From Ensifer adhaerens (GTDB lineage: Bacteria > Pseudomonadota > Alphaproteobacteria > Rhizobiales > Rhizobiaceae): DNA of 64,000 nt. Of this stretch, positions 1-64,000 are shown piece by piece (position 1 is the stretch's first letter; the number at the start of each line of letters is the position of its first letter). A program made the translations under genes and the position numbers. Below the pieces are notes generated by a model that saw only the letters and a list, made by a program, of their open reading frames with translations, was not told the DNA's origin and ran no database searches. The stretch covers positions 62,001 through 126,000 of the forward strand of contig NZ_PNFP01000015.1 of assembly GCF_002940685.1 (NCBI RefSeq), in the 5' to 3' direction.

Positions 1-1370
1 CAAGCTTGCCGGGCAGCCGCAGCTTGCGCACGGCGGTCTTGCGGTTGACTTCCTTTTCTTTGCGCCGGCGCACGCGTTCTTCGGCGCGCTCGACCACCCA
101 GTCGAGCAGCTTGTCGGCCTCTACCGGGTTATCGGTGAGGTAATGGTCGAAGGGGTCGCGCAGCGCGTTTTCGACAATCCGCTGGGCCTCGACCGTCGCA
201 AGCTTGTCCTTCGTCTGGCCGACGAATTCGGGCTCGCGGATGAAGACCGAGAGCATGCCGGCTGCCGAGATCATCACGTCGTCCGTGGTGATGATCGCCG
301 CGCGCTTGTTCTGCTTCAGTTCGGCGTAGTTCTTCAGGCCCTTCGTCAGCGCGATGCGGAAACCCGCCTCGTGCGTGCCGCCTTCGGGCGTCGGGATGGT
401 ATTGCAGTAGGAGTGGACCTGCTGGTCGCCGCCGTACCAGGTGACCGCCCATTCGAGCGAGCCATGGCCATTGGCCTTCTCCGACTTGCCGGCGAAGATT
501 TCGCGGGTGACGGTGAACTCCTTGCCGAGCGTTGCGGCGAGATAATCCTTGAGGCCGCCCGGGAAGTGGAAGACGGCTCTGTCCGGGATCTCCGAGCCTT
601 CCTGCAGCAACGACGGATCGCAGGACCAGCGGATTTCGACGCCGCCGAAGAGGTAGGCCTTGGAGCGCGCCATGCGGAACAGCCGGCCGGGCTCGAAATG
701 CGCATGCGGCCCGAAAATGTCCGGGTCCGGATGGAAGCGAACGCGGGTGCCGCGACGGTTGTGCACGTCGCCGAGCTCCTCAAGCCCGCCCTGCGGAATG
801 CCGCGGGAGAAGCGCTGGCGGTAGAGCTTGCGGTTGCGGGCGACCTCGACTTCGAGCGCATCGGAAAGCGCGTTGACGACCGAGACGCCGACGCCGTGCA
901 GGCCGCCCGAGGTCTCGTAGGCCTTGCCGTCGAACTTGCCGCCGGCATGAAGTACGGTCATGACGACTTCGAGCGTCGACTTGCCCGGGAATTTTGGATG
1001 GTTCTCGACCGGGATGCCGCGACCGTTGTCGGTGACGGTCAGGAAGCCCTCGGCATCGAGATTGACCTCGATGAAGTTCGCATGGCCGGCGACCGCTTCG
1101 TCCATCGAGTTGTCGATGACTTCGGCAAAGAGGTGGTGCAGCGCCTTTTCATCGGTGCCGCCGATATACATGCCCGGGCGACGGCGAACCGGCTCAAGGC
1201 CTTCGAGCACCTCGATCGCCGATGCATCGTAATCGCTGCCGTCGCTGCCTTTCGGGGCAGGGCGCGGTTCTTCGCGCGCGACAGGCGCCGCGGGCACGGC
1301 CGGCTTGGCGCTCGGCTGTACGGGCTTCGGTTGCTCGGGCATTGAGAAGAGGTCGCTGTTGTCGTCCATG
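1..1370 (-). CDS. parE: DNA topoisomerase IV subunit B (5' part, runs off the window)
   Basis: Type II topoisomerase ATPase subunit that decatenates sister chromosomes with ParC. The visible 456 codons begin at ATG 1370 on the minus strand; the gene continues left of base 1. A low-complexity Pro/Ala extension of about 40 residues beginning MDDNSDLF precedes the GHKL ATPase domain. Its motifs are EVIDNSMDEA (83-92, catalytic Glu and Mg-binding Asn), DNGRGIP (114-120) and GGLHGVGVSVVNALS (155-169). The transducer domain follows. GyrB shares all these motifs; I prefer ParE because of the acidic, proline-rich N-terminus I remember from rhizobial ParE. The C-terminal TOPRIM region is outside the window. 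Confidence 0.85.
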
Positions 1371-1618
1371 GGGCCGTTCGGATCGTTCCTGTCGTTCGGG
1401 AGTGCTTGAGGCCATAGCAAGCCCCAGGCTTTGCCGCCATCCCCCGGCGGTCGAATCACCTGAATTCTGCCAGACTCTCACAGGATACGCGAACAAAAGG
1501 AGAATTTTCTGGCGTCGGCCGCCGCCGTTCTTTCCCCGTGCGGCCGTATTGCAGGCCGAAGTGTTGCTTTGGGGAACGGCCAATGGCAAGGCTTGCAGGA
1601 TAAGAGGGAGCCCGTCAT

Positions 1619-2503
1619 TTGGCCGTGTCCACAACTGTTTTTCCGTTTCGCGCCGGCCTGTTCGCGCTGGCCTTGGCAATCGCCGCTTGGCCGGCGCAGG
1701 CTCAGGCACTGAAGCCTTACAAGGACGAGCTGTTCTCCTACGCCAAGGTGCTGGGCGAGGAGGACGGCGGAGACGACCTGACGGTCGATTATCAGGAACT
1801 GCGGGATATCAACGAGCGCGACGAAATTCCCGAGCGCCGGGTGAAGCGCGCCTATGTCTCGCTCGGCGTCAAGAGCGAACAGGTCAATGAAACGCTCGAT
1901 ATCGGCGGCCGTGCGCTTGACGTGACGCGCGTCGGTCCTGACCGCGGCGCCGGCTTCTCGGTCATCTTCATTCACGGCCGCGGTGGCGATCGCCGGCTTG
2001 GCGCCAACGACTTTTCCTTCGGCGGCAACTTCAACCGGCTGAAGAACCTCGCGGTCGCCAATGGCGGCACCTATTACGCGCCGAGCGTCCGGTCCTTCGA
2101 TACGGCAGGCGCCAGCGATATCGCGGGGCTGATCCGATACGCGTCCGAACGCTCCGGCGGCCGTCCGGTCGTGCTCGCCTGCGCCTCGATGGGCAGTTTT
2201 ATCTGCTGGGGCGTGTCGCGCGACGCGTCGGCCGTCGCCGCGCTTTCCGGCCTGATGGTGATGGGAGGCGCGAGCGACCCGGATTTCACGAAAAGCGCCG
2301 CCTACCAGGCAAGGCTCCCGATGTTCTTCAGCCATGGCAGCCGGGACAGCGTCTATCCCGCCGATGGTCAAAAGGCGCTCTACCGTTCGCTCAAGGCAAA
2401 GGGCTATCCTACGCGTTTCGTGCTCTTCGAAGGCGGCTCCCATGGCACGCCCGTGCGAATGACTGACTGGCGCGATGCCCTGAACTGGATCGGCAGCCGC
2501 TGA
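1619..2503 (+). CDS. Secreted alpha/beta hydrolase
   Basis: 294-residue predicted periplasmic serine hydrolase. Residues 1-30 form a signal peptide with a hydrophobic core (LFALALAIAAW) and an AQA cleavage site. An FIHGRGGD oxyanion loop (118-124) is followed by a nucleophile-elbow variant ACASMGS with Ser190, then Asp243 (GSRDSVY) and His275 (GGSHGTP), a complete catalytic triad in the usual order. The start is TTG at 1619, chosen because a purine-rich AGAGGGAG lies just upstream and it gives a full signal peptide; GTG 1625 is an alternative. It is divergent from parE. The substrate is unknown; a dienelactone-hydrolase or carboxylesterase type is likely. Confidence 0.7.
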   Translation: MAVSTTVFPFRAGLFALALAIAAWPAQAQALKPYKDELFSYAKVLGEEDGGDDLTVDYQELRDINERDEIPERRVKRAYVSLGVKSEQVNETLDIGGRALDVTRVGPDRGAGFSVIFIHGRGGDRRLGANDFSFGGNFNRLKNLAVANGGTYYAPSVRSFDTAGASDIAGLIRYASERSGGRPVVLACASMGSFICWGVSRDASAVAALSGLMVMGGASDPDFTKSAAYQARLPMFFSHGSRDSVYPADGQKALYRSLKAKGYPTRFVLFEGGSHGTPVRMTDWRDALNWIGSR

Positions 2504-2594
2504 GATCAGGCCCTGTCGCTCTGCATTTGTTAACCAGCACGGCAATTTCCGGGCAAGGCGCCCGCTCGCGTTTCCACTCTGGAAAGTTGAAGTC

Positions 2595-4073
2595 GTGATG
2601 ATACCGGCAACTATGGCTGGGATGGACTTCATGGACGCGCGCACCGAGACACGGCACGTTCCGCTGTGTGTGGATCTGGACGGCACTTTGCTGGCCGCCG
2701 ATACCCTGTGGGAAGGGGCGGCGATCATCCTGCTGCGCAATCCGCTGATGCTGTTTGCCATGTTGTTCTGGCTTTCGAAGGGCAAGGCACGGCTGAAGCA
2801 TGAAGTGGCGCTGCGGTCCGACCGCAGGGCGGAAGACTGGCCCTACCGCCAGGCCGTCATCGACCGGCTCGCGCAGGAGAAGAAGACGGGACGCGAGCTG
2901 GTGCTGGTCACCGGTGCCGCGCCCTCCGTGGCAAAGGACATTGCCGCGCATGTCGGCATTTTTTCCTCGGTCATGCATTCGACGGACGAACTCAACCTGA
3001 CGAGCAGCCGCAAGCGTCAGGCGCTGGTCGAACGCTTCGGCGACGGCGCCTTCGACTATATGGGCAACAGCCGCGACGACATCGCTGTCTTCGAGGTGGC
3101 GCGCCGCGCGATCGTGGTCTCGCCCGATGCCGCCGCGGAGAAATGGCGCCGCAACCATGACGCCGAACGGCTCGATACGGGCAAGGTGAGTGTGCTCGCG
3201 CCGCTGAAATCGATCCGGGTGCATCAATGGGCGAAGAATGTGCTTATCGGCGTGCCGATGATCCTCAATCACGAGGTGCTGCACCTCGATGCGATCGTCA
3301 GCGTCGTCATCGCCTTCTTCGCCTTCAGCTTCCTCGCCTCCGCCGTCTACGTCATCAACGATCTCTCGGACCTTGCCAACGATCGCCGCCATGCGAAGAA
3401 ACGCTTCAGGCCGCTCGCCAGCGGACAGATGTCCGTGCCGACGGCGCTGGTGCTCGCCGGCTGCCTCATCGTCGCATCCATGGCGCTCACCCTTCTCTTG
3501 CCCTGGAAATTTGCCGGGGTGCTCGCCTTTTATGCTTGCGCCACGACGGCCTATACCTTCGTGCTGAAACGCAAGCTGCTTGTCGACGTGTTCACGCTCG
3601 CCGGTCTTTACACCACCCGCATCGTTGCCGGCGCGGCAGCCACCGGCACGGAACTCTCCTTCTGGCTGGTGTCCTTTGCGATCTTCTTCTTCCTCAGCCT
3701 CGCGCTGGTGAAGCGCTATGTCGAGCTGCACGAGTTCGAGGACAAGGACGGCGGCAATGTGCCGGGGCGCGGTTATCTCGCCGTCGATTTCGAGATGGTA
3801 GGCCAGGCCGGTGTCGCTTCGGCTTTCACCTCGGCGCTCGTCCTCGCGCTCTACGTGCACAGCAAGGAGCTGCAGGAGATGTACACCACGCCCTGGGCGT
3901 TGTGGCCACTCTGCCCGCTGGTGCTTTATATGTTGCTGCGCATCTGGATGCTCGCCCGCCGCGGCATGCTGCATGAGGATCCGGTCGTGTTCATCATGCG
4001 CGACTGGCGCAGCCAACTGACCATGCTGATCGGCGCGCTGCTGATCCTTTTTGGAGCCATCGGGCCGCAATGA
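2595..4073 (+). CDS. HAD phosphatase - UbiA prenyltransferase fusion (putative polyprenyl-phosphate pentose synthase)
   Basis: 492 residues with two domains. Residues about 22-195 are a HAD-type hydrolase: motif I is DLDGTLL (Asp27, Asp29), and the motif IV region is YMGNSRDDIAVF. From about residue 204 a UbiA-family membrane domain begins (VHQWAKNVLIGVP), with the prenyl-diphosphate/Mg motif NDLSDLANDRRH (from about 255), then DVFTLAGLYTTRI and 7-9 hydrophobic segments. In mycobacteria the UbiA relative Rv3806c transfers phosphoribose to decaprenyl phosphate and a separate phosphatase then removes the 5-phosphate; here both activities may sit on one chain (inference). The last 4 bases overlap the next gene (ATGA), a DprE1-like oxidase, which supports a lipid-linked pentose pathway rather than quinone synthesis. 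Confidence 0.8.
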   Translation: MMIPATMAGMDFMDARTETRHVPLCVDLDGTLLAADTLWEGAAIILLRNPLMLFAMLFWLSKGKARLKHEVALRSDRRAEDWPYRQAVIDRLAQEKKTGRELVLVTGAAPSVAKDIAAHVGIFSSVMHSTDELNLTSSRKRQALVERFGDGAFDYMGNSRDDIAVFEVARRAIVVSPDAAAEKWRRNHDAERLDTGKVSVLAPLKSIRVHQWAKNVLIGVPMILNHEVLHLDAIVSVVIAFFAFSFLASAVYVINDLSDLANDRRHAKKRFRPLASGQMSVPTALVLAGCLIVASMALTLLLPWKFAGVLAFYACATTAYTFVLKRKLLVDVFTLAGLYTTRIVAGAAATGTELSFWLVSFAIFFFLSLALVKRYVELHEFEDKDGGNVPGRGYLAVDFEMVGQAGVASAFTSALVLALYVHSKELQEMYTTPWALWPLCPLVLYMLLRIWMLARRGMLHEDPVVFIMRDWRSQLTMLIGALLILFGAIGPQ

Positions 4074-5392
4074 CCCTTGAAGACCATGAAAGCTGGGGCC
4101 GCATCGACAATCGCGTGCGGCCTGGAATTTCGCCTGACGACTACGAAGACCGGCTCGGCACGTTGGAACCGCAAGGTTATTTGCCCTTCGGCAACGGTCG
4201 CAGCTATGGCGACAGCTGCCACAACGATCAGGGTCATCTGATCGAGAGCCGTCGGCACGGGCGCATCCTGGCGTTTGATCCCGGCACCGGCATGATGACC
4301 TGCGAGGCCGGCGTGACGTTGCGCGCGGTGTTGGAGCGGGCGATCGAGCACCGGTTCTTCCTGCCGGTGACGCCCGGCACGGCCTTCGTTACCGTCGGCG
4401 GTGCGGTTGCAAACGACGTGCACGGCAAGAACCACCACGCGCGCGGCACCTTCGGCAACCATGTGACGGCTTTCAGGCTGCTGCGCTCGACTGGCGAGCG
4501 GCTGACCTGCTCGCCAGTCGAGAATCCGGAGCTTTACGCCGCGACCATCGGCGGCATGGGGCTGACGGGGCTGATCCTCACCGTCGATCTCCGATTGATG
4601 AAGGTGCCGTCGCCCCATGTGCAGCAGCACGCGATCCGCTTCGAAAACCTGGACCGATACTTTGCCCTCGTCGACGGCGTCGACGCCGAGCATGAATACT
4701 CCGTCGCCTGGATCGACCAGCTCGCCACCGGCGCGCGCATGGGCAGGGGCGTGCTTCTGGCCGGCGACCATGCCGACGGTTCCTGCGAACTGCCCGACAT
4801 TCCCAAGGGCCTGAAACTCTCGGTGCCGTTTTCGCCGCCGTTCAACCTCTTGAACCGGGCAACGCTCAAGGGCTTCAACGAGTACTATTTCCGCAAGGTG
4901 AAGCCGGGAGAGACGGTGACGACCGTTCCCTGGACCTCCTACTTCTATCCGCTCGATGCCATCGGCGCCTGGAACCGGCTCTATGGTCCGCGCGGCCTCT
5001 ACCAGCATCAGAGCGTCTATCCCGCCGAGAATGCGCCGGAAATTACGGCCAGGCTCATGGAAGCCGCCCGCCAGGCCGGCCATGCGTCGTTCCTGACGAT
5101 CCTGAAGCGGTTCGGCGACATCGGCTCCCGGGGCATGCTGTCCTTCCCGCGTCCCGGTTTTACTTTGACGCTGGACTTCGCCAATCAAGGTGAACGGACA
5201 GTAAAGCTGCTCGATGCGCTCGATCGTATCGTCATCGAGGCCGGCGGTGCGATCAATCCTTACAAGGATGCCCGTATGAGTCCGCAAGTCTTTGAAAAAT
5301 CATTTCCTTTGTGGAGATTGCTTGAAGCCCAGCGCGACCCGGCGCTCGTTTCAAACTTCTGGAAGCGCACGGCTCTGGCTTTGCCAGAATGA
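4070..5392 (+). CDS. DprE1-like FAD-dependent oxidase (decaprenylphosphoryl-ribose 2'-epimerase subunit homologue)
   Basis: 440-residue FAD-binding PCMH/ALO-type oxidoreductase. FAD motifs closely resemble mycobacterial DprE1: GRSYGDS (43-49), NDVHGKNHHARGTFGNH (about 120-136) and IGGMGLTGLI (about 161-170). DprE1 oxidises the 2'-OH of decaprenylphosphoryl ribose so that a partner reductase (DprE2) can return it as the arabinose epimer. The C-terminal INPYKDARMSPQVF region fits the family's substrate domain. ATG overlaps the stop of the HAD-UbiA gene, so the two are translationally coupled. No obvious DprE2-type classical SDR is adjacent; the extended SDR at 5923 may or may not fill that role. 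A Nod-factor arabinosylation role like Azorhizobium noeH is possible, but no nod genes are here. Confidence 0.8.
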   Translation: MTLEDHESWGRIDNRVRPGISPDDYEDRLGTLEPQGYLPFGNGRSYGDSCHNDQGHLIESRRHGRILAFDPGTGMMTCEAGVTLRAVLERAIEHRFFLPVTPGTAFVTVGGAVANDVHGKNHHARGTFGNHVTAFRLLRSTGERLTCSPVENPELYAATIGGMGLTGLILTVDLRLMKVPSPHVQQHAIRFENLDRYFALVDGVDAEHEYSVAWIDQLATGARMGRGVLLAGDHADGSCELPDIPKGLKLSVPFSPPFNLLNRATLKGFNEYYFRKVKPGETVTTVPWTSYFYPLDAIGAWNRLYGPRGLYQHQSVYPAENAPEITARLMEAARQAGHASFLTILKRFGDIGSRGMLSFPRPGFTLTLDFANQGERTVKLLDALDRIVIEAGGAINPYKDARMSPQVFEKSFPLWRLLEAQRDPALVSNFWKRTALALPE

Positions 5393-5485
5393 GAATGCAG
5401 ACAATTTTATTCAATTAAATGCGCAAACTTCACGGAATATCCGTCTCTTGCCCGTAAGTAGATTTTCGGGACTGGGAGTAAAACT

Positions 5486-5926
5486 ATGAAATATATTCCA
5501 TTCATTCTCTTTACGGTGCTGACCAACGCCGCCGCTCAGCTGATGCTGAAGCAGGGCATGATGACGCTCGGGCCGATTTCGATGACTGCCGAAACCGCAA
5601 TCGTCCGGCTGTTTCAGATCGTCTTCAACCCTTGGGTCTTTGCCGGCCTTGCGACCTTCGTCATCTCGATGGCGTCGCATCTCTACGTGCTGTCCAAGGT
5701 CGAGCTTTCCTTTGCCTATCCGTTCCTGAGCCTCGCATACGTCGCCGTCGCGGTCTTTGCCTATTTCGTCTTTCGCGAAGACCTCAACGCCTGGCGCGTC
5801 GCCGGCATCGCGCTGATCTGCGCGGGGACCGTTCTTATCGCCCAGTCGGGCATCTCATCCCATGCCGACGACAAGCCGGCCGAGACCGCCGGGGTGAGCA
5901 CCGCAGAATTCGGGAGCAAGTCATGA
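5486..5926 (+). CDS. Half-size SMR/EamA-type transporter, ArnE/ArnF-like putative lipid-sugar flippase
   Basis: 146 residues with four hydrophobic helices (about 3-22, 50-70, 76-97, 102-120) and a short polar C-terminal tail. The AAAQLMLKQG segment in helix 1 and the YPFLSLAYV segment in helix 3 match the small EamA/SMR-like proteins to which ArnE and ArnF (undecaprenyl-phosphate-aminoarabinose flippase) belong. Such proteins work as homo- or heterodimers; only one copy is present here. Its place between a polyprenyl-phosphate sugar synthase/oxidase pair and an epimerase suggests that it flips the lipid-linked sugar to the periplasm (inference). A 93-bp gap precedes it, the largest in the operon, so an internal promoter is possible. 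Its stop overlaps the next start (ATGA). Confidence 0.65.
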   Translation: MKYIPFILFTVLTNAAAQLMLKQGMMTLGPISMTAETAIVRLFQIVFNPWVFAGLATFVISMASHLYVLSKVELSFAYPFLSLAYVAVAVFAYFVFREDLNAWRVAGIALICAGTVLIAQSGISSHADDKPAETAGVSTAEFGSKS

Positions 5927-6933
5927 AACACATCATCTTTGGTGGCGACGGTTTCGTTGGCCGTCACCTGGCGGAACGCCTCGTCAAGGACGGCGAGGAA
6001 GTGGTCGTTGCCGATATCGTCAAGTCCGAGCTGCCGCATTACGGCCGCGTGCGCTTCGTTCATTGCGACGTGACCGATCCGGAGGCGGTGCTGAAGGTTG
6101 GCATCGGCGCTGACGACATGGTCTACAACATGGCGGCCAAGATGCTGTCGCCGCTGCAGATCCGCTCGAAGCGCTGGGAGTTCTTCTGGCCCGTCAATTA
6201 CTACGGTGCCGAGAACATCATGAAGGCCATGGACGCCGCCGGCGCGTCGCGCCTGGTGCAGTTCACCACCGACATGATCTACGGCCACACGGTGCAATCG
6301 CCGCAGACCGAAGACCATCCGGCAAGGCCGCTCGGCGAATACGGCAAGTCGAAATGGGCGACCGAGCAACTCGCTGTGCAATGGCGCAAGCAGGGCATGA
6401 ACATTTCGATCTTCCGCCCGCGCCTGATCATCGGCCCCGGCCGCCTCGGCATTCTGGAAAAACTGTTCAAGCTGATCGATCTGAACCTGCCGGTGCCGAT
6501 GATCGGCTCGGGCAAGGTGCCCTACCAGTTCATCTCGGTCTTCGATTGCGCCGAAGCCGCACGTCTTGCCTGGAAGGGCGGCGTTCCGAACGAAGCTTAC
6601 AATCTCGGCTCCGACAATCCGCCTTCGGTGCGCGAGCTGCTGGGCAACCTGATCAAGCATGCCGGCTCGAAGTCGTTCCTGCTGCCGACACCCGCCTTTG
6701 CGGTGAAGCAGACGCTCGCCTTCTTCGACCTGGTCAACAAGCCGATCATGGATCCGGAGCAGTATCTGATCGCCGACGAGATGTGCGTACGCGAGACCGG
6801 CAAGCTCAAGCGCGAGCTCGGCTGGCGCGCGGAGTTCAACGATGGCGACATGCTGATCGCCGCCTATGACGAATATCGGGCCAAGAAGATGGGCGCGGCA
6901 GTTCCTGCAGCTGTCGCCGTTCCGGCCGAATGA
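5923..6933 (+). CDS. NAD-dependent epimerase/dehydratase (extended SDR)
   Basis: 336 residues. Rossmann NAD motif GGDGFVGRHL (7-16), FTTDMIYG with the catalytic Thr (about 115-116), and the Tyr140-x3-Lys144 pair in EYGKSK mark an active extended SDR. A sugar-binding C-terminal part includes RPRLIIGPGR and an AYNLGSDNPPSVRELL segment typical of nucleotide-sugar or lipid-linked sugar epimerases. The open frame extends well upstream, but ATG 5923 overlaps the previous stop as ATGA and starts exactly at the beta-alpha-beta fold, so I chose it. The substrate is unknown; the lipid-linked pentose made by the upstream genes is the contextual guess. It could replace the missing DprE2 reductase or act in a tailoring step. 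Confidence 0.75.
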   Translation: MKHIIFGGDGFVGRHLAERLVKDGEEVVVADIVKSELPHYGRVRFVHCDVTDPEAVLKVGIGADDMVYNMAAKMLSPLQIRSKRWEFFWPVNYYGAENIMKAMDAAGASRLVQFTTDMIYGHTVQSPQTEDHPARPLGEYGKSKWATEQLAVQWRKQGMNISIFRPRLIIGPGRLGILEKLFKLIDLNLPVPMIGSGKVPYQFISVFDCAEAARLAWKGGVPNEAYNLGSDNPPSVRELLGNLIKHAGSKSFLLPTPAFAVKQTLAFFDLVNKPIMDPEQYLIADEMCVRETGKLKRELGWRAEFNDGDMLIAAYDEYRAKKMGAAVPAAVAVPAE

Positions 6934-6944
6934 GGGGAGAGATC

Positions 6945-8396
6945 ATGCTGGACAGACCGAACCGTATTGCCGTTGCCGCCCCCTCGCTCGATGGCGGCGT
7001 TGCCAGGCCCGATCTCGTCACCGTCGAACAGGCGAAAGCCATGTCGATCGGCGACATCACCACGGCCTTCAAGGAGCACCTGAACCCCGGCCAGTTGCAC
7101 TTCATGAAGCTTCTCGGCTTCCACAAGGTGAAGATCGAGAGCGCAGAAGGCATGTTCTATACCGACCAGAACGGCCGCAAGATCCTCGATTTCTTCGGTG
7201 GCTTCGGCTCGCTCGCCTTCGGCCACAACCATCGGCGCATTCTCGAAGCCCGCCAGAAGTTCCAGGATGAGAAGCGCCACGAGATTGCGATCGCCTTCAT
7301 GTCGCAATACGCAGCAGCACTGGCAAAGAACATCGCTGCCTGCTCGCCTGGCGATCTCGACATGGTCTTCCTCGGCTCCTCCGGCTCGGAAGCGATGGAG
7401 GCGGCGGTCAAGCTCGCCGAGCGTGCCGCCGGTCCGAAGCGGCCGAAGGTCGTCTATGCCGAGAATTCCTTCCACGGCAAGACCAAGGGCGTGCTCGCCA
7501 TCACCGACGGCCAGCTCTATCGCGCCGACTTCAAGCTCACCGACAACACCGTGCGCGTGCCCTTCGCCGATATCGACGCGGTGGAGAGCGCCTTCAAGTC
7601 GGACCCGGAAATCGGCGTGATCGTGCTCGAAACCATCCAGGGCGGCGGCGGCATCATCCAGGCGTCGGCCGAGTACTGGCAGAAGCTGCGCGCGCTCTGC
7701 GACAAATATGGCGTTCTCTGGGTCGCCGACGAGGTGCAGTGCGGTTATGGCCGCTCCGGCCGCTTCTATGCCTTCGAGCACTACGGGGTCGTGCCTGACG
7801 TGACGGCACTCGCCAAGTCGCTCGGCGCCGGCAAGGCCGCTGTCGGTGCGATGATCGCGCGCCGCGAAGTCTATATGAAGGCCTATGGCACGTCGAAGAC
7901 GGCGATGATCCATGCGATGGCGACCTTCGGCGGCATGGGCGAGGCCTGCGTGACCGCGATCGAAGGCATCAATGTACTCTACGACGAACACCTGATCGAT
8001 CGCGCCGCCGACAGCGGCAGCTACCTGCTCGACCGTCTGCAGGCGCTGAAGGCGAAGTATCCGAAGATCATCAAGGACGTACGTGGCCAGGGGCTGATGA
8101 TCGGTCTGGAATTCCAGGACTTCAGCCAGACGCTGCCGATGGTGCTGCGCCCTGTTGTCTCGATGCTCGACGACAAGCTGAAAGGCTCGCTCTCCGGCTT
8201 CATCGGTGCGCTGCTGCTGCGCGACTACGATGTGCTGGTCGCCTTTACCGAATACAATCGCAACGTCATCCGGCTCGAGCCGCCGCTGATCTGCGAGCGC
8301 GCCCATGTCGACCAGTTTATTTCAGCGCTCGACGAGCTGCTCGGTCGCGGTATCGTGGGGATCGTCAAGGGCTTTCTCGAAAGTCAGATCGGCTAA
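6945..8396 (+). CDS. Class III (PLP-dependent) aminotransferase
   Basis: 483 residues, fold-type I PLP enzyme. Visible landmarks are LGSSGSEAMEAAVKLA (phosphate-binding loop), the DEVQCGYGRSG cofactor Asp, and LAKSLGAGK with the Schiff-base Lys291. I chose ATG 6945 because GAGGGGAGAG lies just upstream; ATG 6930 would add five residues and overlap the previous stop. Class III enzymes act on omega-amines or on aldehydes. HpnO of hopanoid synthesis belongs to this group and aminates a lipid-linked ribose, which is suggestive in this operon. The final acceptor is unknown. Last gene of the five-gene operon; a hairpin follows the stop. Confidence 0.75.
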   Translation: MLDRPNRIAVAAPSLDGGVARPDLVTVEQAKAMSIGDITTAFKEHLNPGQLHFMKLLGFHKVKIESAEGMFYTDQNGRKILDFFGGFGSLAFGHNHRRILEARQKFQDEKRHEIAIAFMSQYAAALAKNIAACSPGDLDMVFLGSSGSEAMEAAVKLAERAAGPKRPKVVYAENSFHGKTKGVLAITDGQLYRADFKLTDNTVRVPFADIDAVESAFKSDPEIGVIVLETIQGGGGIIQASAEYWQKLRALCDKYGVLWVADEVQCGYGRSGRFYAFEHYGVVPDVTALAKSLGAGKAAVGAMIARREVYMKAYGTSKTAMIHAMATFGGMGEACVTAIEGINVLYDEHLIDRAADSGSYLLDRLQALKAKYPKIIKDVRGQGLMIGLEFQDFSQTLPMVLRPVVSMLDDKLKGSLSGFIGALLLRDYDVLVAFTEYNRNVIRLEPPLICERAHVDQFISALDELLGRGIVGIVKGFLESQIG

Positions 8397-8419
8397 GCGA
8401 CGGACAGATCGATCCGACG

Positions 8420-8450
8420 AAGGGCAGGGGTGCTCAGCGCCTCTGCCCTT
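8420..8450. terminator. Shared hairpin between convergent genes
   Basis: AAGGGCAG (8420-8427) pairs with CTGCCCTT (8443-8450), extended inward by G-C and G-U pairs. It lies just after the aminotransferase stop and overlaps the last codons of the convergent yceI-like gene. Only a short T run follows on the plus strand, so termination strength is uncertain. Confidence 0.45.
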
Positions 8451-9033
8451 TGATGTTCATGTCGAACTCGACGACATTCGAGTAGATCGGCGTGCCGACA
8501 TCCATGCCATAGGGTGAACGGTGGATATTACCGCGGATGTTGAAGGCGATCGAGGCGCGGTTCCAGTCAAGCAGCGTCACCGAAAAGCGTTCCTTGCGCG
8601 ACGTACCGCGCGCCGTCAACGTGCCCTCGACCGCTGCCGTATCGGGGCCGGTCTGTTTCACATTCGTCGAGCGGAAGGTGACGGTGTTGTAGTTCGCCGT
8701 GTCGAAGACGGCGCTCGACTTCAGGAAGTCCTCGATCCGCTTTTCTCCCGTTTTCACGCTCTCCGGATAGAGCGTGAACTCGACGGTCGAGTGGCCGACA
8801 TCATTGCGGTCGATGCGGAAACTGCCGGAAAACCTCGCGAAATTGCCGACAATGCCGCCGCCGCCCGCTTGTGCGACCGTGAAGTGGATACGTGAAGCCG
8901 GCGTAATGCCGTAGTTGCCGGCGGCATCGGCAAGGTCAGGCGCGGCGGCTGCTGCGGGTGACGGCATGCTTCCCAGCGCCAGCAGCAGCGTGAAAGCGAT
9001 GGTCTTTGTTGGTGATTGCAAGCGCAGTGTCAT
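8434..9033 (-). CDS. YceI-family periplasmic protein
   Basis: 199 residues with a signal peptide (TIAFTLLLALGSMPSPAAAA) and a YceI lipocalin-like beta-barrel: SRIHFTVAQAG, FSGSFRIDRND, VEFTLYPESVKTG, and VEGTLTARGTSRKERFSVTL. YceI proteins bind long isoprenoid or amphiphilic ligands in the periplasm; a specific role in this organism is not known. The start at ATG 9033 overlaps the stop of the upstream cytochrome b561 gene by four bases, so the pair is one translationally coupled operon. YceI next to cytochrome b561 is a common arrangement in proteobacteria. Confidence 0.85.
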   Translation of the reverse strand: MTLRLQSPTKTIAFTLLLALGSMPSPAAAAAPDLADAAGNYGITPASRIHFTVAQAGGGGIVGNFARFSGSFRIDRNDVGHSTVEFTLYPESVKTGEKRIEDFLKSSAVFDTANYNTVTFRSTNVKQTGPDTAAVEGTLTARGTSRKERFSVTLLDWNRASIAFNIRGNIHRSPYGMDVGTPIYSNVVEFDMNIKGQRR

Positions 9034-9710
9034 GGTTTCTTCCTTCCGACGGTAACCGGATCCGAGCCAGCCGCCTGGGAGGAAGCGCGTTGATGCGAAC
9101 CGGTCTGAAGCATGCGGACGAGGACGTCGTCGCGGCGTGCGAAGTGGTGGTAGAGGGCTGCCAGAACGTGAAGTGCGACGAAGCCGAGCAGAAGATAGGC
9201 GAGCGTCATATGGACGAGCGTCCACAGGTCTTCGGCGGCTACTGATTTCGCCATTGGCAGATGGGGAATGACGATCCAGTTGAAGTAGAAGCTCGGAATG
9301 TTCAGCGTCGATGTCGATGCCACCGCCCAACCGGCAAGCGGAACCGCGAGCGCGAGTACGATAAGCACGGCATGGGTGGCGCTGGCCGCCCGGCGCTCAA
9401 GCGCGTTGAGGCTTGCGGATGGCCGCGGGCGAACCTCGATCAGGTGCCAAAGGGCGCGGATCGTCGCCAGCCCGAGTGCGGTGAAGCCGAGCGACTTGTG
9501 CCATTGATAAAGCGAAAACTGCAGCGCCGGGTCGATGGCCGTTCGCCGCATGACGAAGCCGAGGCCGAGCAAGGCGAGGATCAGCGCCGCAATCGCCCAG
9601 TGAAGGACGATGGTGATCCAGCCAAATCCGGCTTTGTCGTTGCGCAACATGTCCGACCCCATGGTCGCTCGCCCGGCCGCTATTGGCTCGGCGACTGCGA
9701 TAAGACTCAT
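9030..9710 (-). CDS. Cytochrome b561
   Basis: Inner-membrane b-type cytochrome of 226 residues (family PF01292) with four transmembrane helices. Haem-ligand histidines are placed as in CybB: WITIVLHW in helix 1, LYQWHKSLG in helix 2, THAVLIVLALAVPLAGW in helix 3, and LHVLAALYHHF in helix 4. It probably passes electrons between quinol and periplasmic acceptors. The annotated ATG at 9710 gives a 16-20 residue leader with no clear ribosome-binding site; ATG 9662 or 9650 (MLRNDKAG) are realistic alternatives. The stop overlaps the start of the yceI-like gene. Confidence 0.85.
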   Translation of the reverse strand: MSLIAVAEPIAAGRATMGSDMLRNDKAGFGWITIVLHWAIAALILALLGLGFVMRRTAIDPALQFSLYQWHKSLGFTALGLATIRALWHLIEVRPRPSASLNALERRAASATHAVLIVLALAVPLAGWAVASTSTLNIPSFYFNWIVIPHLPMAKSVAAEDLWTLVHMTLAYLLLGFVALHVLAALYHHFARRDDVLVRMLQTGSHQRASSQAAGSDPVTVGRKKP

Positions 9711-9843
9711 GAGTTCGTGCTTTTATTCGCTTATAATACCATAAAATTGCACTGAGATCTTGTTGATCTCGACAAGCTATGGTCCATTTGCTGATGGAGG
9801 GGACACGGAGGGGTTGTTCCTGGGAGCATGTGGACTGGCGTAC

Positions 9844-10323
9844 ATGACAAAGAAGAAAACGACACCAATGAACCCGCATGAGCGGGAAGCCTATGAACAC
9901 GGCCGCGCGGGCATCCGGCTTGGAACCGAAGGCAACTATGGCAAGGCGGTCGATGCCTGGCGTCTGGCATCGGACGTAGCCGATGCCCACCTCGCTTTCA
10001 CGGACATGTACTATTGGGTCAAGAGCGGCTATGGCGCCGCGCTTTGCGATGCGGGGCACCATCGGGAGAGCATCGCCGTCTCTCTGCTTGCCCGCGAGTG
10101 GACGCTCGCGCGGCGCCAGCCGCTCTCGTCGCTTTCGATCGCGCGCGCTCATCTGGCGCTCGGCGAAGGCGAGGCGGCAGCACCCTATCTGCGCGAGGTT
10201 CATGCCCTGATCGGCGACGCCATCTTCGAGCAGTTCGACGAGGATCTCGAAGCCGACGTCCATGCGGCGATTGCCGGTTTGGAGAACGGCGGCAACCAGC
10301 CGACGGCCGGTCGTCCCAAGTGA
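9844..10323 (+). CDS. Hypothetical protein, TPR-like helical repeats
   Basis: 159 residues, soluble, no signal peptide. The sequence consists of amphipathic helices with TPR-like character: GRAGIRLGTEGNYGKAVDAWRLASD, then GYGAALCDAGHHRESIAVSLLARE, then LSIARAHLALGEGEAAAPYLREVHALI. This pattern suggests a protein-binding scaffold; I recognise no catalytic motif and no named family. I placed the start at ATG 9844 because the frame upstream is Gly-rich and unlike protein; ATG 9868 is also possible. Divergent from the cytochrome b561 operon. Function unknown. Confidence 0.55.
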   Translation: MTKKKTTPMNPHEREAYEHGRAGIRLGTEGNYGKAVDAWRLASDVADAHLAFTDMYYWVKSGYGAALCDAGHHRESIAVSLLAREWTLARRQPLSSLSIARAHLALGEGEAAAPYLREVHALIGDAIFEQFDEDLEADVHAAIAGLENGGNQPTAGRPK

Positions 10324-10506
10324 AGGTGGCCGCCTGGCCATGACATGGCGGTGCCGGATCTGGCGGGATACCGGCGATTCCGAGTGTGGCGTTTTCTCGC
10401 CATGATTTCACTCTATCCGCCAATTGCCCCTTTAGCGGGTGATTCGAGGCCGGCCGTTCTGGTTGGGGCCCTTTTTTAACATTTTGATTTTTCTAAGGAG
10501 TTTCCC

Positions 10507-10992
10507 GTGAGTGAAACCGTATTGCCGACTGACGCCGAAATTACCCTTCGGCGCATATCAGCCCTGACCGTCTGCGATGTCTGCGAACTCAGCGAAACGC
10601 TGAGCGACGAGCAGCGCAACATGGTGGCAGACAACGGCACCTCGATCGCCGAGGCGCATTTTTCCGAGAATGCCTGGTTCCGCGCGGTCTATGCCGAGGA
10701 GACGCTCATCGGCTTCATCATGCTGCACGAGGGATCCGACTGGGACGACGGCATCGATTGCCCGGGTGTCTATCTCTGGCGTTTCATGATTGCCCGGCCT
10801 TTCCAGGGCAAAGGTTATGGCAAACAGGCCATCGCCCTTGTCGTGCGCGATCTGAAGGCGCGCGGCCTTCACGAACTCTACACGAGCTACGGACAAGGTC
10901 CCGGCAGCCCCGAGGGCTTCTACCATGGCCTCGGCTTCAAGCCGACGGGCGAGTACTATGACGACGAGCTTGAGGCCGTGCTGAAATTCTAA
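10507..10992 (+). CDS. GNAT-family N-acetyltransferase
   Basis: 161 residues with a complete GNAT core: TLRRISALTVCDVCEL at the N-terminus, the beta4 strand YLWRFMIARPFQGKGYGKQAI with the acetyl-CoA pyrophosphate loop (Q/R-x-x-G-x-G/A type, GKGYGK), and a C-terminal GFYHGLGFKPTGEYYDDE strand typical of the SpeG/diamine-acetyltransferase-like branch. The start is GTG at 10507, supported by AAGGAG eight bases upstream. The substrate cannot be read from the sequence; the acidic C-terminus resembles polyamine acetyltransferases (weak inference). A stable hairpin follows the stop. Confidence 0.75.
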   Translation: MSETVLPTDAEITLRRISALTVCDVCELSETLSDEQRNMVADNGTSIAEAHFSENAWFRAVYAEETLIGFIMLHEGSDWDDGIDCPGVYLWRFMIARPFQGKGYGKQAIALVVRDLKARGLHELYTSYGQGPGSPEGFYHGLGFKPTGEYYDDELEAVLKF

Positions 10993-11001
10993 GTGCACCG
11001 G

Positions 11002-11027
11002 AGACACGGGGGGGACCTCCCGTGTCT
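11002..11027 (+). terminator. Hairpin after GNAT gene
   Basis: AGACACGGG (11002-11010) and CCCGTGTCT (11019-11027) form a perfect 9-bp stem with an 8-base loop directly after the GNAT stop. There is no T tract, so it may be a weak or Rho-assisted terminator, or a leader structure of the methyltransferase gene that starts 26 bases later. Confidence 0.45.
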
Positions 11028-11052
11028 ATCGCGGATGTTTATGAGTTGGAAA

Positions 11053-11904
11053 ATGACCATTGATCTTCACGAGGCCAATCGCCTCTCTTGGAATGCCGCG
11101 ACCGTCGCCCACAACAGCCACAAGGGCGACCAGGCAGCGTTCTTCCGCGCCGGCGGCTCCACGCTCTATCCGGAGGAGATCGAATTGCTCGGTGACGTCG
11201 CCGGGCTCGACCTTCTTCACCTCCAGTGCAATTCCGGTCAGGACAGCCTGAGCCTGGCGCGGCGCGGAGCGAACGTGACCGGCGTCGATATCTCGGACGA
11301 GGCGATCGCCTTTGCCACACGGCTTTCGACGGAAAGCGGCATCGCCGCCACCTTCGAGCGGTCCGACCTGTTCCGGTGGTTCGACGACGCCCGTGCGGCC
11401 GGCCGACGCTTCGATCGTGTCTTTGCCTCCTACGGCACGATTTGCTGGCTGTCGGACCTCGGTGTGTGGGCGCGCGGCATTGCCGATGTGCTGAAGCCCG
11501 GCGGGCGTTTCGCCTTCATCGAATTCCATCCTTTTGCGATGGTCTTCGATCAGGGCTGGAAGCCGCACTACGACTATGCGCCCAGCGAGCCGGTTACAGA
11601 GGCAGGTGTGGGTGACTATGTCGCCGACTCGGGCGCGGGCCTTGTGCATGACGGCTACCAGGAGGGCGTCGTCGGCTTCACCAATCCGCATCCGTCCTTC
11701 GAGTTCAACTGGGGTATCGCCGATGTCGTGCAGGCGCTGATCGATGCCGGCCTCAGGGTCGATTGCCTGAAGGAGTATCCCTATGCCAACGGCTGGGTCG
11801 GATTTGAGGCTATGCGCGACCTTGGCGGCGGGCGCATGGCGCCGCCTTCGACGATGCCGAGCCTGCCGCTGATGTATGCGATCGCGGCCGCAAAGCCGGG
11901 GTGA
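11053..11904 (+). CDS. SAM-dependent methyltransferase (class I)
   Basis: 283 residues. SAM motif I is LLHLQCNSGQDSLSLARRGANVTGVDISDEAI in its usual place (the GxGxxG position is replaced by C-N-S-G-Q-D, a known variant). Motif II/III regions FDRVFASYGTICWL and IADVLKPGGRFAFIEFHPF follow. This belongs to the UbiE/BioC-like soluble methyltransferases; the substrate is unknown. ATG 11053 starts at the conserved MTIDLHEANRLSWN N-terminus; ATG 11041 (four residues longer) is possible, and neither has a strong ribosome-binding site. A second, related methyltransferase lies at 23736, with the same NRxAWD/NRLSWN-type N-terminus. Confidence 0.7.
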   Translation: MTIDLHEANRLSWNAATVAHNSHKGDQAAFFRAGGSTLYPEEIELLGDVAGLDLLHLQCNSGQDSLSLARRGANVTGVDISDEAIAFATRLSTESGIAATFERSDLFRWFDDARAAGRRFDRVFASYGTICWLSDLGVWARGIADVLKPGGRFAFIEFHPFAMVFDQGWKPHYDYAPSEPVTEAGVGDYVADSGAGLVHDGYQEGVVGFTNPHPSFEFNWGIADVVQALIDAGLRVDCLKEYPYANGWVGFEAMRDLGGGRMAPPSTMPSLPLMYAIAAAKPG

Positions 11905-12080
11905 CGCCGGAACTGGCAAGCAGGCCGTGCCTCTTCCGGCATGATCGAGGCGACGGGTCGCGCTTGACGCTCCCTTGCAGCGGGGCAGGCCAACCGGCCC
12001 TGCCGCCGATGAATAAGGTGCTTTTATTTGCCGGCTGCATTTGCTAGGCCGCTTCCGGAGAATAACCCGGAGGAAATTGC

Positions 12081-12851
12081 ATGACGCCCGATATCCGCCC
12101 GCTCGTCGCCGGCAACTGGAAGATGAACGGAACCCGCGCCTCGCTCGATCAGATCAAGGCGATGGCCGAAGGGGTCAAGGGCGAACTCTCCGCCAAGGTC
12201 GAAACGCTGATCTGCCCGCCGGCAACGCTGCTTTACGTGGCGACGGCGCTTTGCGACGACAGCCCGCTTCTGATCGGCGCACAGGACTGCCACCAGAAAC
12301 AGTCGGGCGCCCATACGGGTGATCTTTCCGCCGAAATGATTGCCGATTGCTTCGGCACTCACGTCATCGTCGGCCATTCCGAGCGCCGCACGGATCACGC
12401 TGAAAACGATGCGCTGGTGCGCGCAAAGACGGAAGCGGCACATGCGGCCGAGCTCGTCGCGATCGTCTGCATCGGCGAGACCGGCGACGAGCGCAAGTCC
12501 GGCAAGACGCTCGACGTTCTGAAGCGCCAGCTTGCAGAGAGCCTGCCGGATGCCGCAACCGCGGAAAACACCGTGATTGCCTATGAGCCCGTCTGGGCGA
12601 TCGGCACCGGCCTGACGCCGACGGCTGCCGACGTCGAGGAGGCACACGCCTTCATGCGCAAGGAGCTGGTGGTGCGCTTCGCCGATGCCGGCGCCAAGAT
12701 GCGCATCCTCTATGGCGGCTCGGTCAAGCCGTCCAACGCTAGGGAATTGATGGGCGTCGCCAATGTCGACGGTGCCCTCATCGGCGGCGCGAGCTTGAAA
12801 GCCGAAGACTTCCTCGCCATCTACCGGGCTTATGAAGAATTGACGGCCTGA
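12081..12851 (+). CDS. tpiA: Triosephosphate isomerase
   Basis: 256-residue cytosolic TIM barrel that interconverts dihydroxyacetone phosphate and glyceraldehyde 3-phosphate. All catalytic landmarks are present: NWKMNG (Asn/Lys near residue 12), the electrophile His in VGHSERR, and the catalytic Glu in [11 protein letters not shown], followed by the phosphate loop [10 protein letters not shown] and the last [11 protein letters not shown] motif. GGAGG precedes the ATG at a good distance. Upstream of secG and pyrG, as in other Rhizobiaceae. Confidence 0.97.
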
Positions 12852-12874
12852 TCGCCCGGAGCACCGGGCAGGGG

Positions 12875-12902
12875 CTTGGAATGGCGCACGGCATGGTATA
12901 AA
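12875..12902 (+). promoter_or_regulatory. Probable secG promoter
   Basis: CTTGGA (12875-12880) and TATAAA (12897-12902) are separated by 16 bp, a fair sigma70-type match, 81 bp before the secG start codon. Confidence 0.4.
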
Positions 12903-12982
12903 GAGGCGCGAAAATTGCGCCCGGTCATGCCGAGTTTGCGCATGGTTTGATTCGTGTGCCCCAAGGGCAGGACTGGAAGCTG

Positions 12983-13456
12983 ATGCAGACCGTACTACTC
13001 GTCATCTATCTCATGGTCGTCGTCGCCCTGATCGGCGTCGTACTCATTCAGCGTTCCGAAGGCGGTGGCCTGGGCATCGGCGGCGGTTCGGGCTTCATGT
13101 CCGCGCGCGGCACGGCCAATGCGCTGACCCGTACGACGGCGATCCTTGCCGCGCTCTTCTTCGTCCTGGCGCTCGGCATGGGCATTCTGGCGCGTTACCA
13201 GCCGCAGGCGACCGACATCCTCGACCGTATCCCGGGCACCAGCTCGAACGGCGGTGGCGTTCTCAATTCGCTCGGCGGTGGCGCTCCGGCTCCGGCTGGC
13301 GGCACGACTGAACAGCAGCCGGCGACCGGCAATGGCGTTCCCTCGACGACTGCTCCGGCAACGACGGGCGAAGCCCCGGCCGGCGGTGCAACGACCCCGG
13401 CGCCCGCCGCTGGCGCCAACAGCAATACGGGATCGCAAGTTCCCAGCGGCCAATAA
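12983..13456 (+). CDS. secG: Preprotein translocase subunit SecG
   Basis: 157 residues. SecG is the small auxiliary membrane subunit of the SecYEG channel. The first helix (TVLLVIYLMVVVALIGVVLIQ), the conserved loop SEGGGLGIGGGSGFMSARGTAN and the second helix (AILAALFFVLALGMGILA) are diagnostic. A long low-complexity Ala/Pro/Gly/Thr tail follows from about residue 90, much longer than in E. coli (110 residues) but usual in alphaproteobacteria. ATG 12983 fits the helix start; upstream in-frame codons are not protein-like. A perfect terminator follows. Confidence 0.93.
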   Translation: MQTVLLVIYLMVVVALIGVVLIQRSEGGGLGIGGGSGFMSARGTANALTRTTAILAALFFVLALGMGILARYQPQATDILDRIPGTSSNGGGVLNSLGGGAPAPAGGTTEQQPATGNGVPSTTAPATTGEAPAGGATTPAPAAGANSNTGSQVPSGQ

Positions 13457-13477
13457 GGTCGCAATTCTGAAGAACCC

Positions 13478-13509
13478 GCCGGCGGATGTTTCATCCGCCG
13501 GTTTTGTTT
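13478..13509 (+). terminator. Intrinsic terminator after secG
   Basis: Perfect 10-bp stem CCGGCGGATG (13478-13487) / CATCCGCCGG (13491-13500) with a TTT loop, followed by TTTTGTTTTG. Strong Rho-independent terminator. Confidence 0.9.
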
Positions 13510-13516
13510 TGTGTGA

Positions 13517-15232
<1,716 letters not shown>

Positions 15233-15258
15233 GCTTGGTGGGAATGACAAGAGAAAAG

Positions 15259-15292
15259 AAAACGGCCGGTCGCGAGACCGGCCGTTTTCTCT
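15259..15292. terminator. Bidirectional intrinsic terminator after pyrG
   Basis: A 13-bp perfect stem, AAAACGGCCGGTC (15259-15271) / GACCGGCCGTTTT (15276-15288), with a GCGA loop. T-rich flanks on both strands let it serve pyrG and the convergent DJ-1/PfpI gene. Confidence 0.9.
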
Positions 15293-15306
15293 TGCGTGGC
15301 GGTGCG

Positions 15307-16068
15307 TCAGGCGGACGTCTGCCGCCTGTAGCCGGCCACGGCGGCGCGGTGATAGGCGGTGTTGACGTCCAGCATCGCGAGATGAGCCCGTTCGGCCAGT
15401 TCGGGACCTGCAAGTTCCGGCGTCCCGGTCTTGAACGGCGGGCGCGGGTCGTATTCGAGCGTCAGTTCCGCAAGCTTGGCGACCTCTTCGCCGAGAAGGT
15501 GCCCAAGCAGGATCAGGCTTGCATCGAACGAACCGGTTGCCGGGCCTGAAGTGTAGATGTTGCCATCGACGACGACATCGCTTCCCTTGACCGGTATCGC
15601 GCCAAGGTCGCTCAAATAGGCCACGACATTGGCATTGCTGGTGGCGCGCCGGCCCCTCAGCAGTCCCGCTGCGCCGATCACGAGCGTGCCCGAGCATGTG
15701 GCGATAATGTTTTTCGCATTGCGGCCCTGAGTGACGAAGAAGTCGATCACCTCCGGATCCGCCAGCATCTCGGGCGGGATCATGCCGACGACCAGCGCAT
15801 CGAGATCGTCGGGGCAATCTTCAAACCGCGTCGTCGGCATGGTCGGATAGGCCGGGAAGCCCTCGACAAGTTCGATGCGCTTCCAGATCAGATGGATCTC
15901 CGCGCCGACAATGCCGAACACCGATTGGGCGCCGATGATATCCATCGGAATGAAACCCGGGCAGACGAAGATGCCGATCTTCAGCCGGCGTCCGCCAGGC
16001 GGCTCGAACCTTGCGGCGAGTGCGCGCATGGAATCGGTGCTAAGTCCAAATCGCTGTTCATCAGTCAT
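15307..16068 (-). CDS. DJ-1/PfpI family protein (isonitrile hydratase-like)
   Basis: 253 residues, cytosolic. The flavodoxin-like DJ-1/PfpI domain starts at KIGIFVCPGFIPMDIIGAQ, with an acidic residue in VGMIPPEMLADPEV and the nucleophile Cys in the elbow IIATCSGTLVIGAAGLLRGR, followed by the GSDVVVDGNIYTSGPATGSFDASL strand. This architecture matches the isonitrile hydratase (InhA) and glyoxalase-III-like branch; the actual substrate is unknown. A 30-residue N-terminal extension precedes the domain. GGAAAC precedes the ATG. It sits 80 bp downstream of a GlxA-type regulator on the same strand, so the regulator may control it. Confidence 0.75.
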   Translation of the reverse strand: MTDEQRFGLSTDSMRALAARFEPPGGRRLKIGIFVCPGFIPMDIIGAQSVFGIVGAEIHLIWKRIELVEGFPAYPTMPTTRFEDCPDDLDALVVGMIPPEMLADPEVIDFFVTQGRNAKNIIATCSGTLVIGAAGLLRGRRATSNANVVAYLSDLGAIPVKGSDVVVDGNIYTSGPATGSFDASLILLGHLLGEEVAKLAELTLEYDPRPPFKTGTPELAGPELAERAHLAMLDVNTAYHRAAVAGYRRQTSA

Positions 16069-16148
16069 GTTGTTTCCAGTGTTGTTGCTGTTTGCGGGTG
16101 CAAAGTGCTGGAAAGGTGCGATGACTGAAATGACGTATTTCCCATGTT

Positions 16149-17114
16149 TCAGGACGTTTCGGTATCATCCTGATCGGTGTGGCCGCGTGCGGCTCGGCGC
16201 AGCGCCTGCGGTGGTTGGCCGAAGCAGCGGATGAAGGCCTGGCGCATGCGCTCCGGATCGGCAAAGCCGACCGCGCGGGCGATGACCGCGAGATTTTCGG
16301 CACTTTCCTCCACTCTCGGACGCGCGGTCTCGGCTCGCAGCCTTTCGACCGCCTTTGCCGGGGTCTGGCCGGTTTCGGCCTGGAACGCGCGACTGAACTG
16401 GCGTGGACTGAGATGCGCCGCTTCCGCCAGCCGCTCGACATTGAGGCGTTCATGCAAATGCGAGCGGGCAAAATCGAGCGTCTTGCGGATCCGGTCGGAG
16501 GGTGGATCGAGCTCGATCAGCGTCGAGTACTGCGACTGGCCGCCATGCCGGCGGTGATAGACGACGAGATCGCGCGCGACCGAGCGTGCAGCGTCGATGC
16601 CCAGGTCTTCCTCGATCAGCGCCAGTGCCAGATCTATCCCGGCGGTGATCCCGGCGGAGGTCCAGACGTGCTCGTCCTTGACGAAGATGCGGTCGGCTTC
16701 GACGCGTACCTTCGGATAGAGCTGCTGCAGGCGCGGTGCGTGGCGCCAGTGCGTGGTGGCATAGCGGTTGTCGAGCATCCCGGTCGCCGCGAGCAGGAAG
16801 GCTCCGGTGCAGATACTGGCGACGCGCCGGGGTTCTTCCGTTGCTGTCCGCAAGAGGGCAACCGTCGCCTCGTCGGCGCCGCAGGCGCGTTCGGCAGGAC
16901 CACCGGCAATCAGCAGGGTGTCGAAGCGGCGGTCTTCGAGCGCCTCCGTCACGATCGTCGCCCCGTTGAGGTCCCGGACAAGCCCGCCATGGGCGGAAAC
17001 CACCGAGAGGCGATAGGGCTCCTCGGCAAGTCTGCCGGCAAGGCCGAAGGCGGCAAGCGGGCCGCTGAGATCGAGCAATTCGAAATCCGGGAAGACGAAA
17101 AAACCAATACGCAT
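16149..17114 (-). CDS. GlxA-family transcriptional regulator (DJ-1/PfpI + AraC-type HTH)
   Basis: 321 residues. The N-terminal DJ-1/PfpI-like sensor domain (about 1-170: IGFFVFPDFELLDLSGPLAAFGLAG, and ASICTGAFLLAATGMLDNR with Cys at the elbow) is followed by an AraC-type double HTH (about 210-310: LNVERLAEAAHLSPRQFSRAFQAETG, then LAVIARAVGFADPERMRQAF). Such regulators usually sense a small molecule and activate neighbouring genes. I chose ATG 17114, which starts at the domain; a TTG four codons upstream is possible. Divergent from the alpha/beta hydrolase at 17250 and upstream of the DJ-1/PfpI gene. Confidence 0.85.
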   Translation of the reverse strand: MRIGFFVFPDFELLDLSGPLAAFGLAGRLAEEPYRLSVVSAHGGLVRDLNGATIVTEALEDRRFDTLLIAGGPAERACGADEATVALLRTATEEPRRVASICTGAFLLAATGMLDNRYATTHWRHAPRLQQLYPKVRVEADRIFVKDEHVWTSAGITAGIDLALALIEEDLGIDAARSVARDLVVYHRRHGGQSQYSTLIELDPPSDRIRKTLDFARSHLHERLNVERLAEAAHLSPRQFSRAFQAETGQTPAKAVERLRAETARPRVEESAENLAVIARAVGFADPERMRQAFIRCFGQPPQALRRAARGHTDQDDTETS

Positions 17115-17249
17115 CGAGTGTCTCAAATCGTGGGAACAATGTCATTTCGGACGAATGTTTGCCGTTGGATAACAGCACCGTCAACCGCGACCGTTGCCGC
17201 AGGCGGTGTCGCAGTTGACGCAATCCGTTGCAGTTCGAAAGGCGAACCG

Positions 17250-18044
17250 ATGTCCGAAATGATCCGCAAACTTGCCGTGAATGGCACCGAACTCCATGTC
17301 ATGGAAACCGGAGCAGGCGATCCCGTCCTGGTTTTCCTTCACTATTGGGGCGGTTCGTGCCGCACCTGGACAGGCGTCGTCGAGGCGCTCGGCGGGCGTT
17401 GGCGCGCCCTTGCCTATGACCATCGCGGCTGGGGTGATTCGGCAAAGGCCGGGGAGGATTTCGGCCTCGAGGTCATGACCGAAGACGCCGCCGCGTTGAT
17501 CGCCGCCCTGGGGCTGACGCGTTACGTGCTTGTCGGCAATTCCATGGGCGGGAAGGTGGCGCAGAAGCTCGCCGCGCGCCGGCCCGAAGGGCTGGAGGCA
17601 CTTGTGCTCGTCGCGCCAGCGCCGCCGACGCCGATTGATCTTTCGCCGCAGGAGAAGGCGATGCGAGTGGCGAGTTACGACAGCGCCGAAACGGTGAATG
17701 GCATGCTGGACGCGCTGCTCACCCGATCCGTGGCGCCGGAAGTCCGGCAACGCACGATCGTCGACACGCTCAAGGGCGCGCCGGCGGCAAAGCGTGCCTG
17801 GGTGGACGTCGGCATGGCTGAGGACATTGGCGTCGAGGTCGCCGGCATCACCGTACCCACCCTGGTGATTACCGGCACGCGCGACATGGTCGACCCCGAA
17901 CCGGTTCTGCGCCGTGAGATCGGCGGACGCCTGCCGCAGGCACGCTTCGTCGTGCTTGAGGGCATCGGCCATTTCTCGCCGATTGAAGCGCCGGGCGAGG
18001 TTGCCGCGGCGATCATGACCTTCCTTGGCGCTCTGGATCTCTAG
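17250..18044 (+). CDS. Alpha/beta hydrolase
   Basis: 264 residues. Classic alpha/beta hydrolase fold: oxyanion HYWGG (about 34-38) after VLVFL, nucleophile elbow VGNSMGGKV (Ser near residue 96), acid TGTRDMVDPEP and His in IGHFSPIEAP. These resemble haloperoxidase/esterase-type enzymes related to 3-oxoadipate enol-lactonase; no assignment of substrate is possible. The frame is open far upstream, antisense to glxA, but the protein homologous to the fold begins at ATG 17250 (MSEMIRKLAVNGTELHVMETG). Divergently transcribed from the GlxA-type regulator across 135 bp. Confidence 0.8.
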   Translation: MSEMIRKLAVNGTELHVMETGAGDPVLVFLHYWGGSCRTWTGVVEALGGRWRALAYDHRGWGDSAKAGEDFGLEVMTEDAAALIAALGLTRYVLVGNSMGGKVAQKLAARRPEGLEALVLVAPAPPTPIDLSPQEKAMRVASYDSAETVNGMLDALLTRSVAPEVRQRTIVDTLKGAPAAKRAWVDVGMAEDIGVEVAGITVPTLVITGTRDMVDPEPVLRREIGGRLPQARFVVLEGIGHFSPIEAPGEVAAAIMTFLGALDL

Positions 18045-18065
18045 CTTAAGTGCGAACGGGTGCGG

Positions 18066-18728
18066 TCAGGAGGTGCCCGACCTCCCGCCGCGCGAAATGC
18101 GGTAGCTGTAGAGACATCCGATCGACACCGGCGCGACCATTGCGGCCACAGTCGTGATCGCCAGCAGCGTGCCGGTCGGTAGAGCGAGCGACAGGGCCGC
18201 CTGGAGTGCGCCGATGGTGACCATGAGGCTGCCCGTCAGCCGATGGGTCGCTCTCCAGTTTTGGGCATCCTCAAGCGTCCACGGCAACCGAATTCCGGCG
18301 AGGCTGTTGGGTTGGGATTTGGGCAGGACATTGCCGACGACGATTGCCAGAAGCCCCATGCCGAAGGCGATCACGTGCGTCATCGACAGGTCGATACCGA
18401 GCCCGATGAGCACGATGACCGTCTGAATGGCGGCAAACAAGGCAACGATGCCGCAGACGGTCGCCGCGGTGACATGCCGGCCGGCGCGGATCTCGGACTT
18501 CGGCGCGAAGCGCTCGGCAAGGGCCGAGAGCGCAAGGATCAGTGCGACCGCGACCGGCGCCAAAGAAAGCGCCTGATTGCGTGGCCAGAAAACATCGGCC
18601 GTGCCGTCCGGTCCCCAATGGATCGGCAGCAGCGTTTCCGACGGTACCGCAAAGAAGCCGGTTATCGTTGCCGCAAGCAGCATGCCGGTCAAAACCAGGG
18701 TGGCAGGAGCAAAAAGAAGCGATTTCAT
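18066..18728 (-). CDS. SdpI-family membrane protein (DUF1648 + SdpI domain)
   Basis: 220 residues with about six transmembrane helices. The PSETLLPIHWGPDGTADVFWPRNQAL segment is the DUF1648 signature (Ixx-HWGxxGxxD), and the C-terminal NVLPKSQPNSLAGIRLPWTLEDAQNWRATHRLTG is the SdpI signature. In Bacillus subtilis SdpI gives immunity to the SdpC toxin and sequesters the autorepressor SdpR. No SdpC-like toxin is visible next to it here, so the role may be sensing membrane stress or an external peptide. The start overlaps the stop of the ArsR-type gene (ATGA). Confidence 0.85.
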   Translation of the reverse strand: MKSLLFAPATLVLTGMLLAATITGFFAVPSETLLPIHWGPDGTADVFWPRNQALSLAPVAVALILALSALAERFAPKSEIRAGRHVTAATVCGIVALFAAIQTVIVLIGLGIDLSMTHVIAFGMGLLAIVVGNVLPKSQPNSLAGIRLPWTLEDAQNWRATHRLTGSLMVTIGALQAALSLALPTGTLLAITTVAAMVAPVSIGCLYSYRISRGGRSGTS

Positions 18729-18994
18729 GGGGCCTGATCCTTTGCACCAAGAAGCCCGCCGAGCGCCTCTTCGAGGATGGACATGTTGAGGTGATAGATG
18801 AGGCTCGTGCCGCGTCGCTCGACGGCGACGAGTTCGGCCTCGCGCAGCTTGTTGAAATGCACGGACAGCGTCGGCTTGGTCAGGTCGAAATGGTCGGCGA
18901 GTTCGCCGGCGCTCATCGGTCCAGCCTTGAGCAGCGTCAGGATCTGCCGCCGCGCCGGATGGGAAAGTGCCTCGAAAACCCTGTTGATCCGCAT
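18725..18994 (-). CDS. ArsR/SdpR-family transcriptional repressor
   Basis: 89-residue winged-helix regulator: MRINRVFEALSHPARRQILTLL (typical ArsR/SdpR N-terminus), recognition region MSAGELADHFDLTKPTLSVHFNKLREAELV, and wing VERRGTSLIYHLN. No metal-binding Cys box is present, which fits SdpR-type rather than metal-responsive members. It is the first gene of a two-gene operon with sdpI-like 18066-18728. The promoter just upstream carries a perfect palindrome between -35 and -10, so autorepression is likely. Confidence 0.85.
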   Translation of the reverse strand: MRINRVFEALSHPARRQILTLLKAGPMSAGELADHFDLTKPTLSVHFNKLREAELVAVERRGTSLIYHLNMSILEEALGGLLGAKDQAP

Positions 18995-19019
18995 CGCCTC
19001 GTTCGCCTTGCAAGGCCAA

Positions 19020-19048
19020 TATTTAGAAAATCATCTAATTAGAGTCAA
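19020..19048 (-). promoter_or_regulatory. sdpR-like promoter with internal operator palindrome
   Basis: On the minus strand TTGACT (19048-19043) is followed after exactly 17 bp by TAAATA (19025-19020), a near-consensus sigma70 promoter about 26 bp before the start codon. The spacer and the last -35 base form the perfect palindrome TCTAATTAGA (19034-19043), a good site for the encoded ArsR-type dimer. Confidence 0.75.
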
Positions 19049-19137
19049 TGCGAAATATGATGGGTAGTGCGGTGGGCGGAAATGAAATTGCCCGGCGTCC
19101 GGGGCGCCGGGCATTGGTGAAGCAGGTCCGAATAGGG

Positions 19138-20325
19138 TCAGCGCGCCGGTGCCGTCCTTCGCCATTGCGGCGCCCGCCAGATGGTGATGAACCGCAGCAC
19201 CCACTCGAGCGGCCCGTAAGCGAAGCGGGCCATCCACCAGCGGCTGGCAAAGAGCTGGGCAGTGAAGATGGCAAGGGCGATTGCCACTGTTACCAGCGGC
19301 GACACTTGGCCGATCAGGCCGAGGCCATAGCCATGGTAGATCAGCGCTGAAATCAGCGACTGCAACAGATAGTTGGAAAGCGCCATGCGCCCGGCCGGAG
19401 CCAGCAGATCGCGCAGGCGTTGGCCGGCTTTGGATCCGAAAAGCAGCATCATGCCCGCGACGTAGGCGCCGGTGAGAAAGGGGCCGGTGAAGAGCCCGAT
19501 CGAAAGCCCGATGATCGCGATTGGCGAATCGCGCATTTCAACGCTGGCATAGGCGTAGATGGCGGCGCCGGGCAGGCCGATCCACAGGCCGGCACGGATG
19601 AGACGGCGGAAGAGTTGCTGGTTCTCCTGCGGCCTTGCCAGCATCTTCTTGCGCCCGGCAATCAACCCGAGCAGGAACATCGCCAACGCGCAGGGCGCTT
19701 GCAGGAAGACAAGGATGATCCAGACCGAGGAAAGCTCCGTCAGGTGCTGGCCGATGATCGCGTTCCAGTCTCCGCGGAACGCGATCTCGGTCGCTTCCGC
19801 AGCAGCCAGGATCGCCGGGCGATCGAGCGGCATCGGATCCAGCGCAATGAGAATGCCAAGCGCGCCCCAGGCGATGGCGATCAGCATGACCAGCCACCTG
19901 GCCAGTCGCAAGAGGCCGGCGTCGCTGCGGTTGCGCAGCGCCAGCAGGACAAGGCCAAGCACGGCATAGGTGGTGAGGATGTCGCCGTGGAAGAGCAGGA
20001 CCGCATGGGCGAGCCCGATCAGCCACAGGCCGACCTGTCGCCTGAGAAGCCGCGGCACGAAGGCTTCGCCGGATTTTTCCGCCGAGCGCATCTGCAGGGT
20101 GAAGCTGTAGCCGAACAGAAACGAGAACAGCAGGTAGAACTTCATCTCGAAGAAGAGAGCGATCACGAGATGGACGGCGCGGTCGGCGGTGCCGCTGAAG
20201 GCGGGATCCGCGAGTTCCAGGCCATAGAAGGCTGAGGCAAAGGCCATGCTGTTGACGAGAAGAATGCCGAGCAGCGCAAAGCCGCGCAACGCGTCGACGT
20301 CGTCAATGCGATCGGGGGTGGTCAT
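19138..20325 (-). CDS. DUF418 domain-containing membrane protein
   Basis: 395 residues with about ten hydrophobic helices. The N-terminus DDVDALRGFALLGILLVN and the C-terminal block (ALSNYLLQSLISALIYHGYGLG, then FASRWWMARFAYGPLEWVLR) are diagnostic for the YeiB/DUF418 family, distant relatives of membrane acyltransferases. The biochemical activity of the family is not established. Encoded alone, divergent from nothing and preceded by a 252-bp region rich in inverted repeats. Confidence 0.88.
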   Translation of the reverse strand: MTTPDRIDDVDALRGFALLGILLVNSMAFASAFYGLELADPAFSGTADRAVHLVIALFFEMKFYLLFSFLFGYSFTLQMRSAEKSGEAFVPRLLRRQVGLWLIGLAHAVLLFHGDILTTYAVLGLVLLALRNRSDAGLLRLARWLVMLIAIAWGALGILIALDPMPLDRPAILAAAEATEIAFRGDWNAIIGQHLTELSSVWIILVFLQAPCALAMFLLGLIAGRKKMLARPQENQQLFRRLIRAGLWIGLPGAAIYAYASVEMRDSPIAIIGLSIGLFTGPFLTGAYVAGMMLLFGSKAGQRLRDLLAPAGRMALSNYLLQSLISALIYHGYGLGLIGQVSPLVTVAIALAIFTAQLFASRWWMARFAYGPLEWVLRFITIWRAPQWRRTAPAR

Positions 20326-20447
20326 TGATGGTCTCCGTTACGACAGGCGCAGGAGGAATGCGCCATAACCCTTTGAAATATTAGCTTCCGAGGCGATGGC
20401 GCCACTTCGGCCATCACCGAGGCTGGAGGCCGGCGACGCCATGGGTT

Positions 20448-20515
20448 GACGTTGCGCCTCCAACGTCTATTAATAAATAGACTAGTCAATCTAATTATTG
20501 ATGCGAAGCAACGTC
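20448..20515. promoter_or_regulatory. Cluster of inverted repeats upstream of the DUF418 gene
   Basis: Within 68 bp there are GACGTTG-N6-CAACGTC (20448-20467), GTCTATT-N4-AATAGAC (20465-20482), GACTAGTC (20480-20487), TCTAATTA (20490-20497) and a further CAACGTC (20509-20515). The TCTAATTA core is also the heart of the sdpR-like operator at 19034. Probably a multi-site regulatory region; the binding proteins are unknown. Confidence 0.5.
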
Positions 20516-20577
20516 AAGGGGGCGGCGGACCATATTCCGTCGGCCGTGTCAGAAGCTCGAGAAGATGCGGTTAGCGG

Positions 20578-21234
20578 TTAGTGGTTGCCGGTGTTGCGGT
20601 GGCGAAGCCAGGCGATTTGCCTGCGGGCGCGCAGAAGTGCGGTCAGCGCGGCGCCGGCGGAAACCAGCAGCAGGGCAATCCAGAGGATTTCGCCATCGCC
20701 GAGCCAGAGACCTTCAAAGGCGGACAGCACGGCAGCCAGCGTCATCGTCGCCATGCGGTGCTGCTTGGCCATCGGGCCGGAGAAGTCGCTCGGCCCGCCA
20801 TTGGCCCGGCCGAGCTCGCGCACATAGGCCGTCAGCACGGCAAAGGTGGCTGCCGCGAAGCCGAGGGCCGGAACACCGAGCCCGCATCCGGCACCGATGA
20901 AGATGAGGATGTCGGCGACCCGGTCGGGAAACTCGTTCCAGAACGGACCGTCGGCTTCGCCCTTGCCGCCCTCGACGGCTACCATGCCGTCGAAGAGGTT
21001 GCAGAGCAGGCGGAGCTGGCAGAAGAGGGCGGCGGCAATGTACAGAGCCGCCCGCGAACCATCTTCGGTTTCGCCGGCAAGCCAGAAGGAAAGCCCGGCC
21101 AGTGCCGCCGCCAGCATGCTCGCCTGCGAAATCCGGTTCGGCGTGACGTTCATCGATGCCAGGCGGCGTGCGATGGCCTGCGCCCAGCGGGTGTTGCGGC
21201 TTGCAAGCGGCCTGCGGTCACCGGTTTCGGTCAT
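20578..21234 (-). CDS. CDP-alcohol phosphatidyltransferase family protein
   Basis: 218 residues with several transmembrane helices. The family signature normally reads DG-x2-AR-x8-G-x3-D-x3-D; here it is degenerate but recognisable as LLCNLFDGMVAVEGGKGEADGPFWNEFPDRVADILIF (Asp-Gly ... Gly ... Glu-x-x-Asp), so the first motif carries MVA in place of the usual AR context. Its partner genes (CdsA-like, PlsC-like) confirm a phospholipid context. The head group is unknown. Start at ATG 21234; the start lies within the end of the upstream 132-residue gene (17-base overlap). Last gene of a four-gene operon. Confidence 0.75.
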   Translation of the reverse strand: MTETGDRRPLASRNTRWAQAIARRLASMNVTPNRISQASMLAAALAGLSFWLAGETEDGSRAALYIAAALFCQLRLLCNLFDGMVAVEGGKGEADGPFWNEFPDRVADILIFIGAGCGLGVPALGFAAATFAVLTAYVRELGRANGGPSDFSGPMAKQHRMATMTLAAVLSAFEGLWLGDGEILWIALLLVSAGAALTALLRARRQIAWLRHRNTGNH

Positions 21235-21616
21235 GGGGGCCCCGACTGATGGAATAGTTGTAGAGAGCGGCATAGCTGGTCGATACGACAAGCGGCAGCG
21301 CGATCGTCTTCAGGATCTCGGGCGTGCCGCTGGCGGCGTGGATCGCGACCAGGATTGCAGACGAGCCGAGGCACGCGGCGAGCGGCGGCAGGACCAGGCG
21401 CATGGCACCGCTGAACCGCCTGGAAAGCGCGTCGATCGCTGTCTTGAGGTAGAGCGTCAAGAGCGCCGAAAGCGTCCCTTGGACAACGCCGGCAAGGAGT
21501 GGCTTGGGCAGCGGGTGATGACGGTTGGCAAAGAGCGCCCAGCCGCCCATGGCAATAAAGGCGAAGGCCACATGCACGACGCCGCTTGACGCCAGTCCTT
21601 TCAGCTTGGCGGTCAT
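21218..21616 (-). CDS. Small unknown membrane protein in phospholipid operon
   Basis: 132 residues with about four hydrophobic stretches (VVHVAFAFIAMGGWALF, LLAGVVQGTLSALLTLYL, LVLPPLAACLGSSAILVAIHA, IALPLVVSTSYAALYNYSIS). I do not recognise a named family. I chose ATG 21616, which overlaps the cdsA-like stop by four bases; the longer upstream frame is a shadow of the cdsA-like gene. Its tight coupling on both sides suggests a subunit or chaperone of the neighbouring lipid enzymes. Confidence 0.65.
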   Translation of the reverse strand: MTAKLKGLASSGVVHVAFAFIAMGGWALFANRHHPLPKPLLAGVVQGTLSALLTLYLKTAIDALSRRFSGAMRLVLPPLAACLGSSAILVAIHAASGTPEILKTIALPLVVSTSYAALYNYSISRGPHDRNR

Positions 21617-22563
21617 GTCAGCGACCACCAGTAACGGGTCAGATGGAAGAAGATCGGCGCCGAGAAGACGACCGAATCGAGCCGGTCGATCAGGCCGCCA
21701 TGGCCCTCGATCAGGTGCCCCCAGTCCTTTACGCCGCGGTCGCGCTTGATGGCCGACATGACGAGCCCGCCGAAGAAGCCCATCAGGGTGATGATGAGCG
21801 ACATCAGCGCAGCCTGCATTGGTGTGAATGGCGTGATCCACCAGAGCGATGCGCCGATCAGCGTTGCGCTGGCGACGCCGCCAACGAAGCCTTCGACCGT
21901 CTTTGAAGGCGAAAGGGTGGGCGCGATCTTGGTTTTGCCGAAGAGCTTGCCCCAGACATATTGCAGCACGTCGCTCGACTGCACGACGATGACGAGGAAG
22001 GCGATGAGAAGCACGTTGCGTCCCTCATAGCCCGGGATCTGCAGCGTCAAGAGTGCCGGCACGTGCGAGGCGCAGAAGACGCAGATCATCAGCGCCCATT
22101 GCACTTCGGAGATCCTGAGCAGGAAGTCGCGGGTGTCGCCCCGCATCACCGCGACGATCGGCATCAGCAGGAAGGCGTAGACCGGCACGAAGATCGAATA
22201 GATGCCGTACTGTTCCGCCCAAAGCAGGAAGTAGTTGATCGGCAAAACGACGAAGAACGCGGCCGCGATCGCCCAATGGTCGCCGCGACGGGTGTTGATG
22301 AGCGTGATGAATTCGCGCAGTGCCGCAAACGAGCAGAAGGCAAAAAGCAGCAGCACGCCGACTCTGCCGGCGACGAAGGCGATCGCGATCAGGATCACCA
22401 TCGCCCACCAGGCCTTGATGCGGGCATTGAGGTTTTCGATCGCGCCGTTCGACCCGTCCGGCGAAAGCTTCCGCTTGAGCACGTAGCCGACGCTCGACGC
22501 CAGCACGAGAATGCCGCCGACGCCCAGGAGCAGTTTGAGCATGTCCAGGCTTGCCGTGCTCAT
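21613..22563 (-). CDS. Phosphatidate cytidylyltransferase (CdsA-like)
   Basis: 316 residues with about eight transmembrane helices. It makes CDP-diacylglycerol from phosphatidate and CTP. The C-terminal CDS signature is complete: SPSKTVEGFVGG followed by SAIKRDRGVKDWGHLIEGHGGLIDRLDS. A full-length housekeeping cdsA normally lies with the frr-uppS-dxr genes in alphaproteobacteria, so this is probably a second, specialised copy (inference). It overlaps plsC-like upstream (4 bases) and the unknown membrane gene downstream (4 bases). Confidence 0.88.
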   Translation of the reverse strand: MSTASLDMLKLLLGVGGILVLASSVGYVLKRKLSPDGSNGAIENLNARIKAWWAMVILIAIAFVAGRVGVLLLFAFCSFAALREFITLINTRRGDHWAIAAAFFVVLPINYFLLWAEQYGIYSIFVPVYAFLLMPIVAVMRGDTRDFLLRISEVQWALMICVFCASHVPALLTLQIPGYEGRNVLLIAFLVIVVQSSDVLQYVWGKLFGKTKIAPTLSPSKTVEGFVGGVASATLIGASLWWITPFTPMQAALMSLIITLMGFFGGLVMSAIKRDRGVKDWGHLIEGHGGLIDRLDSVVFSAPIFFHLTRYWWSLT

Positions 22564-23207
22564 GCATTGTCTTCCGTCGAGGAGGGGGAGAGCGCGAGCA
22601 GGGCCGCCTCGGCGCGGGCGATGAATTCGTCCTTCGTCTCCTGCGCCTTGAGGCGCATCGGTTCGCCGAAGGTTACGGTACAGATCAGCGGGATCGGCAC
22701 GAATTCCCCCTTCGGCATGACGCGGTTGAGATTGTTGATCCAGACGGGAACCAGCGCCACGTCCGGCCGCTTGCAGGCGAGATGATAAAGGCCGCTCTTG
22801 AAGGGCAGCATGCGCGCCTCGGTCTGGTTGCGGGTCCCCTCGGGAAAGAGGATGAGCGACGAGCCGTCGTTGAGCACCGTCGTCATCTGCTCGACCGGGT
22901 CCTGGGTGCGCGCTTCCGGGTCACGTTCGATCAGCACGGCGTCGAAGACGTCGCGGCCGATGAAGGCGGAAAGCTTCGATTTCAGCCAGTACTCTGCGCC
23001 CGCGACCGGCCGCGTGCGCTCTCGCAGCCACGGCGGCAAGACCGCCCAGATCAGCACGAAATCGCCGTGGCTGGAATGGTTGGCGAAGTAGATGCTCTGC
23101 TTCGGCGGCAGGCCGGTCTCATGCCAGATGGCACGGGCCGCCGTCAGTGCGCGCGCAAACATCATGATGGCGATGGAAGCCAGCTTGGCCGTCAAATCGC
23201 GAATCAT
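22560..23207 (-). CDS. 1-acyl-glycerol-3-phosphate acyltransferase (PlsC-like)
   Basis: 215 residues, membrane-associated acyltransferase that would produce phosphatidate for the adjacent CdsA-like enzyme. Motif I is NHSSHGD (HX4D), motif II around VFDAVLIERDP, motif III FPEGTRNQTEARMLPFKSG, motif IV VPVWINNLNRVMP. First gene of the four-gene operon plsC-like, cdsA-like, unknown, CDP-alcohol transferase, all with overlapping ends. No clear promoter is visible in the 528-bp region upstream. Confidence 0.88.
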   Translation of the reverse strand: MIRDLTAKLASIAIMMFARALTAARAIWHETGLPPKQSIYFANHSSHGDFVLIWAVLPPWLRERTRPVAGAEYWLKSKLSAFIGRDVFDAVLIERDPEARTQDPVEQMTTVLNDGSSLILFPEGTRNQTEARMLPFKSGLYHLACKRPDVALVPVWINNLNRVMPKGEFVPIPLICTVTFGEPMRLKAQETKDEFIARAEAALLALSPSSTEDNA

Positions 23208-23735
23208 GCGGTTTCAAATCCGGTTGGAACCGTCGGGTCGAAGCGTCCTGCAGAGCGTTTCGACCGAGTCCGGATGGGTTTCGACAATAGGATCAAGCGC
23301 TGCCCCTCAGACTGCGCCTGGCGTAACCCCAGGCTGCAATCGACCAACTTTACGCGATTGTGACCGCTTCTCAAGCGGTTGAAATCATACGCAACAGGAT
23401 AACGTGTCGGACACCGAGAATATTCGCTTGTGCTTGAGAAGAGGTCGAATGCAGTGCGACGCCACGCCACGGTCGGCGCGCTCGGAACCGTCGGGCGTCG
23501 CCATTGACCGCCAATCTTCCGCCCGCTAGCTTGCGGGTCCACACAGAGGAGCGTCGTCCAATGCGCCAGTAATGCCCGGTGAGAACCGTATTCGCCTCAA
23601 CTTCGCTTGCGAAGGGGACGGACGATGGCATTGCTGTGATCCGCATTGACGGACAGACGCCGAGGCATTTCTTGCCTGCGATCCCCATTTCCATTCGTGA
23701 GCGGTCAAACATGGACAAAGTTCCAGGGACTGAAC
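23208..23735. other. 528-bp region without a recognisable gene
   Basis: Between the divergent plsC-like and methyltransferase genes. I find no protein-like frame on either strand. Small hairpins are present: GCCTGG/CCAGGC (23316-23334), ACCGCTT-CTC-AAGCGGT (23363-23379) and CCCGC/GCGGG (23522-23537). An untested small RNA or promoter region is possible; I see no convincing -35/-10 pair. Confidence 0.5.
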
Positions 23736-24545
23736 ATGCAAGATATTTCCTCCAATCTCGATATCATCGATCACAACCGCCAAGCCTGGGACAGGCAGGC
23801 AAGTCAGGACTGCCAGTGGTCTCGCCCGGTGACGCCGGAGATGATCGCCGCTGCCCGTGAAGGGCAATGGCAGGCGCGGCTGACGCCCGGCGATCTGCCG
23901 AAGGGCTGGCTGCCTGACGTCAGGAGCAAGACGATCCTGTGCCTGGCGTCAGCGGGCGGCCAACAGGCGCCGATCCTTGCGGCGGCCGGCGCTGACGTCA
24001 CCGTTTTCGACATTTCCAAGGGGCAACTTGATCAGGACCGGCATGTCGCCGAACGCGAGGGGCTGTCGCTTTCGACTGTGCAGGGCGACATGCGCGACCT
24101 CTCGGTGTTTGCGGATGGGACCTTCGACATCGTCTTTCACCCGATCTCCAATCTCTATGTTCCCGATGTCCGGCCGGTCTGGCGGGAATGCCACCGGGTG
24201 CTGAAGACCGGCGGGCGGCTGCTTTCGAGCTTCTACAATCCGATCGTTTTCGTCGGCGACCGGAATCCTGCTTATGCGGAAGAGGGGCTCATCCGGCCGG
24301 CTTACCGGCTCCCCTTTGCCGAGTCGGAGCATCTCGCCCCCGATGCCGTGCAGGCCAAGGTCGATCGGGGAGAAGCTCTGGTGTTCGGGCACAGCCTGTC
24401 TGCGCAGATCGAGGGGCAATTGCAGGCGGGTTTCCTGCTGGCCGGCTTCCACGAGGATTGGCAGCCGTCGGCTCGCTTCCTGATCGACAGGTTCGTGCCG
24501 ACCTTCATCGCCACCTTTGCCATCAAGAGCGATCTCGGCCTCTGA
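23736..24545 (+). CDS. SAM-dependent methyltransferase (class I)
   Basis: 269 residues. Motif I is TILCLASAGGQQAPILAAAGADVTVFDISKGQL; it has an ASAGGQQ loop rather than GxGxG, a variant found in a group of putative methyltransferases. The motif III region HRVLKTGGRLLSSFYNP and motif II FDIVFHPISNLYVPDV are clear. The N-terminus NRQAWDRQA resembles the methyltransferase at 11053 (NRLSWN). ATG 23736 is preceded by AGGGA; the longer upstream frame is not protein-like. Substrate unknown. Confidence 0.7.
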   Translation: MQDISSNLDIIDHNRQAWDRQASQDCQWSRPVTPEMIAAAREGQWQARLTPGDLPKGWLPDVRSKTILCLASAGGQQAPILAAAGADVTVFDISKGQLDQDRHVAEREGLSLSTVQGDMRDLSVFADGTFDIVFHPISNLYVPDVRPVWRECHRVLKTGGRLLSSFYNPIVFVGDRNPAYAEEGLIRPAYRLPFAESEHLAPDAVQAKVDRGEALVFGHSLSAQIEGQLQAGFLLAGFHEDWQPSARFLIDRFVPTFIATFAIKSDLGL

Positions 24546-24754
24546 CGTAATCGTTTTGGGGAATGCGCGCGCTTTCTGGTGCGCACCACCCACGGAGCAA
24601 TCGCGGCGTCTGCGATAACCCGCGGTTGCTTTTCAGGGCAATGCTGCTCGTCGATCATCGTGCCGTGTTACGCAGCGTTACTGTTACGTACTCGCCAAGG
24701 CGCCGGTTTCGTACTTTTCTGTTAGGCAGCGAAACTGGAAAGGGGTCAATCCGT

Positions 24755-24925
24755 ATGCGCTTCATCGCTTTGTTGTTCGTGCCTTTGGCGGTCGCCGTGC
24801 TGGGGCTTTCGGGTTGTGCCTCGACGTCCTCGACCAATACGTCCTACACCCAGCCCCAGACGTTCGCCCCCGGTCTCGGTGCGGGGAACACGGCCAACGC
24901 CACGACGGCGCCGGGCTACTACTGA
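24755..24925 (+). CDS. Small lipoprotein
   Basis: 56-residue predicted lipoprotein: lipid signal peptide RFIALLFVPLAVAVLGLSGC with a lipobox LSGC, then a Ser/Thr/Gln-rich 36-residue mature part (CASTSSTNTSYTQPQ...) ending PGYY. ATG 24755 has GAAAGGGG upstream. Similar entericidin-sized lipoproteins of unknown function are common in rhizobia. Upstream, three GTTAC units (24667-24691) are spaced by a few bases. Confidence 0.65.
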   Translation: MRFIALLFVPLAVAVLGLSGCASTSSTNTSYTQPQTFAPGLGAGNTANATTAPGYY

Positions 24926-25106
24926 CCTTCCGGCGGTTCGTCTCCCGCTGACAGGCATAATCCGCGGCGGGCGCAGCAGGCCGCGGACAGCTCCCGTTTG
25001 CGGCAACGGCCCGAACGCGGACCGCCGATCCGCTCCCTGGCGGTGACCCGGCTTGCATTCGCCGGCCAAAAGTTGCAAACAGCGGCGAACCATCAGGGAA
25101 CACGCC

Positions 25107-25997
25107 ATGAGCCTCTCCAAGCGCACCACCCGCCCGCTCGATCACCTCGTGCTGCCGGTGGATACGCTTACCCAGGCGCGGCGTCGGCTTTCCGATCTCG
25201 GTTTTACCGTCGCCGACGATGCCCGCCATCCCTTCGGCACCGAAAATGCCTGCGTCTTCTTTGCCGACGGCACCTATCTCGAACCTCTGGCCGTTGCATC
25301 CCGCGAGGAATGCGAGGCGGCAGCACTCGACGGCAACGTCTTTGTGGCGCGCGATCAGGCGTTTCGTTTCCGCCAGGGGCCGGAAGGTCTTTCGGCGCTG
25401 GTCTTTGGCACCGAGGATGCGGCGAGCGATCACATGCGTTTCCGGGCGTGCGGCATTTCCGGCGGTGACATGCTGGAATTTTCCCGGCCGATGAAGCTGC
25501 CGGATGGCCGCGAAGGTCTGGGCTCGTTCCGCCTTGCCTTTGCTGCCGACCTGCGTTCGCCGGATCTCTTCCTTTTCAACTGTCAGCGCGTGCGGGCGCT
25601 GCCCACGGATCGGGCGGCACTGGAGCGGCACGACAACGGCGTGATCGGCATAAGCGAAGTGGTTCTGTCGGAAACCAATCCGACCGATTTCCAGTATCTG
25701 CTGCAGGAAGCGGTCGACGAGCGCGAGGTCACGGCCCATTCCTTCGGCATGGATGTCGCGACCACCAATGCCAAGATCTCGGTGCTGAGCGCCGCCGGCA
25801 TGGAAGCCTTCTTCGGCCGCTCGGTGCACAATGCCGAACGCGGCTTGCGTGGACGGGCGGTCGTGTTCCGCGTTGCCGATCTCGAGGCGACGCGTGCGCT
25901 GTTTGCTGAGTACGATATCGAATTTGCAGAAATGGGCGGGCGCCTCATTGTTCCCGAAATGCCGGGGCAAGGGGTGATCTTCGCGTTTGGAGCTTGA
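25107..25997 (+). CDS. Glyoxalase-like (VOC) domain protein
   Basis: 296 residues. The N-terminal [54 protein letters not shown] is a typical glyoxalase-like/VOC first half, and a second, weaker half begins around [26 protein letters not shown] and ends [24 protein letters not shown]. The His of the metal site is visible in LDHLVL. The family contains lyases and dioxygenases; substrate unknown. The stop overlaps the kdsA start (TGATG), an odd coupling of an unknown enzyme to LPS core biosynthesis that appears conserved in rhizobia as far as I recall. Confidence 0.7.
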
Positions 25998-26839
25998 TGA
26001 TGAAAACCAATGCCAGAGTCGTTGTCGGTGAGGGCGCCCACCAGGTCGCCTTCTCGCAAACCGAAAAGCTGTCGCTGATCGCCGGCCCCTGCCAGATGGA
26101 AAGCCGCGAGCACGCCTTCATGATGGCGGGCGCGCTTTCCGAACTCTGCAAGAAGCTTGGCCTCGGTCTCGTCTACAAGTCCTCCTTCGACAAGGCCAAC
26201 CGCACCTCGCTTTCCGGCAAGCGCGGCATCGGGCTTGAGAAGGCGATGGAAATCTTCGCCGACCTCAAGAAGGAATTCGGCTTTCCGGTTCTGACCGACA
26301 TTCACACCGAAGAGCAGTGCGCGCTTGTCGCCCCGACGGTCGATATCCTGCAGATCCCGGCCTTCCTGTCGCGCCAGACCGACCTTCTGGTCGCCGCCGC
26401 CAAGACCGGCCGGGCGATCAACGTCAAGAAGGGCCAGTTCCTGGCGCCCTGGGACATGAAGAACGTGCTGGCGAAATTCACCGACAGCGGCAACCCCAAT
26501 GTCATGCTCTGCGAGCGCGGTGCCTCTTTCGGCTACAACACGCTTGTCTCCGACATGCGCTCGTTGCCGATCATGGCTTCGCTCGGCGCACCCGTCGTTT
26601 TCGACGCCACCCACTCGGTGCAGCAGCCGGGCGGGCAGGGCGGCTCTTCCGGCGGCCAGCGCGAATTCGTCGAGACGCTCGCACGCGCTGCCGTTGCCGT
26701 CGGTGTTGCCGGTGTCTTCGTAGAAACCCATGAAGACCCGGACAACGCGCCCTCCGACGGCCCCAACATGGTGCATCTGAAGGACATGCCGCGGCTGCTC
26801 GAAAAGCTGCTCGCCTTCGACGCGATCGCCAAGGATTGA
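25997..26839 (+). CDS. kdsA: 3-deoxy-D-manno-octulosonate 8-phosphate synthase
   Basis: 280 residues. Condenses phosphoenolpyruvate and arabinose 5-phosphate to Kdo 8-phosphate for lipid A-core synthesis. Diagnostic blocks: [95 protein letters not shown] and [19 protein letters not shown]. The start is ATG 25997 or 26000, both next to the overlapping VOC stop. Confidence 0.95.
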
Positions 26840-26871
26840 GCTGCCAGCGGCGTTCCGTGAAATTTTCATGA

Positions 26872-28251
<1,380 letters not shown>

Positions 28252-28281
28252 TCGCTGCCTGATTTTCGTCTGAAAACTGAG

Positions 28282-28320
28282 CCCGCCCACACGGCCCCGT
28301 GTGGGCGGGTTTCTATTTTC
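28282..28320 (+). terminator. Intrinsic terminator after eno
   Basis: CCCGCCCACAC (28282-28292) and GTGTGGGCGGG (28299-28309) form an 11-bp perfect stem with a 6-base loop, followed by TTTCTATTTTC. Confidence 0.9.
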
Positions 28321-28397
28321 CTGCCGTTCATGGTCAACGGTCGGTTAATCAATCGCCGCTAATCTGATTGCCGTACTGCGTATCAGGGCGTGAATGT

Positions 28398-28718
28398 ATG
28401 TGGACACGGCATCATAAGAAACGGAAACTGGGTCGGCTGGTGATGCCGCTGATCGCGGTCGCCTTTCTTTCCTACTTCGGCTATCATTCCATTCACGGCG
28501 GCTATGGCCTGAAGGCGACCGAGCAATTCGATCGCCAGATCGTCGAGCGGCAGGCGCGGCTGGATGAGCTCACGAAGCAGCGAATGATCCTCGAAAAGGA
28601 GGTTCAGCTGATGAGTGATGGGTCGCTGGAACGGGACATGCTGGATGAAAAGGCTCGCCTCGCGCTGAACATGTCGCGAAGTGACGAGATCGTTATTTTC
28701 CACCGTGCCGCAAATTAA
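28398..28718 (+). CDS. FtsB/DivIC-family septum formation initiator
   Basis: 106 residues: short cytosolic basic N-terminus (WTRHHKKRKLGRL), one transmembrane helix (VMPLIAVAFLSYFGYHSI), then a periplasmic coiled coil (FDRQIVERQARLDELTKQRMILEKEVQLM) and the FtsB-type end LDEKARLALNMSRSDEIVIFH. Such proteins bridge FtsQ and FtsL in the divisome. Position between eno and pdhA is the same as ftsB downstream of eno in many proteobacteria. Short size and the coiled coil make other assignments unlikely. Confidence 0.82.
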   Translation: MWTRHHKKRKLGRLVMPLIAVAFLSYFGYHSIHGGYGLKATEQFDRQIVERQARLDELTKQRMILEKEVQLMSDGSLERDMLDEKARLALNMSRSDEIVIFHRAAN

Positions 28719-28760
28719 CCTGAATTCAGTTAATTGAAATTTGTAAAGTAAAATCAATAG

Positions 28761-28822
28761 TTTGCATGGAATGTGAGCCATGCAAATATGGCATTGCTGT
28801 GTCTGCTTTCTTTCCCTATGGT
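28761..28822 (+). promoter_or_regulatory. pdhA promoter with 9-bp inverted-repeat operator
   Basis: TTTGCATGG (28761-28769) and CCATGCAAA (28778-28786) are a perfect inverted repeat with an 8-bp spacer. Eight bases downstream is TTGCTG (28794-28799), then 17 bp, then TATGGT (28817-28822), a plausible sigma70-type promoter 32 bp before the pdhA start. The geometry fits an activator or repressor bound next to -35. Confidence 0.65.
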
Positions 28823-28854
28823 AACCGCAAAAGGCTAACCATTGGGAGGAACGA

Positions 28855-29901
28855 ATGGCTCCGCGAAAATCCGCGTCCGTTTCCAGCCGCAAGAGTGCCG
28901 CAAAGCCGGCGAAGAAAGACTTCAACGGCGGCACGTTCGCCGACTTCTCCAAACAGGAAGATCTGAGTGCCTACCGCGAGATGCTGCTGATCCGGCGTTT
29001 CGAGGAAAAGGCCGGCCAGCTCTATGGCATGGGCTTCATCGGCGGCTTCTGTCACCTCTACATCGGCCAGGAAGCCGTTGTCGTTGGCATGCAGATGGCG
29101 CTGAAGGAAGGCGACCAGGTCATCACAGCCTACCGTGACCATGGCCACATGCTGGCCTGCGGCATGAGCGCCCGCGGCGTCATGGCCGAACTCACCGGTC
29201 GTCGCAGCGGTCTTTCCAAGGGGAAGGGCGGCTCGATGCACATGTTCTCCAAGGAAAAGCACTTCTACGGCGGTCACGGCATCGTCGGCGCCCAGGTGTC
29301 GCTCGGCACCGGTCTTGCCTTCGCCAACCGCTATCGCGGCAACGACAATGTTTCCGTTGCCTATTTCGGTGACGGTGCGGCCAACCAGGGCCAGGTCTAC
29401 GAAAGCTTCAACATGGCGCAGCTCTGGAAGCTGCCGGTGATCTACGTGATCGAGAACAACCGCTACGCCATGGGTACCTCCGTTTCGCGGGCTTCGGCAC
29501 AGACCGACTTCTCGCAGCGCGGCGTCTCCTTCAACATTCCGGGCTTCCAGGTCGATGGCATGGACGTACGTGCGGTCAAGGCCGCCGGCGACGAGGCGGT
29601 CGAGCATTGCCGTTCGGGCAAGGGTCCGATCATCCTTGAGATGCAGACCTATCGCTATCGCGGCCACTCGATGTCCGACCCGGCGAAGTACCGCTCGAAG
29701 GACGAAGTGCAGAAGATGCGCTCGGAGCATGATCCGATCGAGCAGGTGAAGGCGCGTCTGACCGAAAAGGGTTGGGCGAGCGAGGATGAGCTGAAGCAGA
29801 TCGACAAGGAAGTCCGCGACATCGTTGCCGACAGCGCCGATTTTGCCCAGGCCGATCCGGAGCCGGATGCATCCGAGCTCTACACCGACATCCTGCTTTG
29901 A
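28855..29901 (+). CDS. pdhA: Pyruvate dehydrogenase E1 component, alpha subunit
   Basis: 348 residues, TPP-dependent. Decarboxylates pyruvate and acetylates E2. E1-alpha motifs: [46 protein letters not shown], the TPP-binding [15 protein letters not shown], and phosphorylation-loop-like [17 protein letters not shown] Lys/Ser/Ala-rich N-terminal 20 residues are extra. GGGAGG precedes the ATG. First gene of the pdh operon. Confidence 0.96.
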
Positions 29902-29918
29902 TCCGGGGAGGGACAAAC

Positions 29919-31289
29919 ATGCCAGTAGAAATTCTTATGCCCGCCCTTTCCCCGACGATGGAGGAAGGCACGCTCTCGAAATGGCTGAAGAACGAAGGGG
30001 ACAAGGTGTCCTCCGGCGACGTCATTGCCGAGATCGAGACCGACAAGGCGACGATGGAAGTCGAAGCCGTCGATGAAGGCACGATCGGCAAGCTCCTGAT
30101 CGCCGCCGGCACCGAAGGCGTCAAGGTCAACACCCCGATCGCCGTGCTCTTGCAGGACGGCGAAGGCGCCGGCGACATCGCCGCTCCGAAGGCTGAAGCG
30201 CCGAAGGCAGCTGCTGCCGAAGCGCCGGCCGCTTCTGCGTCGGCTCCGGTTGCTGCCCAGCCGAAGGTTGAAGTCGCTGCCGATCCGGCGATCCCGGCCG
30301 GCACCGAAATGGTGACGATGACCGTTCGCGAAGCGCTTCGCGACGCCATGGCCGAAGAAATGCGCGCCAGCGACGACGTCTTCGTCATGGGTGAAGAAGT
30401 CGCGGAATATCAGGGCGCCTACAAGATTACCCAGGGCCTGCTGCAGGAATTCGGCGCCCGCCGTGTCATCGACACCCCGATCACCGAGCACGGCTTTGCC
30501 GGCGTCGGCGTCGGCGCCGCCATGACCGGCCTTCGTCCGATCGTCGAGTTCATGACCTTCAACTTCGCCATGCAGGCGATCGACCAGATCATCAACTCCG
30601 CTGCCAAGACGCTCTATATGTCCGGCGGCCAGATGGGCGCGCCGATCGTCTTCCGTGGCCCGAGCGGTGCTGCTGCCCGCGTGGCCGCCCAGCACTCGCA
30701 GTGCTACGCCGCCTGGTACAGCCATATCCCGGGCCTCAAGGTCGTCATGCCTTACACGGCAGCCGACGCCAAGGGTCTGCTGAAGGCCGCGATCCGCGAC
30801 CCGAACCCGGTCATCTTCCTCGAAAACGAAATCCTCTACGGTCACTCCTTCGAAGTGCCGAAGCTTGACGATTTCGTGCTGCCGATCGGCAAGGCCCGCA
30901 TCCACAAGGTCGGCAAGGACGCAACGATCGTCTCCTTCGGCATCGGCATGACCTATGCCGTCAAGGCGGTTGCCGAACTCGAAGCCCAGGGCATCGACGT
31001 CGAACTGATCGACCTGCGCACCATCCGTCCGATGGACCTGCCGACGGTGATCGAATCGGTCAAGAAGACCGGTCGCCTCGTCACCGTCGAAGAAGGCTAC
31101 CCGCAGTCGTCCGTCGGCACCGAGATCGCGACCCGCGTCATGCAGCAGGCATTCGATTATCTTGACGCCCCGATCCTGACGATCGCCGGCAAGGATGTGC
31201 CGATGCCTTACGCTGCGAACCTCGAGAAGCTGGCGCTTCCGAACGTCGCAGAGGTTGTCGATGCGGTGAAAGCCGTTTGCTACAAATAA
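29919..31289 (+). CDS. pdhB: Pyruvate dehydrogenase E1 component, beta subunit with N-terminal lipoyl domain
   Basis: 456 residues, about 130 longer than a standard E1-beta because residues 1-80 are a complete lipoyl domain ([17 protein letters not shown], lipoyl-lysine Lys43 in [12 protein letters not shown]). An Ala/Pro linker (about 85-125) leads to the E1-beta TPP domain ([42 protein letters not shown]). A lipoyl domain on E1-beta is known from alphaproteobacterial PDH. A 47-bp stretch of its lipoyl coding sequence is identical to that of pdhC. Confidence 0.95.
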
Positions 31290-31304
31290 GGGGAGGGCCC
31301 TTCG

Positions 31305-32648
31305 ATGCCTATCAACATCACAATGCCTGCCCTCTCCCCGACGATGGAAGAAGGCAATCTGGCCAAGTGGCTGGTCAAGGAAGGCGATAAGGTCAAGTCC
31401 GGCGACGTGATCGCCGAGATCGAGACCGACAAGGCGACGATGGAAGTCGAAGCCGTCGACGAAGGCACCGTTGCCAAGCTCGTCGTCCCGGCCGGCACCG
31501 AAGGCGTCAAGGTCAACGCGCTGATCGCCGTTCTCGCCGCCGATGGCGAGGATGTCGCCGCGGCTGCCAAGGGCGGCAACGGCGCGGCAGCACCGGCTCC
31601 GGCCGCCAAGGCGGAAACGCCTGCACCGGCAGCACCGAGCGCGCCGGCCGCCGCTCCGGCACCGGCTGCCGCGGCTCCCGTTGCACAGCCTGCCAAGGCC
31701 GAAGGTGGCGCACGCGTCTTCTCTTCGCCGCTCGCCCGTCGTCTCGCCAAGGACGCCGGCATCGACCTGTCGGCAATTGCCGGTACCGGTCCGCATGGCC
31801 GCGTCGTCAAAAAGGACGTCGAATCCGCCGTTGCCGGTGGTACGGCCAAGCCCGCCGCCGCACCGGCTGCCGGCGCTGCAGCATCGGCCGCAGCTCCGCT
31901 TGCCAAGGGGATGTCGGAAGACGCCGTTCTCAAGCTGTTCGAGCCCGGTTCCTACGAGCTCGTGCCGCATGACGGCATGCGCAAGACGATTGCCAAGCGT
32001 CTTGTCGAATCCAAGCAGACGATCCCGCACTTCTACGTGTCGGTCGATTGCGAACTCGACGCGCTGCTGGCGTTGCGCGCCCAGCTCAATGCCGCTGCAC
32101 CTGAAAAGGATGGCAAGCCGGTCTACAAGCTCTCCGTCAATGACATGGTCATCAAGGCCCTGGCGCTGGCGCTGCGTGACGTTCCGAATGCGAACGTCTC
32201 CTGGACCGAGAGCAACATGGTCAAGCACAAGCACGCCGATGTCGGCGTTGCCGTGTCGATCCCGGGCGGCCTGATCACCCCGATCGTTCGCCAGGCGGAG
32301 CTGAAGAGCCTGTCGGCCATCTCCAACGAGATGAAGGACCTCGGCCAGCGTGCCAAGGACCGCAAGCTGAAGCCTGAGGAATACCAGGGCGGCACCACGG
32401 CTGTCTCCAACATGGGCATGATGGGCGTCAAGAACTTCGCCGCCGTCGTTAACCCGCCGCACGCAACGATCCTCGCGGTCGGTGCCGGCGAGGAGCGCGT
32501 CGTCGTCAAGAACAAGCAGATGGTCATCGCCAACGTCATGACTGTCACGCTCTCGACCGACCATCGCTGCGTCGATGGCGCACTTGGCGCCGAACTGCTC
32601 GGAGCCTTCAAGCGCTACATCGAAAACCCGATGGGCATGCTGGTCTGA
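31305..32648 (+). CDS. pdhC: Pyruvate dehydrogenase E2, dihydrolipoamide acetyltransferase
   Basis: 447 residues. Transfers the acetyl group to CoA and forms the complex core. One N-terminal lipoyl domain (Lys43), Ala/Pro linker, peripheral subunit-binding domain ([35 protein letters not shown], about 140-175), second linker, and the catalytic domain with the active-site [13 protein letters not shown] near the C-terminus. Pyruvate-type rather than 2-oxoglutarate-type because it follows pdhA and pdhB. Spacing to pdhB is 15 bp. Confidence 0.96.
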
Positions 32649-32657
32649 GTTGGATAG

Positions 32658-32690
32658 GGGCCGGCCTTCGGGCCGGTCCGTTCCTTTTCG
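32658..32690 (+). terminator. Terminator-like hairpin after pdhC
   Basis: GGCCGGCC (32659-32666) and GGCCGGTC (32671-32678) pair across a TTCG tetraloop, followed by TCCTTTTC. It would end most transcripts after pdhC and separate it from the esterase gene that follows. Confidence 0.6.
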
Positions 32691-32714
32691 CGCAGTCGAA
32701 GGCGGGCCCGGACG

Positions 32715-33356
32715 ATGAAAACAGTTCTCTGCTATGGCGACAGTCTGACCTGGGGCTACGATGCCACTGACGGCGGCCGTCATGCGCTCGCCGACCGCTG
32801 GCCGAGCGTGTTGCAGAAGGCACTGGGCCCGGACGTCCAGGTCATCGCGGAGGGCTTGAACGGCCGCACCACCGCCTATGACGATCACCTTGCCGATTGC
32901 GACCGCAACGGCGCGAAGGTGTTGCCGACCGTACTCCACAGTCACGCGCCGCTCGATCTCATCATCCTGCTGCTCGGCACCAACGACATGAAGCCGGTGA
33001 TCCACGGGACCGCGTTCGGAGCCGTGAAAGGCATCCAGCGCCTCGTCACTCTCGTTCGCCGCCACGATTGGCCGGTCGAAAGCGAGGATGGGCCGGAAAT
33101 CCTGATCGTGTCGCCGCCGACGCTCTGCGAAACTGCCGATGCCGGGTTTGCGGCCATGTTTGCCGGCGGCATCGAACAGTCGGCGATGCTGGCGCCGCTC
33201 TACCGCGATCTGGCGGACGAGCTCGATTGCGGCTTTTTCGATGCCGGATCGGTCGCTCAGACGACGCCGCTCGATGGCGTGCATCTCGATGCGGAAAATG
33301 CGCGTGCGATCGGCCGGGGCCTGGAACCGGTCGTACGGATGATGCTCGGGGTCTGA
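32715..33356 (+). CDS. SGNH/GDSL hydrolase (arylesterase-like)
   Basis: 213 residues, no signal peptide. SGNH blocks: I YGDSLTWGYD (Ser about 10), II GLNGRTT (Gly), III GTNDM (Asn about 94), V DGVHLDAENARAIG (Asp/His). The enzyme resembles the arylesterase of rhizobia and TesA-like esterases; substrate unknown. It lies between pdhC and lpdA with a GNAT gene that overlaps no stop but starts three bases after this stop. This is a conserved insertion in Sinorhizobium as I recall. Confidence 0.85.
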   Translation: MKTVLCYGDSLTWGYDATDGGRHALADRWPSVLQKALGPDVQVIAEGLNGRTTAYDDHLADCDRNGAKVLPTVLHSHAPLDLIILLLGTNDMKPVIHGTAFGAVKGIQRLVTLVRRHDWPVESEDGPEILIVSPPTLCETADAGFAAMFAGGIEQSAMLAPLYRDLADELDCGFFDAGSVAQTTPLDGVHLDAENARAIGRGLEPVVRMMLGV

Positions 33357-33358
33357 GA

Positions 33359-33940
33359 ATGGTCGGGGGCGTCACCATACGTCCGGCGGAACGACGTGAG
33401 GCGGCCGAACTCGCCATTCTCGTCGATATCGCCGCGCATGGTTTTGCCTCCTGGCTCTGGTACGGAGCGGTCCAGCATGGTGTGACGGATACCGCCTTCG
33501 AGCGAGGCCGCAACAAGCTGCGCGAAGAACAGGGCCCGGGGAACTGGCGGGATGCGCTTGTTGCCGAGGTCGATGATGAAGTCGCCGGCCTGTCGGTCGG
33601 CTATGCGATCGGCCCGGACGTGTCGGGGGTTGTTGCCAGGCACCCGGTTCTCGAACCCTTACTGGCGCTGCAAAGGCAGATCGTCGGCCACTGGTTCATC
33701 GAGAGCCTCGGCGTCTATCGCCATCAGCGCGGCCGCGGGATCGGCACGGCGCTCCTGGCCAAGGAATTCATGCGCGCCGCTTCGGCGCCGGTGAGCCTGA
33801 TCACCGAAAGCCACAACGTGAGCGCACAGGCACTATACAGGGCAAACGGCTTCGGCGAGGCAGCGCGCGTCGAAGCGGTTCCGCTCTTTGAGGAAAGCAA
33901 GAAACACGACTGGGTGCTGTTCACCCGCAAGGTCGCTTGA
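33359..33940 (+). CDS. GNAT-family N-acetyltransferase
   Basis: 193 residues: TIRPAERREAAELAILVDIA at the N-terminus, then the acetyl-CoA loop LGVYRHQRGRGIGTALLAKEF and the C-terminal SHNVSAQALYRANGFGEAARVEAVPL strands typical of RimI-like GNATs. The middle part (SWLWYGAVQHGV ... RQIVGHWFIESL) is unusual and longer than average. ATG 33359 is 3 bp past the esterase stop; a longer frame upstream is antisense-like and rejected. Target unknown. Confidence 0.75.
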   Translation: MVGGVTIRPAERREAAELAILVDIAAHGFASWLWYGAVQHGVTDTAFERGRNKLREEQGPGNWRDALVAEVDDEVAGLSVGYAIGPDVSGVVARHPVLEPLLALQRQIVGHWFIESLGVYRHQRGRGIGTALLAKEFMRAASAPVSLITESHNVSAQALYRANGFGEAARVEAVPLFEESKKHDWVLFTRKVA

Positions 33941-33958
33941 GACAAAGGCAGGAAACAC

Positions 33959-35404
33959 ATGGCTGAGAATTACGACGTCATCGTCATCGGTTCGGGTCCG
34001 GGAGGCTACATCGCCGCCATCCGTGCGGCACAGCTTGGTTTGAAGACCGCGGTCGTCGAGCGCGAGCATCTAGCCGGCATCTGCTCCAACTGGGGCTGCA
34101 TCCCGACCAAGGCGCTGCTGCGTTCCGCCGAGGTCCTCCATTACGCCCAGCATCCGGGCGCCTATGGCATCAAGATCGAAGGCACGGTGACGCCGGACCT
34201 GAAGGCGATCGTCGCCCGCTCGCGCGGCATCGCCGAGCGCATGAACGGCGGCGTCGGCTTCCTGATGAAAAAGAACAAAGTCGACGTGATCTGGGGTGAA
34301 GCGAAGCTCACGAAGCCGGGCGAAATCGTCGTCGGCAAGTCGACCAAGCCGGTCGTCCAGCCGCAGGCGCCGCTGCCGAAGAACACCAAGGGCGAGGGCA
34401 CCTACACCGCCAAGCACATCATCATCGCCACCGGCGCCCGTCCGCGTGCGCTGCCGGGTATCGAGCCCGATGGCAAGCTGATCTGGACCTATTTCGAGGC
34501 GATGAAGCCCGAGGAAATGCCGAAGTCGCTGCTGGTCATGGGCTCGGGCGCAATCGGCATCGAGTTTGCCTCCTTCTACCGCACCATGGGTGTCGACGTG
34601 ACGGTCGTTGAAGTCATGCCGAACGTCATGCCGGTCGAAGATGCCGAAATTTCGAACATTGCCAAGAAGCAGTTCGAAAAGCAGGGCATGAAGATCCATC
34701 TCTCTGCCAAGGTGACGAAGGTCGAGAAGGCCGCCAACTCGATCACCGCCCATGTCGAGATGAAGGACGGCAAGGTCGAGAAGATCACCGCCGACCGCAT
34801 GATCTCGGCCGTCGGCGTTCAGGGCAATATCGAGAACCTCGGTCTCGAAACGCTCGGCATTAAGACCGACCGCGGCTGCATCGTCATCGACGGCTACGGC
34901 AAGACCAATGTTCCCGGCGTCTACGCGATCGGCGACGTTGCCGGCCCGCCGATGCTCGCCCACAAGGCCGAGCATGAGGCCGTCATCTGCGTCGAGAAGA
35001 TCGCTGGCTTGCCGAACGTTCACCCGATGGACAAGCTGAAGATCCCGGGCTGCACCTATTGCCACCCGCAGGTCGCCTCCGTCGGTCTCACCGAAGCCAA
35101 GGCCAAGGAACTCGGCCGCGACATCCGCGTCGGCCGCTTCCCCTTCGTTGCCAATGGCAAGGCGATCGCGCTCGGCGAGGACCAGGGCCTCGTCAAGACG
35201 ATCTTCGACAAGAAGACCGGCGAGCTGCTCGGCGCCCACATGGTCGGTGCGGAAGTCACCGAACTCATCCAGGGCTTCGTCGTCGCGATGAACCTCGAGA
35301 CGACGGAAGAAGACCTGATGCACACGATCTTCCCGCATCCGACGATCTCGGAGACGATGAAGGAAAGCGTGCTCGACGCCTACGGCCGCGCGCTCAACGC
35401 CTGA
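33959..35404 (+). CDS. lpdA: Dihydrolipoamide dehydrogenase (E3)
   Basis: 481 residues, FAD disulfide oxidoreductase that reoxidises dihydrolipoamide of E2. FAD motif VIVIGSGPGGYIAAIRAAQLG, redox disulfide GICSNWGCIPTKALLRSAE, NAD motif LLVMGSGAIGIEFASFYRTMGVDVTVVE, FAD-binding YAIGDVAGPPMLAHKAEHEAV and the dimer-interface His/Glu IFPHPTISETMKESVLDAYGRALNA. A second E3 for 2-oxoglutarate dehydrogenase is normally elsewhere in rhizobia. Confidence 0.96.
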   Translation: MAENYDVIVIGSGPGGYIAAIRAAQLGLKTAVVEREHLAGICSNWGCIPTKALLRSAEVLHYAQHPGAYGIKIEGTVTPDLKAIVARSRGIAERMNGGVGFLMKKNKVDVIWGEAKLTKPGEIVVGKSTKPVVQPQAPLPKNTKGEGTYTAKHIIIATGARPRALPGIEPDGKLIWTYFEAMKPEEMPKSLLVMGSGAIGIEFASFYRTMGVDVTVVEVMPNVMPVEDAEISNIAKKQFEKQGMKIHLSAKVTKVEKAANSITAHVEMKDGKVEKITADRMISAVGVQGNIENLGLETLGIKTDRGCIVIDGYGKTNVPGVYAIGDVAGPPMLAHKAEHEAVICVEKIAGLPNVHPMDKLKIPGCTYCHPQVASVGLTEAKAKELGRDIRVGRFPFVANGKAIALGEDQGLVKTIFDKKTGELLGAHMVGAEVTELIQGFVVAMNLETTEEDLMHTIFPHPTISETMKESVLDAYGRALNA

Positions 35405-35478
35405 TAGTTTCGGCGTCCGCGTTTTTGGTGTAATTTTGGCATTGCTAATGGGCGCATTTTCAATGCACGGAGACCAAA

Positions 35479-35730
35479 ATGAGCGTGAACGGCGTCGGTA
35501 TTTTGGCTGCGATCATCGTCGGCGGTTTGGCCGGGTGGCTCGCGGAGAAGTTCATGGGCAGCAGCATGGGGCTGATCATGAACATAGTGCTCGGCATCAT
35601 CGGTGCGGTGGTGCTGAATTTCGTCCTGGCGGCCTTCGGCATGGCCTATGCCGGCTGGGTCGCCTACCTGATCATCGGCTTCATCGGCGCATGCCTGTTG
35701 ATCGCCGTTGGTCGGGTTGTGAAACGATAG
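35479..35730 (+). CDS. GlsB/YeaQ/YmgE family (transglycosylase-associated) membrane protein
   Basis: 83-residue Gly-rich membrane protein with three hydrophobic segments (GILAAIIVGGLAGWLAEKFMG, IMNIVLGIIGAVVLNFVLAAFG, WVAYLIIGFIGACLLIAVGRVVKR). The GGLAGWLA and NIVLGIIGA motifs are diagnostic. Function of the family is not known; expression is often stress-induced. GGAGA precedes the ATG. Encoded between lpdA and lipA but unrelated to lipoate chemistry. Confidence 0.8.
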   Translation: MSVNGVGILAAIIVGGLAGWLAEKFMGSSMGLIMNIVLGIIGAVVLNFVLAAFGMAYAGWVAYLIIGFIGACLLIAVGRVVKR

Positions 35731-35776
35731 CCTGCCGGGCCATCTGTGCTTCCGTCGGGCATGTGCTTAAGACGGC

Positions 35777-35805
35777 CTGACATTTCCGGTTGGGCCGTCT
35801 ATATA
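35777..35805 (+). promoter_or_regulatory. lipA promoter
   Basis: CTGACA (35777-35782), 17 bp, TATATA (35800-35805), ending 56 bp before the lipA start. An inverted repeat GACGGCC (35771-35777) / GGCCGTC (35793-35799) with a 15-bp spacer covers -35 and reaches the -10, a good place for a repressor. Confidence 0.65.
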
Positions 35806-35861
35806 GAGCGAAAATGGGTCATCCGGCCTGATGCCGGTCCCGCCGCGACGAGGAAGACAGT

Positions 35862-36833
35862 ATGGTAACGGTGTTCGATGCCGTCTCTGACCGGGCGCAA
35901 CGCGTCCGCCATCCGGAAAAGGCCCACAAGCCCGATACGGAAGTGATGCGCAAGCCGGAGTGGATCCGCGTCAAGGCGCCGATGTCCAAGGGCTACCAGG
36001 AGACGCGGGAGCTGGTGCGCTCGCACAAGCTCGTGACCGTCTGCGAGGAGGCCGGCTGCCCGAACATCGGCGAGTGCTGGGACAAGAAGCACGCCACCTT
36101 CATGATCATGGGCGAGATCTGTACCCGCGCCTGCGCCTTCTGCAACGTCGCGACCGGAAAGCCGAATGCGCTCGACATGGAAGAGCCGGCCAACATCGCC
36201 AAGGCCGTCAAGCAGATGGGCCTCAGCCACGTGGTCATCACCTCGGTCGACCGCGACGATCTGGAAGACGGCGGCGCCGAACACTTCGAGAAGGTGATCT
36301 GGGCAATTCGCGAAGCGTCGCCGACCACGACCATCGAAATTCTGACGCCGGACTTCCTGAAGAAGCCGGGCGCTCTGGAGCGCGTCGTCGCTGCCAAGCC
36401 CGACGTCTTCAACCACAATATGGAAACGGTTCCCGGCAACTACCTGACGGTCCGCCCGGGCGCGCGCTACTTCCACTCCGTCCGCCTGCTGCAGCGGGTG
36501 AAGGAACTGGACCCGACCATGTTCACCAAGTCCGGCATCATGGTCGGCCTTGGCGAAGAGCGCAATGAAGTGCTGCAGCTGATGGACGATCTCAGGACTG
36601 CCGACGTCGACTTCCTGACGATCGGCCAGTACCTGCAGCCGACGCGCAAGCACCATAAGGTCGAGGCGTTCGTCACCCCCGAGGAGTTCAAGTCCTACGA
36701 GACCGTCGCCTACACCAAGGGCTTCCTGATGGTGTCGTCGAGCCCGCTGACGCGCTCGTCGCATCACGCCGGCGACGACTTTGCCCGGCTGCGGGCAGCC
36801 CGCGAGAAGAAGCTGGCAGCGGTGGCGGGCTGA
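35862..36833 (+). CDS. lipA: Lipoyl synthase
   Basis: 323-residue radical-SAM enzyme that inserts two sulfurs into octanoyl-lipoyl domains. Auxiliary cluster cysteines [13 protein letters not shown], radical-SAM cluster [13 protein letters not shown], then [36 protein letters not shown] and the C-terminal [15 protein letters not shown] (third auxiliary-cluster Ser ligand region). Its substrates, the E1-beta and E2 lipoyl domains, are encoded just upstream, so this block is a functional unit. Confidence 0.97.
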
Positions 36834-36856
36834 GTTCAAGCATCTATTATAGGAAC

Positions 36857-36887
36857 CTCCGGCCCAGCGCCGGAGTTTCGCTTTCAA
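36857..36887 (+). terminator. Intrinsic terminator after lipA
   Basis: CTCCGGC (36857-36863) and GCCGGAG (36869-36875), loop CCAGC, followed by TTTCGCTTT. Confidence 0.7.
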
Positions 36888-36919
36888 CGACCTTCCTTCC
36901 CGAATTCCCGGGAGTTCCC

Positions 36920-37510
36920 ATGGAGCAGCCGTCAAAACCGGCAACGGTCAATTATGTCGACGATGCCGTTGCCGTTGACCATATGCGCAGGGCCAGGCGT
37001 ATCCTCGTCGTCGGATGCTCCGGCGGCGGCAAGTCCACGCTGTCGCAAAAGCTGGCCGTGGATTTACACCTGGACTACATCTCGATCGATCGCGATATCC
37101 GGTGGCTGCCGGGGTGGGCCGAGCGTGAGCGGGCGGAGCAACGCCAGCGCATCGTCGAAAGGGTCGCCGCCGATCGCTGGATCATGGATGGCAACGGTCC
37201 TTCCACATTCGATATCCGCGTGCCGAGAAGTGACATCGTAATATGGGTGCGCATGCCGCGGCTCCTCTGCGTTTGGGGCGTTGTCACCCGGTGGCTGAAA
37301 CACTTCGGCCGCACCCGCCCAGAGATGGCGCCGGGCTGCATCGAAAAGGTCGACTGGGATTTTCTCCAATTCATCTGGACCTTCGAGAAAAAGTTCTCGC
37401 CGCTCATTGTCGCAGGTCTGGCGAAGCACGGTCCCGATGTTCCCGTTCTGCAGTTGAAATCACGGCGTCAGGTGAACAGGCTCCTTGATCTTCTCGGTCT
37501 GCCCGCTTAA
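36920..37510 (+). CDS. P-loop NTPase, adenylate-kinase/FlaR-like
   Basis: 196 residues. Walker A GCSGGGKSTLSQKLA (about 33-47), then a LID/NMP-bind region with DRDIRWLPGWAERERAEQRQRIVERVAADRWIMDGN, and a C-terminal coupled Arg-rich DVPVLQLKSRRQVNRLL. This matches the DNA topology modulation (FlaR)-like adenylate-kinase-related proteins; the real substrate is unknown. Followed 9 bp later by a coq10-like gene on the same strand. No GTP or sugar-kinase motif is visible. Confidence 0.7.
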   Translation: MEQPSKPATVNYVDDAVAVDHMRRARRILVVGCSGGGKSTLSQKLAVDLHLDYISIDRDIRWLPGWAERERAEQRQRIVERVAADRWIMDGNGPSTFDIRVPRSDIVIWVRMPRLLCVWGVVTRWLKHFGRTRPEMAPGCIEKVDWDFLQFIWTFEKKFSPLIVAGLAKHGPDVPVLQLKSRRQVNRLLDLLGLPA

Positions 37511-37519
37511 CTCCCCTTT

Positions 37520-37969
37520 ATGCCGCATTTCGAAACCAACCACGTCGTCAAGCACACCGCAGAGCAGATGTTCGATCTCGTTGCCGACGTCGAGCAGTAT
37601 CCACAGTTCCTCCCGCTCTGCGAGGCGCTGACGGTTCGCTCGCGCAAGGAGCGCGACGGCAAGGTGCTGCTGCTGGCCGACATGACCGTCGGCTACAAGG
37701 CGATCCGCGAGACCTTCACGACGCAGGTGCTGCTGAACAAGGCGGAGCGCACCATCGACGTGAAGTACATCGACGGGCCGTTCAAGTATCTCGACAACCG
37801 CTGGCGCTTCGAGCCTTCGGGCGAGGGGCAGTCGATCGTGCACTTCGATATCGACTACGAGTTCAAGAGCCGCATTCTCGGAGCCCTGATGGGCTCGATG
37901 TTCGACCGCGCCTTCCGCATGTTCTCCGACGCCTTCGAAAAGCGCGCCGACAGCATCTATGCGCCCTGA
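37520..37969 (+). CDS. COQ10/RatA-type SRPBCC protein (ubiquinone-binding)
   Basis: 149 residues of a START/SRPBCC fold: [34 protein letters not shown] at the N-terminus, then [36 protein letters not shown] and the long C-terminal helix [22 protein letters not shown]. Such proteins bind quinones and support respiration; the RatA name comes from an E. coli toxin report, and I prefer the Coq10-like role here. Its last 13 bases overlap the convergent cinA-like gene. Confidence 0.88.
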
Positions 37970-38454
37970 GCGATCTGCATCAGCATATCGAGTGCGGTGC
38001 GCACCGTCGCAAGCCGGATCTTGCAGCGACCGATATCGCCGTAGCGCATCTCCCGATGCAGCATCGCGCCGTTTCGCCCGGCCGCGGCGAGATGCACGAG
38101 CCCGACGGGCTTTTCAACCGAACCTCCACTCGGCCCGGCAATGCCTGTGACGGCAACGGCGAAGTCGGCGGCCGAATGCGCTACCGCGCCCTCTGCCATC
38201 TCGATCGCCGTCTGCCGCGAGACCGCGCCGTGGGTGACGAGCGTCGCCGTCTCGACGCCGAGCATGGCGACCTTCGCCTCGTTGGAATAGGTGACAAAGC
38301 CGCGATCGACGACCGCGGACGAGCCGGAGATCTCGGTGAGCGCGCCGGCGATCAGGCCGCCGGTGCAGGATTCGGCGGTGGCGACCTTGAGGCCATTTGC
38401 CGTGAACTGAGCGATGATCTCAGCGGCTTTGACTTCGATGTCGGCGGGCCACAT
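37957..38454 (-). CDS. CinA-like nicotinamide-nucleotide amidohydrolase
   Basis: 165 residues, only the C-terminal amidohydrolase domain of CinA (PncC type): [54 protein letters not shown], and [24 protein letters not shown]. It deamidates NMN in pyridine-nucleotide salvage. The larger N-terminal domain of full CinA is absent, which is common. ATG 38454 is directly at the end of ispDF (single-base overlap). Antisense overlap with the coq10-like gene at its 3' end. Confidence 0.88.
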
Positions 38455-39659
38455 CACGAAAGGTTCCCGTAGACGACCGTGGCGGTGGCGATGGCGGCGA
38501 TGCCCTCGTCGCGCCCGACGAAGCCGAGGCGTTCGTTGGTCGTTGCCTTCACCGAGCAGCGGTCGAGCGAAATGCCCAGCATGTCCGCAAGGTTCTCGCG
38601 CATCGTCAGGCGATGCGGACCGACCTTCGGTGCTTCTGCAATCAGCGAGACATCGGCGTTGGTGATGACACCGCCGCGCTCGCGTACGATCTTGGCCGCA
38701 TGCTCCAGGAAGATCCGCGACGGCGCGCCCTTCCATTGCGGATCGGACGGCGGGAAATGGTCGCCGATGTCGCCGGCACCGCAGGTGGCAAGCAGTGCGT
38801 CGGTCAGCGCATGCAGCGCCACGTCGGCGTCCGAATGGCCGGAGAGTTTCTTGGTGTGCGCAATGAAGACGCCGCAGAGCGTGACGCCGTCGCCTTCAAC
38901 GAGCTGGTGCACGTCGTAGCCGTTGCCGGTGCGCACATCGGGCAGGGCGATCCGCTTGAGTTTCTCGTCGGCCATGGCGATATCCCTTTTCAGCGTAAGC
39001 TTGACGTTGTCGACGGCGCCTTCGACGAGCACGACCTTGAGGCCGGCCCATTCGGCGATCGACGCGTCGTCGGTAAAATCCGTGCGGCCGCTTCTGGCCG
39101 CATCCCGATGCGCGGCAAGAATGGCCTGGAGATCGAAGGTCTGCGGTGTCTGCGCGCCGAAGAGGCCTTCGCGCGCCACGGTTTCCGTGACGATGCCATC
39201 CTTGCCCGCACGCTTCAGCGTATCTGCGACCGCCACCGCCGGCAGCACGGCCTTCGTCTCGTCGTTGAGCGCTGCGGCGCAGCGGGACAGCAATGCATGA
39301 TCGGCAAAGGGGCGGACCGCGTCCTGGATCATCACACGGCGCGCGCCGATGTCGGCCAGGGCTTCGAGGCCTGCAAGCACCGATATCTGCCGGGTGGCGC
39401 CACCGTGGACGATGATGACATCGTCGGCCACCGAGCGTTTGCGTGCGGCGTTAAACAGCGCCTCGTCGTCCGGATGGATGACGACGACGATCGGGCCTGC
39501 GCCCGGCCATGTCGCGAAAGTGTCAAGCGTATGGGCGATAACGGGGCGGTCGCCGATGGTTCGGTACTGTTTCGGGCCCTCGGCGGATTGCCCGGCGCGT
39601 TCGCCGCGTCCCGCCGCAACGATAACCACGCCGCACTTGAGCTGTTCTTGAGGCTGCAT
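38454..39659 (-). CDS. ispDF: Bifunctional IspD/IspF enzyme (MEP cytidylyltransferase / MECDP synthase)
   Basis: 401 residues, a fusion usual in alphaproteobacteria. IspD part about 1-225: [57 protein letters not shown] and [11 protein letters not shown]. IspF part about 240-401: [22 protein letters not shown] (metal-site Asp/His), [17 protein letters not shown] and [21 protein letters not shown]. It catalyses two non-consecutive steps of the MEP pathway of isoprenoid synthesis. Start ATG 39659 preferred; ATG 39680 is possible. Confidence 0.95.
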
Positions 39660-39763
39660 TTTCTGTATGAGGTCCCGCATTCGCCGATCTTCGCCGTGAT
39701 GTACCGCGAAGGGTCGTGCTTTGCCAGCCGAGCTTAGAATTTTGCGCGCCGCGCCGAAATCGC

Positions 39764-39792
39764 TTGGCAAGCCCGAGAACAATGTCTAAAAA
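39764..39792 (+). promoter_or_regulatory. dusB-ntrBC promoter
   Basis: TTGGCA (39764-39769), exact 17-bp spacer, TAAAAA (39787-39792), 15 bp before the dusB start codon. Near-consensus sigma70. No obvious NtrC site (GCAC-N7-GTGC type) is seen close to it. Confidence 0.65.
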
Positions 39793-39807
39793 TAGTGCAG
39801 GAACAAC

Positions 39808-40851
39808 ATGTGCCTGAAAGATATGCATTTGCCAATTCCGGCTCTTTCGTCTCCGCTTCGCATCGGACCCATCGAAATCCGCAACCGGGTTGCGCTCGCG
39901 CCCATGTCCGGCGTCACCGATCTTCCATTCCGGCGGCTTGCCTGGCGCTTCGGCGCGGGTTTCGTCGTGACCGAGATGGTGGCGAGCCGTGAGCTCGTCG
40001 GCAATGCCCAGGAATCCTGGGCGCGGCTGAAGAATTCCGGGATCAAGCCGCACATCGTCCAGTTGGCGGGCCGCGAGGCGCACTGGATGGCGGAGGCAGC
40101 GAAGATCGCGGCCGACAATGGCGCCGATGTCATCGACATCAACATGGGGTGCCCGGCGAAGAAGGTGACCGGCGGCTACTCCGGCTCGGCCCTGATGCGC
40201 GATCCCGATCACGCGCTGTCGCTGGTCGAGGCGACCGTCAATGCGGTCGACGTGCCGGTGACGCTGAAGATGCGACTCGGCTGGGACGAAAACTCGATCA
40301 ACGCGCCGCTGATTGCCAGACGGGCCGAAGAGGCGGGCGTCAAGGCGATCACCGTGCACGGCCGCACCCGCATGCAATTCTACAACGGCAAGGCGGATTG
40401 GGATGCGATCCGCAGGGTTCGCGAGGTCGTTTCCGTGCCGCTGGTCGCCAATGGCGACGTGGAAACGGTTGCGGACGCCGAAGAGATTCTCCGTCGATCG
40501 GGCGCCGACGCCGTCATGGCCGGTCGCTCCTCGCAGGGGCGCCCGTGGCACGTCGGCTTTCTCGCCGGTGCCGTCAAGCATCCGTCGCCGGCAGAAGCCG
40601 CCGATATCTTTGCGGAGCACTACGAGATGATGCTCGAATTCTATGGTGTCGAGGTCGGCCTGCGGCATGCCCGCAAGCATGTCGCCTGGTACCTCGATCG
40701 GGCCGCCCCCGACATGGCGGGAACGGAAAAGGCATCGATCCTGACATCGACCGATGCGTCGTTCGTTCGCGACAGGGCGCGTGCAGCGATGCTCGACGCA
40801 GCCCCGGGCAAGCCGGAAGGCGAGGCGGTCGCAGAAGGAATTGCGGCATGA
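39808..40851 (+). CDS. dusB: tRNA-dihydrouridine synthase B
   Basis: 347 residues, FMN-dependent tRNA D-loop reductase. [22 protein letters not shown], the active-site Cys in [55 protein letters not shown] and the phosphate-binding VANGDVETV...[16 protein letters not shown]. Formerly called nifR3 in rhizobia and bacterial relatives because it precedes ntrB. ATG 39808 has AGGA upstream; the stop overlaps the ntrB start (ATGA). Confidence 0.96.
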
Positions 40852-41999
40852 CGGAAAAAACGAGCGTGCCGGATGCGGTTGCTAACGGACTGTCGATGGC
40901 CGTTCTCAATGCCATCCAGAACCCGGTGATCATGGTCGATGCCAAGGGCCTCGTCGCCTTCGCCAACTGGGAGGCCGAATCGTTTTTCGGCGCCAGCGCC
41001 AACCATCTGGCGCGCCATGATATCAGCGCCTTCATCCCCTTCGGCAGCCCGCTTCTGACGCTCATCGATCAGGTGCGCGAGCGCAAGGCGCCGGTCAACG
41101 AGTATCGCGTCGACTTGAGTTCGCCGCGTCTCGGCGCCGACAAGCTCGTCGATCTCTATGTGGCGCCCGTTCTTTCCGAGCCGGGCGCGGTCGTGGTCGT
41201 CTTCCAGGAACGGTCGATGGCCGACAAGATCGACCGGCAGCTGACGCATCGCGGTGCAGCCCGTTCGGTGACCGGGCTTGCCTCAATGCTGGCGCACGAA
41301 ATCAAAAATCCGCTCTCGGGCATCCGCGGTGCGGCGCAGTTGCTGGAGACCTCCGCCAATGACGAGGACCGGGCGCTGACGCGGCTGATCTGCGACGAGA
41401 CCGACCGGATCGTTTCGCTGGTCGATCGCATGGAGGTGTTTTCCGACGAGCGCCCCGTCGATCGCGTGCCGCTCAACATCCATTCGGTGCTCGACCACGT
41501 GAAGGCGATCGCCAAGGCCGGGTTCGCCCGCCACATCAAGTTTGCGGAGCACTACGATCCGTCGCTGCCGCCGGTCTATGCCAACCGCGATCAGCTGGTT
41601 CAGGTGTTCCTGAACCTGATCAAGAATGCGGCCGAAGCGATCGGCGAACGCCACGATGGCGAGATCCTGCTGACGACGGCCTATCGGCCCGGCATCCGCC
41701 TCTCGGTCGCCGGAACGCGCGAGAAGATCTCGCTGCCGCTGGAATTCTGCGTACACGACAATGGGCCGGGCGTGCCCGCCGACCTGCTGCCGCTGCTCTT
41801 TGATCCGTTCATCACCACCAAGACCAACGGTTCCGGTCTGGGTCTTGCCCTGGTCGCCAAGATCATCGGCGGCCATGGCGGTATCGTTGAATGCGACAGC
41901 CAGCAGAACCGCACCACTTTCCGCGTGCTGATGCCTGCCTCCAAAGGCATGGCGGCGGATGACGACGACATGCCGATGACAAAAGGAAACCTTGCATGA
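40848..41999 (+). CDS. ntrB: Nitrogen regulation sensor kinase NtrB
   Basis: 383-residue cytosolic histidine kinase/phosphatase that sets NtrC phosphorylation in response to PII proteins. A PAS-like N-terminal domain (about 15-120: [27 protein letters not shown]), the H box [20 protein letters not shown] with His150, N box [12 protein letters not shown], and ATP-lid boxes [28 protein letters not shown] 40848 overlaps the dusB stop; the stop overlaps the ntrC start (ATGA), so dusB-ntrB-ntrC is one coupled operon. Confidence 0.96.
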
Positions 42000-43450
42000 C
42001 CGGTGCCACGATCCTCGTTGCGGATGACGACGCCGCCATTCGCACCGTGCTGAACCAGGCGCTGAGCCGCGCCGGCTACGATGTCCGCATTACCTCCAAT
42101 GCCGCGACCTTGTGGCGCTGGATTGCGGCGGGCGATGGCGATCTGGTTGTAACCGACGTGGTGATGCCGGACGAGAACGCGTTTGATCTTCTGCCGCGCA
42201 TCAAGAAGGCGCGACCCGACCTGCCGGTGCTGGTCATGAGCGCCCAGAACACCTTCATGACGGCGATCAAGGCGTCGGAGAAGGGTGCCTACGACTATCT
42301 GCCGAAACCTTTCGACCTGACCGAGCTGATCGGCATCATCGGCCGGGCGCTGTCGGAGCCCAAGCGCCGGCCGGCGAAGCTCGACGACGATACCCAGGAC
42401 GGCATGCCCCTGGTCGGCCGCTCCGCTGCGATGCAGGAAATCTACCGGGTGCTCGCGCGCCTGATGCAGACGGACCTGACGCTGATGATCACGGGCGAGT
42501 CCGGCACCGGCAAGGAGCTCGTCGCCCGCGCGCTGCACGACTACGGCAAGCGCCGCAACGGTCCCTTCGTCGCAATCAACATGGCGGCGATCCCGCGCGA
42601 CCTGATCGAATCGGAGCTTTTCGGTCACGAGAAGGGCGCCTTTACCGGCGCGCAGATGCGCTCCACGGGCCGCTTCGAGCAGGCCGAAGGCGGCACGCTC
42701 TTCCTCGACGAGATCGGCGACATGCCGATGGACGCCCAGACGCGCCTGCTGCGGGTGCTGCAGCAGGGAGAATACACGACCGTCGGCGGCCGCACGCCGA
42801 TCCGCTCGGACGTGCGCATCGTGGCTGCGACCAACAAGGACCTGAAGCAGTCGATCAACCAAGGGCTTTTCCGGGAAGACCTCTATTACCGCCTGAACGT
42901 CGTACCGCTGCGGCTGCCGCCGCTGCGCGACCGGGCGGAGGATATACCCGATCTCGTGCGCCACTTCGTCCAGCAGGCGGAAAAGGAAGGTCTCGACGTC
43001 AAGCGCTTCGATCACGAGGCGCTGGAACTGATGAAGGCGCATCCCTGGCCCGGCAACGTGCGTGAGCTGGAAAACCTCGTTCGGCGCCTGACGGCACTTT
43101 ATCCACAGGATGTCATCAGCCGCGAAATCATCGAAAACGAGCTGCGCTCCGAGATCCCGGACAGCCCGATCGAGAAGACCGCGGCGCGCCCCGGCTCGCT
43201 GACGATTTCGCAGGCAGTCGAAGAAAACATGCGCCAGTATTTCGCAAGCTTCGGCGATGCCTTACCGCCGGCCGGTCTCTACGACCGGGTGCTCGCGGAG
43301 ATGGAGTATCCGTTGATTCTGGCAGCGTTGACCGCGACCCGCGGCAACCAGATCAAGGCTGCCGATTTGCTCGGCCTCAACCGTAACACGCTGCGCAAGA
43401 AGATCCGCGAACTCGGCGTTTCGGTCTACCGCAGCTCACGCAGCGCTTGA
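41996..43450 (+). CDS. ntrC: Sigma54-dependent response regulator NtrC
   Basis: 484 residues. Receiver (phospho-acceptor Asp54 in [11 protein letters not shown]), AAA+ domain with Walker A GESGTGKE and an intact sigma54-interaction loop GAFTGA (214-219, in [13 protein letters not shown]), Walker [14 protein letters not shown], and a Fis-type DNA-binding C-terminus ([32 protein letters not shown]). All features of a functional enhancer-binding activator; contrast with NtrX below. Confidence 0.97.
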
Positions 43451-43671
43451 CTTGGTCACAGCCACCGTTGCATTTTCGCCACAATGCGTTGCTTGAACGG
43501 GTGATGGCCGCCGAATCATGCGTCCTTGCCGCCTCGTTCAATCGATTTGACCCGATCGAATGATGGGGGCGCAGCGCGATAGTCCGCGCGGGTGGTGAGG
43601 TCGACCTTTGACCAGAGAATGCAAGCAAGTGATGCCGTCGCCGGCTGGCGCCGGTTGGGGGAACGCTTTTC

Positions 43672-45942
43672 ATGGTGGACGCAATGGCCTTGCCGCTGGG
43701 CACAGATGAGGGACTGGCGGCGCAGGATCGCCGCGCGTCCTTTGCCCTGCCGGGCCTGATGCTGGCAACCGGCGCGCTGGTCTGCGCGACCGTCTCTCTG
43801 CTTGTTCTTCTCGGCCTGACGCCGATCCGGCTTGAGAGAAACATCGTCATCGCCTGTGCGGCGATCAACAGTCTCTTCGTCGTCGGTCTCATCTATCTGA
43901 TCGCCCGTGAAATCCTGCGTCTGCTGCGCGCCCGCCACAAGGGCCGCGCCGCCGCCCGGCTGCACGTGCGCATCGTTGCGCTGTTTTCGATCGTGGCGAT
44001 CACGCCCGCGGTGCTTGTGGCGATCTTTGCCAGCATCACGCTCGACGTCGGTCTCGACCGTTGGTTTTCGCTCAGAACCCAGGCGATCGTGCGCTCCTCG
44101 ATCAATGTGGCCCAGGCCTATGTGCTCGAAAATGCCAGCTATCTGCAGGGCCAGACCGTGTCGATGGCGAACGATCTCGAGCGCAACCGCCAGCTCTACA
44201 GCCTCGATCGCACCGGCTTTGCCGAACTGATGACGCGCCAGGCGCGCGGACGCGGCATGCTCGGCGCCTTTCTCGTGCGCGCCGACGGCAGCGCCATTGT
44301 TCAGGCCAACATCTCGACCGACCGGCCCTTGCCGGCCATTCCGCCGGACGCGTTGAAGAGTTCCGTCTCCGGCCAGCCGACGCTGATCCCGCCGGGGATC
44401 ACCAACCTTGTCGGCGCCGTCATCCCGCTCGACGACATTCCGGGCACCTTCCTCTACACGGTTCGCAACGTCGATCCCGAGGTGATGCGCTCGCTCAGGC
44501 TGATGGAGGAGAATACCGCCGAGTACAAGATGCTCGAGGCCGGGCGGACCTTCACCCAGATCGCCTTCGGCGTCCTCTATATCGGCTTTGCCCTCATCGT
44601 GCTGCTCGCGGCGATCTGGACCGCGATCGCGGTCGCCGACCGGATCGTCCGACCCATCCGCCAGTTGATCGGCGCGGCCGACAGTGTTGCCTCCGGCAAT
44701 CTCGATGTCGTCGTGCCGGTGCGTGCCGTCGACGGGGACGTCGGCAACCTGTCGCGAACCTTCAACAAGATGGTTTCGGAGATCCGCAGCCAGCAGGAGC
44801 AGATCCTCGAGGCGAAGGACGAAGTCGACCATCGCCGCCGCTTCATCGAGGCGGTTCTTTCGGGTGTCACGGCGGCCGTCATCGGTGTCGGCCGCGATCG
44901 GCAGATCACCATCGCCAACCCGTCGTCCGAAGACTTCCTGAAGAAGGCCGCTCCCGATCTGCTTGGCGCCGATCTGAGGCAGGTTGCGCCCGAGATCGAG
45001 GACGTGCTGGTCGAGGCCGAAGGTCGCCATCGCAACGATTACCGCAAGCAGATCAACGTCATGCGCGGCGGAACCGAACGGACGCTGAACGTTCAGGTGA
45101 CGCGGGAAGAGGGCGGCGAGGCGAACGAATCCTACGTCATCACCATCGACGACATTACCGATCTCGTGATTGCCCAGCGCTCGACCGCCTGGGCGGACGT
45201 GGCGCGCCGCATCGCGCACGAGATCAAGAACCCGCTGACGCCGATCCAGCTTTCGGCCGAGCGCCTGAAGCGGCGATACGGCAAGCAGATCAACCAGGAA
45301 GACAAGGCCGTCTTCGACCAGTGCACGGACACGATCGTTCGCCAGGTGGAAGATATCGGCCGCATGGTGGACGAGTTCTCGGCCTTCGCGCGCATGCCGA
45401 AGCCGACCAAGGAACGGGCGGATCTTCGCGCGATCCTGAAGGATGCAGTGTTCCTGCGCGAAATGGGCAACAACCACATCAACTTCGTGCGCGACTTCGG
45501 CGACGAGCCGCTTGAAGGCCTGTTCGACGGGCGCATGCTCGGCCAGGCCTTCGGCAACATCGTCAAGAACGCGGTGGAATCGATCGAGGCGGTGCCGGCA
45601 GATGCAGTCCGCGGCCAGCCGATGGTTGTGGCGCGTGCTCGAACTGATGCGGCAACCGGCCTGTTCGTCGTCGACATCATCGACAACGGCAAGGGCCTGC
45701 CCACGGAAAACCGGCACCGCATTCTGGAGCCGTACATGACGATGCGCGAGAAGGGCACGGGCCTGGGTCTCGCCATCGTCAAGAAGATTATCGAGGACCA
45801 TGGCGGACAATTGGAATTGCACGACGCGCCTGCCGAATACGACGGCGGTGTCGGCGCGATGATCCGCGTGATCCTGCCGCCCGCCGGAGAAACCGGGGGC
45901 GAAGACAGTTTGAAGGATGAGGGTGCGAGCGATGGCCGCTGA
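43672..45942 (+). CDS. ntrY: Transmembrane nitrogen/redox sensor kinase NtrY
   Basis: 756 residues. Three or more N-terminal transmembrane helices (about 25-60, 85-110 and near 290-315), a periplasmic part, HAMP linker (IAVADRIVRPIRQLIGAADSVASG), PAS domain, then HisKA H box [22 protein letters not shown] with His516, N box FGNIVKNAVESI and G box DNGKGLP, GTGLGLAIVKKIIEDHGG. Cognate regulator NtrX follows with an overlapping start. A 221-bp gap from ntrC suggests a separate promoter; CAA-N4-TTG (43482-43491) is of the CAA-Nx-TTG type I recall for NtrX sites. Confidence 0.95.
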   Translation: MVDAMALPLGTDEGLAAQDRRASFALPGLMLATGALVCATVSLLVLLGLTPIRLERNIVIACAAINSLFVVGLIYLIAREILRLLRARHKGRAAARLHVRIVALFSIVAITPAVLVAIFASITLDVGLDRWFSLRTQAIVRSSINVAQAYVLENASYLQGQTVSMANDLERNRQLYSLDRTGFAELMTRQARGRGMLGAFLVRADGSAIVQANISTDRPLPAIPPDALKSSVSGQPTLIPPGITNLVGAVIPLDDIPGTFLYTVRNVDPEVMRSLRLMEENTAEYKMLEAGRTFTQIAFGVLYIGFALIVLLAAIWTAIAVADRIVRPIRQLIGAADSVASGNLDVVVPVRAVDGDVGNLSRTFNKMVSEIRSQQEQILEAKDEVDHRRRFIEAVLSGVTAAVIGVGRDRQITIANPSSEDFLKKAAPDLLGADLRQVAPEIEDVLVEAEGRHRNDYRKQINVMRGGTERTLNVQVTREEGGEANESYVITIDDITDLVIAQRSTAWADVARRIAHEIKNPLTPIQLSAERLKRRYGKQINQEDKAVFDQCTDTIVRQVEDIGRMVDEFSAFARMPKPTKERADLRAILKDAVFLREMGNNHINFVRDFGDEPLEGLFDGRMLGQAFGNIVKNAVESIEAVPADAVRGQPMVVARARTDAATGLFVVDIIDNGKGLPTENRHRILEPYMTMREKGTGLGLAIVKKIIEDHGGQLELHDAPAEYDGGVGAMIRVILPPAGETGGEDSLKDEGASDGR

Positions 45943-47296
45943 TATTCTGGTTGTGGACGATGAGGAAGATATCCGCGAGATCGTGTCGGGTATCCTGTCC
46001 GACGAGGGGCACGAAACACGCACGGCCTTCGACAGCGACAGCGCGCTGGCGGCGATCAGCGATCGTGTGCCGCGGCTGGTCTTCCTCGACATCTGGATGC
46101 AGGGAAGCCGCCTCGACGGCCTCGCGCTGCTCGACGAGATCAAGGGGCGGCATCCCGACCTTCCGGTCGTGATGATTTCCGGCCACGGCAACATCGAAAC
46201 CGCCGTCAACGCCATCAAGCGCGGCGCCTATGATTTCATCGAGAAGCCTTTCAAGGCGGACCGCCTGATCCTGATTGCCGAGCGCGCGCTGGAGAATTCC
46301 AAGCTCAAGCGCGAAGTCTCGGAGCTGAAGAAGAAATCCGGCGATCCGGTCGAGCTGATCGGCACGTCCGTCGCCGTCTCGCAGCTTCGCCAGACGGTGG
46401 AAAAGGTCGCGCCGACCAACAGCCGCATCATGATCCAGGGCCCGTCCGGCTCCGGCAAGGAGCTGGTGGCGCGCATGATCCACCGCAAGTCGACGCGCTC
46501 GGCTGGGCCCTTCGTGGCGCTCAATGCTGCGGCGATCACGCCAGACCGGATGGAAATCGCGCTCTTCGGAACCGAAGGCACGCCGGGCCAGCCGCGCCGT
46601 ACCGGCGCACTCGAGGAAGCCCATGGCGGCATTCTCTATCTCGACGAGATCGGCGAAATGCCGCGCGAGACGCAGAACAAGATCCTGCGCGTGCTCGTCG
46701 ACCAGCAGTTCGAGCGCGTCGGCGGCACCAAGCGCGTCAAGGTGGATGTCCGCATCATCTCGTCGACCGCCTACAACCTCGAGAACATGATTTCGGAGGG
46801 GCTGTTCCGCGAGGACCTGTTCCACCGGCTTGCGGTCATTCCGGTGCGTGTGCCGGCGCTTGCAGAGCGGCGCGAGGACATTCCGTTCCTCGTCGACATG
46901 TTCATGCGCCAGGTCAGCGAACAGGCCGGTATCCGCCCGCGCAAGATCGGCGACGATGCCCTGGCGGTACTTCAGGCGCATGACTGGCCGGGCAACATCC
47001 GCCAGTTGCGCAACAACATCGAGCGCCTGATGATCCTTGCCCGCAGCGACGGTCCGGATACGCCGATCTCGGCCGACATGCTGCCGACCGAAGTGGGCGA
47101 CACCCTCCCGAAGATCTCGGCTCAGGGCGATCAGCACATCATGACCTTGCCGTTGCGCGAGGCTCGCGAAATGTTCGAACGTGATTATCTGATCGCGCAG
47201 ATCAACCGATTCGGCGGCAATATTTCGCGCACGGCGGAGTTTGTCGGCATGGAGCGGTCGGCGCTGCATCGGAAGTTGAAGTCGCTGGGCGTCTGA
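45932..47296 (+). CDS. ntrX: Response regulator NtrX
   Basis: 454 residues. Receiver (Asp53 in LVFLDIWMQG), AAA+ domain with Walker A GPSGSGKELVARMI, Walker B-region GGILYLDEIGEMP, and Fis-type HTH (FGGNISRTAEFVGMERSALHRKLKSLG). The sigma54-contact loop GAFTGA is replaced: ALFGTEGTPGQPRRTGALEEA. It is therefore predicted to act without sigma54. ATG 45932 overlaps the ntrY stop; ATG 45917 would add five residues. Confidence 0.95.
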   Translation: MAADILVVDDEEDIREIVSGILSDEGHETRTAFDSDSALAAISDRVPRLVFLDIWMQGSRLDGLALLDEIKGRHPDLPVVMISGHGNIETAVNAIKRGAYDFIEKPFKADRLILIAERALENSKLKREVSELKKKSGDPVELIGTSVAVSQLRQTVEKVAPTNSRIMIQGPSGSGKELVARMIHRKSTRSAGPFVALNAAAITPDRMEIALFGTEGTPGQPRRTGALEEAHGGILYLDEIGEMPRETQNKILRVLVDQQFERVGGTKRVKVDVRIISSTAYNLENMISEGLFREDLFHRLAVIPVRVPALAERREDIPFLVDMFMRQVSEQAGIRPRKIGDDALAVLQAHDWPGNIRQLRNNIERLMILARSDGPDTPISADMLPTEVGDTLPKISAQGDQHIMTLPLREAREMFERDYLIAQINRFGGNISRTAEFVGMERSALHRKLKSLGV

Positions 47297-47344
47297 ACCG
47301 GATTTTCCGGCCAAACCGCTCGCGCTTGCATGTGAAAGAACGAC

Positions 47345-48721
47345 ATGAAGGTAGTCATTTGTGGCGCGGGGCAGGTCGGATACGGCATTGCCGAGCGGCT
47401 GGCGCAGGAAGACAACGACGTTTCGGTGATCGACACGTCGGCGGCGCTGATCGCCAACATCACCGAGAGCCTCGACGTGCGCGGCTATGTCGGCCACGGC
47501 GCGCATCCGGACGTGCTCGCCAAGGCCGGTGCCGACCAGGCCGACATGCTGATTGCGGTCACGCTGTCCGACGAGGTCAACATCGTCGCCTGCGAGGTGG
47601 CGCACGCGATCTTCAACGTGCCGACCAAGGTCGCGCGCATCCGGGCGCAGAGCTATCTCGCACCCGAATACGCCAACCTTTTTTCGCGCGAGAACGTGCC
47701 GATCGACGTTACCATTTCGCCCGAAGTCGAAGTCGGGCGGCTGGTGCTGCGGCGTATTTCCTTTCCCGGCGCCATCGACGTCGTGCGTTTCGCCGACGAC
47801 CGCATCGCCATGGTCGCCTTCGAGTGCCTGGAAGACTGCCCGGTCGTCGGCACGCCGCTGCAGCAGTTGAGCGAACTGTTCCCCGATCTGCTCGCGACGG
47901 TCACCGGCATTTTCCGCAACGGCAAGGTGATCGTGCCGCATTCCGACGATCAGTTGCAGGCGGGCGATATCGCCTATGTCGTCTGTGACCGGGATCATGC
48001 GCGCCGCACGCTGACCCTCTTCGGGCACGAGGAACAGGAAGCCCGGCGCATCATCATCTTTGGCGGCGGCAATGTCGGCTACTTCGTTGCCAAGGCGATC
48101 GAGGAGCACCAGCCGCGCACGCGGGTAAAGCTGATCGAGAGCGATCGCGACCGCGCGGTGATGATGGCCGACAAGCTGAGCAGCACGGTCGTTCTCAACG
48201 GCTCGGCCATGGACCAGCGGATCCTCGCCCAGGCCGACGTTCAGGATGCCGATCTCGTCGTGGCGCTCACCAACAACGACCAGATCAACATCCTCGGCAG
48301 CATAATGGCGAAACATCTGGGCGCGAAATCCACGCTCGTGCTCATCAACGAGCCGTCCTACCAGGAGTTTGCCGCGACCGCCGGCGTCGATGCCTATGTG
48401 AACCCGCGCGCCGTCACGATCTCGCGCGTGCTCCAGCATGTGCGCAAGGGGCGTATCCGCTCCGTCTATGCGGTGCAGAAGGGCATGGCCGAGGTCATCG
48501 AGGCCGAGGCGCTGGAAACGTCGCCGCTCGTCGGCAAGGCGCTGCGCGACCTCGAATTGCCCGATGGCATCCGCATCGGTGCGCTCTATCGCGACAAGAC
48601 GTTCATTCGTCCTGACGGCAACACGAAGATCAAGGCGAAGGATCGCGTCGTGCTCTTCGCCACCGCCGACGCCGTGCGCCACGTCGAGCAGCTTTTCCGC
48701 GTCAGCATCCAGTATTTCTAA
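47345..48721 (+). CDS. trkA: Trk system potassium uptake protein TrkA
   Basis: 458 residues, peripheral NAD-binding regulator of the Trk potassium channels. Two tandem RCK modules: GAGQVGYGIAERLAQEDNDVSVIDTS (first Rossmann) and GGGNVGYFVAKAIEEHQPRTRVKLIESD (second), each followed by a TrkA-C domain (the last ending RVVLFATADAVRHVEQLFRVSIQYF). No trkH is adjacent. Confidence 0.95.
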   Translation: MKVVICGAGQVGYGIAERLAQEDNDVSVIDTSAALIANITESLDVRGYVGHGAHPDVLAKAGADQADMLIAVTLSDEVNIVACEVAHAIFNVPTKVARIRAQSYLAPEYANLFSRENVPIDVTISPEVEVGRLVLRRISFPGAIDVVRFADDRIAMVAFECLEDCPVVGTPLQQLSELFPDLLATVTGIFRNGKVIVPHSDDQLQAGDIAYVVCDRDHARRTLTLFGHEEQEARRIIIFGGGNVGYFVAKAIEEHQPRTRVKLIESDRDRAVMMADKLSSTVVLNGSAMDQRILAQADVQDADLVVALTNNDQINILGSIMAKHLGAKSTLVLINEPSYQEFAATAGVDAYVNPRAVTISRVLQHVRKGRIRSVYAVQKGMAEVIEAEALETSPLVGKALRDLELPDGIRIGALYRDKTFIRPDGNTKIKAKDRVVLFATADAVRHVEQLFRVSIQYF

Positions 48722-48731
48722 GGTCGAGACG

Positions 48732-49595
48732 ATGCCCAGAATTGCCTATGTCAACGGCGCCTACGTGCCGCACGCAGACGCCGGCGTCCACATCGAGGAC
48801 CGCGGCTACCAGTTTGCCGATGGCGTCTACGAGGTCTGCGAAGTGCGTCACGGCTATATCGTCGATCTCACGCGCCATCTCGATCGCCTCGACCGGTCGC
48901 TCAGCGAGCTGCGCATCGCGTGGCCGATGAACCGGGCAGCGCTCGTCCATGTCATCCGCGAGGTCGTCCGGCGCAACCGGGTGAGAAATGGCCTGTTCTA
49001 TCTGCAGGTCACGCGCGGCGTGGCGCGCCGGGATCATGTGTTCCCAGCCAAGGGAACGACGCCGACTGTTGTCGTGACGGCGAAGCGCACCGATGCTGAA
49101 GCCATCGCCAGGAAGGCGACCCACGGAATAGCGGCGATTACCGTGCCGGAAAACCGCTGGGACCGGGTCGATATCAAGTCGGTCGGGCTTCTGCCAAACG
49201 TGCTCGCGCGCCAGAAGGCGAAGGAGGAAGGCGCGCAGGAGGCGATCTTCGTTGATGCCGACGGCACGGTGAAGGAGGGTGCGGCCACCAATGTCTGGAT
49301 CGTCGATCGCGACGGAACCCTGCGCACGCGGCCTGCCGAACACGGGATTCTGCGCGGCATTACCCGTACGACACTGATGGATGTCGCAGTACCGCTGGGG
49401 CTCAAAATCGAGGAGAGGGCATTCTCGCTAGACGAGATGCTCGCAGCGCGCGAAGTCTTCATCACGGCTGCCACCAGCATCTGTTTTCCGGTCGTTTCGG
49501 TCGACGGCAGGCCGATCGGCAACGGTCATCCGGGAAGCATAGCACAGAATATTCGCGAAGCCTTTTTCGGCGTTGCGGAAAAGACATTGATTTGA
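48732..49595 (+). CDS. D-amino acid aminotransferase (class IV)
   Basis: 287 residues, fold-type IV PLP enzyme. RIAYVNGAYVPHADAGVHIEDRGYQFADGVYEV contains the family start (DRGyqFaDGvYEv), the Schiff-base Lys in VDIKSVGLLPNVLARQKAKEEGAQEA, then GTVKEGAATNVWIV and GILRGITRTTLMD. It makes D-alanine/D-glutamate type products for peptidoglycan. It could also be a branched-chain transaminase-like enzyme, but DRGYQFADG and RGVARRDHVFP favour the D-amino acid type. Start 11 bp after trkA. Confidence 0.88.
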   Translation: MPRIAYVNGAYVPHADAGVHIEDRGYQFADGVYEVCEVRHGYIVDLTRHLDRLDRSLSELRIAWPMNRAALVHVIREVVRRNRVRNGLFYLQVTRGVARRDHVFPAKGTTPTVVVTAKRTDAEAIARKATHGIAAITVPENRWDRVDIKSVGLLPNVLARQKAKEEGAQEAIFVDADGTVKEGAATNVWIVDRDGTLRTRPAEHGILRGITRTTLMDVAVPLGLKIEERAFSLDEMLAAREVFITAATSICFPVVSVDGRPIGNGHPGSIAQNIREAFFGVAEKTLI

Positions 49596-49666
49596 TACCA
49601 AACTCTGACGGGGTGTCGGGGAAGGTACTTGTGGCGCCTCGGATTGCAGAATTTGACAAAAATGCA

Positions 49667-49683
49667 CCGGCGCGAAACGCCGG
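49667..49683 (+). terminator. Short hairpin in the hfq upstream region
   Basis: CCGGCG (49667-49672) and CGCCGG (49678-49683) with a CGAAA loop; no T run follows. It lies in the 110-bp region between the aminotransferase stop and hfq and may be a weak terminator or part of the hfq leader. Confidence 0.35.
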
Positions 49684-49705
49684 CAAATAAGAAAGAAGCG
49701 GCGCG

Positions 49706-49948
49706 ATGGCGGAACGTTCTCAAAACTTGCAGGATCTCTTTCTCAACACGGTCCGCAAGCAAAAGATTTCATTGACAATTTTTCTCATCAACGGCGTCAA
49801 GCTCACCGGCGTCGTGACCTCGTTCGACAACTTCTGCGTCCTGCTGCGTCGCGATGGCCACTCGCAACTGGTCTACAAGCACGCGATCTCGACCATCATG
49901 CCCGGCCAGCCGCTGCAGATGTTCGAGAACGAAGAAGCCGCATCCTGA
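49706..49948 (+). CDS. hfq: RNA chaperone Hfq
   Basis: 80 residues: Sm1 motif [39 protein letters not shown] and Sm2 [13 protein letters not shown], both intact. Forms hexamers that pair small RNAs with mRNAs; in rhizobia also affects nif gene control. GAAAGAAGCGGC precedes the ATG. The reading frame continues past the TGA into hflX without an intervening frame change. Confidence 0.96.
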
Positions 49949-49963
49949 CGGGACGTTAGGCAC

Positions 49964-51352
49964 ATTACCAAACGGGATTCAAAATCGTCGTCGATCATTC
50001 CGGAGCTCGAGAAGCTCCGCGACGACATGCGCGCGGTCGTCATCGTTCCGGTCTTGAAGAAGACCGGGCGGCAGTCCGCAGAGATTCTTGCCACGACGAC
50101 CACGCGATCGGACGAAAGCCGCCTCGAAGAGGCGACCGGTCTTGCCATGGCGATCGATCTCGACGTCGTGCACGGCGCCATCGTTCCGGTCTCGCAGCCC
50201 AAGCCCGGCACCCTGCTCGGCAGCGGCAAGATCGAAGAGATCGGTCATATCCTCGTCGAGCTCGATGCCGGCCTTGTCATCGTCGATCATCCGCTGACGC
50301 CGGTGCAGCAGCGCAATCTCGAGAAGGAATGGAACGCCAAGGTCATCGACCGGACCGGCCTCATTCTCGAAATCTTCGGCCGCCGCGCCTCCACCAAGGA
50401 AGGCACGCTGCAGGTCGATCTGGCGCATCTCAACTACCAGAAGGGCCGCCTGGTCCGAAGCTGGACCCACCTTGAGCGCCAGCGCGGCGGTGGCGGCTTC
50501 ATGGGCGGTCCGGGCGAAACCCAGATCGAAGCGGACCGGCGCTTGCTGCAGGACCGCATTGTCAAGCTCGAACGAGAATTGGAGCAGGTGCGCCGCACCC
50601 GGCAACTGCACCGTTCCAAGCGCAAGAAGGTGCCGCACCCGATCGTCGCGCTCGTCGGCTACACCAACGCCGGCAAGTCGACGCTGTTCAACCGCATGAC
50701 CGGCGCAGGCGTTCTGGCCGAGGACATGCTGTTTGCGACGCTCGACCCGACGCTGCGGCGTCTGAAGCTGCCGCATGGCCGCATGGTCATCCTCTCCGAC
50801 ACCGTCGGCTTCATTTCCGACCTGCCGACGCACCTCGTCGCCGCCTTCCGCGCGACGCTCGAAGAGGTGCTGGAGGCGGACCTGATCCTGCACGTGCGCG
50901 ATCTCTCCGACCCGGACAACCAGGCGCAGGCAAGCGATGTTCTCAGGATTCTTGGCGATCTCGGTATCGACGAGAAGGAAGCGTCCGAACGGCTGATCGA
51001 GGTCTGGAACAAGATCGATCGGCTCGACGCCGAATCGCGCGAGGCGCTGCAGGGCAAGGCGGCGACGTCTGAAAACACCGTCGCCGTTTCGGCGATATCG
51101 GGCGAAGGTGTCGATGATCTGCTCGCGGAAATCGGCCGTCGCCTGTCGGGTGTGCTGACCGAGTGCACCGTCGTTCTCGGCATTGATCAGTTGCAGCTTC
51201 TGCCCTGGATCTATCAGCACGCCATCGTTGATGGCCGCGAGGATCTGGAAGACGGGCGCGTCAGCCTCGACCTTCGCTTGACCGAAAACGAGGCCTCAGA
51301 TCTGGAGCGTCGTCTCGGCAACGGACCGAAGCCCGTCGCGGAAGACTGGTAA
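49964..51352 (+). CDS. hflX: GTPase HflX
   Basis: Ribosome-associated GTPase. Domain order: N-terminal HflX domain (about residues 20-190: GTLLGSGKIEEI, VDHPLTPVQQRNLEKEWNAKVIDRTGLILEIFGRRA, VRSWTHLERQRGGGGFMGGPGETQIEADRR), a coiled coil, then the G domain (GYTNAGKST G1, DTVGF G3, NKID G4). The first ATG in the frame is 50027, giving a 441-residue protein that lacks a few residues compared with E. coli HflX; no ATG, GTG or TTG occurs between the hfq stop and 50027. The start here, ATT 49964, is a possible near-cognate start and is speculative. The frame is in phase with hfq. Confidence 0.8.
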   Translation: MTKRDSKSSSIIPELEKLRDDMRAVVIVPVLKKTGRQSAEILATTTTRSDESRLEEATGLAMAIDLDVVHGAIVPVSQPKPGTLLGSGKIEEIGHILVELDAGLVIVDHPLTPVQQRNLEKEWNAKVIDRTGLILEIFGRRASTKEGTLQVDLAHLNYQKGRLVRSWTHLERQRGGGGFMGGPGETQIEADRRLLQDRIVKLERELEQVRRTRQLHRSKRKKVPHPIVALVGYTNAGKSTLFNRMTGAGVLAEDMLFATLDPTLRRLKLPHGRMVILSDTVGFISDLPTHLVAAFRATLEEVLEADLILHVRDLSDPDNQAQASDVLRILGDLGIDEKEASERLIEVWNKIDRLDAESREALQGKAATSENTVAVSAISGEGVDDLLAEIGRRLSGVLTECTVVLGIDQLQLLPWIYQHAIVDGREDLEDGRVSLDLRLTENEASDLERRLGNGPKPVAEDW

Positions 51353-51420
51353 TCCAAAAACCGATTGGTTTGGGCGACTTGCTCAGATGCGTGCGCGGAC
51401 GATTCGTTGGCCGTTTGCGA

Positions 51421-51445
51421 GGGACGCATCGCGAACATGCGTCCC
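51421..51445. terminator. Bidirectional terminator between hflX and mazG
   Basis: Perfect 9-bp stem GGGACGCAT (51421-51429) / ATGCGTCCC (51437-51445), 7-base loop, in the 100-bp space between convergent genes; no long T run on either strand. Confidence 0.6.
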
Positions 51446-51452
51446 GCCGCGC

Positions 51453-52286
51453 TTAGCCGAGCTGCCGCTCGATCGCCTTTGCCGCCTGCCAGAGCTCTTC
51501 CATCCGATCCAAGGTTGCTCCGTCGAGCGTCTCGCCGCCAGCTTCGAGCTCGCGCTCGATATGGGCGAACCGTCGGCGGAACTTGGTGTTGGTGCCGCGC
51601 AGCGCCATCTCCGGGTCCGTGCCCACGTGGCGGCCGATGTTGACGACCGCGAAGATCAGGTCGCCCAGCTCGTCGCTGACCTTGGCGCGGTCCTTCTCGC
51701 GTAGCGCCTGGCGCAGTTCGCCGATCTCCTCCTCGATCTTGTCGAGGATCGGTTCCGGCTCCGACCAGTCAAAGCCGACCTTTGCTGCGCGTTCCTGCAG
51801 CTTCAGGGCCTCCACGAGGGCGGGAAACGAACGCTGCACAGAGCCGAGATGGGTTGCCGCGCCATCCGGTGTCAGGCCGCGCCGGGCGCGCCTTTCCTGG
51901 CGCTCGGCCTTTTCGGCCTGCTTGATCTCATCCCATTGCAGCTTCACCGCCTCGGCTGTGTCCGCGTCCGAGCGGGCAAAGACATGCGGATGGCGGCGGA
52001 TCATCTTGCGGGTGACTGCCTCGACGACGTCGCCGAAGGCGAACTCGCCGGCTTCCTCGGCCATGCGGGCGTGGAAGACCACCTGCAGGAGCAGGTCTCC
52101 GAGTTCGTCGCAGAGGTCGTGCATGTCGCCACGCTCGATGGCGTCGGCGACCTCATAAGCCTCTTCGATCGTGTAGGGCTTGATCGTCTCGAAAGTCTGG
52201 ACGATGTCCCAGGGGCAGCCGGTCTCCGGTTGGCGGAGCGCCGCCATGATGTCGAGCAGGCGCTTGATGTCGCGTGAAGGTTCCAT
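51453..52286 (-). CDS. mazG: Nucleoside triphosphate pyrophosphohydrolase MazG
   Basis: 277 residues with two MazG domains. N-terminal domain GCPWDIVQTFETIKPYTIEEAYEVADAIERGDMHDLCDELGDLLLQVVFHARM carries the metal-binding EEAYE...EELGD pattern; the C-terminal domain has DKIEEEIGELRQALREKDRAKVSDELGDLIFAVVNIGRH. It degrades NTPs, probably aberrant ones. Start ATG 52286; the longer frame upstream runs into the deaminase gene in another frame and is rejected. Five bases separate it from the upstream deaminase. Confidence 0.95.
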   Translation of the reverse strand: MEPSRDIKRLLDIMAALRQPETGCPWDIVQTFETIKPYTIEEAYEVADAIERGDMHDLCDELGDLLLQVVFHARMAEEAGEFAFGDVVEAVTRKMIRRHPHVFARSDADTAEAVKLQWDEIKQAEKAERQERRARRGLTPDGAATHLGSVQRSFPALVEALKLQERAAKVGFDWSEPEPILDKIEEEIGELRQALREKDRAKVSDELGDLIFAVVNIGRHVGTDPEMALRGTNTKFRRRFAHIERELEAGGETLDGATLDRMEELWQAAKAIERQLG

Positions 52287-52291
52287 GGATC

Positions 52292-52879
52292 TCAGTTCAG
52301 CGGAATGGCGTTGTCGTCCTTGCCCGACTGATAGCTGTCGGAAAGGCTCTGGTAACGGGCGCGGATGCGGGCGTCCTGGGCGGCAAGGCGGTCGCGGGTT
52401 TCGGGATCGGCATCCTTCGCAAGGGCTGCGATCGAGGCCGAGTGCCAGAAGGCATTGTCCTTTGCGTAGCCGCCCGGCTCCAGGCGGAAAACCTCTTTCA
52501 GGATCTTCAGGTCGTGCGGGATCGCGAAGGAGTCGCGGGAATCCTCGTGACTGAAAAAGTAGTAGAAATTGTCGAAGCCGGCCCAGGTGATCGCCGAAAG
52601 ACACATGGAGCAGGGCTCGTGCGTGGACAGGAAGATGAGATCGCGCGTATCCGGCTTTTCCGTCATCTCGTAGAAACGCTTCAGCGTGTGCACTTCGCCA
52701 TGCCAGAGCGGATTTTCCGTCTCGTTGTTGGTTTCGGCAAGCACCAGCGACAGGTCGGACTTGCGCAGAATCGCAGCGCCGAACACCTTGTTGCCGGCGG
52801 CGACGCCCCTTTCGGTGAGCGGCAGGACATCGTTCTCGATCACGGTCAAAAGCCGTTCGGCGAGTTCGGGTTGTGTCAT
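52292..52879 (-). CDS. Nucleoside/cytidine deaminase-like protein
   Basis: 195 residues with the zinc deaminase motifs HGEVHTLK (H-x-E) and STHEPCSMCLSAITWAGFDNFYYFF (P-C-x-x-C). An additional C-terminal half (about 110-195) follows the catalytic core. It resembles guanine/cytosine deaminase-like enzymes but is longer than TadA. The N-terminus (VAAGNKVFGAAILRKSDLSLV) supplies the first beta strands. Coupled to mazG, which suggests handling of damaged or non-canonical nucleotides (inference). Start ATG 52879. Confidence 0.78.
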   Translation of the reverse strand: MTQPELAERLLTVIENDVLPLTERGVAAGNKVFGAAILRKSDLSLVLAETNNETENPLWHGEVHTLKRFYEMTEKPDTRDLIFLSTHEPCSMCLSAITWAGFDNFYYFFSHEDSRDSFAIPHDLKILKEVFRLEPGGYAKDNAFWHSASIAALAKDADPETRDRLAAQDARIRARYQSLSDSYQSGKDDNAIPLN

Positions 52880-53029
52880 GTCAAAAGCCTCCGGCAGGTC
52901 ATTGACCGCATTTAACGGAGGTTGCCCATGCGGCGCAATGGCCGTGGGGAGGCCGAGGTTTTTGTGAGCCCGGAGATATTTGCTCAAAATGATGCGGCCC
53001 CGAGCAAAACAATACGGGACCGGAAAGGC

Positions 53030-53052
53030 ATTGAAATTTCTGTTCCTTCAAT
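53030..53052 (+). promoter_or_regulatory. Possible LysR-type site upstream of cysG
   Basis: ATTGAA (53030-53035) and TTCAAT (53047-53052) form an inverted repeat with an 11-bp spacer, a T-N11-A-like geometry. CysB-type regulation would suit the operon but cannot be shown from the sequence. Confidence 0.3.
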
Positions 53053-53110
53053 TGTCGTGCCGCATGCGGGATATTCGCCGCAGCCTGTAGAAGGAACCGT
53101 TTGCCAGATC

Positions 53111-54571
53111 ATGACGCAGCAACTCGCCGTTTTCCCCGCATTCTTTCGCGTCGCGCAAAAGCGCGTGGCGGTTTTCGGCAATGGCGACGAGGCTTTTGCC
53201 AAGGTGCGGCTGCTTTTGAACACCGAAGCGTCGATCGTCGTCTACGCTGACGAGCCGGCGGCGGAATTCGCTGAGTATCTGCGTGCCCGTGGCGTCGAGC
53301 ATGTGGCCGCGCCCTTTGCGCCCGAACAGCTTGAAGGTGCCATTCTCGTCTTCGCTGCAACCGGTGATGCTGCCAGCGACCAGCGCATCGTCACCGCCGC
53401 GCGCAAACACAAGATCCCGGCAAATGCCGTCGACCAGCCCGATTTCTGCGATTTCTTCACGCCTGCTCTCGTCAATCGGGCGCCGGTCGCCGTCGCCATC
53501 GGCACGGAAGGGGCAGGGCCGGTACTGGCGCAGATGATCCGCGCCCAGATCGATCAGCTGCTGTCGCCCTCCCTTGGCGTCGTCGCATCGTTGGCAGCAA
53601 GCTACCGTGAGGCGGTCGATCGCCTGGTGCCGCGCGGCGTCGCCCGCCGCATGTTCTGGCGCCGGTTTTTCCAGGGTCCGGTGGCCGACAAGGTCGCCGG
53701 CGGCGATCTGGCCGCTGCCCGCCGTGAGGCTTCGCGCCTGCTCGACGCGCCCGAGAAGGCAGCGGGCCATGTCTGGCTCGTCGGTGCCGGTCCAGGGGCC
53801 GAGGATCTGCTGACGCTGCGCGCCCAGCGCGTGATGATGGAGGCCGATGCGATCGTTTATGATGCGCTGGTGCCGCAGGCGATCGTCGATATGGGCCGCC
53901 GCGATGCCGAGCGCCTGTCGGTCGGCAAGCGCAAGGGCTGCCACACGAAGTCTCAGGACGAGATCAACCAACTGCTGGTGAGACTCGCCGCCGAAGGCAA
54001 GCGCGTCGTCCGCCTGAAGTCCGGCGATCCGCTGGTTTACGGCCGCGCCGGCGAAGAGATGGCGGCACTGCGCGAAGCCGGCATCAGCTACGAGATCGTG
54101 CCCGGCATCACGTCGGCCTTTGCCGCGGCCGCCGATTTCGAGTTGCCGCTGACCCTGCGCGGCGTCGCGTCTTCTCTGGTCTTCACCACCGGCCACGACC
54201 TGACCGGCGAAGTTCTGCCCGACTGGGCGCGGCTTGCCGTGTCCGGCGCAACCATCGCCGTTTACATGGGCCGCACCGTGGCTGCCTCGGTCGCCGGCCG
54301 CCTGATGCAGGCCGGTCTTCCCGCGGAAACGACCGTCGCCGTCATCGAGAATGCCAGCCGCGCGGATCGCCGCCTGCTGCACGGCATCCTGAAGGACCTG
54401 CCGGACCTGGAAAATCGGACTGAGCTTTCCGGTCCGGTCATGGTGATCATTGGAGATGCAGTCGCCGGTGCCAACTTCGCTCGTTCCGAACCGCTCGTGG
54501 TCGGCAGCAGGCGTCGCACCGACAATGCTATTGACGTTGCTGCTGCGCGCAACGAACACGTACTGAACTGA
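53111..54571 (+). CDS. cysG: Siroheme synthase CysG
   Basis: 486-residue fusion. N-terminal precorrin-2 dehydrogenase/ferrochelatase (Rossmann loop FGNGDEAFAKVRLL, Asp in NAVDQPDFCDF) and C-terminal uroporphyrinogen-III methyltransferase (VWLVGAGPGAEDLLTLRAQRVMMEADAIVYDALV, RLKSGDPLVYGRAGEE, PGITSAFAAAA). The Ser region of E. coli CysG (VSSGGTSP) reads IGTEGAGP here. It makes the sirohaem that CysI, two genes downstream, requires. The frame is open upstream to 52922, but the homology begins at ATG 53111. Confidence 0.94.
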   Translation: MTQQLAVFPAFFRVAQKRVAVFGNGDEAFAKVRLLLNTEASIVVYADEPAAEFAEYLRARGVEHVAAPFAPEQLEGAILVFAATGDAASDQRIVTAARKHKIPANAVDQPDFCDFFTPALVNRAPVAVAIGTEGAGPVLAQMIRAQIDQLLSPSLGVVASLAASYREAVDRLVPRGVARRMFWRRFFQGPVADKVAGGDLAAARREASRLLDAPEKAAGHVWLVGAGPGAEDLLTLRAQRVMMEADAIVYDALVPQAIVDMGRRDAERLSVGKRKGCHTKSQDEINQLLVRLAAEGKRVVRLKSGDPLVYGRAGEEMAALREAGISYEIVPGITSAFAAAADFELPLTLRGVASSLVFTTGHDLTGEVLPDWARLAVSGATIAVYMGRTVAASVAGRLMQAGLPAETTVAVIENASRADRRLLHGILKDLPDLENRTELSGPVMVIIGDAVAGANFARSEPLVVGSRRRTDNAIDVAAARNEHVLN

Positions 54572-54581
54572 GGACGAGGTC

Positions 54582-54896
54582 ATGGTGAGCAAGGTTTTGA
54601 CGGCAAATCGACTTTCGGACGGTATTTCCGTCTGGCTGGACGCCGCTGGCAACTGGGTCGAACAGCTTCAAGACGCGTTCGTCGCTCGTCATGCAGAGGC
54701 GGTGACGGCGCTCGAAGCCACGGGCAAACAGGCGTTTGACGACAACAAGGTCGTCGACGCCAATGTCGTCGATGTCGAAGAGGTCAATGGTACGCTTCGG
54801 CCGCTGCGCATGCGCGAACGCATCCGCGCCGAAGGCCCGTCGATCCCGTACGCTGCCGGCTACAATGGCCTTTCCGGCCCGAAACACGCTGCCTGA
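54582..54896 (+). CDS. DUF2849 domain-containing protein
   Basis: 104 residues, cytosolic, no Cys cluster. MVSKVLTANRLSDGISVWLDAAGNWVEQLQDA and DDNKVVDANVVDVEEVNGTLRPLRMRERIRAEGPSIPYAAGYNGL are the two conserved blocks. The family is almost always found between cysG and the sulfite reductase gene in alphaproteobacteria; its function is not known. Spacing to cysG 10 bp and to cysI 14 bp, so co-transcribed. Confidence 0.85.
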   Translation: MVSKVLTANRLSDGISVWLDAAGNWVEQLQDAFVARHAEAVTALEATGKQAFDDNKVVDANVVDVEEVNGTLRPLRMRERIRAEGPSIPYAAGYNGLSGPKHAA

Positions 54897-54910
54897 GGAA
54901 ACGATACCCG

Positions 54911-56581
54911 ATGTACCGCTACGATGAATTCGACCACGCCTTCGTTTCCTCCCGCGTCGAGCAGTTCCGTGATCAGGTCGAGCGCCGCCTGAGCGGCGAG
55001 CTCGCCGAGGACGCCTTCAAGCCGCTGCGCCTGATGAACGGCGTCTACCTGCAGCTTCACGCCTATATGCTGCGCGTCGCCATCCCCTATGGCACGTTGT
55101 CGAGCCGGCAGATGCGCATGCTCGCCCATATCGCGCGCAAGTATGACCGCGGCTACGGCCACTTCACCACACGCCAGAACATCCAGTACAACTGGCCGCG
55201 TCTTTCCGACACGCCGGATATCCTCGACGAACTGGCAAGTGTCGAAATGCATGCACTGCAGACCTCGGGCAACTGCATTCGCAACGTGACCGCCGATCAC
55301 TTCGCCGGTGCGGCTGCCGATGAAGTCGCTGATCCAAGGCCTTATGCCGAAATCTTGAGGCAATGGTCGAGCGTGCACCCGGAATTCTCGTTCCTGCCGC
55401 GCAAGTTCAAGATCGCCGTCACGGGTGCCGAGCGTGACCGTGCAGCGATCCAGGTCCACGACATCGGCCTGCACCTGAAGAAGGATGAGGACGGCCGCAT
55501 CGGCTTTGCCGTTTATGTCGGCGGAGGCCAGGGCCGCACGCCGATGATCGCCAAGAAGATCCGCGACTTCCTGCCGGAAGAGGATCTGCTGTCCTATACG
55601 ACCGCGATCATGCGCGTGTACAACCTGCATGGGCGTCGCGACAACAAGTACAAGGCGCGCATCAAGATCCTCGTGCACGAGACCGGTGCCGAAGAACTGT
55701 CCCGTCAGGTCGAGGTCGAATTCGCGGCGCTCAAGGACACCGAGCTGAAGCTGCCCGAAGTGGACATCCAGGCGATCTCCACCTATTTCGCGCCGCCGGC
55801 GCTCGAAAACCGCGCCGAAGGCTGGGAAAGCCTTGCGCGCTGGAAGAAGACCGACCCGGAGTTCGCCCGCTGGGTGCAGCAGAACGTGCAGCCGCACAAG
55901 CACCCGGACTACGGCATGGTGACGATCTCGCTGAAGCCGATCGGCGGCATCCCGGGTGACGCAAGCGACGCGCAGATGGATGCCGTTGCCGACATCGCCG
56001 AGGAATACGCCTTCGACGAGATCCGGGTCAGCCACGAGCAGAACCTGATCCTGCCGCATGTGGCGCTGGCCGATCTCGAGCCGGTCTACCGTGCGCTGGT
56101 CGCCTCAGGTCTTGCCACTGCCAATGCCGGCCTGATCACCGACATCATCGCCTGTCCCGGGCTGGACTACTGCGCCCTTGCCAATGCGCGCTCCATTCCG
56201 GTGGCGCAGGAGATTTCGACCCGCTTCGGTTCGCCCGAGCGCCAGGCCGAGATCGGCGAGTTGAAGATCAAGATCTCCGGCTGCATCAATGCCTGCGGTC
56301 ACCACCATGTCGGCCATATCGGCCTGCTTGGCGTTGAAAAGAAGGGTGCGGAACTGTATCAGATCACGCTCGGCGGTTCCGGCGACGAGAACACCTCGAT
56401 TGGCGAGATCATCGGTCGCGGTTTCGAGCCGGAGAAGGTGACCGACGCCGTTGAGACGATCGTCGACACCTATCTCGGACTGCGTCGCGACGGCCAAGAG
56501 ACCTTCCTCGAAGCCTATCGCCGCGTCGGCCCGCAACCCTTCAAGGATGCGCTCTATGGCAGCGCGCAGGAAGCTGCCTGA
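54911..56581 (+). CDS. cysI: Ferredoxin-type nitrite/sulfite reductase, sirohaem protein CysI
   Basis: 556 residues with two sirohaem/4Fe-4S half-domains. N-terminal RQMRMLAHIARKYDRGYGHFTTRQNIQYNWPRL, central FPRKFKIAVTGAERDRAAIQVHDIGL, and the 4Fe-4S/sirohaem cysteines IIACPGLDYCALANARS (C-x5-C) and CINACGHHHVGHIGLLG (C-x3-C). The short single-chain form needs ferredoxin or a reductase as electron donor; no flavoprotein CysJ is next to it, and fpr 0.7 kb downstream is a candidate. Reduces sulfite; nitrite reduction is possible. Confidence 0.9.
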   Translation: MYRYDEFDHAFVSSRVEQFRDQVERRLSGELAEDAFKPLRLMNGVYLQLHAYMLRVAIPYGTLSSRQMRMLAHIARKYDRGYGHFTTRQNIQYNWPRLSDTPDILDELASVEMHALQTSGNCIRNVTADHFAGAAADEVADPRPYAEILRQWSSVHPEFSFLPRKFKIAVTGAERDRAAIQVHDIGLHLKKDEDGRIGFAVYVGGGQGRTPMIAKKIRDFLPEEDLLSYTTAIMRVYNLHGRRDNKYKARIKILVHETGAEELSRQVEVEFAALKDTELKLPEVDIQAISTYFAPPALENRAEGWESLARWKKTDPEFARWVQQNVQPHKHPDYGMVTISLKPIGGIPGDASDAQMDAVADIAEEYAFDEIRVSHEQNLILPHVALADLEPVYRALVASGLATANAGLITDIIACPGLDYCALANARSIPVAQEISTRFGSPERQAEIGELKIKISGCINACGHHHVGHIGLLGVEKKGAELYQITLGGSGDENTSIGEIIGRGFEPEKVTDAVETIVDTYLGLRRDGQETFLEAYRRVGPQPFKDALYGSAQEAA

Positions 56582-56598
56582 GGCGCTGAGGAACGGAC

Positions 56599-57099
56599 AT
56601 GACGAAAATCTGGAAGGAAACCGGCTTCGTGAGCGATGATCCCTGGATCATCGAGACCGAGGAAACCAAGGCAGGCTCGAACGAAAAGGCGATCTTCGGC
56701 CTCGATGCGTTCCTTGCCAAGGTCGCAGACAGCGACGAGTCTGGCCTCGGCGTCGTCATCGCACCGGCGGACGACGTCACCAAGCTTGCGCCGCATCTCG
56801 ATCGGCTCGCGCTGGTGGCCGTGGCATTCCCGGCCTTTAACGACGGCCGCGCCTTCAGCCATGCGTCGCTGTTGCGCGCGCGGCTTGGCTTTGGCGGCGA
56901 GGTGAGGGCGGTCGGCGACGTCTTGATCGACCAGATCCCGCTGATGCTGCGCTGTGGCGTCGACAGCTTTGCCGTCAGCAATGCGACGGCTCTGAAGCGT
57001 CTTTCGGAAGGACGCCTGCCTGGTATCGCGGTGCATTACCAGCCGACGGCAAAGCCCTCCACTGACGCGAAATCCTATAGCTGGCGACGGGTGTCGTAG
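56599..57099 (+). CDS. DUF934 domain-containing protein
   Basis: 166 residues, cytosolic. TKIWKETGFVSDDPWIIETEE, VIAPADDVTKLAPHLDRLALVAVAFPAFNDGRAFSHASLLRARLGFGGEVRAVGDVLIDQIPLMLRCGVDSFAV match DUF934. The family accompanies sulfite reductase (often with cysH); no cysH is adjacent here. Function is not established, a role in sulfite/PAPS handling is guessed from context. Overlap-free, 17 bp after cysI. Confidence 0.85.
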   Translation: MTKIWKETGFVSDDPWIIETEETKAGSNEKAIFGLDAFLAKVADSDESGLGVVIAPADDVTKLAPHLDRLALVAVAFPAFNDGRAFSHASLLRARLGFGGEVRAVGDVLIDQIPLMLRCGVDSFAVSNATALKRLSEGRLPGIAVHYQPTAKPSTDAKSYSWRRVS

Positions 57100-57246
57100 G
57101 GTAGGATTGGCCGCGACAGTGTGAAGCACGCCGAAATCCCGGAAAGCGACTATATTTGGAAGAGATTTCCTTTCAACAAGGCGCGGCTTGGAATATTGGC
57201 TTATTGTTGATAGACAGGGTCATCATTTACAGGACTTGTAGCTAAA

Positions 57247-58059
57247 ATGAATGCTCCGGCAAAAACGGAAGATTTCGCGATCCAGGCACCGGCAGGCGTC
57301 TACGTCGAGACGGTAACCAGCGTTGAACACTATACGGATCGGCTCTTCCGCTTCCGCATGACCCGCCCTGCCGAATTCCGCTTCCGCTCGGGCGAGTTCG
57401 CGATGATCGGCCTGATGGTCGGCGACAAGCCGGTCTATCGCGCCTATTCGATCGCCAGCCCCGCCTGGGACGAAGAACTCGAGTTCTTCTCGATCAAGGT
57501 GCCGGATGGCCCGCTGACCTCGCATCTCCAGGCGATCAAGCCAGGTGACAAGGTGCTCATGCGCAAGAAGCCGACCGGCACGCTGGTGCTTGACGCGCTC
57601 GTTCCCGGCCGCCGCCTCTACATGTTCTCGACCGGCACCGGCATTGCGCCCTTCGCAAGCCTCATCCGCGACCCCGAGACCTATGAGAAGTTCGAGGAAG
57701 TGATCCTCACCCACACCTGCCGTGACGTTGCCGAACTGAAGTACGGCTTCGACCTCGTCGAGGAAATCCGCAACCACGAATTCCTGAACGAGATCGTCGG
57801 CGACAAGCTGCGCCACTACGCGACGGTGACCCGCGAGGATTTCGCCTTCAAGGGCCGCATCACCGACCTGATGGTCAACGGCAAGTTCTTCTCCGATCTC
57901 GGCCTGCCGCCGCTCGATCCGGCTGTCGATCGCGGCATGATCTGCGGCTCGACGGCGATGCTGAAGGACACCAAGGAAATTCTTGAGGCTGCCGGCCTGA
58001 CGGAAGGCGCCAACAACAAGCCGGCCGAGTTCGTGATCGAACGCGCCTTCGTCGGCTGA
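57247..58059 (+). CDS. fpr: Ferredoxin-NADP reductase
   Basis: 270-residue bacterial-type FNR. FAD motifs YRAYSIASPAWD (RxYS) and GDKVLMRKKPTGTLVLDAL, NADP motif FSTGTGIAPFASLIRDPETYEKFEEVILTHTC, and the C-terminal CGSTAMLKDTKEILEAAGLTEG. The C-terminal FVIERAFVG is the short form usual in bacteria. It shuttles electrons between NADPH and ferredoxin or flavodoxin; likely partner of CysI. A 147-bp gap upstream probably carries its own promoter. Confidence 0.93.
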   Translation: MNAPAKTEDFAIQAPAGVYVETVTSVEHYTDRLFRFRMTRPAEFRFRSGEFAMIGLMVGDKPVYRAYSIASPAWDEELEFFSIKVPDGPLTSHLQAIKPGDKVLMRKKPTGTLVLDALVPGRRLYMFSTGTGIAPFASLIRDPETYEKFEEVILTHTCRDVAELKYGFDLVEEIRNHEFLNEIVGDKLRHYATVTREDFAFKGRITDLMVNGKFFSDLGLPPLDPAVDRGMICGSTAMLKDTKEILEAAGLTEGANNKPAEFVIERAFVG

Positions 58060-58083
58060 CGGTTTTTTGTGCAGTTTAACGTT

Positions 58084-58118
58084 CGAAGGGCGTGCCTTGG
58101 GCGCGCCCTTCGTCGTTT
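58084..58118 (+). terminator. Intrinsic terminator after fpr
   Basis: GAAGGGCG (58085-58092) pairs with CGCCCTTC (58104-58111), extended inward by GC pairs with one G-U; short T-rich CGTCGTTTC follows. Confidence 0.7.
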
Positions 58119-58317
58119 CTGGCTGAACGTCTGCCGAGCTATGCGCGCGCGGTAGCCCCGCATTTCCAATTCTGCGTACCGCCCGGCGCTTCCAGGAGAT
58201 ATCGTGCTCCCGCAAATCTTCATAGCGTGCGCACGCAGCCATGCGAAAACAAGCGCACGACGAACCAAGCCCGCGCCGTCCTGAATGAGCCTCGTGGGCC
58301 ATTGCTGGGAGTGCCCG

Positions 58318-59838
58318 ATGAGCCGAGTTCCGCTAACCGCCCTGGAAACCAGGATCCGCTGCAAGCCGTTGCGCGACCGTATCGCCACCCCGGAAGAAGC
58401 GGCCAGCCTCATCAAGGATGGCATGACCATCGGCATGAGCGGCTTCACCAAGGCCGGCGATGCCAAGGCGGTGCCGCTTGCCATGGCCGAGCGGGCAGCC
58501 CGCGAGAAGTTTCGCATCACGCTGATGACCGGCGCTTCGCTCGGTCATGACATCGACAAGACGCTGACGGAAGCCGGCGTCCTTGCCCGCCGCCTGCCGT
58601 TCCAGTCGGATCCGGTGCTGAGAGCTGCGATCAACCGTGGCGAGGTGATGTTCATCGACCAGCATCTTTCGGAAACGGTCGAACAATTGCGCTCCGGACA
58701 GATCAGCCCGATCGACTATGCGGTGGTCGAGGCGGTGGCGATCACCGAGGACGGCGGCATCGTGCCGTCGACATCGGTCGGCAATTCCGCAAGCTTCGCG
58801 ATCCTGGCAAGGAAAGTGATCGTCGAGCTCAATCTCAGCCACAGTCCGGCGCTCGAAGGGCTGCACGATATCTACATTCCGGCGAAGCGCCCGAGCCGCA
58901 CGCCAATTCCCGTCGTCGCCTGCGACAGCCGCGCGGGCACGCCCTACATTCCCATCGATCCCGAAAAGATCGTCGCGATCGTCGTCACCGAAAAGGAAGA
59001 CAGCGCCGCGCGGATCTCGCCGCCGGATGCCGAGACGACGGCGATCGCCGGCCATCTGATCGGCTTCCTGCAGGAGGAGGTGCGCAAGGGGCGCCTCGAC
59101 ATGACGCTCAATCCGCTGCAGGCGGGCATCGGCGTGATCGCCAACTCGGTCCTGAGCGGCCTCGTCGACAGTCCCTTCCATGACCTGCGCATGTATAGCG
59201 AGGTGCTGCAGGACAGTACGTTCGAGCTTTTCGAGGCCGGCAAGCTGAGCTTTGCTTCGGCATCGTCGATGACACTCTCCAGTGCCTGGGCAGACCGGGT
59301 ATTTCGCAACATCGGCGCCTACAAGGACAGGCTGGTGCTGCGGCCGCAGGAGGTGAGCAACCATCCGGAGATCATTCGGCGCCTCGGCGTCATCGGCATC
59401 AACACGGCGCTCGAGTTCGATATCTATGGCAACGTCAATTCGACCCATGTCGGCGGCACAGACATGATGAACGGCATCGGCGGTTCCGGCGATTTCGCGC
59501 GCAACGCCTTCCTGTCGATCTTCGTCGCCAAGTCGGTTGCCAAGGGCGGGGCGATTTCATCCGTGGTGCCGATGGTCTCCCACGTCGACCACACGGAACA
59601 CGATGTCGATATTCTGGTGACCGAGCACGGCCTTGCGGACCTGCGCGGCCTGGCGCCGCGGGAACGCGCGCCCGTCGTCATCGAAAACTGCTGTCATCCG
59701 GCCTATCGCAACTTGCTCTCCGACTACTTCAGCCGCGCGGTCGCCTCCCGTGGAGGCCAGACACCGCATATTCTGGAAGAAGCCTTCGATTGGCATGTGC
59801 GCCGCCTGAAGACCGGGAGCATGATGCCCGCCGGCTGA
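58318..59838 (+). CDS. Acetyl-CoA hydrolase/transferase (succinate-CoA transferase-like)
   Basis: 506 residues, homologue of the class I CoA transferases SucCoA/Cat1: IGMSGFTKAGDAKAVPLA, EVMFIDQHLSETVEQLRSGQISPIDYAVVEAVAITEDGGIVPSTSVGNSA, then the active-site-like GNVNSTHVGGTDMMNGIGGSGDFARNA and VPMVSHVDHTEHDVDILVTEHGLADLRGL. It likely moves CoA between acetate/propionate and succinyl-CoA. ATG 58318 with GGGAG upstream; ATG 58285 also possible. A GntR/FCD regulator gene lies convergently downstream. Confidence 0.9.
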   Translation: MSRVPLTALETRIRCKPLRDRIATPEEAASLIKDGMTIGMSGFTKAGDAKAVPLAMAERAAREKFRITLMTGASLGHDIDKTLTEAGVLARRLPFQSDPVLRAAINRGEVMFIDQHLSETVEQLRSGQISPIDYAVVEAVAITEDGGIVPSTSVGNSASFAILARKVIVELNLSHSPALEGLHDIYIPAKRPSRTPIPVVACDSRAGTPYIPIDPEKIVAIVVTEKEDSAARISPPDAETTAIAGHLIGFLQEEVRKGRLDMTLNPLQAGIGVIANSVLSGLVDSPFHDLRMYSEVLQDSTFELFEAGKLSFASASSMTLSSAWADRVFRNIGAYKDRLVLRPQEVSNHPEIIRRLGVIGINTALEFDIYGNVNSTHVGGTDMMNGIGGSGDFARNAFLSIFVAKSVAKGGAISSVVPMVSHVDHTEHDVDILVTEHGLADLRGLAPRERAPVVIENCCHPAYRNLLSDYFSRAVASRGGQTPHILEEAFDWHVRRLKTGSMMPAG

Positions 59839-59907
59839 GGTGGATTAATGAAATCATTGTGAAAACAATTTCTTGCAGTGATTTCTTTTGTTAGAGGCAG
59901 CGCCTCC

Positions 59908-60525
59908 TCAGGCGTCTGAAAGATAGGTCATCAGCTCCGCCATCGCTACCGACGCGCCATCGGCGTCTGCGCTTTCGATCGCATCGATCACGGTGACGTG
60001 GCGGCGGACCGATCCGGCCATCTTTTCAGGCGAGGACGAGGCAAACCAGATGCGCCGGGCGTGTGTCTGCAAGGGGGCAAGGGCTGCGGTCAGGAAGCGG
60101 TTCGGGCAGGCTTCCTCCATCAGTTCGTCGAACACCTTGTCGGCGACGAGGAAACCTCCCATGTCACCAGCACCGAGGCAGGCGGTCATCTCCGCGCCGC
60201 AGGCCTTCATTGCATTTCGATCATCGGGACTTGCGTGCGCAGCGACGAGGGCGGCCGCGAGCGGCTCCAGCTTCTGGCGCGTCTGCATGACATGCACCTG
60301 GTCATCGGGGCGGATCCTGCTAATTTGCAGGCCGACCCGTGGGCGAACTTCCATGAGGCCCTGCCAGGCCAGTTTCTGGATCGCCTCTCGAACCGGTGTT
60401 CGTCCGAGCCCGGCAAGTTCGATCAATTGGCGCTCGGTGACCAAGGCGCCGGGCTCGAGCTTCAACGTGACGATCAGGCGTTCGAGCGCGAGATAGGCGA
60501 GATGAGCCTGGGATTGCGGTGACAT
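59908..60525 (-). CDS. GntR-family transcriptional regulator (FCD/FadR-type)
   Basis: 205 residues. Winged helix ALERLIVTLKLEPGALVTERQLIELAGLGRTPVREAIQKLAWQGLMEVRPRVGLQI (typical GntR TPVREA), then an FCD ligand domain (about 80-200: QTRQKLEPLAAALVAAHASP, FLVADKVFDELMEEACPNRFLTAALAPLQTHARRIWF, VRRHVTVIDAIESADA). Regulates an unidentified carboxylate operon; the CoA transferase at 58318 is the nearest candidate. Palindrome TGATATATCA (60541-60550) lies 16 bp upstream of the start, a likely autoregulatory operator. Confidence 0.87.
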   Translation of the reverse strand: MSPQSQAHLAYLALERLIVTLKLEPGALVTERQLIELAGLGRTPVREAIQKLAWQGLMEVRPRVGLQISRIRPDDQVHVMQTRQKLEPLAAALVAAHASPDDRNAMKACGAEMTACLGAGDMGGFLVADKVFDELMEEACPNRFLTAALAPLQTHARRIWFASSSPEKMAGSVRRHVTVIDAIESADADGASVAMAELMTYLSDA

Positions 60526-60889
60526 GCAGATCCTTCATTGTGATATATCAGTAGCTTGCACGATTTTCGGCAGTGAGGCAAGCGCGCCGCTCGTCCTGCG
60601 CAAACAGGTCATGAGGGGCGTTTGCGCGCACGGACATAAAAATAAGCGAATGCTTAAAAAATACGAATTTCAAAGGCATGAATAAAAGAACCTCATAGGC
60701 CGTTTCCAATAGAATTCGTGTTGACGAAGAGGAAGGTGCTTGCCACTCTCCCCAAAGGGCCGCGTGTGAAAGGGCCGCGAAGGCCGTTGTCGCACAGAGT
60801 TCGGTTGCATGCTGGTCGGCTGAGATCGAAGGCAATGGGCAGAGGGCAAAAGGCAACAACCGTCAGCCATCGGCGTTGAGGGGCGCAAG
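60526..60889. promoter_or_regulatory. Intergenic control region between divergent gntR and ferric-reductase-like genes
   Basis: 364 bp without a gene on either strand. It contains the perfect palindrome TGATATATCA (60541-60550) and an 8-bp inverted repeat GCGCAAAC (60598-60605) / GTTTGCGC (60620-60627) with a 14-bp spacer. AT-rich stretch near 60640-60720. Two separate operators for the two directions are plausible. Confidence 0.5.
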
Positions 60890-62149
60890 ATGCAAGTGGG
60901 CGCGTTTCTGGTCTGGTCGTTGATGGCATTTGCGACACTGCTGGCCGTGCCGGCGGTCAGCCACACCAATGCGCTGACGACGTTCTCGCTGATGGCCTCG
61001 TCGGCCGCCTTCGTCGGCATGGCGATTGCCCAGTTCATGGCCGCGCGTCCGCCCTTTGTCGAAGGCCTGTTCGGCGGGCTCGATCGCGTCTACCACTTTC
61101 ATCGCAGGATCGGCATCTCTGTGCTGGTCCTTATCCTCATCCATTATTTCCTGAAGCCCGATTTCAAGGGGTTGGCGCTGACGAGCGGTCTGAACCAACT
61201 GGCAGCTTCCGCAGGGAAGTACGCCTTCTACGCTTTCGTCGTTCTGCTCGTTCTCAGCATTGTCAAGATTATCCCGCGCACGAAGATCGAGATCCCCTAC
61301 CACCTCTGGCGCTATGCGCACCGTTTCATCGGCCTGCTCTTCGTGATGGTCGCCTTCCACCAGATGTTCATCAAACGCCCCTATGACGGCACCGCGCTCC
61401 TGGCGGTCTACCTCAACGCCTTCGCAGCGCTCGGCATTCTGAGCTATGCCTACACCCAGCTTCTACCCTGGCTCAGAACCCGCGGTTACGAGGTTTTCGA
61501 GGTGGTGCGCGAAGACGGAGCGACGGTGATCGGTGCGCGGCCCCTGCGGCGCCCCTTGCGCGCCAAGCCTGGCCAATTCGGCTTTCTGCGCGTGCTGAAA
61601 CCAGGACTGCGTGAGCCGCATCCGTTCACGATCGCCGGCATCGAGGCCGATGGCACCGTCCGCTTCGCGGTGAAGCCGCTCGGCGATTACACGAAGGCGC
61701 TTCGGGACAGTATCGCGGTCGGCGACCGGTTGAAGCTCGAAGGCGGCTATGGCCGCTTCAACCATCGCCGCGGCGGCAAGAAGCAGATCTGGCTTGCCGG
61801 CGGTATCGGCGTCACGCCGCTCCTGGCGATGGCGCGGCATCTGAGGGGCGACGAGGGACAGGAGATCCATTTGGTCTATTGCGTGCGTGATCGGCGCGAG
61901 GCGATCGGTCTGGATACCTTCGAGGCGCAGGCCGGAAAGCTCGGAAACTTCAGTTTTGTCCTGCACGACAGCTCCGTGGACGGACGCCTGGACGCGGCCA
62001 GGCTTGCGAGCAGCAGCACGATCGATCCGGCCGACGCCGATCTCTGGTTCTGCGGCCCGCCACCCCTCAGGGAAGCGATTCTCAAGGGCCTGAAAGATCT
62101 TGGCAAACGGCCGAAGCGGGTTGAGTTCGAACAGTTTCAGTTTCGATAG
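60890..62149 (+). CDS. Ferric-reductase-like transmembrane flavohaemoprotein
   Basis: 419 residues. About six N-terminal helices with haem-ligand His pairs (VYHFHRRIGISVLVLILIHYFL and LWRYAHRFIGLLFVMVAFHQMF), then an FAD domain (KPGQFGFLRVLKPGLREPHPFTIAG) and NADPH domain (IWLAGGIGVTPLLAMARHLRG, LWFCGPPPLREAILKGL). Family PF01794 + PF08022 + NAD-binding. It reduces iron or a quinone-like acceptor at the membrane; the actual substrate is unknown. Followed 47 bp later by a tri-haem cytochrome, a plausible electron partner. Confidence 0.85.
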   Translation: MQVGAFLVWSLMAFATLLAVPAVSHTNALTTFSLMASSAAFVGMAIAQFMAARPPFVEGLFGGLDRVYHFHRRIGISVLVLILIHYFLKPDFKGLALTSGLNQLAASAGKYAFYAFVVLLVLSIVKIIPRTKIEIPYHLWRYAHRFIGLLFVMVAFHQMFIKRPYDGTALLAVYLNAFAALGILSYAYTQLLPWLRTRGYEVFEVVREDGATVIGARPLRRPLRAKPGQFGFLRVLKPGLREPHPFTIAGIEADGTVRFAVKPLGDYTKALRDSIAVGDRLKLEGGYGRFNHRRGGKKQIWLAGGIGVTPLLAMARHLRGDEGQEIHLVYCVRDRREAIGLDTFEAQAGKLGNFSFVLHDSSVDGRLDAARLASSSTIDPADADLWFCGPPPLREAILKGLKDLGKRPKRVEFEQFQFR

Positions 62150-62196
62150 AGCAGCTTATTTCAGTAGCGATTCTATTGTTTTAGGGAGTAGATTTC

Positions 62197-64000
62197 ATGC
62201 GCGGTCTGCAGAGAAAGCGAGAAGGCGCCTCGTTATTGTCCGGCCTTGGCCGCGGATCCTTGGCCGTTTCATTGACGGCGCTGATCGCCATCTCGCTCTG
62301 TCCCTCTGCCGCTTCGGCGCGTGATGCTTTTGCCGAGGATGCCTTCTCCACCTACAAGGCGAATGTCGACAACGGCAAATACATGTTCAACGCTGCGGGC
62401 TGCGGCGCCTGCCACGGATCCGGCGACAATACAGAACTGCTCTCCGGCGGCATGCAGATGAACACGGCGATCGGCACCTTCTATGCGCCGAACATTTCGC
62501 CGCACGCCAATGGCATCGGCGGCTGGACCAATGCGCAGTTTCTGAACGCCGTGCTGGTCGGTCTCGACCGGGAGGGTAACAACCTCTACCCGGTGATGCC
62601 CTACACCTCCTATGGCGGGATGAAGCCGGAGGATGCGCTCGACATCAAGGCCTATATCGAGACGCTGCCGCAGGCGGACGCGGCATCGAAGGAGCATGAG
62701 ATCGCTTTCCCCTTCAGCCGGCAGACGACGATTACGCTGTGGAAGCGCAGCCATTTCACGGTCCCGGCCTATCAGCCGCGCAAGGAGACGCAGGCCGAGC
62801 GCGGTCGTTATCTGGTGGAGAATGTCGGCGGCTGCGGCGATTGTCACACGCCGCGCACGACCACCTACGGGGTGGACCTGGAGCGTTCCTATGAGGGCGA
62901 GAAGGATCTGACCGGTGCGGTCGCGCCTGACATCAGCAAGACGAAGATTGCCGCTCTTGCGTCGCCCGAGGTCTTTACCAGGGGTCTTATCGAGGAGGGT
63001 AAGAAGCTTTCAGGCGCGCCGATCAGCGATCCTGTGATGCGGCGTATCGCCAAGGGGCTAAATGTTCTCTCGGACGACGATCGCCGCGCGATCTATGCCT
63101 TCCTCGCCGATCGCGAGGTGAAGGCGCCGGCGCCGGTGGCGCAGTCGGTCACCGCCGTCTGCAAGGAGAATACCGCGACCGAAGCGCTGGGTGGCGGCAA
63201 TGCGGCGCTGGCGCAGCAGGCCGACGCCTTCATCGGCAGATATTGCCGTAACTGTCACGGGCCGGGTGAAAGCTCGCAAGGAAGCTATCCGGCCGGTGAC
63301 CTCGCATCGATTGCAGCCGACGCCAATTTTGTCGTTCCCGGGGACGCCGCGAAATCCCGCCTCTACACGACCGTCGTCAGCGGTCGCATGCCGCTCGGCA
63401 AGCGTCCGTCCGCCGACGAGATCAAGGTGTTGGAGGATTGGATCACGGCGCTGAACGAAGAGAGCCTGCCGCAAACGGCCGCTGCCAAACCGGACCGGGC
63501 ACGGCCGATACTGACCTATGACCAGTTCGTCGCGGCGGCGCTCAAGGACATAGGGACGGTCAGCGCACTCGACCGGCCGTTCATGCGCTACTTCTCCTAT
63601 CGCGACCAGTACAACGGCATGATGGGCTGCGAGGATGACCAGACCTTCATGAAACGCATGGACGTGCTTGCCGGCGGCTTCAAGAAGCTTCTGAATTCGC
63701 TGTCCTACGGGCCAGAACTGGTCCTGCCGACGGAGGTCGACGGCACCAACGGCTTGCTGGTACGGGTCGATCTGCGCGAATTGCAATGGGACGCGGCGGA
63801 CTACGATTTCCTGATCAGGCGCTATTTCTATGGCGCCGATCCCGAGAGCGACGCGTCGCTTTCCGCACTCTCGAAGGAAACAGCGACGCAGTTGCCGATC
63901 ATGCGGGTCGACTGGTTCATGAGCAACGGTGCACGACCGGAGATCTACAACCGGCTGATGCGGCTACCAACCGAGATCGGCGAACTGGAAAGGCGCTTCA
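62197..64000 (+). CDS. Large tri-haem cytochrome c domain protein (5' part, runs off the window)
   Basis: At least 601 residues. Signal peptide (SLAVSLTALIAISLCPSAASA, about 21-41), then three CXXCH haem motifs: CGACH (69-73), CGDCH (213-217) and CRNCH (350-354). The segments around NISPHANGIGGWTNAQFL (first) and HGPGESSQGSYPAGDL (third) are ordinary class I cytochromes. From about residue 430 a non-haem domain begins with YDQFVAAALKDIGTVSALDRPFMRYFSYRDQYNG and RVDWFMSNGARPEIYNRLMRLPTEIGELER; I do not recognise a named family. AGGGAG precedes ATG 62197. Confidence 0.8.
   Translation, partial: MRGLQRKREGASLLSGLGRGSLAVSLTALIAISLCPSAASARDAFAEDAFSTYKANVDNGKYMFNAAGCGACHGSGDNTELLSGGMQMNTAIGTFYAPNISPHANGIGGWTNAQFLNAVLVGLDREGNNLYPVMPYTSYGGMKPEDALDIKAYIETLPQADAASKEHEIAFPFSRQTTITLWKRSHFTVPAYQPRKETQAERGRYLVENVGGCGDCHTPRTTTYGVDLERSYEGEKDLTGAVAPDISKTKIAALASPEVFTRGLIEEGKKLSGAPISDPVMRRIAKGLNVLSDDDRRAIYAFLADREVKAPAPVAQSVTAVCKENTATEALGGGNAALAQQADAFIGRYCRNCHGPGESSQGSYPAGDLASIAADANFVVPGDAAKSRLYTTVVSGRMPLGKRPSADEIKVLEDWITALNEESLPQTAAAKPDRARPILTYDQFVAAALKDIGTVSALDRPFMRYFSYRDQYNGMMGCEDDQTFMKRMDVLAGGFKKLLNSLSYGPELVLPTEVDGTNGLLVRVDLRELQWDAADYDFLIRRYFYGADPESDASLSALSKETATQLPIMRVDWFMSNGARPEIYNRLMRLPTEIGELERRF

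Follow-up and report, generated by a model that had tools for sequence, protein, structure and literature searches.

The closest described relatives of the gene set discussed here are the pentofuranose systems of Citrobacter youngae (ORF12-15). Kelly et al. 2024 (PMC11127046) obtained farnesyl-P-ribofuranose in vitro with a HAD-UbiA fusion, which also rescued ribosylation in vivo; in their account, the choice of xylofuranose depends on an SDR gene, and the sugar is transferred by a GT-C enzyme (GT136). Judged by architecture against the main text of that paper, our set shares the HAD-UbiA fusion, a GalE-like SDR, a candidate flippase and a GT-C; the SDR is dispensable in both, Citrobacter ORF13 being optional (O2 versus O1 serotypes). 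However, our set adds DprE1 and a class III aminotransferase, its flippase candidate is SMR-like and not MATE, and its GT-C is unlinked in the genome studied. The word "aminotransferase" is absent from the main text of PMC11127046. Another rhizobial use of a lipid-linked pentofuranose is noeCHOP of Azorhizobium (with noeN in Rhizobium sp. IRBG74), which, in the excerpts of PMC2443382 and PMC5080398, stands with nod genes and concerns D-arabinose, whereas our set has an aminotransferase, an extended SDR and another neighborhood. The mycobacterial DPA pathway likewise has a UbiA-type DPPR synthase and a DprE1 with its catalytic lysine; our set differs in having no DprE2 ortholog by a one-query genome search, a HAD domain instead of Rv3807c, an aminotransferase, and GT-C families to which sequence profiles assign no solved chain. 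Finally, ArnBCDEFT shares an ArnF-like small transporter, an ArnT-like GT-C model and, if our best reading holds, an aminopentose on undecaprenyl phosphate. ArnB aminates a UDP-sugar, whereas here amination would take place on a lipid-linked furanose by a class III enzyme; ArnA, ArnB and ArnC are not among our five genes. No aminated pentofuranose donor appeared among the matches listed in our searches of the open-access literature; one Actinoplanes paper, which mentions both GT-C and aminotransferase, proved unrelated in the passages concerned. Here, we describe five genes that probably assemble an aminated pentose on a lipid of the membrane and move it to the outer side, from which a separately encoded enzyme would attach it to a surface molecule.

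The window is the whole stretch of Ensifer adhaerens DNA that was analyzed, 64,000 nucleotides long. The initial annotation described five genes in one direction joined by three ATGA overlaps. All five open reading frames were recovered on the forward strand at the coordinates given below, and Pfam and NCBIfam agree on HAD plus UbiA, a DprE1-type FAD oxidase, an EamA/SMR protein (ArnF-like), an extended SDR and a class III aminotransferase. Two of the overlaps hold up (4070-4073 and 5923-5926). The one at 6930 is unlikely to be a true junction, because several aminotransferase homologs (e.g., L135, L137 and L163) are annotated from a methionine that matches a second ATG in the frame, at 6945 (MLDRP...), which is preceded by a GGGGAGAG stretch. 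The UbiA start is ambiguous (GTG at 2595, ATG at 2622 or 2631). The spacing between the DprE1 and EmrE-like genes is 93 bp, and we therefore describe the set as a 2+3 arrangement. Promoter and terminator scans of positions 2300-8700 did no better than shuffled sequence.

The first gene (2595..4073, forward strand), placed by domain and model matches, encodes a HAD phosphatase-UbiA polyprenyl-phosphate phosphoribosyltransferase fusion. Pfam detects UbiA (91.7 bits) and HAD (27.3 bits), and the protein passes NCBIfam NF006088, a model of HAD-UbiA proteins (581.6 bits, cut-off 351). The UbiA part matches the mycobacterial decaprenyl-phosphate phosphoribosyltransferase (PDB 8j8j) at E 3.5e-26. The DLDGT motif is present in 69 of 76 aligned HAD-UbiA rows and falls in a gap in the other 7; 75 of the 76 have the invariant residues of NDxxDxxxDRxH. 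These domains and motifs predict a polyprenyl-phosphoribose synthase with a phosphatase domain. It would transfer ribose-5-P from PRPP to polyprenyl phosphate (probably undecaprenyl phosphate) and then dephosphorylate the product, a step that by analogy would resemble that of the same-architecture protein in the main text of PMC11127046, not a result on the Ensifer protein itself.

The second gene (4070..5392, forward strand), placed by NCBIfam and PDB matches, encodes a DprE1-like FAD oxidase with a predicted role in C2 oxidation of the lipid-linked ribose. It scores 331 bits with the NCBIfam DprE1 model, below the equivalog cut-off of 500, and the next family scores 39 bits; it matches solved DprE1 chains at E 9e-64 to 1.1e-66 (best PDB 4aut), the best PDB match outside DprE1 being E 8.5e-8. 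These NCBIfam and PDB scores rule out a lactone or alditol oxidase, the outcome against which the initial annotation had set its DprE1 assignment, and they place the protein with DprE1 by profile and pairwise comparison rather than by a tree with lactone oxidases. Lys399 (numbering counted on the alignment) aligns with M. tuberculosis Lys418, which we take to be the catalytic lysine, and lysine is found at this position in 75 of 80 rows (our protein and 79 loci); the other five comprise four orphan DprE1s and the gapped row of L076. Here the six orphans (L065-L069 and G045) read N, N, A, K, H and M, so that five of six lack the lysine, and in all six Leu replaces Arg44. In the genomes of L065-L069, the aminotransferase, the SDR and both GT-C families are missing genome-wide, and UbiA and EmrE are missing at the locus; genome G045 has its orphan DprE1 and no aminotransferase, SDR or either GT-C. 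The orphans branch beside the Ensifer module DprE1s in the DprE1 tree, and the loss of the lysine is therefore derived. Genomes that retain the pathway seem also to retain DprE1 catalysis. At the position of the benzothiazinone cysteine 387, proteins of the module clade have Thr in 79 of 80 rows (the other is gapped), whereas nine examined DprE1s from other clusters or standing alone have Ala.

The remaining three genes encode a transporter, an SDR and an aminotransferase. The small EmrE/ArnF-like protein (5486..5926, forward strand; Pfam and NCBIfam) matches Pfam EamA at 31.5 bits and the ArnF model at 55 bits, below its cut-off of 99; its family makes it a candidate flippase, predicted to act on the lipid-linked sugar. 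The extended SDR (5923..6933, forward strand; Pfam and motifs) matches Pfam Epimerase at 117 bits and is a predicted epimerase on the lipid-linked sugar; all 65 aligned rows have YxxxK, and 63 have GGDGFVG, the other 2 being gapped. The class III PLP aminotransferase (6945..8396 with 6945 as the probable start, ORF 6930-8396, forward strand; Pfam) matches Aminotran_3 at 284.5 bits. It could, alternatively, aminate a different carbon, or have a nucleotide sugar or an unrelated compound as its substrate.

How well do these genes stay together? We searched genome contigs with the DprE1 protein and kept the best 80 of 372 confirmed loci. At 64 of these best 80 loci, tblastn detected all five proteins, confirming that the five-gene association far exceeds chance among loci that had been retrieved with a DprE1 query. 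Among the others, five Ensifer/Sinorhizobium loci (L065-L069) have nothing but DprE1, 7 Hoeflea loci have just the UbiA-DprE1 pair, 3 lack the SDR (L090, L091 and L094), and at L046 the aminotransferase was not found and the contig ends within the set; L100 and L103 carry an extra EamA-family gene between DprE1 and EmrE. In Hoeflea, the UbiA-DprE1 pair and the EmrE-SDR-aminotransferase trio are separated: all 7 genomes encode the aminotransferase and SDR elsewhere, and the trio is contiguous in the four whose aminotransferase region was read. That the SDR and aminotransferase adjoin and travel with EmrE even where UbiA-DprE1 is apart would fit a different chemistry, in which the SDR oxidizes C3 (or C5), the aminotransferase aminates there, and C2 is left to DprE1 as a separate step. 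Amino sugars are usually made by an oxidoreductase-aminotransferase pair, yet here the aminotransferase persists without the SDR in three genomes, and we regard this route as quite unlikely.

Other arrangements also keep the trio together. Genome G340, from another family, has EmrE-SDR-aminotransferase together with a UbiA that lacks HAD and a DprE1 from a different clade. In G082 the trio lies apart from a UbiA-DprE1 pair. Three genomes (G042, G037 and G088) have UbiA-EmrE-SDR-aminotransferase without an adjoining DprE1 and encode elsewhere a DprE1 of another subtype with the lysine present. In these three and G082 there is no adjacent module-type DprE1, so the link between aminotransferase and DprE1 there depends on other-subtype DprE1s encoded elsewhere. 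According to their record descriptions, L052, L076 and L088 are chromosomal and L102 is plasmid-borne. The genes that flank the set recur at many Ensifer, Rhizobium and Pararhizobium loci. Its neighborhood is conserved in many members of the family, and the set does not look like a symbiosis feature. A Nod-factor role is disfavored, on the neighborhood alone.

The initial annotation saw no GT-C gene nearby. This holds locally but not genome-wide: a family-25 GT-C, of a family linked to the set, is encoded on another contig (G000:C34:40824-42509; 40 percent identity, E 2.3e-125). It is the one family-25 member in a genome that is 99.99 percent complete, and it refutes the idea that the genome has no fitting GT-C; the genes beside it, named from their sequence starts, are presumably glmU- and glmS-like. 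Nor is the neighborhood of the set devoid of GT-C genes in relatives. Family 25 (∼570 residues) lies downstream of the aminotransferase on the opposite strand at 13 of 80 loci, and family 34 (∼400 residues, 8 proteins in all) lies downstream on the same strand at 7 of 80. Family 34 was not found in the window genome by a one-protein query or by profile searches.

Two family-25 and six family-34 proteins were compared with Pfam, and none of the eight matched at 0.001; three family-34 proteins gave faint NCBIfam matches to AZOBR_p60025, a cell-surface glycopolymer family (17-24 bits, cut-off 150). PDB profile searches with families 25 and 34 matched no solved chain, so the GT-C fold rests on models. 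The model of the window genome's own protein (mean pLDDT 91.4) best matches ArnT (E 8e-5, probability 1.00), followed by AglB and AftA (0.99), with TM-scores to the query of 0.26-0.40 against solved GT-Cs. The family-34 model (pLDDT 88.7) also places ArnT first (E 0.08, probability 1.00, TM-score about 0.4), and a W-D motif after the model's first long helix is kept in both families. We consider the family-25 protein a candidate GT-C that appears to resemble ArnT, at modest TM-scores.

We also followed the pairing of aminotransferase and GT-C across genomes. Our family sample consists of 65 genomes drawn from 121, 39 with the aminotransferase and 26 without. GT-C family 25 or 34 is present in all 39, including 13 that have no family 25 and all have family 34; among the 26 genomes without the aminotransferase, only G033 has a family-25 match, which is weak and partial. 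DprE1 likewise occurs in 39 of 39 aminotransferase genomes and in two of the other 26, as the orphan of G045 and in a classical cluster in G047. The Fisher p-values for co-occurrence range from 3e-17 to 8e-16; the genomes are related, and these tests are therefore not independent trials. In a class sample (n=385, at most four candidates per genome scored), the window genome and G340 were the only two with a hit for the aminotransferase, and no genome other than the window genome had one for family 25; with so few candidates scored, absence in this sample is weaker evidence. There are exceptions to the pairing outside the family: G340 has the aminotransferase and no match to either GT-C family, and four genomes have family-34 matches (E 5e-21 to 1.5e-59) and no aminotransferase. 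These distributions bear on the possibility that the aminotransferase shares the operon but belongs to general amine metabolism, with no amino sugar made. Its nearest solved structures, PigE and putrescine aminotransferase, would suit such a role. However, the aminotransferase tracks the two GT-C families in every one of the 39 family-sample genomes that encode it, and in G340 it sits with another UbiA-DprE1 pair, which makes a role in amine metabolism very unlikely.

The absence of DprE2 noted in the initial annotation was borne out by one query, the DprE2-like SDR of classical cluster L141 (G047), searched against 21 genomes. The best match in the window genome is 8e-15, the level of a generic SDR, compared with 1e-36 to 1e-73 in G071, G102 and G095, which have classical DprE1-DprE2 clusters. 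Classical clusters (UbiA, DprE1 and a classical SDR) occur separately from our set at L140, L141, L143 and L144. What, then, happens to the keto sugar? Mycobacterial DprE1 needs a reducing partner, and with no DprE2 ortholog found by this query, the extended SDR might replace it; UbiA, HAD, DprE1 and SDR would then make undecaprenyl-P-arabinofuranose, and the aminotransferase would act elsewhere or on another carbon of the finished pentose. The SDR occurs in 38 of the 39 aminotransferase genomes (and in none of the 26 others), which is in keeping with this role. On the plasmid pNGR234a, a distantly related SDR lies next to an SMR protein and a GMC flavin oxidase; there the SDR could be the oxidase's reducing partner, and this grouping also speaks for such a role. 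Three points argue the other way. The SDR is GalE-like, unlike the classical SDR that adjoins DprE1 in arabinose-type clusters. In the 26 full loci whose DprE1 is most distant, the aminotransferase has the highest mean identity to the window proteins (76 percent, compared with 72 for both EmrE and SDR, 57 for DprE1 and 52 for UbiA), although in the middle 26 loci the SDR (85) exceeds it (79). Finally, the SDR is missing genome-wide from G133 (L090), G134 (L091) and G135 (L094), all of which retain the aminotransferase, DprE1, UbiA, EmrE and GT-C. These genomes, of which G134 is apparently the same genome as G019, fall into two separate DprE1 clades, so we infer at least two losses of the SDR. 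Such losses fit an optional epimerase better than an obligatory reductase, which leaves the aminotransferase as the acceptor of the keto sugar. We therefore consider replacement of DprE2 by the SDR unlikely, and with no DprE2 step and a dispensable SDR, the simplest DPA-like (arabinose) reading of the initial annotation is not favored.

The pathway that we prefer instead joins DprE1 to the aminotransferase. After ribose transfer and dephosphorylation by HAD-UbiA, DprE1 would, as its family indicates, oxidize C2 to give a keto sugar. The class III aminotransferase, in place of DprE2, would aminate this ketone and so yield a lipid-linked 2-amino-2-deoxypentofuranose. The SDR may epimerize a further position, possibly C3 by analogy with Citrobacter ORF13, as an optional step. 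The EmrE/ArnF-like protein would then flip the lipid, as expected from its family, and the GT-C, whose partnership is suggested by gene association, would transfer the sugar to an envelope acceptor. No O-antigen genes are seen around the set, in contrast to Citrobacter ORF12-15 as described in the main text of the source, and this suggests as acceptor a core molecule of the envelope, and not a variable O antigen.

The degree of confidence differs among the parts of this proposal. The initial annotation's central idea, that the set makes and flips a polyprenyl-phosphate pentose, is well supported by family membership and gene association, and a lipid-linked pentofuranose donor with a GT-C partner is very probable. 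Its suggestion that the pentose may be aminated fares reasonably well: we infer that amination of the lipid-linked donor is likely. That the amine is placed at the DprE1 keto carbon is slightly favored, and we lean to about the same degree towards the full pathway with a periplasmic aminopentofuranose. The most specific form of the proposal, in which the aminotransferase acts directly on a DprE1-made polyprenyl-P keto-pentofuranose and two GT-C families attach the new aminofuranose donor to a conserved envelope molecule of the Rhizobiaceae, has perhaps an even chance of being right.

If true, this pathway would add an amino sugar to the ribose, xylose and arabinose for which the pentofuranose donor route is known, with DprE1 feeding an aminotransferase and not DprE2. 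Co-occurrence ties two GT-C families, with no scanned member in Pfam, to this donor. In enteric bacteria, the amine of aminoarabinose alters surface charge, and an added amine would change surface charge here as well. The five genes would also provide a defined set of genes behind a surface sugar in a family of plant-associated bacteria.

The DprE1-like oxidase is still present as an orphan at five Ensifer/Sinorhizobium loci (L065-L069) and at L139 in genome G045, all in genomes that lack the aminotransferase, the SDR and the GT-C candidate transferases. The catalytic lysine, at the position aligned with M. tuberculosis Lys418, is replaced in five of these six proteins, and every one of them has Leu in place of Arg44. 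Classical UbiA-DprE1-SDR clusters, with a DprE2-like SDR and separate from the aminotransferase-containing set, are found in some family members (L140, L141, L143, and L144), and G071, from the same genus as the window genome, carries both kinds of cluster. At L076, tblastn recovered UbiA, DprE1, and SDR each split in two pieces, possibly reflecting assembly errors.

Family-25 GT-C genes can occur in two copies: Hoeflea genome G126 has them at distinct sites (L145 and L146), and two matches were found in 5/7 Hoeflea genomes with split sets. In G033, a weak family-25 relative lies immediately ahead of another HAD-UbiA-like gene, with the aminotransferase absent (L159); this arrangement is perhaps an unaminated version.

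Distant relatives of the SDR are located on pNGR234a (L171, 27 percent) and on Azospirillum pAB510f (L170, 46 percent). Both lie close to GMC oxidoreductases and to large, apparently polytopic proteins with no Pfam match, and the pNGR234a relative additionally has an SMR transporter nearby. These SDR and GMC oxidoreductase neighborhoods possibly represent a parallel sugar-donor system.
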